Shown: in pieces, positions 1-34,204 of the stretch
Position numbering within the stretch: the first letter of the stretch is position 1
How the letters are laid out: every line of letters starts with the position of its first letter
Origin: Pedosphaera sp.
GTDB taxonomy: Bacteria > Verrucomicrobiota > Verrucomicrobiia > Limisphaerales > AAA164-E04
Direction: 5' to 3'
Assembly (NCBI GenBank): GCA_002686885.1
Contig: NYYT01000032.1
Coordinates: 4,746-38,949, forward strand
Length of the DNA stretch: 34,204 nucleotides
Position numbers and translations under genes: made by a program
Notes under the pieces: model-generated
The model's database searches: none
Told to the model about the DNA's origin: nothing
What the model saw: only the letters and a program-made list of their open reading frames with translations

Positions 1-133
1 AACTTCGCAACCAATGGTTGAATAATAATTCTGATTGCAAAAAGGATCGTAGTTATCGCAAGCAATGTGCGGTAGGGAACCCTTGGTTCACAAATAGATT
101 TTTTCGTAGAAAACTGTTCCATATGATGATTTA

Positions 134-149
134 TAATAATATATTATTA
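134..149. repeat. 16-bp perfect AT palindrome
   Basis: TAATAATATATTATTA reads the same on both strands. It lies in an AT-rich stretch, so chance is a real possibility. It could also be a protein-binding or easily melted site. No gene start lies close enough to link it to control of a particular gene. Confidence 0.4.
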
Positions 150-674
150 CCAATATTAATAAAAACAAAAGACTTGCCCACTAAGCATCCTTAGGCGAGT
201 GGTCATTCAGGCTTGAGTGCATGTGGCTAACTTTTAGGATTGATGCCGTGCTCCATGACCCAACGGTCGTAGATAGGTCAGTAAGATTGATTTTCTCCAA
301 ACATGGAGTCCCATAAATGCAGTAATAATACAAACGGGTATTACCGGCGCCGATATTCATAAAAAATTTTGTATCTCCAATTGGTCAGTAAATGAGCGGA
401 GTTGCATCTTTATTTGTTTTCGTTTGCCAAATTTGGAACACAAATACCCTTACTAAGGGTAAATGGAAAGTCTTCCCGGAAATGCAAATGTGATACCGTC
501 CACACATTATATATACGCGTAAGAGTGCGTAAATATGACAAAAAACCACCCTTTGCATCCAAGCTGCAGGAGCCGCCATGGATTCAGACGCCTGACCAGA
601 CCGCGGCAAACGCATCGGTTCTTTGTTCAGCTCAGTGGAGAAAGCGCAGGATTACTTGAGCAGGCGATAAATGT

Positions 675-684
675 CCCCCCCCCC
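675..684. repeat. run of ten C residues
   Basis: Ten consecutive C bases follow T674 and are followed by A685. Such tracts can vary in length by slippage in replication or in sequencing. It sits outside any supported gene, so no phase-variable product can be named. Confidence 0.6.
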
Positions 685-811
685 ACCCGCCGAGACCGAT
701 GGAGGTCCATGTCAGCATTATAATCAGACGACTAGGCCGCTTGGTCCAGGCAACAAAAATCTTAACGGGCCACATCAAATTTCCCTGACGATTTGGGAAC
801 AATTTAGCGAC

Positions 812-847
812 AAAAAACCGCTCCTGAGTATCCAACAGCAGGAGCGG
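812..847 (-). terminator. intrinsic terminator of the gene ending at 1027
   Basis: Read on the minus strand, arms CCGCTCCTG and CAGGAGCGG (839-847 and 818-826) pair perfectly over 9 bp around a 12-nt loop. Six T residues follow directly (812-817). It lies about 180 nt past the stop of the minus-strand gene at 1027. The loop and flanks are nearly identical to the terminator at 5636-5673. Confidence 0.85.
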
Positions 848-1026
848 GTGTCGGTGTCAGAGTCTTCTCAGACCGTGGAAAACGCAATAGTTGGTAAGTC
901 ACTTTTCGAATAATTCATGAAGTTTTTGTCAGCTCAGCAATCCGGTTGCTTTTGCCGTTCGAAACCCGCAGCTCCAACGTTTGAATTTGTTCAAAGGGCC
1001 ATCAGAAGCAGCAGTGCACTTTTTCT

Positions 1027-2913
1027 TCAATCAAACTTACGCGTCTCATCAGCCCGTGCGTTTTCATATTCCTGCTGATGTCTTTGTTTGCTCGTTCCTT
1101 CAGGAACAACTGCCACTAGCTGGCAAACTTCAATATCTCCTGGTCGAATGATTGCTTTGCCCTTGGTTACTTCGAAAGGGAGGTCTTCTATTCCGTTTGG
1201 CGTAATGGAGTAAACATCTTTCGCTGTGATCCAGGAAGGCAGCTCGACGCTTATCCTAACGTCGCGCTGCTTTCGAAAAGGATACGACTGATCGTCGATT
1301 TCATAGTCCTGATTAGTAATGAAAAGGAACAATGCTTCTGGAGAAGCAAGCGTTGCAACGTCCAACTTGGGCGGGCTTTCCGTCTTCAGCCGAATTGGGT
1401 CAGCTCGCAACAAGTCGCCTCGAATACAACGCATGACGCGCCCCCAATGCGCCATGGCCGCAACGGCGTCTGGATAGTCATCCGCTGCCTTTATCGACCA
1501 GTTGAACCAAAGAATCCCTTTGGCTCCCCGACCCAGGTTTAACATCAACTGAGCCGCTAGTTCCCCAGGTGTTGGCACATAGCGTTTAGGCCGCTCGTCC
1601 CAGTCTGCGATTCCTTGCGACCAGACCCAAATCGGTTTCGGTTCGGAAGCTTCCTTCAAGTCACGCGTATAATAGCCCGTTTCCTCTAGCCGGGTGCCAT
1701 ACTTGTGCGGCCACTTACTACTAGTCGGCGCCCCGACGCAATAATGGTCCATACATGGAATATCTGGTATCGAAGCATATTCGAAGAATTTCACATTGCG
1801 GCACAGCGTGATCATAGTGGGAATGGTCCGATTGATGCTTTTTGTCGACTCGTCCGCGAAGAGCATGGTAGATGGCAACCTTACCCAATCCGGTTCATCC
1901 TGAAGCATCCAGCAAATAACGCCAGGCTTCGAACCTAGGTCCTTCATCATGGCCTTGTTTCGGCCCGCGCCATTAGGAACGATAGTGCGGAAGCCATAGC
2001 GGGGAATGTGTTTCGCATAATACGAATCATTGGAACTACCTCCCTGCACAATTGTATCGATATGAACTCTGCGTTGCATCGCAAACGTATCGGGAGTGCC
2101 CGTCCATAGGCCAATCGGAAATCTGTCTGGGTGAGCCCTTCGATGAGCGTAAACGTAGCGTTGTTTTCCATCTTGCTCCAGTTGCACTCTGAGAATTACC
2201 AATGCGGAAGGATCTAATGGTTTGTCCAATGTGAGTTCTCCGATCGCGTGAGTGGATCCTTTCCCTGCATGCTTTTTCCAATTAACACGATCGGAGGAGT
2301 GGCCTACAACTTCCGCCGATAGAACGCCAACATCATCTTCGCCAACATATCGGAAGTGAAATAATATCTTGCGAAGATCTTCGGTAAGGATGATTGATGA
2401 GATGCGAGCTTTGTCCGTTTCCAGAGCCGAGCTTGCGCGAACGGCCGGTGTCCAAGTGCGATCCATCAACGTCACCTCTATGGGTTTGCCTTCCGAGAAC
2501 AGTTCACTTACAGCGTTGACTTCAAGAACGGTCATTTGACTAGGGGCCAATTGACGATCCATGTATCGATGCCAAGCCACAAAGCGGCCTAAAAGCCAAT
2601 GAGACTCGTCTTTACCGTTTAATTGATAGTACGTTAGACTGACTGGCTTTTGCGTGATGTTCTTAACATACACATGGATCAGTCCGCCGCGATTGGGGGT
2701 ATCTTGTTCGACTTCATGCAGCGCTTTAGATTCCCAACTGGCGGCTCGATACTCAATCTTTTCAATACGTAATCTGGCGTCTTTGACTTTGACAACGCTC
2801 GCGCCCTTCTGCAGTGTCTGAGCAAAACTTTCCCAGCCCACTATGGCTAGCGACAATGACAGCAGGAATTGAAACGACAATCGGCAACGAACAGAAATTA
2901 GAATTGGATTCAT
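1027..2913 (-). CDS. secreted glycosidase-like protein (TIM-barrel type)
   Basis: A 628-residue protein with a clear signal peptide: a basic start, a hydrophobic run near residues 12-26 and a likely cut after FAQ at about 32. Residues 40-260 look like beta-sandwich domains. From about 265 the pattern fits a barrel hydrolase: GLW at 268-270, QDEPDW at 338-343, MDHY at 388-391, IWVWSQG at 428-434, then a PTPGEL segment and a WFNW strand. In clan GH-A enzymes the acidic residue before Pro in such a DEP motif is usually the proton donor, so E340 is a candidate; this is inference. The same motif series occurs in the gene at 12158, so the two appear to be distant relatives. The stop is followed about 180 nt on by a strong terminator. 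Family and substrate are unknown; coding status is certain. Confidence 0.8.
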   Translation of the reverse strand: MNPILISVRCRLSFQFLLSLSLAIVGWESFAQTLQKGASVVKVKDARLRIEKIEYRAASWESKALHEVEQDTPNRGGLIHVYVKNITQKPVSLTYYQLNGKDESHWLLGRFVAWHRYMDRQLAPSQMTVLEVNAVSELFSEGKPIEVTLMDRTWTPAVRASSALETDKARISSIILTEDLRKILFHFRYVGEDDVGVLSAEVVGHSSDRVNWKKHAGKGSTHAIGELTLDKPLDPSALVILRVQLEQDGKQRYVYAHRRAHPDRFPIGLWTGTPDTFAMQRRVHIDTIVQGGSSNDSYYAKHIPRYGFRTIVPNGAGRNKAMMKDLGSKPGVICWMLQDEPDWVRLPSTMLFADESTKSINRTIPTMITLCRNVKFFEYASIPDIPCMDHYCVGAPTSSKWPHKYGTRLEETGYYTRDLKEASEPKPIWVWSQGIADWDERPKRYVPTPGELAAQLMLNLGRGAKGILWFNWSIKAADDYPDAVAAMAHWGRVMRCIRGDLLRADPIRLKTESPPKLDVATLASPEALFLFITNQDYEIDDQSYPFRKQRDVRISVELPSWITAKDVYSITPNGIEDLPFEVTKGKAIIRPGDIEVCQLVAVVPEGTSKQRHQQEYENARADETRKFD

Positions 2914-3394
2914 AGACTGTTTTTTCTAGTAAAGTAGCGCTAATGAGTGTTTCGGTTGCAGGCGATTTCTGTGCGTCGAAATCACCTTCACCTCACGGCG
3001 AGCACATAATCTCATTGTAACAAGAACTCCCCTTAACGCAACCCAAAGCGACCTCCTAGTGTCTCATGTTGGCAACTCAAGCATAGCGAAAAAGGACAAT
3101 CCAGGCCTAGTATGCGTATAGCTTCACCATGCAAGGATTACAAAAAACTGTCCCAACCGATGTTTGAAAGCCTTTCATCACATAGTTTGGCGCATATGGG
3201 TTCTTGTTCCACACCTACATACACGCCACAGAATTCCGGATCACTCCAAGATACACTCTACAGGTCACCATTAACTAACCCATTGTTTCACATTCAACTC
3301 CGGGGAAAAGATTAGACGGCTATGCCAAAGAGTTTTCAAAGATGCAGTTTCGACTCTACAACACGCGCCTGTAAGCACATCGATTTTATTTCTG
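2914..3394. other. intergenic region between two minus-strand genes
   Basis: About 480 nt without a supported gene. A 67-codon plus-strand frame at 3112-3315 has no recognisable features. The stretch should contain the promoter of the glycosidase-like gene starting at 2913. I see a small inverted repeat at 2964-2983 but no clear -35/-10 pair. No T-tailed hairpin is visible behind the gene that stops at 3395. Confidence 0.55.
2964..2983. promoter_or_regulatory. inverted repeat, possible operator
   Basis: GATTTC and GAAATC are perfect complements separated by 8 nt. The site lies 51-70 nt upstream of the start codon at 2913, a position usual for repressor or activator sites. A 6-bp repeat can occur by chance, so the regulatory role is only a suggestion. 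Confidence 0.25.
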
Positions 3395-5599
3395 CTAATC
3401 GCTTTTGTCACTAGAGTGATCGAAACCACGAATGAATCCGTGGGCTCGACCTAAGTAATAGGATAACAAATATGCTGTTGCTGGTCGCAGCTGGGTTCCA
3501 TCTGCGTCAAACCGAAGTTGCCAAACATCATCTTCCAAGTAGGTTGATGCTTGTTCATCTCTAGCAAATGCGTAGCCTCCTATTCTATGCCCTTTGCCGA
3601 TTGCTTTACCTGGTTCTCTTGTATGCGGAAACAATGATACCATATCAATTCTATGGGCGTTCGATATCGGCCAGTCGATTAGGTCTAAAGGCCAGCGGAT
3701 GAGTGTATCAAGAGCATCTTCTAACCAAGGCCCGGTAGGTGATAAGTCTACTACACCCCAATGATCTTCTCGCTTTTGATTTAAACAACCTGCTGCATAT
3801 ACAAAATTGAAAAATGGATTTCTTTCATATTGCTCAACTCTCCAGTGGTAGAAAGCCCCTAGCTGATAGTTGTTCAAAATCGACTCATCCCTCTCATAGC
3901 GAAGCAGGTGATAATAATTTAAAAACGACATATCGTCATCACCTTGGTGAAATGAACCTGGACCACTTATGACTTGAGGCTGAGTCATTCCATTTAAAGC
4001 AAACCCGTGGTTTTTTATCAAATTTTCATATTGATCCCTATATTTCAAATCATTTGTTATATGATGAGCAATCAATAAAAAGGTCAACATGCTCCAGGAA
4101 TTTAGGCCGCGTTCCTCCCAGTTTTCTGGATTAAGATTCAGTTCCTCAGGAGAGAGTCCTGACCACCGTGTTGCTTGATTATCGTGATCGACAAGTTGCA
4201 AATCATGATGCAAAAGGTGGTCAATAATTCGACGTATGACTGCGCGCACTTGTTCTTTTTCTTCGCTGGTTTCACAAATATGATCAAAATAGATGGAATA
4301 ACCAAAAAAATGCCCAATTAGCTCATCTGCACTAACATCGCTTTTCCAATACCATTTTCCGGTTTTATCTACTGGCCAACGCGGATCAATGACTTTCCAA
4401 AGCTTATCTTCTTTGGATCGAATGCGACGATCACGCTCTGGACTATCTTTTAAGTTTGGATTTGGTCCCTCTGTTGGGAGCACTGTGCGAGCAATTAATC
4501 CAAAAGGACCGGGATTTGACCCTCCTTGAGTTACTTCACTGAGAAAGCTAAGAGCTCGAAATGTTCTTTTCGCTCGTTCTTTGTATACAGGTTTTCTGGT
4601 AACCTCATAAGCCAAACTCATAGCTCCGAGATAAAGACCGTTAAAAAATCCATCATTATCTGAAGATTGTGCCACTGCTGTTTTCTTATTGCCTGGCTCC
4701 TTCAGGAGAACCGGAGAAACATAGCTAAACTCTGTTCGAAGGTGGTAACGCTCGATTTCTTCCTCATAATAACGTGCTTTTTCTTGAAGACTAAGGGAGC
4801 AATACTCGATTTGCGAAACCCCTCCTTGCGTTGCAAACCAAATTTTCCCGTCTTTGCCACACGCAATCTCATTAATGTGGTTATGAATGAGCCAACGTTT
4901 TCCATGTCGAAATTCCCATTGCTTCCGAAAATACCTTATAGCTCCATTAGTGGTGCCAAACCAAACCCCATTTGTGGTAGCAGCCATACAGGTGAAGTCA
5001 TTGAAGGGCAGACCATCCGTCGCTGTAAATAATTCCCATTGGTCACCTTTTATTTGGTGCCCTACTCCTTGAGGGCAAGCAAACCATAGCTGCCCAGCTG
5101 GATCGTAACTAGTTGCGCGAATATCTATCGGCGCCCACCGAATGGAATTTTGCCGAGGCAACATAAGTTTCCAATCACCGTCGCTTAAACTAAAAAGCCC
5201 ATTTTCACCCGCTATCACGACTTCCGAGCCAAGCCGTGCGACCTGTCGGATTTTTCCTACCTTGAGGATATTTGGTAGAGAAAATTCATCTATCTCTTGA
5301 GTGGCTTCAAACCACCGGGACCCACCTGTTTCCTCTACCCAGCCATTATCTTTAAGAACAAAGAATGTCTCGGCAGCGTAAACGTGAGGGATTCCTTCGT
5401 TATCACAAACAATCTTCTCGATATTACCTGGGGGTAGTCCGTCTTTATTTGTATAACCTCGATGAACCTGATGCGGGTAACGTTCTGCAGAAAATTGCTG
5501 CCCCGTCGCTAAGGGCTGCCAAAATAAAATTTCGACCAAGAAAATCACGAAACGTTGTAAGGTCGCCTTCCTTGGATTCTTCTCCTTTTTGAGTCCCAT
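3395..5599 (-). CDS. secreted beta-propeller plus alpha-toroid fusion protein
   Basis: I choose the ATG at 5599 (734 residues). It gives a classic export signal, MGLKKEKNPRK followed by a hydrophobic stretch ending near ATGQQ. A GTG start 36 nt upstream would touch the T-tract of the preceding terminator. Residues about 20-300 carry repeats like the two-component-regulator propeller: NKDGLPPGNI, ATDGLPFNDF, VWFGTTNGA, IWFATQGGV. After about 320 the sequence becomes helical and rich in Trp and Tyr, with SSDNDGFFNG, YHLLRYERDE and a long array of helices, like the (alpha/alpha)6 toroids of polysaccharide lyases and glycosidases. This half is inferred from pattern only. The base composition is markedly AT-rich. 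Function is unknown; a secreted carbohydrate-active or carbohydrate-sensing protein is the best guess. Confidence 0.75.
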   Translation of the reverse strand: MGLKKEKNPRKATLQRFVIFLVEILFWQPLATGQQFSAERYPHQVHRGYTNKDGLPPGNIEKIVCDNEGIPHVYAAETFFVLKDNGWVEETGGSRWFEATQEIDEFSLPNILKVGKIRQVARLGSEVVIAGENGLFSLSDGDWKLMLPRQNSIRWAPIDIRATSYDPAGQLWFACPQGVGHQIKGDQWELFTATDGLPFNDFTCMAATTNGVWFGTTNGAIRYFRKQWEFRHGKRWLIHNHINEIACGKDGKIWFATQGGVSQIEYCSLSLQEKARYYEEEIERYHLRTEFSYVSPVLLKEPGNKKTAVAQSSDNDGFFNGLYLGAMSLAYEVTRKPVYKERAKRTFRALSFLSEVTQGGSNPGPFGLIARTVLPTEGPNPNLKDSPERDRRIRSKEDKLWKVIDPRWPVDKTGKWYWKSDVSADELIGHFFGYSIYFDHICETSEEKEQVRAVIRRIIDHLLHHDLQLVDHDNQATRWSGLSPEELNLNPENWEERGLNSWSMLTFLLIAHHITNDLKYRDQYENLIKNHGFALNGMTQPQVISGPGSFHQGDDDMSFLNYYHLLRYERDESILNNYQLGAFYHWRVEQYERNPFFNFVYAAGCLNQKREDHWGVVDLSPTGPWLEDALDTLIRWPLDLIDWPISNAHRIDMVSLFPHTREPGKAIGKGHRIGGYAFARDEQASTYLEDDVWQLRFDADGTQLRPATAYLLSYYLGRAHGFIRGFDHSSDKSD

Positions 5600-5635
5600 A
5601 TCCCATATACGCCACACAACACCTAATCCCGCCAC

Positions 5636-5673
5636 AAAAAACCCGCCCCTGAGTATCCAACAGCAGGAGCGGG
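5636..5673 (-). terminator. intrinsic terminator of the prepilin-like gene
   Basis: On the minus strand, arms CCCGCTCCTG and CAGGGGCGGG (5664-5673 and 5642-5651) surround the same 12-nt loop as the copy at 812-847, and six T residues follow. The one non-Watson-Crick position (5647 with 5668) becomes a G-U pair only in the minus-strand RNA, which supports this orientation. It lies about 94 nt past the stop at 5767. Confidence 0.85.
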
Positions 5674-5766
5674 TATCGGTGGTCTAATTAGGGCAATATT
5701 CTGAGAATGAAGAAACCTTGAGGTGTGGAACTATGATCTTAGGTGAACAGCCAAGAAACTTCGAAA

Positions 5767-6474
5767 CTATTCCTCTAGGGGCGAGGGAGCGTTTCGCCAC
5801 TGATCCGCCACTGCCCAAAGATTTTCCGGACTCAAGGACTCACCATATTTCAACAAGCGGACACTTCCATCTGCAAAGGCAAAATTGGAACCACCATCAC
5901 GCGATTCAGAACCAGATGTATTGTGTTTATTTTGATCGATCGCATCCACATCATTTCCCTCTCCCTGATAAAAATCCATATGCACATCGTATCTCCCCTG
6001 TTTCTTTTCGCCGAACATGATGGTTTCAGATGGAAAACGAATATTGGATAATTTCATGGGTTTAGATCCTGTCCACTCTCTAAACTCTTCAAATTCCTTT
6101 TTAGAAAGGGTTACCGCAAAGAAATCATTAAATCCGTTGATGATGTAACTTCTTTTTTGAGATTCATCAGCTTTGAATCGATCTGAAGGACATATGACAA
6201 CCTCTGGTGCGTTGTGATAAGGAATAAGAGCGCTGATCCAGTTGGGCCCTCCAGAAATTCTGGGTGGAATTTTGTCGTCGAAGTCGTCAGCATACATCCG
6301 TAGTGCTAAATTAATTTGTCTCAGATTACTGTTACATTTGATCTGTTTCGCTTTCCCCTTGGCTTTGGACAATGCCGGAAGAAGCATTCCTGCTAGAATG
6401 GCAATTATGGCAATCACCACCAACAGCTCAATGAGAGTGAAGGCGCGCATTTGGCTTTTCTGAAGCATTTTCAT
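5767..6474 (-). CDS. type II secretion-like prepilin (pseudopilin)
   Basis: A 235-residue protein with the class III signal [12 protein letters not shown] and a hydrophobic helix continuing through [14 protein letters not shown]. Prepilin peptidase would cut before the Phe; the -1 residue is Ala rather than the usual Gly. The C-terminal part has a His (KHNTSG), then [15 protein letters not shown], an extended form of the H-X9-DG signature found in many PVC pseudopilins. Members occur in large numbers per genome, and whether each builds a pilus or secretion pseudopilus is not known. Starts at codons 1, 3 and 9 are all possible. It follows the CotH-domain gene by 106 nt on the same strand, so the two may be co-transcribed, and a strong terminator ends the unit. 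Confidence 0.9.
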
Positions 6475-6580
6475 GTTATTTAATTTAGATTATCGGCCAT
6501 TCCTTCTATAGATCGCCCGAAGGTCAATCCTGCCGAATTTTCTTGGAAAGTCTTTACCGATGCCAGGCTGATCTGAACCT

Positions 6581-9500
6581 TCAGTCGACCGCACTTACTG
6601 ATAGATTGCAATGACCCCACCGGCCATCGAAGCTGAGTTCGTGGATGTGTCCATCACGCCCCCGGTAGACATAATAACGGCCGGAGGTCCAGCTGGAGAT
6701 CAGCCCCGCCGGTTCACCTTCCGCAGGTGGAGCCCCTGCCAATTTTGTCAGATCAGTCAATCTCCATTGTCCCTTTCCTGAATCGGTCCCGGTCGGTTCG
6801 ATCCAATGCGCCTCTTGAAGGTGACCAATCTCATCTACATAGCTCAAAAAGTGCTCATCACCTGAAGCGTCAGAAAGAGCAATCGGATTACTGGCGGCTG
6901 CGGTGTTTGGTTCTCCGATCAATTCCAAGGCCTGAAAGCGATGTTGAGCCTCCGTCCCCTGCATCAATCCATCGCATGATCCAGAGTATTCCCGATAGCC
7001 TCTACCGTTGTCCCAATGAAAGATAAACGGTTCACGCAAAGGCCAATTGGAAATGGGCCGAAAGATGATCCGCCAGGTTCCACCGGCATCTGATCCCACA
7101 GGCTGGCCTATACACGGTACTCTTTGAGTTAATCGGTGCGTCCAAGGGCGTCGTCCTTCCTGGACGGCCTCCCAAGGCACCGTTTGAACGCAAGGAACAT
7201 TGAACATGGTTCGATAGGCGACATAGAGGCCGGATGATGCTGCTGTGATGGTCACGTCACTGGCAGGTCGAGGGCTAGTCGGCAACGGATGAGATCGCCA
7301 AACACCGTTGGATTCAAGCCACAACTCCCAGGGTCTTGAGTTCTCATCGACATAAGCAATACGAAGGGTCCCCTTGGCCACCACTGCGGTTGGGTCACTA
7401 CTCGCAATCGGAAGCTGAAGCTGAGCAGTAAGGTCCTTCTTGTTCCAAAGCCCCCCTTCCGTTGACGCGGAAAGTTCATGAAGGTGACCGGCCTGGCCAC
7501 GATAAAGGATCCGTCGACCTCCTGGTTCCAACGAATAGACGAAAGGCCGTCCCGCCGCCAATGGAAAGGTCCCCTCAACGCGAATCACCGATTGAGTCCA
7601 ATCATCAACATCGGCGCTGGAAGCAAGTTCCCCCAATCGTCCATCTGCCCGGCGAAAAACCACGTAGCGTTTGCCATCCTTCCCTTCGATCATGCCCAGA
7701 CGAGAGTTGCTGCCGGGAGTATTCCGAAAAGAAAAGTACTCATTGGTGTGCTTCTCGAAGTAGGCCGGACAATTCCGGGCAAACAATTCCACTTGTCGGA
7801 TTTGCTCATGCCACCGATCTAGGCCTTGCCCACGATTCCTGTATTCCACCGCTAAGTCTTCAGCAATTGCATCCCGGTGACGGTGGACATGGCGAAGAAT
7901 ATTCTCGGTAGAAAGTGGACCTTCTAAATACTGTCGAACGGCCCGTCGGTAATATGCAACGTATTCGGGGTTATCCAATGCCGCAAGAAAGATCAATCGA
8001 ATCAAACTACCCCCATACCCGCCACCGCTATCCATGAACGCATAGGGGTCCATATCGATTCCGTAATGCGCGTCTCCAAATCCAGGGTGACGATAACCAA
8101 GCCCCCATTCCGCGTCCCAGCATAGGAAAATCCACTTTCCGTCAGGCACTCGCCGCGCGGCATACCAATTATTATTGGGCCAATCAAAATTCAGCAAACA
8201 CATGTTCACTGCCATGTAGGCCGTGAGATTCTCGAGATCTACCCGCCTGGCGAGCTCCTCGTAGTTCGCATCGTCTGAAAAATCATTCGATGACACAAAC
8301 TCCCTTAGCTCATCCCAGCCCTCCCGAGTTCCGCTCAGAATGGTTTCCCCGGTCTTAATGACGTCATATTCTCCCGGACCAAGGTGCGAGGCCAGAAACT
8401 CCTCATCGAGACGCTCGGTGATATTGTAGACCCCTCGATGTTCTGAGTTGATCATCAACACGGCCCAGGAACCTTTCGCCGCCAGCCCTCCCATATCTGC
8501 ATGGACATCGCGCACCACCTGGTCGCGAATGCTCGAACCGTGAGTCGCCTTGTCGTTGGCGCTGGCTCGGAGCACCAATTTATCAAAGTCTTCAACTTCT
8601 GCTTGAGGAATGATGGAACCTCCTAACCGGCCATCCCCATAGCGTTTTCGAAAGTAGGCTCTATAGGACTTTTTCGTCTGCAGGCCGCCTCCCCTCGACG
8701 AACCACCATGAAGTCGAAGACCGAATCCCGTCATCAAAACACGCTTACCGGAATCATCGAAATACTCCAGGAAACCAGGACGTTCACCAGCATGACCAAA
8801 GACATTCGGCCGAAGGTGGACATCATGAAAGTTGGGGGTCGTCATCGAAATCGCAAGGACCGGCAACTCAGGTCGCTCCCCGACGAGGAAAGTTCCGGAT
8901 TCGATTTCGCTACACCGTTCCTTCCCATCAAAAATCGCCGCTCGGAGTAGCACCGTCTTTGTAAGTTGGATCGGTCTTTGATAAACCGCGCTCTGCTCGC
9001 TCGGTTCCGTTCCATCGAGTGTATATCGAATGACCTTCCCTGCTGGCAGGATGGCACGAGCGACCACGCTAATTTCATCGTCGAACACTCCAGGCGCAGG
9101 ATTAAACCATGGCGCATCGAGTGGTTTCGTTTGCAGCCGGCCAACGCCATTTGCAATTCCAGGAGTGGCATTTAAAAAATATCTCCACTCGTTATGATTA
9201 ACCGATGATCGTCCCATGGATTGGTCGGCTATCTGTTTCGGATAAAGCATCTGATCAGCGATCATTCCACCAGGCGCCACAAGAAACAACGTGCCCCCAC
9301 CCTTCTCGAGGGTGAAGTTGACGTGTGAGACCATCGGCAACAAGGCCAGTTTCGGGTGACAGGATAGATCGGAACTGGTTGCACTGATGTTCAGTCCGAC
9401 AACGGCCAGCACATTTTTTCCGGCCTGCAGCAGCCCAGCATGGGCAGACAAATCAAATCGCTCCGGAATCCCGGCGTCATGCCCCCCCCGAGAAACAGCA

Positions 9501-10225
9501 CCAAAATCTCTTACCTCTGCCGGTGCGTTTGCCGAGGCCACGCGTTGCCCGTTCAAATAGGCGATAAAGCCATCATCGTAATCTACCTCAAGCATCAACC
9601 CATTGGAAACCGGCCGGCTTGGCAAAAAGAACTCGTGCCTCATTAAAACCACCGTCGTTCCGGGCGGAAGTTGTGTTGCGTCATCTTCATCTCCATAACC
9701 GACTCCGGCGCGGCCCGTACGGAATGTCTGGTCATCGAACTCCATTTTCATCCAACTCGACGGAATTCTCACCTGCCCTTCTCCTTGTTCAGTCGTATCT
9801 TGCACGAGATACTTCCATTGTGCGCCGGAATCAATCAGGGCATCCACCAACGGCATCGCCATTAACCATGAGTGCGACGAATCCAACACCTCAACTTCCT
9901 TTTTCTTCCCTGACATCCAAACCAGGAGGTGTCCGCCGGCGGGAATCCGCTGCTCAGAGAATGTCCACTTATCCGGATTCGATAGATCATCCGTCAGCCT
10001 GTAACCCTCTAGGGAAACGGCCTTGGAACCGGCATTGAAAAGTTCCACCCAATCGCTGCTCTCGCCTCGATCGTCACGAATTCCCGTCTGGTTCGACGCG
10101 AGAATCTCATTCAGTCGGATACCAACAGGTGGAGCGGCGGCTCCGGAAATCTTTTCACCGACCAGAGCACATAGCCCAATTGCCCAGACCCAAATACCAA
10201 CGGATGGGAAAACTGTGATCATCAT
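6581..10225 (-). CDS. lamin-tail / CotH-kinase protein with C-terminal lectin-like propeller
   Basis: The ATG pair at 10225/10222 is preferred over a TTG 63 nt upstream, because it starts a hydrophobic export segment (ITVFPSVGIWVWAIGLCALVG). The protein is about 1214 residues. Visible order: lamin-tail domain about 34-110 (RLNEILASN, DWVELFN); a beta-sandwich about 150-330 (DDGFIAYLNG); a chitobiase-C-like repeat about 370-450 (IRYTLDGTEPS); a CotH kinase domain about 458-800 with RLHGGSSR, LVLRAS, SSIRDQVV, GVYNITERLDEEF, NNNWYAAR and WIFLCWDAEWG; then a repeat region about 845-1214 with YRGRDGHIHELSFDG, resembling PLL or fucose-lectin-type propellers. CotH proteins are known as secreted or spore-coat protein kinases. 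The role of this exported version is unknown. Lectin-like blades suggest it binds glycans, which is inference. Confidence 0.85.
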   Translation of the reverse strand: MMITVFPSVGIWVWAIGLCALVGEKISGAAAPPVGIRLNEILASNQTGIRDDRGESSDWVELFNAGSKAVSLEGYRLTDDLSNPDKWTFSEQRIPAGGHLLVWMSGKKKEVEVLDSSHSWLMAMPLVDALIDSGAQWKYLVQDTTEQGEGQVRIPSSWMKMEFDDQTFRTGRAGVGYGDEDDATQLPPGTTVVLMRHEFFLPSRPVSNGLMLEVDYDDGFIAYLNGQRVASANAPAEVRDFGAVSRGGHDAGIPERFDLSAHAGLLQAGKNVLAVVGLNISATSSDLSCHPKLALLPMVSHVNFTLEKGGGTLFLVAPGGMIADQMLYPKQIADQSMGRSSVNHNEWRYFLNATPGIANGVGRLQTKPLDAPWFNPAPGVFDDEISVVARAILPAGKVIRYTLDGTEPSEQSAVYQRPIQLTKTVLLRAAIFDGKERCSEIESGTFLVGERPELPVLAISMTTPNFHDVHLRPNVFGHAGERPGFLEYFDDSGKRVLMTGFGLRLHGGSSRGGGLQTKKSYRAYFRKRYGDGRLGGSIIPQAEVEDFDKLVLRASANDKATHGSSIRDQVVRDVHADMGGLAAKGSWAVLMINSEHRGVYNITERLDEEFLASHLGPGEYDVIKTGETILSGTREGWDELREFVSSNDFSDDANYEELARRVDLENLTAYMAVNMCLLNFDWPNNNWYAARRVPDGKWIFLCWDAEWGLGYRHPGFGDAHYGIDMDPYAFMDSGGGYGGSLIRLIFLAALDNPEYVAYYRRAVRQYLEGPLSTENILRHVHRHRDAIAEDLAVEYRNRGQGLDRWHEQIRQVELFARNCPAYFEKHTNEYFSFRNTPGSNSRLGMIEGKDGKRYVVFRRADGRLGELASSADVDDWTQSVIRVEGTFPLAAGRPFVYSLEPGGRRILYRGQAGHLHELSASTEGGLWNKKDLTAQLQLPIASSDPTAVVAKGTLRIAYVDENSRPWELWLESNGVWRSHPLPTSPRPASDVTITAASSGLYVAYRTMFNVPCVQTVPWEAVQEGRRPWTHRLTQRVPCIGQPVGSDAGGTWRIIFRPISNWPLREPFIFHWDNGRGYREYSGSCDGLMQGTEAQHRFQALELIGEPNTAAASNPIALSDASGDEHFLSYVDEIGHLQEAHWIEPTGTDSGKGQWRLTDLTKLAGAPPAEGEPAGLISSWTSGRYYVYRGRDGHIHELSFDGRWGHCNLSVSAVD

Positions 10226-10321
10226 TTCTATTTCAAACGCGGAAAGATTACCTACCACCCCCAAAACAATCGCCCCCGACTCACACAAAAAGCAGGCACT
10301 TCAACTCCAATATTGTGTAAC

Positions 10322-10865
10322 AAAGCCAGAAACAGATTTGACCTGACTGTTCCGCTTGCAGTGTTCAAATTAGATCATTCCCTCAAGCATGCTCAAGCCG
10401 AACTGGCAACAGAGCCCGACGGCCTGATTATTGACGCCATCTACGCTCACAGTCTCCATGACCAAGTTGGCTCGTGAGGAAACCGGTATGAGTGAACGAA
10501 CATTTCACACACTGTTAAAACAAGTCTCAGCGGATGGTTCGGTAACAAAGGACCCTGTGACTCCTATTTGGACTACTGCAGCTTTGCAGTGCAAGATCTA
10601 GAGCCAGTTCTAATGCATACTCAAGCGAGAACGGGCTCTGGAGCTACTGTCCAAGCGCGCTGAACGAGTCACTGGTGGCCTTGGTCGGCAGCTGGGGCAG
10701 CAGAACAAAGTCATCCAGGTCAATGCAATCACCCAAGTGCTGAACTCTCAACTGACCCCTGACAATGTGTGGCATCGGGGAGTGTTTGATCGGTTCACGA
10801 CCAGAACCTGTGAATCGGTAGTTCATGCACCGCTAAATGGTCCAAATCCATTGACATTTTATTGA
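10322..10865 (+). pseudogene. decayed coding remnants, function not recognised
   Basis: Three open plus-strand segments follow each other in different frames or split by stops. Segment one (to 10477) reads protein-like with VFKLDHSLKHAQAEL and GLIIDAIYAHS. Segment two (10458-10601, 47 codons from an ATG) contains LAREETGMSERTFHTLLKQ, which looks like a helix-turn-helix. Segment three (10614-10865, no start codon) reads KRERALELLSKRAERV and QVNAITQVLNSQLTP. The amino acid mixture is that of real proteins, but no frame is intact. They may be pieces of one replication- or regulation-type gene from a mobile element, or of two genes; I cannot name a family. The position directly next to the tRNA fragment fits the end of a decayed integrated element. 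Confidence 0.4.
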
Positions 10866-10911
10866 CACAAATTTCGTCAATAATTGCGTTTTGGTGCGTA
10901 TACGTACGCAA
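10861..10911. promoter_or_regulatory. two inverted repeats beside the tRNA fragment
   Basis: ATTGAC and GTCAAT are perfect complements around 9 nt (10861-10881). TGCGTA and TACGCA are perfect complements around TACG (10895-10910). They sit about 90-120 nt before the intact part of the tRNA fragment, where integrase or excisionase arm sites would be expected at an element end. They could equally be operators of a lost gene. No protein binding can be shown from sequence. Confidence 0.3.
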
Positions 10912-10979
10912 ACTGCAGATCGGGCCAATAAGCCATAATTGTTTGACAAATAGCTACTTACATCCAGCTAAACGACTTG

Positions 10980-11055
<76 letters not shown>

Positions 11056-11148
11056 TGGCTGTCTTAAGGCTGACAAGCCCTTCTCTGTATTTGCCCAGCC
11101 AACCCTAAGCTGGTCAAGTGACCCACTCCATGATTGGATGAGGCTTAG

Positions 11149-12066
11149 ATGCCAAAAGCACCGTCTGCCACCATCGCCGCCTTTGAAGCGCTTTCACGTC
11201 TGAGGAAGGATTACAGTCAATCCTTCCTCAGACGTGACGCACACAACCAGCGATGGATTGAAAGCCTCATCCAGATGAGTCAGCTTCATGGCGAGAAAGA
11301 GACCCTCAATCGCGTGTCTGAGGAAATCGCCTCCTTCCCCAAGACAAATCGAGCCTCTGGGGCATCGAAAGATACCGACGTCTCTGCCCCTTCCCAAAAG
11401 ACAAAAAAGGATGCCCATAACGATGCTCCAAAAGGACCGGAGGCCTCCACGGATCGCTTGGAGCGCTGGAAGAGAAAAGTCAAAACAGGCCTTGAGGGAA
11501 TGCGTAAGGAACTCAAACAGGCCATCGAGGATTATCAGACCGCTCGTCACGCAGAGATCCTTGCCTCGGATTGGATGTTTCAGCAGGAAGCCGCCTACAA
11601 GCAGCTGGCCATCTCCTACCTTCTTCAACAACGTTCGGACTGGAAGGCCTCCTTCTTTGCCGTGGACGCTACCATGCTGTGTAGCATCTATCGGGACCAA
11701 TCCCAACAGTGGCAAGCCCATGGCGAACTGGCTTCCCTCGATGTCCTCAGACTACCTGAAATCGAACACAGGCTAACCGAAAAACCCTCCCCCCAGGAGT
11801 TTCACAAAACCCTTGAGTCGGCGATTCGAAAAAAACGCCTGAAGTTTGAAGATGCGATGATCGAATGTCGTTTGGTGGCGGACCCTGATCGGGTGGACGC
11901 CGTTTTGATAGAGCTTCCCATCGAAACCTTGTCCTTTCCCCTGCGCATGGCAGACCATCTCCACCATTTGCTGAGTTGTGGGCGCCAGCGTCGAATCACG
12001 GCCAAAGTACTCGGTTTTCCGAGAACAACAAAGCCGCGCAAAGCAGCGAAAAAAGCGGCCTCCTGA
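11149..12066 (+). CDS. unrecognised cytoplasmic Lys/Arg-rich protein
   Basis: A 305-residue protein without signal peptide or membrane segment, starting at ATG 11149 behind GATGAGG. I do not recognise the family. The N-terminal third is helical and charged. Residues 65-105 are a polar, low-complexity linker (KTNRASGASKDTD, SQKTKKDAHNDA). The middle is strongly helical (LERWKRKVKTGLEGMRKEL, possible coiled coil). A folded part follows (SDWKASFFAVDATMLCSIY, VLIELPIETLSFPLRM), and the tail is basic (TTKPRKAAKKAAS), like nucleic-acid-binding tails. A 19-bp perfect inverted repeat lies at codons 16-30. It is the first gene right of the tRNA fragment and the first of an apparent four-gene operon, with 91 nt to the next start. 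The basic tail hints at DNA or RNA binding; this is only inference. Confidence 0.75.
   Translation: MPKAPSATIAAFEALSRLRKDYSQSFLRRDAHNQRWIESLIQMSQLHGEKETLNRVSEEIASFPKTNRASGASKDTDVSAPSQKTKKDAHNDAPKGPEASTDRLERWKRKVKTGLEGMRKELKQAIEDYQTARHAEILASDWMFQQEAAYKQLAISYLLQQRSDWKASFFAVDATMLCSIYRDQSQQWQAHGELASLDVLRLPEIEHRLTEKPSPQEFHKTLESAIRKKRLKFEDAMIECRLVADPDRVDAVLIELPIETLSFPLRMADHLHHLLSCGRQRRITAKVLGFPRTTKPRKAAKKAAS
11194..11237. repeat. 19-bp perfect inverted repeat inside the start of a gene
   Basis: The arms TCACGTCTGAGGAAGGATT (11194-11212) and its exact reverse complement (11219-11237) are separated by ACAGTC. In mRNA this is a very stable hairpin beginning 45 nt after the start codon. There is no T-tract, so it is not a standard terminator. 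The reading frame stays open through both arms. Confidence 0.9.
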
Positions 12067-12157
12067 AGAACACCAGGAGGGGTGGCTTTGCCCGCGAATC
12101 GACATCGACCGGCCCTCTAATCTTGCGCCTTTTCCGATTACCTGTTCAGGTGCCTCT

Positions 12158-13471
12158 ATGGTCGCTCATTGGTCAGCTTGGACGGGATCTGCTGCACTCA
12201 TGGGGCTTGTCGCGCTGGAGGCTGCCGGCCCAAGTGTTCAGCGTTTCTACACCGAAGGGGTTCCGCATACCGATCGCCATGGTAAGGCATTGAATACCTG
12301 GGACCCGGATCGATCGTTCCTGATGATTGGTTCCTGGGGTGTCCCTGAATCGCGCATCTACAAGGGCGTGGATTATCGCTGGCACCAGCTGGTCGAGGCT
12401 CACTACAACACGGTCTGGCCCTGGCCCATGGGAGGTTACACCACTCAGGCACAACTGGAAGATGCTGCTGAACATGATCTCCAGGTGATCCTCATGCGTC
12501 GCATCGACGTCCGCAACCTGGAAAGCCTCCAGAAGGCTCCCCAATTAATGGGCATTGTCTGGCAGGATGAACCGTTGGTCAACTTCGGCACCGATGCTGC
12601 CCGACAGGGGTTGGAACAAAGGAACTTTGCCACTTACCAAAAACAAATCCACACCGTTCTTCCCGATCTTCCCGTGCTGGTGAACACCTCGCCCTGGATG
12701 GTGGGTAATGGCCGCAGCCCCTGGATCCAATGGCACCGCCTGAGTGACATCAGCTGCCATGACAATTACGTTATCTGGCCTCACACGCGCTCGCTGAATC
12801 TCGGATCCTACGGTAGCGAAAAGAACGGAATCGCCGACTCGATGCAGCTGGCTCTTGAGGTGAATCAGCGAACCAAACCCACATGGCTGATTGTGGGAGC
12901 CTTTGAATCCATGGATTCCCCCCAGGCTGCCTTCCCCTTTCGCTACCCCACCCCGATGCAATTGCGCGGGATGGTCTACAGCGGGGTGATTCACGGGGCA
13001 ACCGGCATCGTCTACTATGCCTGGGACAGCAACGTCACTCGCTTTGGTATGGCACCTCGGCGCCAGCCGGACATCCCCGGAAGGCCTTCGGCAACTCCCA
13101 TGCAGGCCATCATGGGGGAAACCTTGTGGCACACTGCAGCATCCATCAACCAGGAGCTTCTATCCCTCAAGCAAGAGATCCTCACTCCTACCGTGATCAT
13201 GGACTACGCTGTCCAAATAGAGGGAGAGCCCATCACACCCTATCCAGTGCGTACTTTGCTCAAGCACCACCATGAGGAAGGCTTTGTCCTCTTCACCGTC
13301 AACATGGACAGCGTCCCTCTCAAAGCTCGCTACCGTTTCCCCATGATGTTGCGTGCGGCAAGGCCTCTTTTTGAAAACCGCCCTGGCCTTCAATTACCCG
13401 CTTCTGGTGATACCGTTGAGCTTTCCTACGAGCCTTATGAGGTGCACCTGATGCACATCATCCCCCATTGA
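12158..13471 (+). CDS. secreted glycosidase-like protein (TIM-barrel type)
   Basis: The open frame runs further upstream, overlapping the previous gene, but the ATG at 12158 gives the only sensible export signal (SAALMGLVALEAAGP), so I choose it: 437 residues. Barrel-hydrolase marks in order: FLMIGSWG at 54-61, HYNTVWPWPMGGY near 82-94, GIVWQDEP at 132-139, SCHDNYVIWPH at 199-209, WLIVGAFES at 243-251, a PTPMQLRGMVYS segment at 264-275 and GIVYYAWD at 283-290. E138 in DEP is a candidate acid/base by analogy with clan GH-A. The motif order matches the gene at 1027-2913, which has extra N-terminal domains. It precedes a haem protein gene by 80 nt on the same strand, suggesting a secreted sugar-processing unit. 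Family and substrate cannot be named. Confidence 0.8.
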   Translation: MVAHWSAWTGSAALMGLVALEAAGPSVQRFYTEGVPHTDRHGKALNTWDPDRSFLMIGSWGVPESRIYKGVDYRWHQLVEAHYNTVWPWPMGGYTTQAQLEDAAEHDLQVILMRRIDVRNLESLQKAPQLMGIVWQDEPLVNFGTDAARQGLEQRNFATYQKQIHTVLPDLPVLVNTSPWMVGNGRSPWIQWHRLSDISCHDNYVIWPHTRSLNLGSYGSEKNGIADSMQLALEVNQRTKPTWLIVGAFESMDSPQAAFPFRYPTPMQLRGMVYSGVIHGATGIVYYAWDSNVTRFGMAPRRQPDIPGRPSATPMQAIMGETLWHTAASINQELLSLKQEILTPTVIMDYAVQIEGEPITPYPVRTLLKHHHEEGFVLFTVNMDSVPLKARYRFPMMLRAARPLFENRPGLQLPASGDTVELSYEPYEVHLMHIIPH

Positions 13472-13551
13472 CTGGCAAAACACTTTAACCACCCCAAAGG
13501 AATGAGTCGCGCAGGCGCCGTGGGCTTGCCATTCAGTCAGTCCCAGGCAAC

Positions 13552-16428
13552 ATGAGGGCCATATCCATGTCCACACAGAGCGCTTTCTTTTCTTCCACCT
13601 ACCCTAGAGGTCTGATCACCAGGCTTTGCGGGCTGGCTTGGATGGTCTGGATGTTGTGGGAAGGCGCTCACAAGATGCTTCAGGGTGCTGAAGGAAACCA
13701 AGTGCCAGAGGCTTTCCAAACCTTCTGCATGGATTGCCATGACTCGGACACTGCCAAGGGGAACTTGGACCTGGAGCAAGCACTCAAGCACCCCCCTTTG
13801 GATGCCTCACTGGCGTTTGAGCAACTCATCACCGGAGGGATGCCTCCCGCCGAAAAGCCTCAACCCGGTCCGATGGAGCGCCACCAGATGCTGACGCACT
13901 TGGCCAATCGACAGACGCAAATGAATTTGCCCTCATCACGCCGGCTCTCCCGACAAGAATTTATCCACTCAGTGAATGACCTGCTTGGGTTGGATTGGGA
14001 TCTGAGTGAAGCACTGCCCACCGGTAAAGGCACGTTTCTGTTTGATTCGGATCGACGCATCTTGCCCACCGAACCATGGATGGCCGCTGTCTTCCATGTA
14101 ACCGACAGGCTCCTGAATCGAGCGTTTCCTTCGAAGGGGTTTCCTGCGGAGCAACGCTGGGTGACCCAACGCCTGCGGCACAGCCATGACAGCTACGACA
14201 TTTACACCCGTCCCACCGAGGAAGGCATCCTGTTTTCGTGGACTCGAGCCAATAACGGCAACAGCTACTCCTTTTTTTACGATGACTTTGAGCCTCCCTT
14301 GAGTGGCTGGTATGAGATCCAGGTAGAGGCAAAAAAACAGGGGGCGATCGAGGGGGATATCAGTATCGAAGTCTATGCGGGCAAATATTACTTTGCTGAT
14401 GATCGCCCCCAACCCCAGCGCCTGCTGGGGGTCCTTTCCTTGAGCAGCCCAGAAATCCAGCCCCATACCCTGAGAGCTCGTCTGCATCCAGGGGATCAAA
14501 TCTCGATTCATTGTTACGCTGAGGAAAATTTCAGGGAGCAGGATCCAGAGCGGGGTGCCCTCATTCGCCGGATTTCTATCCGCGGGCCCCTGGTGGACAC
14601 ATGGCCACCGACCTCATTGTCAAAAACCTTTGCGGGCTTCCCCCTGAAAGTGCCTGAACGGATCATTCAAACCATGCCACCACCCCAGCCCCATCTTCAG
14701 GCGATCGGTGGTGGCCTCCAAGTGAGCAGCTTCCAGGAAGGGATGGAAAAAGAGTACATGCAGGATGGCATTGCCCGAACCTTCTGGCATTCCCGCTTTA
14801 AGCCGGAGGTGGCATCGCCACCTCATTTCGTCACCCTTGAAAACCCCCATCGACAAACTCTGAGGGGGCTGCTTTACAGCACGTGGACGGGAGGCAACGG
14901 AAACGGTCAGGTCAAAACCTACCGAATTCAAGCATCCGAGAATGGATCCGAATGGGGACCTTCAATTGCCGAAGGCGATCTGGATGTGCAGCTGGCCCAT
15001 GAACAGACCATCGCCTTCAAGGAGCCCATCGACAGCCCTTTTCTCCGCTTTGAAATCACCGATGCCTTGAGCTTGGATGGTCGATCGATTGCTTCCATTG
15101 GGGAGCTGGATGTCCTGGTGGACGAAGCACCCGAAGAAAGACAATGGCAGATCATTGAACCCGCAGACACCTCTGTCTCGGTACTTCAAGAGGTGATCCT
15201 TCGATTTGCCAAACGCGCCCTTGGAAACGACCCAGCTCAGGAGCTGATCGAAGCTTCTCTCGCTATCGCTCAAAGGAGCATGGATCAAGGAGATCCTTTT
15301 CTGACTGCGCTCAAGGCAGGTCTCAAGACGCTACTCTGCTCTCCCTCCTTCCTCATGACACCTGTCATCGACCCTCAAGACGGGCCATCCACGGCCTCCA
15401 CCCTGGCTCGGATCCTGTGGCTATCCGTGCCTGATGATGTGCTGATCGAAATGACACAACGGGGTCCTCTGAACCGCGAGGACATGAGAGGTCAGATCCT
15501 GCGCATGCTTCAGGATGCAAGAAGTCAGCGTATGGTGCGATCCTTTGTCGGCCAGTGGCTTGGACTGGATGGCTTCGACCAAGTGACACCGTCGCTCAAG
15601 CTCTACCCTGCCTATGATACCTTACTGCATCATTTCCTGCCCAAGGAAACAGAAATGTTCATGGCGCACCTGATGCGGGAAAACCTCACGATCGATCATC
15701 TCATCGATTCAGATATTTCATTTCTCAATCAGCGTCTGGCCCGGCACTATGGCATCGAGGGAGTGGTGGGAGCGCAGATGAGGCGAGTTCGTCTGGACCC
15801 TGCGTCCCATCGAGGTGGCTTACTGACCATGGGCAGCATTCTCAAAATGACCACTGATGGGTTTGAAAGCTCCCCCATTCGACGGGGTGCCTGGGTCTCC
15901 AAACAACTGATGGGTAATCCCTTGCCCCCTCCCCCACCATCGGTCCCCACTCTGGAGCCCCATCATGGCCTGGAGGCATCCCTCAAGGAACAGATTAACC
16001 AGCACACCCAGCAGGCTGCCTGCCGTGCCTGTCACAAGATCATCGACCCTTATGGATTTGGTCTCGAATCCTTTGATGCCAGCGGTCAGTGGCGGGAACG
16101 ATACCGAGTCATCCAACCCCACTCCGGAACCTTTCAATACCGCCCCGAAGGCTATTACCAATGGGCGGACCCAGTGGATGCCTCAGGCACCCTTCAAGGT
16201 CAATCCTTTAGGGACATCCAATCCATGAAGGCTCTCCTTCGCCAGGACTTAAAGAAGGTGGCCTATCATTTTGCAAAGGTCTGGTTTCATTATGCCAGCG
16301 GAGCCGAACCGACTCTCCACGAAAGAATCGCATTGCATGCCATGATTCCAGAAGATCCTTCCCGGCTTGGCATGGCAGACTTGATGACAAAGGTACTGAT
16401 CCATGTTATGAAAGATGACACACGATGA
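13552..16428 (+). CDS. DUF1587/DUF1592/DUF1588/DUF1585 haem protein with discoidin-like insert
   Basis: A 958-residue exported protein; an N-terminal hydrophobic stretch lies near residues 20-36. The first haem site CMDCH is at 59-63, the planctomycetal cytochrome c type. DUF1587 follows about 132-195 (RLSRQEFIHSVNDLLGL). A beta-sandwich spans about 216-363 and a second, discoidin (F5/8 type C)-like one about 395-527 (RIQASENGSEWGP, SPFLRFEITDA). Then come DUF1595/DUF1592 (RMVRSFVGQWLGLDGFD), DUF1588 (HRGGLLTMGSILKMTTDG, SPIRRGAWVSKQLMG, LPPPPPSVP) and DUF1585 with a second haem site CRACH at 824-828. Such proteins are abundant in PVC bacteria and usually sit beside a DUF1552 gene, as here, where the stop overlaps the next ATG. 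A periplasmic redox role is presumed from the haem motifs; the reaction is not established. Confidence 0.9.
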   Translation: MRAISMSTQSAFFSSTYPRGLITRLCGLAWMVWMLWEGAHKMLQGAEGNQVPEAFQTFCMDCHDSDTAKGNLDLEQALKHPPLDASLAFEQLITGGMPPAEKPQPGPMERHQMLTHLANRQTQMNLPSSRRLSRQEFIHSVNDLLGLDWDLSEALPTGKGTFLFDSDRRILPTEPWMAAVFHVTDRLLNRAFPSKGFPAEQRWVTQRLRHSHDSYDIYTRPTEEGILFSWTRANNGNSYSFFYDDFEPPLSGWYEIQVEAKKQGAIEGDISIEVYAGKYYFADDRPQPQRLLGVLSLSSPEIQPHTLRARLHPGDQISIHCYAEENFREQDPERGALIRRISIRGPLVDTWPPTSLSKTFAGFPLKVPERIIQTMPPPQPHLQAIGGGLQVSSFQEGMEKEYMQDGIARTFWHSRFKPEVASPPHFVTLENPHRQTLRGLLYSTWTGGNGNGQVKTYRIQASENGSEWGPSIAEGDLDVQLAHEQTIAFKEPIDSPFLRFEITDALSLDGRSIASIGELDVLVDEAPEERQWQIIEPADTSVSVLQEVILRFAKRALGNDPAQELIEASLAIAQRSMDQGDPFLTALKAGLKTLLCSPSFLMTPVIDPQDGPSTASTLARILWLSVPDDVLIEMTQRGPLNREDMRGQILRMLQDARSQRMVRSFVGQWLGLDGFDQVTPSLKLYPAYDTLLHHFLPKETEMFMAHLMRENLTIDHLIDSDISFLNQRLARHYGIEGVVGAQMRRVRLDPASHRGGLLTMGSILKMTTDGFESSPIRRGAWVSKQLMGNPLPPPPPSVPTLEPHHGLEASLKEQINQHTQQAACRACHKIIDPYGFGLESFDASGQWRERYRVIQPHSGTFQYRPEGYYQWADPVDASGTLQGQSFRDIQSMKALLRQDLKKVAYHFAKVWFHYASGAEPTLHERIALHAMIPEDPSRLGMADLMTKVLIHVMKDDTR

Positions 16429-17651
16429 AATCGCTCAGCCGCAAAGCCTTTCTCCGTTGCGGGGCTGCCCTCCCCCTGGCTCTGCGCGCCTTGAGCCTGA
16501 AGGCAGACACACCGCCAACTCCTGCCCCCAGACGCCTGGTCTTCATCTGCAACTCCCTGGGATTCTACCAGCCCTACTTCTATCCCAAGCATCGAGGTGA
16601 TTGGTCGAGTTCCCCTTACTTGAAAGCATTGCAGTTGCCCTCGAAGTGGAGTCTCATCGAAAACCTTTTCCACCCGGGCATGGAGACCAGCAATCATGAC
16701 TCGGAAAAATCCTTTCTGACCGGCAAACCTCACCCTGAGTCGGCTCATTTTGTCAACGGCATCTCACTGGATCAGTTGCTGGTCCCCCACATGGGAGGGC
16801 ACACACGTTTTCCAAACTTGAGCTTCAGCATCTACGACCGAGGCTGGGGGTGCTCTTGGAATGAAAGGGGTTCAGCCATTGCCCCCATGCATGATGAGTC
16901 GGCTATTTTCCAAAGCCTCTTCGGCCAGGAAGACCTGAGCACCCGACGCCAGCAAATGGAAGAAGATCAGGCCATCCTGAAACGGCTGAAACAAGAACTG
17001 AATCAAAGGAGCCAGGAGGGAAGCTTGGGTGGACAACGTGAGACCTACATCAGGGTCATGCAGGAGCTGGAAAACCGACTGCGTCGCGAGACATTCTGGC
17101 TGCAAACACGCAAGCCGAGCGTCGACCACCAACTGATTCAGGATCCTGACCATGCCTTTTCCGCCAAGGTGGGCAATCTCTTCGATCTGATGCGGCTGGC
17201 CTTGCAGACCGATTCCACTCGCATCATCACCCTCTCGCTGGATTGGGTTTATGGAGCGATTCGCGTTCCCGGGGCTGCCGGAGGTTGGCACACCCTCTCC
17301 CACCATGGGGGTAAGGAGAGCTTGATTCATCCACTGAGTCGGATCGAGGCCGACATCCTGAGACATTTCAATCGTTTTCTGGTCGAGATGGATCAAGTGG
17401 AGGAAACCGGCGGGTCGCTGCTGGATCACACCACCGTGGTGTTCGGGAGCAATTTTGAGGATGCATCCAATCACACATGCCACCGTTTGCCGGTGATCGT
17501 CGCTGGGGGGGGCTACCGGCATCCCCAGCACACCGTGCTGGAAAAACCGGCCCCTCTTTGCAATCTCTACCTCGAACTGCTCCAGCGCCATGGCATGGAG
17601 GTTGGTCAGTTCGGAACCAGCGATGGCAACATGAACTTATTAGGCAGCTGA
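16425..17651 (+). CDS. DUF1552 family protein
   Basis: A 408-residue protein overlapping the haem protein gene by ATGA, so translation is probably coupled. The N terminus SLSRKAFLRCGAALPLAL resembles a twin-arginine signal with Arg-Lys in place of Arg-Arg, then Ala-rich hydrophobic residues. Family marks are RRLVFICNSLGFYQPYFYP near 36-54, SNHDSEKSFLTG near 89-100, FPNLSFSIY, SWNERG, a charged coiled segment about 165-215, and the end segment TTVVFGSNFEDASNHTCHRLPVIVAGGG. DUF1552 is related in outline to the alkaline-phosphatase-like DUF1501 group; its activity is not known. The constant pairing with DUF1592-type haem proteins suggests a shared complex or pathway outside the cytoplasm. The gene ends the four-gene plus-strand run. 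Confidence 0.92.
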   Translation: MKSLSRKAFLRCGAALPLALRALSLKADTPPTPAPRRLVFICNSLGFYQPYFYPKHRGDWSSSPYLKALQLPSKWSLIENLFHPGMETSNHDSEKSFLTGKPHPESAHFVNGISLDQLLVPHMGGHTRFPNLSFSIYDRGWGCSWNERGSAIAPMHDESAIFQSLFGQEDLSTRRQQMEEDQAILKRLKQELNQRSQEGSLGGQRETYIRVMQELENRLRRETFWLQTRKPSVDHQLIQDPDHAFSAKVGNLFDLMRLALQTDSTRIITLSLDWVYGAIRVPGAAGGWHTLSHHGGKESLIHPLSRIEADILRHFNRFLVEMDQVEETGGSLLDHTTVVFGSNFEDASNHTCHRLPVIVAGGGYRHPQHTVLEKPAPLCNLYLELLQRHGMEVGQFGTSDGNMNLLGS

Positions 17652-17696
17652 GCGACGCTTCCGAGGGGTGAGCTGCTCCAGCAGGGAATCTACATC

Positions 17697-18161
17697 CTAG
17701 GCCCCATCCTGGGCATCCCACCGAATCTTGATGACCATCTTTTTCACCGGCTCGGGTTGGTCCACGGCCAAGCCCGGCATGTGGGCATCCTGAGGAAAGA
17801 AGACGGCGAAAAGCCCGGGACGCATCAAGATGCGATCTCCATGCCCCTCGAGCTTGAGTAGATCCTTCTCCGCGTCGTAAGGGGAGGCCTGCATGTCCGA
17901 CACCCTTCCAGCGCCTATCCACTCCTGTCCAAGAAGCACGACTTGCACATCGACATGTTTTCGATGAGCTTCCCAAAACCCAGCTTCAGGCTTCTTGGTC
18001 TGATACTCATCTACTCCCGCAAAAACACGCTCTCCACAGATGGCGTGTCGCCCCGGAGCCAGGCCTTTCAAATCGGCTTGCTCAAGGAAATCAAAGGCTT
18101 CCTTCAAGGAGGGGTGGAGCCCGTGATAAAGCGAGGCGTTGGAAAGATCATCCAAAATCAT
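17697..18161 (-). CDS. YhcH/YjgK/YiaL (NanQ, EbgC) family sugar protein
   Basis: A 154-residue protein, exactly the family's usual length. The match to E. coli YhcH (NanQ) as I remember it is clear: GLHPSLKEA near 14-22, APGRH, FWEAHRKHVDVQVVL with conserved His residues in the middle, then RPGLFAVFFPQDAHMPG and PVKKMVIKI at the end. The fold is a small beta-barrel with a metal site. Known members act as anomerases for N-acetylneuraminate or as the small subunit stimulating an evolved beta-galactosidase. The protein is cytoplasmic, with no signal. It lies 60 nt behind the PhoD-like gene on the same strand, and a sialidase-like gene starts 2.1 kb away, which makes a sugar-anomerase role plausible. 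The actual sugar is not shown by the sequence. Confidence 0.9.
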   Translation of the reverse strand: MILDDLSNASLYHGLHPSLKEAFDFLEQADLKGLAPGRHAICGERVFAGVDEYQTKKPEAGFWEAHRKHVDVQVVLLGQEWIGAGRVSDMQASPYDAEKDLLKLEGHGDRILMRPGLFAVFFPQDAHMPGLAVDQPEPVKKMVIKIRWDAQDGA

Positions 18162-18221
18162 GTCTCAAGGGTGCCCCCACCAGGGCCCTCGGAAAAGGCA
18201 AAAGGCTGTTCCCCACCAGCT

Positions 18222-20156
18222 TCATGGCATCGGAGCTTCCATCACTTCGCCGTAGAGACGAACATCATCCCAGAAGCCGGTATCATCAAAGGAACCCAAC
18301 CCAATCTGACCCCAGCCAAAGGTGCGATCGGTGGCGGTCATCACCGGAGTTTCCATGTCATCCCAGAAGACAAGAATGGAGCCAGAGGCGACCCGCCGAC
18401 TGATTTTTACCGTATGCCACTGGGCATCCCAAGGCGTGCCCTCGGTGGTATGCTCGCTGATCTTACTACGCGGAGCCTCCTTCACGATGAAGATCTGATT
18501 GGCGTGATCATCCATTTCCTGCCCCAGATGCACGTAGTAGAAATGTTCGGGATCCTGCCACCCGAAAAACAGACACATGTCACGATGTCCGTAGTCTCGT
18601 TGTGTGGTAAGCACGCGTGCCATCAGATCAAAATCTCCCACCACCACATCCTTGAGCCGACTGATGTTGACCGGGCTTCGGTGCCTGGGTCGATAAACAC
18701 TCTGTCGATGCAGGCTGTAGACCTTGGAGCCATCCGCGTCCATGGTACGCCAGGCGTCGCTGTCGGTGGGAATCCATGCCTCGGCACCCTTTTCGAAATC
18801 TTCCCGGTGCACCAAAGGCAGATCGGATTCGTGAGGGAGCTGCTGCGAGACCTTGGGCACGGGTAAAGTCGCCAGTCGGGCCTTGCCATTGATTTCATCC
18901 ATGGTGAAGTCTCGTCGATCGATCAGACCTTCCCCCGCACGATGAACTTCCAGGATGACCTGCGGCACTTCGCTCCGGGTGTCCACATCAAAAACGCAAT
19001 AGAGCTTTCCCACCCCGTGGTTGAGGAACATCTCCGGCAAATTGGGTGTGGGATAGTTATTGGAACCCAGAGGGCCGGAGGTGATCTCCATGACACGCTG
19101 GTTGATTTGGTAGCCCCCGGTGAAATGACGATCTCCGGAGAGCAGAATCACTCCCTCAATGCCTTCTTGATCGATCCACTCAAAAAAGGCCCTTTGCTCC
19201 CTGCGGAAGCTGGTCCATGAGTCAACGTGACCATTTTTTTGCCACTCACTACCACTGGCAATGAATTTGAGCTTGGCAGTGGATTGCTTGAGACCTGCCT
19301 TGAGCCAGGCCCACTGTCTTTCCCCAAGCATGGTCTTGTCTCCCCGATCCTCGGATCGATTCGGAGATCGGTAAAAGCGATCATCCAGCATGAAGAAGGC
19401 AATGTCCCCATGCTGAAAATGGTGATAAATGCCCGGGTGTCCTGGCTCTCCATAGGATGGGTTGGCCCACATCGACTGGAAGGTGGCCAAGCTTTCCATG
19501 CGACCTTCTGCCGTGCGATCACTATTGTTTGGGCCGAAGTCGTGATCATCCCAAATACCCAAGGTGGGCGTGCGGCCAGTCACGTCTCGAAAACCAGCGA
19601 CACTACGGTGGTCATAGTAGGCCGCTCGCTGAATGGCCGGGTCGGTTGAATCTGCATAATGATTGTCTCCCAGCATCAGGAGCATACCAAGGCTCGTATC
19701 GGTGGCCATCTGGCCCCAGGCAGCCGCTGCAAGGGAGCTTCGGTGGCCCACGCATGAGCCAAAGGCAAACCGAAGATGCGTCGAGACCCCATCGGGCGGA
19801 GCCGTTTGAAAGGAAGGGTATGGAGCGCTCATCACGGGTTTCCCATCCAGAAGCATGGCATAATGATACCGCGTCGATGGTTTCAACCCGTCCACCCTGA
19901 TGTGCCCATTGCAATCCTCTGTCTTGTCGAGCATGGGCCCTTCCACACGCCTGGCATCCGCCAGATCCGCCTCCTGACCAATCCATACGCCTAACCGGGA
20001 GGCCTCCGAAGCTTTGACCCAAATGCGCGCATCGTTACTCCCTACATGGCCCAGCATGGGGCCCAAGTCGAGATGCGCCGCCTGGACGTGTGGGAGGCAC
20101 AAGGAGAGAACCACGAAAAGACCCAGGCTGCATCGGAGAGTGGAGGTCATGGACAT
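18222..20156 (-). CDS. PhoD-like metallophosphoesterase with C-terminal jelly-roll domain
   Basis: A 644-residue exported protein with a signal peptide about 9-27 (SLGLFVVLSLCLPHVQA). Residues 28-120 form the Fn3-like N-terminal domain of the PhoD family. The metal-binding motifs follow in order: FAFGSC at 130-135, LGDNHY at 162-167, WDDHDFGPNN at 202-211, DDRFYR at 258-263 and SGDRHFTGG at 340-348. PhoD enzymes are secreted phosphodiesterases/phosphomonoesterases using Fe and Ca. Residues about 450-640 are an added domain (DFEKGAEAW, YGHRDMCLFFGWQDPEHFYYVHL, DTGFWDDVRLYG), like the concanavalin-type or 3-keto-disaccharide hydrolase-like modules of PVC proteins. The start could also be Met3. 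It is divergent from the sialidase-like gene, with 125 nt between them, and upstream of the YhcH-type gene. Confidence 0.9.
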   Translation of the reverse strand: MSMTSTLRCSLGLFVVLSLCLPHVQAAHLDLGPMLGHVGSNDARIWVKASEASRLGVWIGQEADLADARRVEGPMLDKTEDCNGHIRVDGLKPSTRYHYAMLLDGKPVMSAPYPSFQTAPPDGVSTHLRFAFGSCVGHRSSLAAAAWGQMATDTSLGMLLMLGDNHYADSTDPAIQRAAYYDHRSVAGFRDVTGRTPTLGIWDDHDFGPNNSDRTAEGRMESLATFQSMWANPSYGEPGHPGIYHHFQHGDIAFFMLDDRFYRSPNRSEDRGDKTMLGERQWAWLKAGLKQSTAKLKFIASGSEWQKNGHVDSWTSFRREQRAFFEWIDQEGIEGVILLSGDRHFTGGYQINQRVMEITSGPLGSNNYPTPNLPEMFLNHGVGKLYCVFDVDTRSEVPQVILEVHRAGEGLIDRRDFTMDEINGKARLATLPVPKVSQQLPHESDLPLVHREDFEKGAEAWIPTDSDAWRTMDADGSKVYSLHRQSVYRPRHRSPVNISRLKDVVVGDFDLMARVLTTQRDYGHRDMCLFFGWQDPEHFYYVHLGQEMDDHANQIFIVKEAPRSKISEHTTEGTPWDAQWHTVKISRRVASGSILVFWDDMETPVMTATDRTFGWGQIGLGSFDDTGFWDDVRLYGEVMEAPMP

Positions 20157-20265
20157 GAAAGAGCCTTATCACGATAGGAACCCTTTGACCATCCTCAAGC
20201 ATGGGTATCTCGTTCAAAGGCAGGAGCTCGAGATCGACTTAACCCTTGCTGTGTCATGCAAAACT

Positions 20266-20272
20266 GGGAGGA
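20266..20272 (+). promoter_or_regulatory. ribosome binding site that fixes the start at 20282
   Basis: GGGAGGA lies 9 nt before ATG 20282. A TTG further upstream at 20246 would also keep the frame, but has no such site and would spoil the signal peptide. Strong Shine-Dalgarno sequences are uncommon in this window, so this one stands out. Confidence 0.75.
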
Positions 20273-20281
20273 TACTCATCC

Positions 20282-21499
20282 ATGAAACATGCCTTCCCTG
20301 GATGGACGATGGTCGGCCTGTTGGTTGCCATCGATTCCCTGAGCTACTGCACCACTGCTCAGGAGACGCCGTCCATTACTCGAGAGATCCTCAGTCAAAA
20401 TCGTGATGGATCCTCCATCACCTGGTTTCACCCCAAGGCCTGTGTCGTTCCCGCTTCCGATTCGATGGCGGAAACCCTTTTCATGACCATGCAGGGCATT
20501 GATGGTAGCGACACGTTCGGGCCAGTTCATTCATGGAGCTCGGTAGATCAAGGCAGTACCTGGAGCCAACCCGAACCCATCCATGCCTTCAATCGACGGG
20601 AAGTCCCCAACCATCCGGGTCTGATGGCAGGGGTCTGCGATGTGGTCCCCGAGTATCATCCTCCCACCGACACCGTGCTGGCCATCGGTCAGGTCGTCTT
20701 TTATCGAGGCCCACGCTTTGCGACCAAGGATCAGTTGGCGCGTTATCCCATCTATGCCGTTCGCTCGAGGGATGGCTCCTGGTCCAAGCGTCAGGTACTT
20801 CACTGGGACGACCCAAGAGGCTCGTTTATTTATTCGAATAATTGCGGTCAGCGTGTGGTGCTGGAAAATGGCGATATCCTTCTGGCTTTCAGCTTTGGCA
20901 GCACTTCCGACCACCGATCCGTTGCTACCTTGCGCTGTCGTTTCAATGGGGAGACCTTGAGCATTGCACAGGTCGGCACTCCCCTCGAATTGAAGGCAGG
21001 CAGGGGACTGCTCGAACCCTCACTGACCCGATTCGAGGATCGTTTCTATCTCACCCTTCGTGCGGAGGATGGTAGGGGTTACCTGGCGGTCAGTCAGGAC
21101 GGGCTTCACTGGAACCGGAAGGAGACATGGAAATGGGAGGATGGCCAACCACTGGATCTTTCGAGCACCCAACAGCATTGGCTGACCCATGGGGAGGAGC
21201 TGTTTCTGGTCTACACTCGCAAAGCCATGGAAAACCAAAACGTGATCCGTTGGCGAGCTCCACTATGGATGGCTCGCGTCAACCTCGAACAACACCGACT
21301 GATTCGCAGCAGTGAACAGGTGATCTTTCCCATGATCGGAGATGGGGTGAGTCAACCCGACGAGGTAGCACTGATGGGCAACTTTCATATCACCCCTGTC
21401 TCAAAAAATGAATCCTGGGTCACGGTCGGAGAGTGGCTCCCCAGAAAAGATGCTCGGGGCAATCTGCTTCTCGCCAGGCTCCGTTGGCCAGCGAAGTGA
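20282..21499 (+). CDS. sialidase-like (BNR/Asp-box) six-bladed propeller protein
   Basis: A 405-residue exported protein starting at ATG 20282 behind a strong ribosome site; signal peptide MKHAFPGWTMVGLLVAIDS. An Asp-box SVDQGSTW is clear near residue 88, and degenerate ones (VSQDGLHW, VRSRDGSW) follow, as expected for a sialidase-fold propeller. The usual Arg-Ile-Pro motif near the N terminus is replaced by FHPKACVVP, so one arginine of the catalytic triad appears to be Lys. Many PVC proteins annotated as exo-alpha-sialidase share this, so true sialidase activity is doubtful. The protein may cleave or bind another sugar. Downstream lgt follows at 46 nt on the same strand, probably by chance co-transcription. 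The PhoD-like gene is divergent. Confidence 0.85.
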   Translation: MKHAFPGWTMVGLLVAIDSLSYCTTAQETPSITREILSQNRDGSSITWFHPKACVVPASDSMAETLFMTMQGIDGSDTFGPVHSWSSVDQGSTWSQPEPIHAFNRREVPNHPGLMAGVCDVVPEYHPPTDTVLAIGQVVFYRGPRFATKDQLARYPIYAVRSRDGSWSKRQVLHWDDPRGSFIYSNNCGQRVVLENGDILLAFSFGSTSDHRSVATLRCRFNGETLSIAQVGTPLELKAGRGLLEPSLTRFEDRFYLTLRAEDGRGYLAVSQDGLHWNRKETWKWEDGQPLDLSSTQQHWLTHGEELFLVYTRKAMENQNVIRWRAPLWMARVNLEQHRLIRSSEQVIFPMIGDGVSQPDEVALMGNFHITPVSKNESWVTVGEWLPRKDARGNLLLARLRWPAK

Positions 21500-21545
21500 C
21501 CCTTCACCATTGCAGTCGCATCACGGGCCCGCTAACCTGCCGCCT

Positions 21546-22346
21546 GTGCAACCGATTGCCTTTCATCTTGGAGCCATGCCCATTCACTGGTACGGCATCC
21601 TGGTCGCAGTCGGCTTTCTGGCAGGCTTCTGGACAGCCAGTCGGCGAGCCGTGTTAGATGGCCTGCCACCTCAGGCGGTGGCCGACATTGGTCCCTGGCT
21701 GATTGCCGGCGGGCTCATCGGGGCCCGTCTGCTTTACGTCATCACCTTCTGGGAAGCAGAATTCTCCGGGCAACCCTGGACGCACCTGTTCAACATCCGC
21801 CAGGGGGGGCTGGTCTTTTATGGAGGCTTCATCGGAGCCGTCTTGTTGGGCATGATTTATGTTCGCAAAAACCGCTTGCCATCGCTGAAAATGGCCGATG
21901 CCCTGGCGCCCAGCATCGCCCTGGGTCATGCCTTTGGCCGTCTGGGCTGCCTCATGACCGGCTGCTGTTTTGGAAGAGCATGCGATTTACCCTGGGCGAT
22001 TACCTTTCCTCGCGATCATGCGACCCATCCGCATCCGGTTCACCCCACCCAGATTTATGAATCGGCCTTCAATTTCATCCTTTTTGCTTCGCTGGCCTGG
22101 TTCTATCGACGCAAACGTTTTGATGGACAGGTTTTTGCCATTTACCTGCTGGCCTATGCCCTTCTGCGGGCGTTCAATGAGCATTTCAGGGGGGATTACG
22201 ATGCCGCTCAGAAGTGGGGGTTCCTTACCCCCGGGCAAGCGACCGGCATCCTGATTTTTGGGGTTGGCATGACTCTTTATTTCATCTGTCAGCGCCTGAA
22301 ACCGGCCACCAGCGCCGCACCCGAAAATGAAGACCCCCCACGGTGA
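21546..22346 (+). CDS. lgt: prolipoprotein diacylglyceryl transferase
   Basis: Transfers diacylglycerol from phosphatidylglycerol to the lipobox cysteine of prolipoproteins at the inner membrane. I start at GTG 21546 (266 residues), because the encoded MQPIAFHLGAMPIHWYG fits the family's N terminus. ATG 21576 is the alternative and would remove part of it. Visible marks: IHWYG, IGARLLYVITFWE, RQGGLVFYGGFIGA, ALGHAFGRLGCLMTGCCFG, the HPTQIYES segment and several membrane helices. The usual GRxGNFxNxE signature reads GRLGCLMTGCCFG here, a Cys-rich variant I associate with PVC bacteria. The conserved Arg of that motif is kept. The stop overlaps the GTG start of the next gene. Length is slightly below that of the E. 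coli enzyme. Confidence 0.93.
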   Translation: MQPIAFHLGAMPIHWYGILVAVGFLAGFWTASRRAVLDGLPPQAVADIGPWLIAGGLIGARLLYVITFWEAEFSGQPWTHLFNIRQGGLVFYGGFIGAVLLGMIYVRKNRLPSLKMADALAPSIALGHAFGRLGCLMTGCCFGRACDLPWAITFPRDHATHPHPVHPTQIYESAFNFILFASLAWFYRRKRFDGQVFAIYLLAYALLRAFNEHFRGDYDAAQKWGFLTPGQATGILIFGVGMTLYFICQRLKPATSAAPENEDPPR

Positions 22347-23359
22347 ACCCAGCCGAATCTCCATTGGAATCCTTGGACGAAGTGATTGATGAAGAGATCT
22401 ACTCTCTGGAAGTGGAGCGCACACCTGCCAAGGCTCGACTGGATGCCTGGTTACACGATCAGTTTCCCGAGTGGTCGCGAAGTATGATTCGGCGATGGAT
22501 CGAAGCGGGCGCGATTCGGGTGGATGATCAAACCACCAAGCCCAGCCATTCTCTTCGCGTCGGCCAAAAAGTGATCATCATCCCCCCACCGCCCAGCACC
22601 ATGGATCTCACTCCTGAGCCCATGGAACTGCAGATTCTCTTTGAGGACGAAGCTTTGCTGGTATTGAACAAATCCCCTGGATGTGTGGTTCATCCGGCGG
22701 CTGGGCATGCCACCGGCACCTTGGTGCACGGCGTGCTGCACCACTGCGAGGGCACCCTCAGCGGCATTGGTGGGGTGGCTCGACCGGGTGTGGTGCATCG
22801 CCTCGACCAAGATACCAGTGGCTGTCTGGTCATGGCCAAGACGGATCGTGCTCATAAGGGCTTGGCCGAACAGTTCGCCCAGCGCTCCATCCACAAACAA
22901 TACCTGGCCATTGCATGCGCCGTCCCGAAGTGTTCTGAAGGCAGGATCAATGCTCCCATTGCACGCCATCCCAACAACCGAAAGACCATGGCGATTGTCG
23001 ACCACGGTCGCCATGCCGTCACTGACTATCGGACACTTCAGTCTTTTGGGGCTCATGCCAGCTATCTGTCGCTCAACCTTCACACCGGTCGAACCCATCA
23101 GATTCGCGTCCATCTCAAGCATCTGGGTCACCCTGTCTTTGGCGATGAGGTTTACGGCAGTAAGGCCACCCATCGCCTCTCCTCCGCCATCGGCCACTCC
23201 CCACCCCGCCAGCAATTGCATGCCTGGAAATTGGGCTTCACTCACCCCATCACAGGAGAGTCCATCGAACACGTGGCAGCGCCCCCGGAGGATTTTCAAG
23301 TGACTTTGGAATCACTCGCTGAGAGCAGTCAGATAGCGGTTCAAGCTCTCCGTTCCTGA
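22343..23359 (+). CDS. rluD: RluD-family 23S rRNA pseudouridine synthase
   Basis: A 338-residue cytoplasmic enzyme that converts uridines to pseudouridine, in E. coli RluD at helix 69 of 23S rRNA. It starts with GTG at 22343, overlapping the lgt stop by 4 nt. An S4 RNA-binding domain lies about 30-80 (RLDAWLHDQFPEWSRSMIRRWIE split over two strands and helices). The catalytic domain has NKSPGCVVHPAAGH at 109-122, HRLDQDTSG at 152-160 with the catalytic Asp155, and GRTHQIRVHLKHLGHPVFGDE near the end. The gene symbol could also be rluC-like, as exact target sites cannot be read from the sequence. The gene ends only 11 nt before the stop of the convergent gene, and I see no terminator between them. 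Confidence 0.88.
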   Translation: MNPAESPLESLDEVIDEEIYSLEVERTPAKARLDAWLHDQFPEWSRSMIRRWIEAGAIRVDDQTTKPSHSLRVGQKVIIIPPPPSTMDLTPEPMELQILFEDEALLVLNKSPGCVVHPAAGHATGTLVHGVLHHCEGTLSGIGGVARPGVVHRLDQDTSGCLVMAKTDRAHKGLAEQFAQRSIHKQYLAIACAVPKCSEGRINAPIARHPNNRKTMAIVDHGRHAVTDYRTLQSFGAHASYLSLNLHTGRTHQIRVHLKHLGHPVFGDEVYGSKATHRLSSAIGHSPPRQQLHAWKLGFTHPITGESIEHVAAPPEDFQVTLESLAESSQIAVQALRS

Positions 23360-23370
23360 GGATTGTGAGG

Positions 23371-25878
23371 TTACGGACCAACGGACCACTGCTCCAAAGC
23401 ACCGGGGGCGTAGACGACCTGCTGCAGGGCATCCTTGAGGCCATCGAGATAGGGGTATCGTCGGGTCAGAAACAAACCGTAGGCCTGATTCAAGGGGTCG
23501 ATCCAGAAAGAGGTGGAATGGTAACCACCCCAACCATAAACACCCACAGGCGCCTGGGTTTTCGCTTGAACCGGGTCCTGAAGGATTTCAAACCCAAAAC
23601 CCAGAACCCTACCTTTAACGGCACCGTCAAACCCGGGGATCTCCCCCAACTGGTCCTGAGTCATCTGTTGTAAGGTCTCCGGTTGAATGAGCGCCCGTCC
23701 TTGCAAAGTTCTGCCACCGTTTGCAAGCATGCCGCAGAAGCGTCCATAGTCTTCCAGCGTTGAGACCAGCCCCTCGCCTCCCAGTTGCAAGGCACTGCCA
23801 GACCGGTAATAAAGCTCATCTTCTACGAGAGTCCCCTCGCGGAAGTGATCCTGCTCCCATACCGAAAGGGGTTGGAAGCGCTGTCGATCTTCCTCACTCA
23901 ATCCAAATTGGGTATCCACCATGCCCAGAGGTTCAAAGATTTCCCTGGTCAGAAAATTTTCTAGCGTCTGACCGCTGAGCCGCTCAACCAAGTAGCCCAG
24001 GACGGCTGTGCTCATACCGTAGGTGTAGCGCTCGCCAGGCTGGTGCTGAAGGGGTTGACGTGCCAACAAACGCATCAACGATTCCAGATCTTCCAGCTCC
24101 ATGACCTCTTTCCACGTCCCCTCGTCATGAAAGGAACCATCATAGGCGTATATGCCCGAAGTGTGGAGCAAGAGATGTCGGTAGGTGATGGGACGTGCCA
24201 GGGGAAGCAGGCTCCCATCCTCTCCTCGAACCTTCAGGGCGGCAAAAGTCGGTATCTGCTCTGCTACCGAGTCGTCCAGCTCAAAGAGCCCACGCTCGTA
24301 GAGCATCATCACGGCCAGCGAGGTGATGGGCTTGGTCATCGACCAGATGGGGAAGAGGGTCCTCCCATGCACAGGTCGATCATGTTTCAGGTGGCTTTGC
24401 ATGGCGGCCTGGTGGACCACCTGCCCCCGAGCACTGAACCGGAAGAGATGCGACGGTGTTCGCTCCTGCTCCACCCATTGCTTTTGCTGACGAGTGACTG
24501 CTTCCTGAAACTGAACCCTGGGATGCTGTGAAGAGGCATCGTAGCAGCGGATGACTTCATCATTGCGCACAAAAATATGGCGGTTGGCCAGAGCCGGCGC
24601 AGACCAGACCAGCCGACGACGCCCCACCTGATGCGTCGGTTCGATCAGTTGAGTGCGGCAGTGCTCTTCATACCCCTCCGGAGTCAAGGTCGCTGAAATC
24701 CACTCGCCATGATCATTGTAAATAAAGGTGTCTCCGGAGGGGGGATGATGAAAGGTGAATGCCGAGGGCCAGTCTCCGGATCGATCGCGGTATCGATTCT
24801 GGAGGGGTTGATCGGTTTGCCACCGACGACGACCATCACGAATATCGGCACAGTAAAACCATTGCCCTCCGCCAGCCGAATACAGGTAGCCCTCCGGATC
24901 CAGGTGAGCGGTATTGAGCACACCGCCCATGCCCTTGCGCACATCCCCACCCCAAAGTCGATGAGCTGAAAGCCCGTCGGGAGCCACCTGATAGGTGGCT
25001 GAAAATCGATTGAACCCCATCACATGAATGTGGTTTTCAAACACACGAGGCAGACCGATGGACATGCCATACAGCGGCTTGGCATCCACCCTCCAAAACG
25101 GACGGCCATTGGAAGGATTCAACCCTGCCAAGGCCTCTCCATGCCAGACCAGCACTTGCTGCCGCCCTCCCAAAGTCACCTGACTGGGGGGGCAATACCC
25201 TGGCTTGTCCGAAGAAAGGGAACGCCACCGCTCCTCCCCCGTATGACGATCGAGCGAGACCACCGTGCTACCGTCGCCTCCGACCATGCAGATCACCTGA
25301 TCCCCAACGACCAATGGGTGAGCGGCATAACCCCATTCCGGAACGGCGACGCCATAATCGGCTGGCAGATGCCGCGCCCAGAGGACTTCACCCGTGGAGG
25401 CCTTGAGGCAATGCAGATGACCCTCGGCGCCAAGGGCGTAAACCTGCTCTGCATAGACGGTCGGTGTACACCTGGGTCCGATCGCATAGAGATAGACCGT
25501 GGTGTAAGGCGCCTCATAACGATGTTCCCACAGAAGATCCCCAGTGGTCACATCGAAAGCCATGACTCGCTCCTGGCCGGGTATCTCAGCCCGGATAAAA
25601 TTGGGGTTGCCTTGGACCTTCCCTGGCTCGTAGGGCTTGGCAAGACGGTCCATGACAAACACCTTTCCACCCACCACCGATGGCCCCGAGTAACCGCCAC
25701 CCAGAGGATGTTCCCAATCAAGAGGCATCCCTGCTTCCGGAAAACGTGTGCGAACCCCTTCCTCGCGCCAGGTGGTATCCATGGATGGCCCCAGGAAATG
25801 GGGCCAGTCATCACCTCGAATCATGGTCGAAAGTGCCAACCATGCGAAGAGACGAAAGATAGATGGCATCCGACTCAT
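23371..25878 (-). CDS. PQQ-type beta-propeller fused to a serine beta-lactamase-like domain
   Basis: I use ATG 25878 (835 residues), which overlaps the stop of the upstream DUF2961 gene as ATGA and begins a signal peptide (MPSIFRLFAWLALSTMIRG). Residues about 25-450 are outer-membrane quinoprotein-like propeller blades: DDWPHFLGP, VMAFDVTTGDLLWEH, LHCLKASTGEVLWARH, VVSLDRHTGEERWRS, LAGLNPSNGRPFW. From about 465 the protein is a class C beta-lactamase/esterase: nucleophile motif SMTK at 513-516, HLLLHTSGIY near 569-578, the tyrosine motif YTYGMST near 618-624 and WGGYHSTSFW in place of KTG. Single-protein fusion of the two folds is unusual. The propeller could bind ligand or protein rather than PQQ. 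Probable substrates are esters or glycopeptides outside the cytoplasm, but this is guesswork. It is last in a three-gene minus-strand operon. Confidence 0.88.
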   Translation of the reverse strand: MSRMPSIFRLFAWLALSTMIRGDDWPHFLGPSMDTTWREEGVRTRFPEAGMPLDWEHPLGGGYSGPSVVGGKVFVMDRLAKPYEPGKVQGNPNFIRAEIPGQERVMAFDVTTGDLLWEHRYEAPYTTVYLYAIGPRCTPTVYAEQVYALGAEGHLHCLKASTGEVLWARHLPADYGVAVPEWGYAAHPLVVGDQVICMVGGDGSTVVSLDRHTGEERWRSLSSDKPGYCPPSQVTLGGRQQVLVWHGEALAGLNPSNGRPFWRVDAKPLYGMSIGLPRVFENHIHVMGFNRFSATYQVAPDGLSAHRLWGGDVRKGMGGVLNTAHLDPEGYLYSAGGGQWFYCADIRDGRRRWQTDQPLQNRYRDRSGDWPSAFTFHHPPSGDTFIYNDHGEWISATLTPEGYEEHCRTQLIEPTHQVGRRRLVWSAPALANRHIFVRNDEVIRCYDASSQHPRVQFQEAVTRQQKQWVEQERTPSHLFRFSARGQVVHQAAMQSHLKHDRPVHGRTLFPIWSMTKPITSLAVMMLYERGLFELDDSVAEQIPTFAALKVRGEDGSLLPLARPITYRHLLLHTSGIYAYDGSFHDEGTWKEVMELEDLESLMRLLARQPLQHQPGERYTYGMSTAVLGYLVERLSGQTLENFLTREIFEPLGMVDTQFGLSEEDRQRFQPLSVWEQDHFREGTLVEDELYYRSGSALQLGGEGLVSTLEDYGRFCGMLANGGRTLQGRALIQPETLQQMTQDQLGEIPGFDGAVKGRVLGFGFEILQDPVQAKTQAPVGVYGWGGYHSTSFWIDPLNQAYGLFLTRRYPYLDGLKDALQQVVYAPGALEQWSVGP

Positions 25879-27440
25879 GGTTGCACCCCCTGACCAGAGG
25901 TTTCCCAAACCAGTGCGGCATGCAGAGCCCAATGGCGCTTATTCAGAGGCTGGTCGGTATTGTTGGTTTTAATGAGGCAGGTGTTGCTCCCTTGACGCAC
26001 CCCCACCGGCACCTCGGCCACTTCAAAGCCCTCTTCATGCTGGAGGGTCGCGACGCGTTCCCCGTTCCACCACACCACTGCCCAATCATCCAAGCCCAGC
26101 CGTAAAATAGCTTCGCCCTGTCGTTTACTTTTCATCTCATGCTGGGCGTAAGCGTGATGCCCCAGCAAGGTCAAGGGTGTGGCTCCATGATGCTTTTCAA
26201 AGAAAAGATGCTGCAGGTCCAGCCATCCCTTGTGAGTTCTCTGATTGACCACTTCGATGGTCTGACCGTTCGCCTTCCAGGACTCCGGCCAGGGGCTCTT
26301 GGGGAGTGAGTCCAACTGCTCAAACCCCTCCAAAGAGACCTCCGTCGGGAAAGGCCCTGCAATGTTCCATTGCCATTCCTGGATGCTTGCGACGGAGGTA
26401 GGTGTGGCCATCCGGTAGTCATACACCACCGATTCCATCGAATCTCCACGGCTCCCGGTCTTGAACACCATCGAATCAGAAAAAGCAATGGGGTCGGGTC
26501 CAAAGAAACGATAGAAGACTCCATCCTGATCGGTCCGACCTCGGTTCGCATGCCATGGACAACCCATCCACCGAGTCTGGATATCGTTGAAGCCCCAGGT
26601 AAACCCAAAGTCATCCTCCACGTTGTGACCGCGAATGACATGGGGGTCGGTGGCCCCGTCGATGAGCATGGTCATGCCACCGGTGTGGAACACCATGTCC
26701 GAATGATTTTTCTGGAGATAACCCACGACCACACCTGCCAGAAAACCCTCGCCCTGGATGTCCGCCAGTTCAAAGGCCGAACCTCGGGGTTGCGATACCT
26801 CTTCCTTGTGATAGGTCGCATGCAAGCGATACGGAGTGAGTGCAGTGGAGTCGGCGTAGCGGTGCCAGTCGGTCATGGCGACGGCACGTTCCCCTGTCGG
26901 GCCGATCAGCGAAATACGACACTCCTCGGCAAAAGGAATGGGAAGATAGAGGTTGTATCCCGGCGTGCCCTCGATTCTGGGATCCGGTACCGGGTTGGGA
27001 AAGACGGTGTAGGCCGCACAGTCAATGGGATAAGGATCCAGCCCATGCATCACACCAAAAAAAGGCTGCAGGGGTACCTGAACCTGGGGCGTCGCTGCCC
27101 CATCCACATGGATCACCAGTTTTGTTTTCTTGCCCGGCAGCAGCCACACATGTCGGACACAACCAGGGCCTTTCAACACAGCCAGATCTGCTTGCCCTCC
27201 CTCTGGGATGCGCTGATCGCTGTTGCTGCGTTGCGATGTGAAACGGGCAGGCAGTTGAATCATGGGCACGGCCGGATCCTGAAGGAGCGCGGGTGCCGGA
27301 TCTGCATGGAGACTTGAGGATGGATTTAGCAAGCTGACCACCAGCAGGCAAGTCCATGACCACCCACGGGGACCACGCAGCCAAGAAACCAATAACGTAT
27401 GGAGCGCTAGAATCCTGGTATCGATGAGGAGCTTCAACAT
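25875..27440 (-). CDS. DUF2961 (GH172-like) secreted protein
   Basis: A 521-residue protein with a long basic-hydrophobic N terminus (WTCLLVVSLLNPSSSLHA) and a likely cut after HA near 46. DUF2961 marks: SNSDQRIPEGG near 72-82, GPGCVRHVWLLPG, DGAATPQVQVPLQPFFG near 112-129, NLYLPIPFAEECRISL, DPHVIRGHNVEDDFGFTWGF near 265-285, and RWMGCPWH. Family members now classed as GH172 include difructose-dianhydride and arabinofuranose-acting enzymes working as trimers. The Glu in GHNVEDD is a candidate catalytic residue. The C-terminal 130 residues form an additional beta-sandwich (LRLGLDDWAVVWWNGERVA). A shorter start within the first 20 codons is possible. It is flanked by a GH99-like gene 80 nt upstream and the PQQ/beta-lactamase fusion overlapping downstream. 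Confidence 0.88.
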   Translation of the reverse strand: MLKLLIDTRILALHTLLVSWLRGPRGWSWTCLLVVSLLNPSSSLHADPAPALLQDPAVPMIQLPARFTSQRSNSDQRIPEGGQADLAVLKGPGCVRHVWLLPGKKTKLVIHVDGAATPQVQVPLQPFFGVMHGLDPYPIDCAAYTVFPNPVPDPRIEGTPGYNLYLPIPFAEECRISLIGPTGERAVAMTDWHRYADSTALTPYRLHATYHKEEVSQPRGSAFELADIQGEGFLAGVVVGYLQKNHSDMVFHTGGMTMLIDGATDPHVIRGHNVEDDFGFTWGFNDIQTRWMGCPWHANRGRTDQDGVFYRFFGPDPIAFSDSMVFKTGSRGDSMESVVYDYRMATPTSVASIQEWQWNIAGPFPTEVSLEGFEQLDSLPKSPWPESWKANGQTIEVVNQRTHKGWLDLQHLFFEKHHGATPLTLLGHHAYAQHEMKSKRQGEAILRLGLDDWAVVWWNGERVATLQHEEGFEVAEVPVGVRQGSNTCLIKTNNTDQPLNKRHWALHAALVWETSGQGVQP

Positions 27441-27520
27441 GACAATCCAAGGATAGCCCGATTATCCTTCATCCTCCAAGCCTCACCTGCACCTTCTCTG
27501 CGAGCGCCGCAAAAGCGACA

Positions 27521-28729
27521 TCAAGGCGCTGCCTCGGACTCCTCCGCCTGAGTGGCCTCACGGCTTGCTTGTGCTTGAACCAACTCACGCTTGAGCAAGT
27601 CCAGATAGAGATTCCCATAGTCCGGATAAAGATCGGACTCGGTGTAATAAGAGCCCGAGTCAGAGTCATCGACCATGGTGGTCTCCTGATTGCCTGCGGT
27701 CGGTTCGATTTGTGTGTCCTCATACCACTCATTGAAGGAGGTGATCATGAACATGCGCTCGGCCTGATCATCCACCATTGGCACAACCACCTCGCGGATG
27801 GCACTCACAAAAATATCTCCTTCTCGAGAGTCCGGTTCATCGGTGAAATACCTCGGCCTGCCAGGATGCCCCTGACGAACCGCCCGATCATTGTATCCGG
27901 GCGCAATCCCGGGCACGAAAGCCGTTCCCACGGCATGGGCTGCCTCCTGAGCCTGCTGGTAAGACCGCAACAAGCGACCGAGCCCCTTGCGGGTTGCCCC
28001 CTCGATTTGAAAAGACTGTCCATAAACATCATAGGCTGTCACAGCATCCCAGGGCTGTGCGTGCGCGCCGCGATATCCCGGACCGAAGACTTCATCACCT
28101 ATCAGGTAGAGATTGGGGAAACGACTGCGAAGGGCGGCCAGTGCCTCCTGTCCTCGGTTTCGAAAATACACTCGAGTCAAATAAAGGAACACCACCGGCT
28201 TGCCCTGAATGCGCAGGTACTGCGGATGGGAAAAAAGATGCTGATTCAGATACTCAAAATCGGGGATGAGAGAATCGTAGTTCGGTTGTTCAAAGCTGCC
28301 CAGGCGCCCAGTGGATTCATAGAGGATGGCGTATTGCAGTGATTCAGCCTGTGGGTGTTTGAGAATGTGATCCTGAAGAGCACGGTCCTCTCGCTTGCCC
28401 GGCCCCCACCAGCTGACGGCCCAAAAATCCAGCCCGGCTCGTCGACTTTGTTCGATGTGAGCTCCGATGACCTGAGGGTCTCGGCTACTGTAGACACCCA
28501 GCGCAGGCAACTGACGCGGTGTGAGTCGCCCCCGAAGAGCCTGTCGCATCCAGCCACGCTCCTCGCTCTGGGCTGGGGCGGCATACCAGGGATAGTAGTA
28601 GGCCCCGGCCAGGAAGTCGTCCGCCCCCGGGGAGGGGGCCTTTGAGGGCTGTGTCCAAAGCACCTCCTGAAAAGAGGTGCAGAGCATGGCAAACAGGATC
28701 AGGATGAGGGTGTGGTGAGGTCCTTGCAT
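27521..28729 (-). CDS. GH99-like (endo-alpha-mannosidase-type) glycosidase
   Basis: A 402-residue exported protein; signal peptide HTLILILFAMLCTSFQ. The core starts with LAGAYYYPWYA near 40-50, then HIEQSRRAGLDFWAVSWWGPG, KPVVFLYLTRVYFRN, DAVTAYDVYGQ, FVPGIAPGYND near 270-280 and FNEWYEDTQIEP near 333-344. In GH99 enzymes, which act on alpha-mannosides in N-glycan or yeast-type mannan, two Glu residues three apart serve as base and acid; NEWYED keeps that spacing. The C-terminal end (REATQAEESEAAP) is a disordered tail. First gene of the minus-strand operon with the DUF2961 and PQQ/lactamase genes; an intergenic region with several inverted repeats lies upstream. Related bacterial proteins are often called WbsX-like, and the exact linkage cleaved is open. 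Confidence 0.87.
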   Translation of the reverse strand: MQGPHHTLILILFAMLCTSFQEVLWTQPSKAPSPGADDFLAGAYYYPWYAAPAQSEERGWMRQALRGRLTPRQLPALGVYSSRDPQVIGAHIEQSRRAGLDFWAVSWWGPGKREDRALQDHILKHPQAESLQYAILYESTGRLGSFEQPNYDSLIPDFEYLNQHLFSHPQYLRIQGKPVVFLYLTRVYFRNRGQEALAALRSRFPNLYLIGDEVFGPGYRGAHAQPWDAVTAYDVYGQSFQIEGATRKGLGRLLRSYQQAQEAAHAVGTAFVPGIAPGYNDRAVRQGHPGRPRYFTDEPDSREGDIFVSAIREVVVPMVDDQAERMFMITSFNEWYEDTQIEPTAGNQETTMVDDSDSGSYYTESDLYPDYGNLYLDLLKRELVQAQASREATQAEESEAAP

Positions 28730-28862
28730 CGTCCCACACTGTGAAACGAGTTACAGTGCAATGGCAATGGAAATGCATGGGATCAACCTACTCCCATGCC
28801 CGCACTGAGCTCGGTGATTTCCATACTTGAGCCAGTATGGATGCCATTCCTATAGTCCTATC
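28730..28862. promoter_or_regulatory. divergent control region with three inverted repeats
   Basis: The 133 nt between the GH99-like gene and the plus-strand haem fusion gene contain CACTGT/ACAGTG around 10 nt (28737-28758), GCATGGGA/TCCCATGC around 9 nt (28775-28799) and CCATACT/AGTATGG around 6 nt (28821-28840), all perfect. None is followed by a T-tract, so they look like operators rather than terminators. Promoters for both directions must lie here, but I see no textbook -35/-10 pair. Confidence 0.4.
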
Positions 28863-31800
28863 ATGCTCAACCGCGTCATGATGCTTTGGATCTACCTTGC
28901 CATCCTTGCTGGAATCACGTGCTCTCGCGCCGACCACCCGCCTCTGAGCCTTCAGCCCGGCGAGCATGTCGTTTTCGTAGGCAACGGACTGGCGGCTCGA
29001 ATGCAGCATCAAGGCCATTTAGAGACGGCCATCCATCAACGCTTTCCCTCCCACCGTCTGGTGGTGCGGAACATGGCTGATGCAGGCAATACACCCGGTT
29101 TTCGCCCCCACTCCGGAAGACCCAACCCCTATCGTTTTCCGGGAGCGGAGACCTTTCGCAAACCCCTCAACCAAGCCAAGGATCGATGGGGATCGGGTCA
29201 CGCTGGTTTTGGCACCTACCCCACGACCGATCAGTGGCTGGACCGATTGAAAGCCGATGTCATCATTGGATTTTTTGGTTACAACGAATCGTTCGATGGA
29301 GAAGAGGGGGTAGAGAATTTCAAAGCGGAACTGGCAGGCTGGATCCGCCATGTACGATCCTCCACCTACCATGAGGGGCAATCCCCGCGGGTGGCATTGG
29401 TCTCACCCATTGCCTTTGAGGATCTTTCTGCCACCCATCACACCCCAAACGGACGTTACATCAATGAGCGACTGGCTCTTTACACCCGAGCCATGGAAGG
29501 CATCGCCACCGCCGAGCGAGTCCCCTTTGTCGATGTGTTTGCCTCAAGCCAGAGGTGGTTCACTTCCTCCGACAGTGCGCTGACCTTGGATGGCTTCCAG
29601 CTGAATGAAAAGGGCAACCGTCTTCTGGCCCATCAGGTCGCTGAAACACTTTTCGGTGCACAAGCCCCTCACAACCGTGACATGGAAGGGGTCAGGGAGG
29701 CCGTCATGGAGAAAAATTGGATGTGGCACCATTGGTACAAGATCCCCAACGGGGTCCACGTCTTTGGTCGCAGGCATCGCCCCTTTGGTCCTGACAACTA
29801 CCCGCACGAGCTGCTCAAACTCAAGGAGCTGACAGCCAATCGCGACCAGGCCATCTGGGCTCGGCTCGAGAACAAGGACTTTGATCTGGCCGGGGCTGAT
29901 GCCGCAACCCACCCCTTGCCAACCATCGAGACCAACTACCGAACCAGTGGAAAAAACGGCAGCACCGACTATCTTTATGAGCAGGATGCCATCGACTCCA
30001 TGATGATGGCTGATGGGTTCCGCATAGAGCTTTTTGCCTCTGAGAAACGCTTCCCCAACCTGGCGAACCCCGTACAGATGTCCTTTGACAACGCCGGTCG
30101 ACTGTGGGTTTCGACCATGCCCAGTTACCCTCATTACCAGCCGGGAGATCCGCGTCCCGATGACAAACTGCTCATCTACGAGGATCTGGACGGCGACGGA
30201 AAGGCGGACAAGGAGACAGTGTTTGCCGACGGCCTCCACCTGCCGACCGGCTTTGAACTGGCAAGCGAAGGGGTCTACCTGGCCCAGGGCACGCATCTCA
30301 TGCTGCTGAGCGACACCGATGGGGATGACCATGTCGACCAGCGAGAGATCCTTCTCAGCGGTTTTGATGATCACGATACCCACCACGTCATCAGCGCCTT
30401 TTGCGCCGACCCCAGTGGGGCCATCTACATGGGCGAGGGCACGTTTCTGCACAGTCACATTGAAACGGCCTACGGACCAGTCCGCAGTTCCAACGGAGGT
30501 TTCTTTCGCTACGATCCCAGACGACGCCACCTGGAACGCACCGCCAGGCTATCCATTCCCAACCCCTGGGGAACGGCCGTGGATGGCTGGGGGCAGATTT
30601 TCTTTACCGATACCTCCGACCCCAACATGCGATGGATGATCCCAGGGACCGTTGCAGTCCCCTACGGCAGTTTTGCTCCCAACCCTCGAAACCTGATCGA
30701 GGAAGCGCATCGCATGCGGCCTACCTCAGGTCTGGAGTTTGTCTCCAGTGGTCATTTCCCCGATTCCATGCAGGGAGACTGGCTCATTCACAACACGATC
30801 GGTTTCCTGGGCACCAAGCAGCACACCCTGGAAGATGGGCCAACTGGCTACACCAGTCGACATCGACAGGACTTGCTGCGCAGCAAGGATGGAAACTTCC
30901 GCCCCGTGGACATGGAATTTGCTCCCGATGGATCCCTCTACCTGGTGGACTGGCACAATGTGCTGGTAGGACATATGCAGCACAGCGCGCGGGATCCACT
31001 ACGTGATCATGCCCACGGGCGCATCTACCGCATGACCTATCCTGCCCGCCCACTGTTGCAGCCAGCGAAAATTGCAGGAGCCTCCATCGATCAGCTTCTT
31101 GAAAACCTCAAGTTGCCCGAGGATCGCACCCGTTACCGGACGCGTCGCGAACTACGAGGCCGCTCCACTCAGGAAGTCATGGAGGCCCTTGACCGTTGGC
31201 TCCGTCAACTGAAACCAGATCATCCCAACCATGCACAGCACCTGGTCGAAGCCATGTGGGTGGCCTGGGGTCAGGATCATCTGGACGATGCCCTGGTATC
31301 CCGAGTGCTGGCCTCCGACCAATTCAAGGCACGAGCGGCCGCCGTTCGTGCCATCCGCTACAACCGCCATCGCTTGAGCAACGTCCACAGCCAACTGGAG
31401 CAAGCCGCCCGTGATCCCCATGGTCGGGTCCGTCTGGAAGCAGCCGTGGCCGCCTCCTGGCTCCGTCCGGAAGAAGGTCTGCGGATCCTGGAAGCCGCCA
31501 CCACCCACCCCGTGGACGATTGGTTGGAACCGGTCCTCAAGACGGCGCTGGCCAGTCTGAGGGGTCGCAGCGTGGATGCCCCGGTTTGGCAGGCACCCAA
31601 GACCCATCTCCAGGGACTGGCTGGAAAACTCTTCACCGAGGGGGCCGAGATCTACCGGCGAGAAGGTCACTGCGCCACCTGCCATCAGGAAACCGGCTTG
31701 GGATTGCCCGCAGCCCAGTTCCCGCCTCTTGAGGGATCGGAATGGGTGAGCGGTTCTCCCGAAAGGTTGATTGCCCTCACCCTGCATGGACTGCTGGGGC

Positions 31801-32030
31801 CCATCGAAGTGAAGGGCGAGGCCTACCAGGGACGGGTACCGATGACAGCCTTCAAAGGGCTCAGTGATCGCGAAATCGCCGCCGTACTCACCTATGTGCG
31901 GACCACCTTCGGTGAGGGCGCCTCGGTCATCACTCCAGAAACCGTGGCAGGTATCCGCCAGCAAACCGCCAACCAGAAAAGCTTCTATCACCCTGAAGCG
32001 CTCAACCGCCAATTTGCCCCCAACCCCTGA
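28863..32030 (+). CDS. PVC-type fusion: SGNH-like, dehydrogenase propeller, HEAT, cytochrome c
   Basis: About 1055 residues from ATG 28863 (a TTG 36 nt upstream would precede the signal peptide MLWIYLAILAGITCSRA). Residues about 30-270 follow the SGNH outline (GFFGYNESF, then TLDGFQLNEKG as the D-G-x-x-L-like block), but the first block reads VVFVGNGLAARMQ, so the nucleophile Ser is missing. About 385-730 is the PVC membrane-bound dehydrogenase-type propeller (NPVQMSFDNAGRLWVST, DLDGDGKADKETVF, TDGDDHVDQREI). About 770-900 are HEAT-like helices (VSRVLASDQFKARAAAVRAI). The end is a cytochrome c with CATCH at 937-941 and a Met in VPMTAF as likely sixth ligand. The family probably oxidises sugars and passes electrons to haem, but no substrate is known. 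Transcribed divergently from the GH99-like gene; ends 6 nt from the stop of the next gene. Confidence 0.9.
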   Translation: MLNRVMMLWIYLAILAGITCSRADHPPLSLQPGEHVVFVGNGLAARMQHQGHLETAIHQRFPSHRLVVRNMADAGNTPGFRPHSGRPNPYRFPGAETFRKPLNQAKDRWGSGHAGFGTYPTTDQWLDRLKADVIIGFFGYNESFDGEEGVENFKAELAGWIRHVRSSTYHEGQSPRVALVSPIAFEDLSATHHTPNGRYINERLALYTRAMEGIATAERVPFVDVFASSQRWFTSSDSALTLDGFQLNEKGNRLLAHQVAETLFGAQAPHNRDMEGVREAVMEKNWMWHHWYKIPNGVHVFGRRHRPFGPDNYPHELLKLKELTANRDQAIWARLENKDFDLAGADAATHPLPTIETNYRTSGKNGSTDYLYEQDAIDSMMMADGFRIELFASEKRFPNLANPVQMSFDNAGRLWVSTMPSYPHYQPGDPRPDDKLLIYEDLDGDGKADKETVFADGLHLPTGFELASEGVYLAQGTHLMLLSDTDGDDHVDQREILLSGFDDHDTHHVISAFCADPSGAIYMGEGTFLHSHIETAYGPVRSSNGGFFRYDPRRRHLERTARLSIPNPWGTAVDGWGQIFFTDTSDPNMRWMIPGTVAVPYGSFAPNPRNLIEEAHRMRPTSGLEFVSSGHFPDSMQGDWLIHNTIGFLGTKQHTLEDGPTGYTSRHRQDLLRSKDGNFRPVDMEFAPDGSLYLVDWHNVLVGHMQHSARDPLRDHAHGRIYRMTYPARPLLQPAKIAGASIDQLLENLKLPEDRTRYRTRRELRGRSTQEVMEALDRWLRQLKPDHPNHAQHLVEAMWVAWGQDHLDDALVSRVLASDQFKARAAAVRAIRYNRHRLSNVHSQLEQAARDPHGRVRLEAAVAASWLRPEEGLRILEAATTHPVDDWLEPVLKTALASLRGRSVDAPVWQAPKTHLQGLAGKLFTEGAEIYRREGHCATCHQETGLGLPAAQFPPLEGSEWVSGSPERLIALTLHGLLGPIEVKGEAYQGRVPMTAFKGLSDREIAAVLTYVRTTFGEGASVITPETVAGIRQQTANQKSFYHPEALNRQFAPNP

Positions 32031-32036
32031 CCCAGA

Positions 32037-33218
32037 CTAGAACTCAGAGGAAGTTTGCAGGAGTCGCTGGCCAGCCACTTCCATCAAGACGGGCTGGTGA
32101 TAGCGACGGATGATTTCCATGTTGGGCGCCACTCCCAAGCCCGGGGCATCCGGCAGGAGCACCTGACCGTTGGCATCCAGTCTCAGGGGATGATCGGTCA
32201 GACTGCTGGCCAGCGGGCTGGCTTCTACCGGATATTCGCATAGCACGGCATGCGGATCATCGGCGTAGGGTTGCAACGATGCCGAGAGGGCCAGATGCGT
32301 CGTGAAGGTGTGGTTCACGAACGTGACCCCCCTGGCTCGTGCCTCCTGGGCAACCCGATGAGCGGAGCTGATGCCTCCCACGCGCCCCGTGTCGATTTGG
32401 ATGTATCGCAGTGCGGCATGGTCCATCATGTTGATGGCCTGATGAGCCTGATGACACCCTTCACCTCCAGCCAGAGGCACGGCGTCCGCTTGATGCGCCA
32501 GAGACCGATAGGCCGAGAAGGCCGCGGAAACGAAAGGTTCTTCCAGCCAGGTAACGCCGACTTCCCTCAAGGCTGGCAGTCGAGCAGCAGCCTCCTCAAT
32601 GGCATCATCCCAGACCGTGCCCGCATCAATCAGCAAACGGGCATCCGGCCCCAGCCCCTGCCTGGCCGCGTGCACCTGATCACGGTCTTCCCTCACCGAA
32701 GCACGCCCGTAAGGACCCCAGCCAAATTTCACGGCCTGATAACCATGCGTGGCCATGGCACGCGCTTTTTCCAAGGTTTCCTGAGGAGTGTCCCCAAAAA
32801 GCTGCGAGGCATAGGGTATCTTGGGGTGAGCCTTGTCCATCCCCAGCAAGGCATGGACCGGCGTCTGATGACGGCGCCCGAGCAAATCCCACAAGGCGAT
32901 ATCGACCCCACTCAAGAGATGGTCGGTTTGGAGGAGGTCGAGGCTCTGAGCCCGCGTCAGCTGATGCATTCGAGCCATATCAGCAGCATCCCTCAGAGGC
33001 TGCCCCAGCACCGAAGCCGACACCGGCTTGCAGGCACTGTGGGACATGGGGGTGCACCATGCAGCCATGGTCACCAGCGGGGAAGCCTCGCATTCCCCCC
33101 ACCCTTCGTCGTTGCCAGAGCGCACACGCACCAGCAAGGCGTCCTGACTTCCATCGCCGATATCCCGGATCTCGGGCATGGCCAGGTAGAAAAAGTCAAC
33201 GCTGTCGATCCGGTGCAT
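32037..33218 (-). CDS. enolase-superfamily (mandelate racemase/muconate lactonising) enzyme
   Basis: A 393-residue cytoplasmic enzyme without signal. It fits acid-sugar dehydratases or racemases: the first general base region YQAVKFGWGPYG with K164, metal ligands in LLIDAGTVW (D198), WLEEPF (E226/E227) and GGEGC (E253), then IQID (D276) and the NHTF segment with H303. The K-x-G-W-G form replaces the classic K-x-K. I associate it with uncharacterised PVC enolase-superfamily members. Usual substrates are sugar acids such as galactonate or gluconate; which one cannot be told. It starts 38 nt behind the DUF1501 gene, so the two look like an operon, and runs head-on to the end of the haem fusion gene with only 6 nt between stops. 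Confidence 0.9.
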   Translation of the reverse strand: MHRIDSVDFFYLAMPEIRDIGDGSQDALLVRVRSGNDEGWGECEASPLVTMAAWCTPMSHSACKPVSASVLGQPLRDAADMARMHQLTRAQSLDLLQTDHLLSGVDIALWDLLGRRHQTPVHALLGMDKAHPKIPYASQLFGDTPQETLEKARAMATHGYQAVKFGWGPYGRASVREDRDQVHAARQGLGPDARLLIDAGTVWDDAIEEAAARLPALREVGVTWLEEPFVSAAFSAYRSLAHQADAVPLAGGEGCHQAHQAINMMDHAALRYIQIDTGRVGGISSAHRVAQEARARGVTFVNHTFTTHLALSASLQPYADDPHAVLCEYPVEASPLASSLTDHPLRLDANGQVLLPDAPGLGVAPNMEIIRRYHQPVLMEVAGQRLLQTSSEF

Positions 33219-33256
33219 GCGTTTCAGAAGTTACCCGTTGAAGTGATCGAGAGCCT

Positions 33257-34204
33257 TCATGCAAGAATGTCTCGGATCACTCGTCCGTGCACATCGGTGA
33301 GTCGAAAATCTCGGCTGGCATAGCGGTAGGTCAACCGTTCGTGATCCATCCCCATCAAGTGAAGCAAGGTGGCATGCAGATCGTGCACGTGCACGGGTTT
33401 TTCAATGGCCTTGAATCCGAAGGGGTCGGTCGCTCCGTAGGTCATCCCTCCCTTGACCCCTCCCCCAGCCATCCAAACCGAAAAACCATAGTGATTGTGA
33501 TCCCTGCCTAGTTTGCTTTCACCCTTGTTGGTTTGTTCTACCGTCGGGGTGCGGCCGAATTCTCCCCCCCACAGCACGAGGGTATCGTCCAGCATGCCTC
33601 GCTCCTTGAGATCGGCGAGCAAGGCAGCAATGCCTCGCGAACATTCTCCAGCCAGCTGACGGTGGTTTTTTTCAATGGCATCATGGTTGTCCCAGGGCTG
33701 CCACTTGCCATGCCAAAGCTGTACAAATCGCACCCCACGCTCCACCAGTCGACGCGCCATGAGCAATTGACGTCCTTGGGGAGTGTCTCCGTAACGTTCA
33801 CGCACTGAGGACGATTCCGACATGATATCCAGGGCATCGGTGGCTTCCATCTGCATGCGGTAGGCCTGCTCGTAGCTCTGGATGCGGGCTTCGAGCTGAG
33901 GATCGGATCCGCGCAAGGCCAGGTGTCGTCGATTGAACTGCTGAAGCAGATCCACCTGAAGTCGTTGGGCCTTCAGGTTCATGCTCGGATGCTGAACATG
34001 CTCAATGAGCTTTTCCACTTCCGTATGCTCCGAATTGATGTAGGCCCCTTCATAAATGCCAGGCAAAAAAGCCGAACGCCAATTGTCGGGCCCCTTGACG
34101 GGATAGCCACCCGGACACATGGCCATGAATCCCGGGAGGTTCTGATTCACCGTCCCAAGCCCGTAGGTCAACCACGAACCCAGACTCGGACGGCTCAGGA
34201 CATT
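33257..34204 (-). CDS. DUF1501 protein, 5' part cut by the window edge
   Basis: The open frame continues past 34204; an in-frame TTG at 34171 lies inside the conserved SWLTYGLG segment and is not the start. Visible marks: GFMAMCPGGYPVKGPDNW, FLPGIYEGAYI, RGVRFVQLWHGKWQPWDNH, LVLWGGEFGRTPTVE, GRDHNHYGFSVWMAGGG, THIS-type end with VHDLHATLLHLMGMDH. DUF1501 proteins have an alkaline-phosphatase/sulfatase-like fold, usually carry a twin-arginine signal (not visible here) and commonly follow a DUF1549/DUF1553 haem protein gene, which would lie beyond the right edge. Their reaction is unknown. The gene is followed at 38 nt by the enolase-superfamily gene. Confidence 0.92.
   Translation of the reverse strand, partial: NVLSRPSLGSWLTYGLGTVNQNLPGFMAMCPGGYPVKGPDNWRSAFLPGIYEGAYINSEHTEVEKLIEHVQHPSMNLKAQRLQVDLLQQFNRRHLALRGSDPQLEARIQSYEQAYRMQMEATDALDIMSESSSVRERYGDTPQGRQLLMARRLVERGVRFVQLWHGKWQPWDNHDAIEKNHRQLAGECSRGIAALLADLKERGMLDDTLVLWGGEFGRTPTVEQTNKGESKLGRDHNHYGFSVWMAGGGVKGGMTYGATDPFGFKAIEKPVHVHDLHATLLHLMGMDHERLTYRYASRDFRLTDVHGRVIRDILA

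Follow-up and report, generated by a model that had tools for sequence, protein, structure and literature searches.

A perfect 19-bp inverted repeat in the first codons of a genus-specific Pedosphaera gene, probably produced by replication template switching

Introduction

Template switching during replication is an established mutational mechanism (PMC7202029, PMC8604942, PMC8794818). Mutations that arise in this way at quasipalindromes have been described for thyA and lacZ reporters in E. coli and for T4 rII (PMC7202029; references in PMC8604942), and the cited bacterial examples are hotspots of mutation that were detected through gene inactivation or through reporters. In strains of S. cerevisiae, template switching homogenises the arms of inverted repeats within open reading frames and leads to runs of amino-acid changes, which cover up to five neighbouring residues and were found among close strains (PMC8604942). 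Translated genes with long and perfect inverted repeats are also present in the mitochondria of Nematomorpha, where the repeats are numerous, reach up to 284 bp and encode conserved residues in both arms (PMC6649704).

Here, we analyse a 19-bp perfect inverted repeat within a gene of Pedosphaera sp., located in a window of 34,204 nucleotides (contig NYYT01000032.1, positions 4,746 to 38,949). It resembles the quasipalindrome mutations in that an inverted repeat appears to have turned perfect within a coding gene, with substitutions clustered in one arm. In contrast to those cases, its history is deduced from a single diverged relative, the stem is a long one of 19 bp, and the gene is still open. 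The runs of amino-acid changes in yeast are a further parallel, although the change here would cover as many as seven residues in a single arm, in a bacterium and without close strains for comparison. Unlike the palindromes of Nematomorpha, this one is solitary and encodes poorly conserved residues. The repeat is real, strongly non-random and lineage-specific, and is best seen as a remarkable instance of an already known type of mutation, not as a new system.

Results

The gene containing the repeat encodes a 305-aa protein without any family match above cut-offs. Profile matches in PDB and NCBIfam are to generic coiled coils, and a Pfam tRNA_bind_3 match falls below its cut-off. The predicted structure is nearly all helix and places the palindrome in a helix spanning residues 6-29 (low confidence, pLDDT 47). 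The gene was found in only one other species when 84,980 species genomes were scanned twice and 58 relatives and the family were searched, and viral contigs and plasmids contained no relatives. The sole relative resides in Verrucomicrobia bacterium isolate HM.1 (G001, JALRAZ01), a congeneric MAG, and the two proteins share 46% identity. HM.1, in the following referred to as the sister, carries a complete copy of the gene and, on a different contig, a slightly diverged piece of 129 codons. The 5' part is present twice on these separate contigs (L010, L011) with ~94% DNA identity, which points to either a strain mixture or a duplication. Orthology of the genes in the two genomes is supported by the downstream gene, which is common to both and encodes a large protein with a cytochrome-like N-terminal motif. 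The upstream neighbour of the sister gene is a protein kinase gene and not tRNA-Thr(CGT). The features of the locus are as follows:

10979..11055, plus strand: tRNA-Thr (CGT), located 5' of the gene and listed for context; scores 28.3 with the Rfam tRNA model, slightly under the gathering threshold of 29
11135..11146, plus strand: left arm of an outer 12-bp inverted repeat; covers a GAGG ribosome-binding-like motif; paired in the predicted fold
11149..12066, plus strand: orphan gene, 305 aa, helical and coiled-coil-like, found only in this genus
11194..11212, plus strand: left arm of the perfect inverted repeat, TCACGTCTGAGGAAGGATT; codons 16-22 (SRLRKDY), 3/7 residues identical to the sister
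11213..11218, plus strand: loop of the perfect inverted repeat, 6 nt, ACAGTC
11219..11237, plus strand: right arm of the perfect inverted repeat, AATCCTTCCTCAGACGTGA; within codons 24-30 (QSFLRRD), 0/7 residues identical to the sister, BLOSUM62 score -4
11262..11273, plus strand: right arm of the outer 12-bp inverted repeat; codons 38-42; paired in the predicted fold

The inner arms (11194-11212 / 11219-11237) are complementary at 19/19 positions (100%) around the 6-nt loop, the left arm begins 45 nt past the ATG at 11149, and the reading frame stays open to 12066. An earlier note on this DNA, made from the letters alone, had described precisely this arrangement at 11194-11237, and all of it was confirmed. 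The description can be extended by a second perfect inverted repeat of 12 bp (11135-11146 / 11262-11273), which flanks the 19-bp repeat on both sides. Combined with a 7-bp CCATCGC/GCGATGG pair, it gives a predicted fold of 139 nt around the start codon.

As a background sample, 2,410,051 bases of the same Verrucomicrobia MAG (4.27 Mb genome), taken as stretches, were scanned for inverted repeats with loops of up to 60, and block-shuffled DNA served as the control. The shuffled 2.41 Mb yielded 23 arms of 11 bp, three of 12 bp and none longer, in full agreement with the earlier statement that a stem of 19 bp is far beyond chance. Stems in the real sample are mostly 11-15 bp long, and many of them are terminator-like, with an A-rich 5' side and a T-rich 3' side. 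The sample also contained one 18-bp stem between genes, the 19-bp stem and a perfect 46-bp palindrome at an extreme contig end. The 19-bp repeat ranks second behind this palindrome and is the longest repeat away from contig ends. The 46-bp palindrome (L094:18775-18866, end of G000:C64) has no spacer and terminates its contig, as happens at an assembly fold-back. The energy of the 19-bp hairpin is -33.2 kcal/mol compared with a mean of -11.6 kcal/mol in synonymous-codon shuffles of the gene, and its value was reached in 0/500 of them. The arm sequence occurs once genome-wide; a search for further copies of the unit, as the earlier note had suggested, returned no second one.

The first 61 codons of the gene align to the sister without gaps, from a common start (MP..P) through a common NQRWIE. 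Both arms are absent from the sister, which has just a weak imperfect hairpin in roughly this position. The palindrome has thus replaced sequence of equal length and was not inserted. Conservation of the palindrome at the DNA level, which the earlier note had proposed to look for, was not found in this homologue, and the outcome that it had named as speaking against its view, a homologue with neither arm and a palindrome that is a single-lineage accident, is essentially the one observed. Nucleotide identity to the sister is 53% gene-wide, 49% (22/45) in codons 1-15, 32% (14/44) in the palindrome and 56% (51/91) in the next 91 nt. The dip over the 44-nt palindrome has a binomial P of 0.004 if the gene-wide 53% is taken as the expectation; equally low identity was seen in 69/872 windows of the gene, eight at the palindrome and the rest in a linker at ~nt 170-300. 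Note that the relative is very diverged, with 38% identity at third codon positions. Compared as DNA, both arms match the sister equally poorly (6/19 and 7/19 identical). At the protein level, the left arm retains three residues (L18, R19, Y22; BLOSUM +13), and by inspection the hydrophobic helix positions 12, 15, 18, 22 and 26 are kept. The imperfect hairpin of the sister covers codons 18-32, is centred about 6.5 nt off the palindrome centre and belongs to the most stable ~1% of the 44-nt windows of its gene. Its P by synonymous shuffle is about 0.05, a borderline value and slightly optimistic, as the shuffles were scanned with a coarser step than the observed sequence.

At 53% identity, the 38 bases of the arms should have taken up about 14 substitutions after the split, and an unselected palindrome as old as the split would survive with P of about 1e-6, by a simple Jukes-Cantor estimate that ignores selection. 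Given this expected decay, the palindrome should be young or actively kept: judged by its sequence, the perfect stem would either have arisen in approximately the final fifth of the lineage or need upkeep.

Discussion

We consider the palindrome to be probably a young, lineage-specific multinucleotide mutation caused by replication template switching, i.e., quasipalindrome homogenisation. This origin was not among the proposals of the earlier note. Two features expected of such an event were found: the arms exceed chance with a short spacer (19/19 pairs, a loop of 6 and at most 12 bp in shuffled DNA), and the state is derived at conserved length (61 ungapped codons, a sister without the arms). 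While passing codons 16-30, which would then have contained an inverted repeat that was weak and imperfect, the polymerase would have switched to the nascent or the opposite strand and used one arm as the template for its reverse complement. Upon its return in register, the other arm would have been overwritten base for base, with a net length change of zero and a perfect 19-bp stem as the outcome. The imperfect hairpin of the sister is a plausible picture of the quasipalindromic precursor. Copying from left to right appears more likely, with the right arm as the likelier overwritten one, because the left arm still encodes the L, R and Y common with the sister. This preference for the left arm as the source holds for the amino acids (3/7 vs 0/7) but not for the DNA (6/19 vs 7/19), and a single, very diverged relative allows neither the ancestral sequence nor the copying direction to be reconstructed. 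We infer that the change was neutral and that the palindrome survived because the amphipathic helix encoded here tolerates change. Selection could equally have kept the stem perfect. That the outer 12-bp stem is a remnant of one larger fold-back copy was considered and rejected: there is a difference of 23 nt between the two spacers, whereas the coding part aligns to the sister with no indel.

If template switching is indeed the cause, the locus represents a clear natural case from bacteria of a single replication slip that changed as many as about seven adjacent residues with the gene unbroken, and the same slip created a very stable mRNA hairpin. In substitution tests, events of this kind look like positive selection, and they can also be a source of ready-made RNA structure.

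A regulatory role of the repeat has a minority chance. The 19-bp hairpin and the outer stem may form a cis-acting RNA element in which the translation start becomes part of a long imperfect hairpin, so that translation is lowered or switched, a possibility that we regard as rather unlikely. The predicted fold of the whole region has -99 kcal/mol and a z of -6.9, and z is still -2.1 when the inner hairpin is removed. The outer stem pairs the sole ribosome-binding-like motif before the ATG (GAGG) with codons 38-42. Only 2/1000 dinucleotide shuffles of the flanks gave a stem of at least 11 bp and 1/1000 reached 12 bp, a statistic that is, however, post hoc. Such a fold around the start codon could hinder translation initiation. 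On the other hand, any function is putative and may be incidental, as the sister has no comparable fold: there, the same region folds no more stably than shuffled sequence (z -0.2 and -0.35), and the inner and outer stems are both missing from it, which leaves no covariation. Furthermore, no regulatory Rfam family matches the region, where the only matches are sub-threshold ones to eukaryotic miRNAs. An intrinsic terminator is not predicted at the 19-bp stem, which is not followed by a T tract. The more ambitious version, a self-regulatory translation-start hairpin of a genus-specific gene that was born in one template-switch step and whose perfect and outer stems control expression, is improbable. 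If true, it would be a bacterial counterpart of the birth of functional RNA hairpins by template switching.

There is similarly little chance that the second arm was written by an assembly or library artefact, that is, a fold-back chimera or a graph mis-resolved at a hairpin. The source MAG is fragmented (140 contigs, 6.66% contamination), and the 46-bp palindrome at another contig end is of the kind that assemblers leave at fold-backs. However, the 19-bp repeat sits 16 kb inside a 47.6-kb contig, and the sequence after it resumes on the correct strand, in frame and in register at exactly the length of the sister. A fold-back chimera would not return in this way, which makes an artefact unlikely.

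The palindrome is very unlikely to be a DNA-binding site, i.e., the operator of a dimeric protein and possibly of the gene's own product. A perfect dyad near a gene start would suit an operator, and the earlier note had proposed autoregulation by a basic product. The product is indeed basic, though only mildly so (pI 9.5), and the sister protein has a pI of 7.2. Conserved autoregulation is not supported by the sister, which retains the protein and has neither arm nor any unusual structure there. Moreover, the palindrome is a single copy in the genome, the product resembles generic coiled coils and matches no DNA-binding family, and no promoter-like site was found nearby.

Insertion of a small element that kept the frame, another proposal of the earlier note and here considered as a mobile palindrome (REP- or MITE-like), is hardly credible despite the palindromic shape and the upstream tRNA gene, a common integration context: the repeat occurs once in the genome, its arm has no match in viral contigs, the sister gene is equally long across the site and reveals no empty site, no target-site duplication is seen in the sequence, and insertions of 19, 25 or 44 nt are not multiples of three and would break the frame.

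Further palindromes of this genome were noted. The template-switch signature was also looked for at other in-gene palindromes. For the one in L085, the sister genome contains no relative. A second one, with perfect 15-bp arms and a 1-nt spacer (L137:7947-7977, G000:C58), encodes HAHNDYEHE; the sister retains HSHNDYEHE at this place but not the perfect palindrome. It was dismissed as a case of the same signature, because it coincides with a conserved HNDYEHE protein motif, the codons of which may explain the palindrome. Intergenic hairpins of the genome, such as the perfect 18-bp one at L088:2200-2240 (G000:C58), share the long perfect stem and short loop with the 19-bp repeat. The latter differs in its position within a gene, close to the start, and is not followed by a T tract. 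The hairpin in L088 is located between genes directly after a stop codon, lacks an obvious T tract and is possibly an unusual terminator or a structure at the mRNA end.
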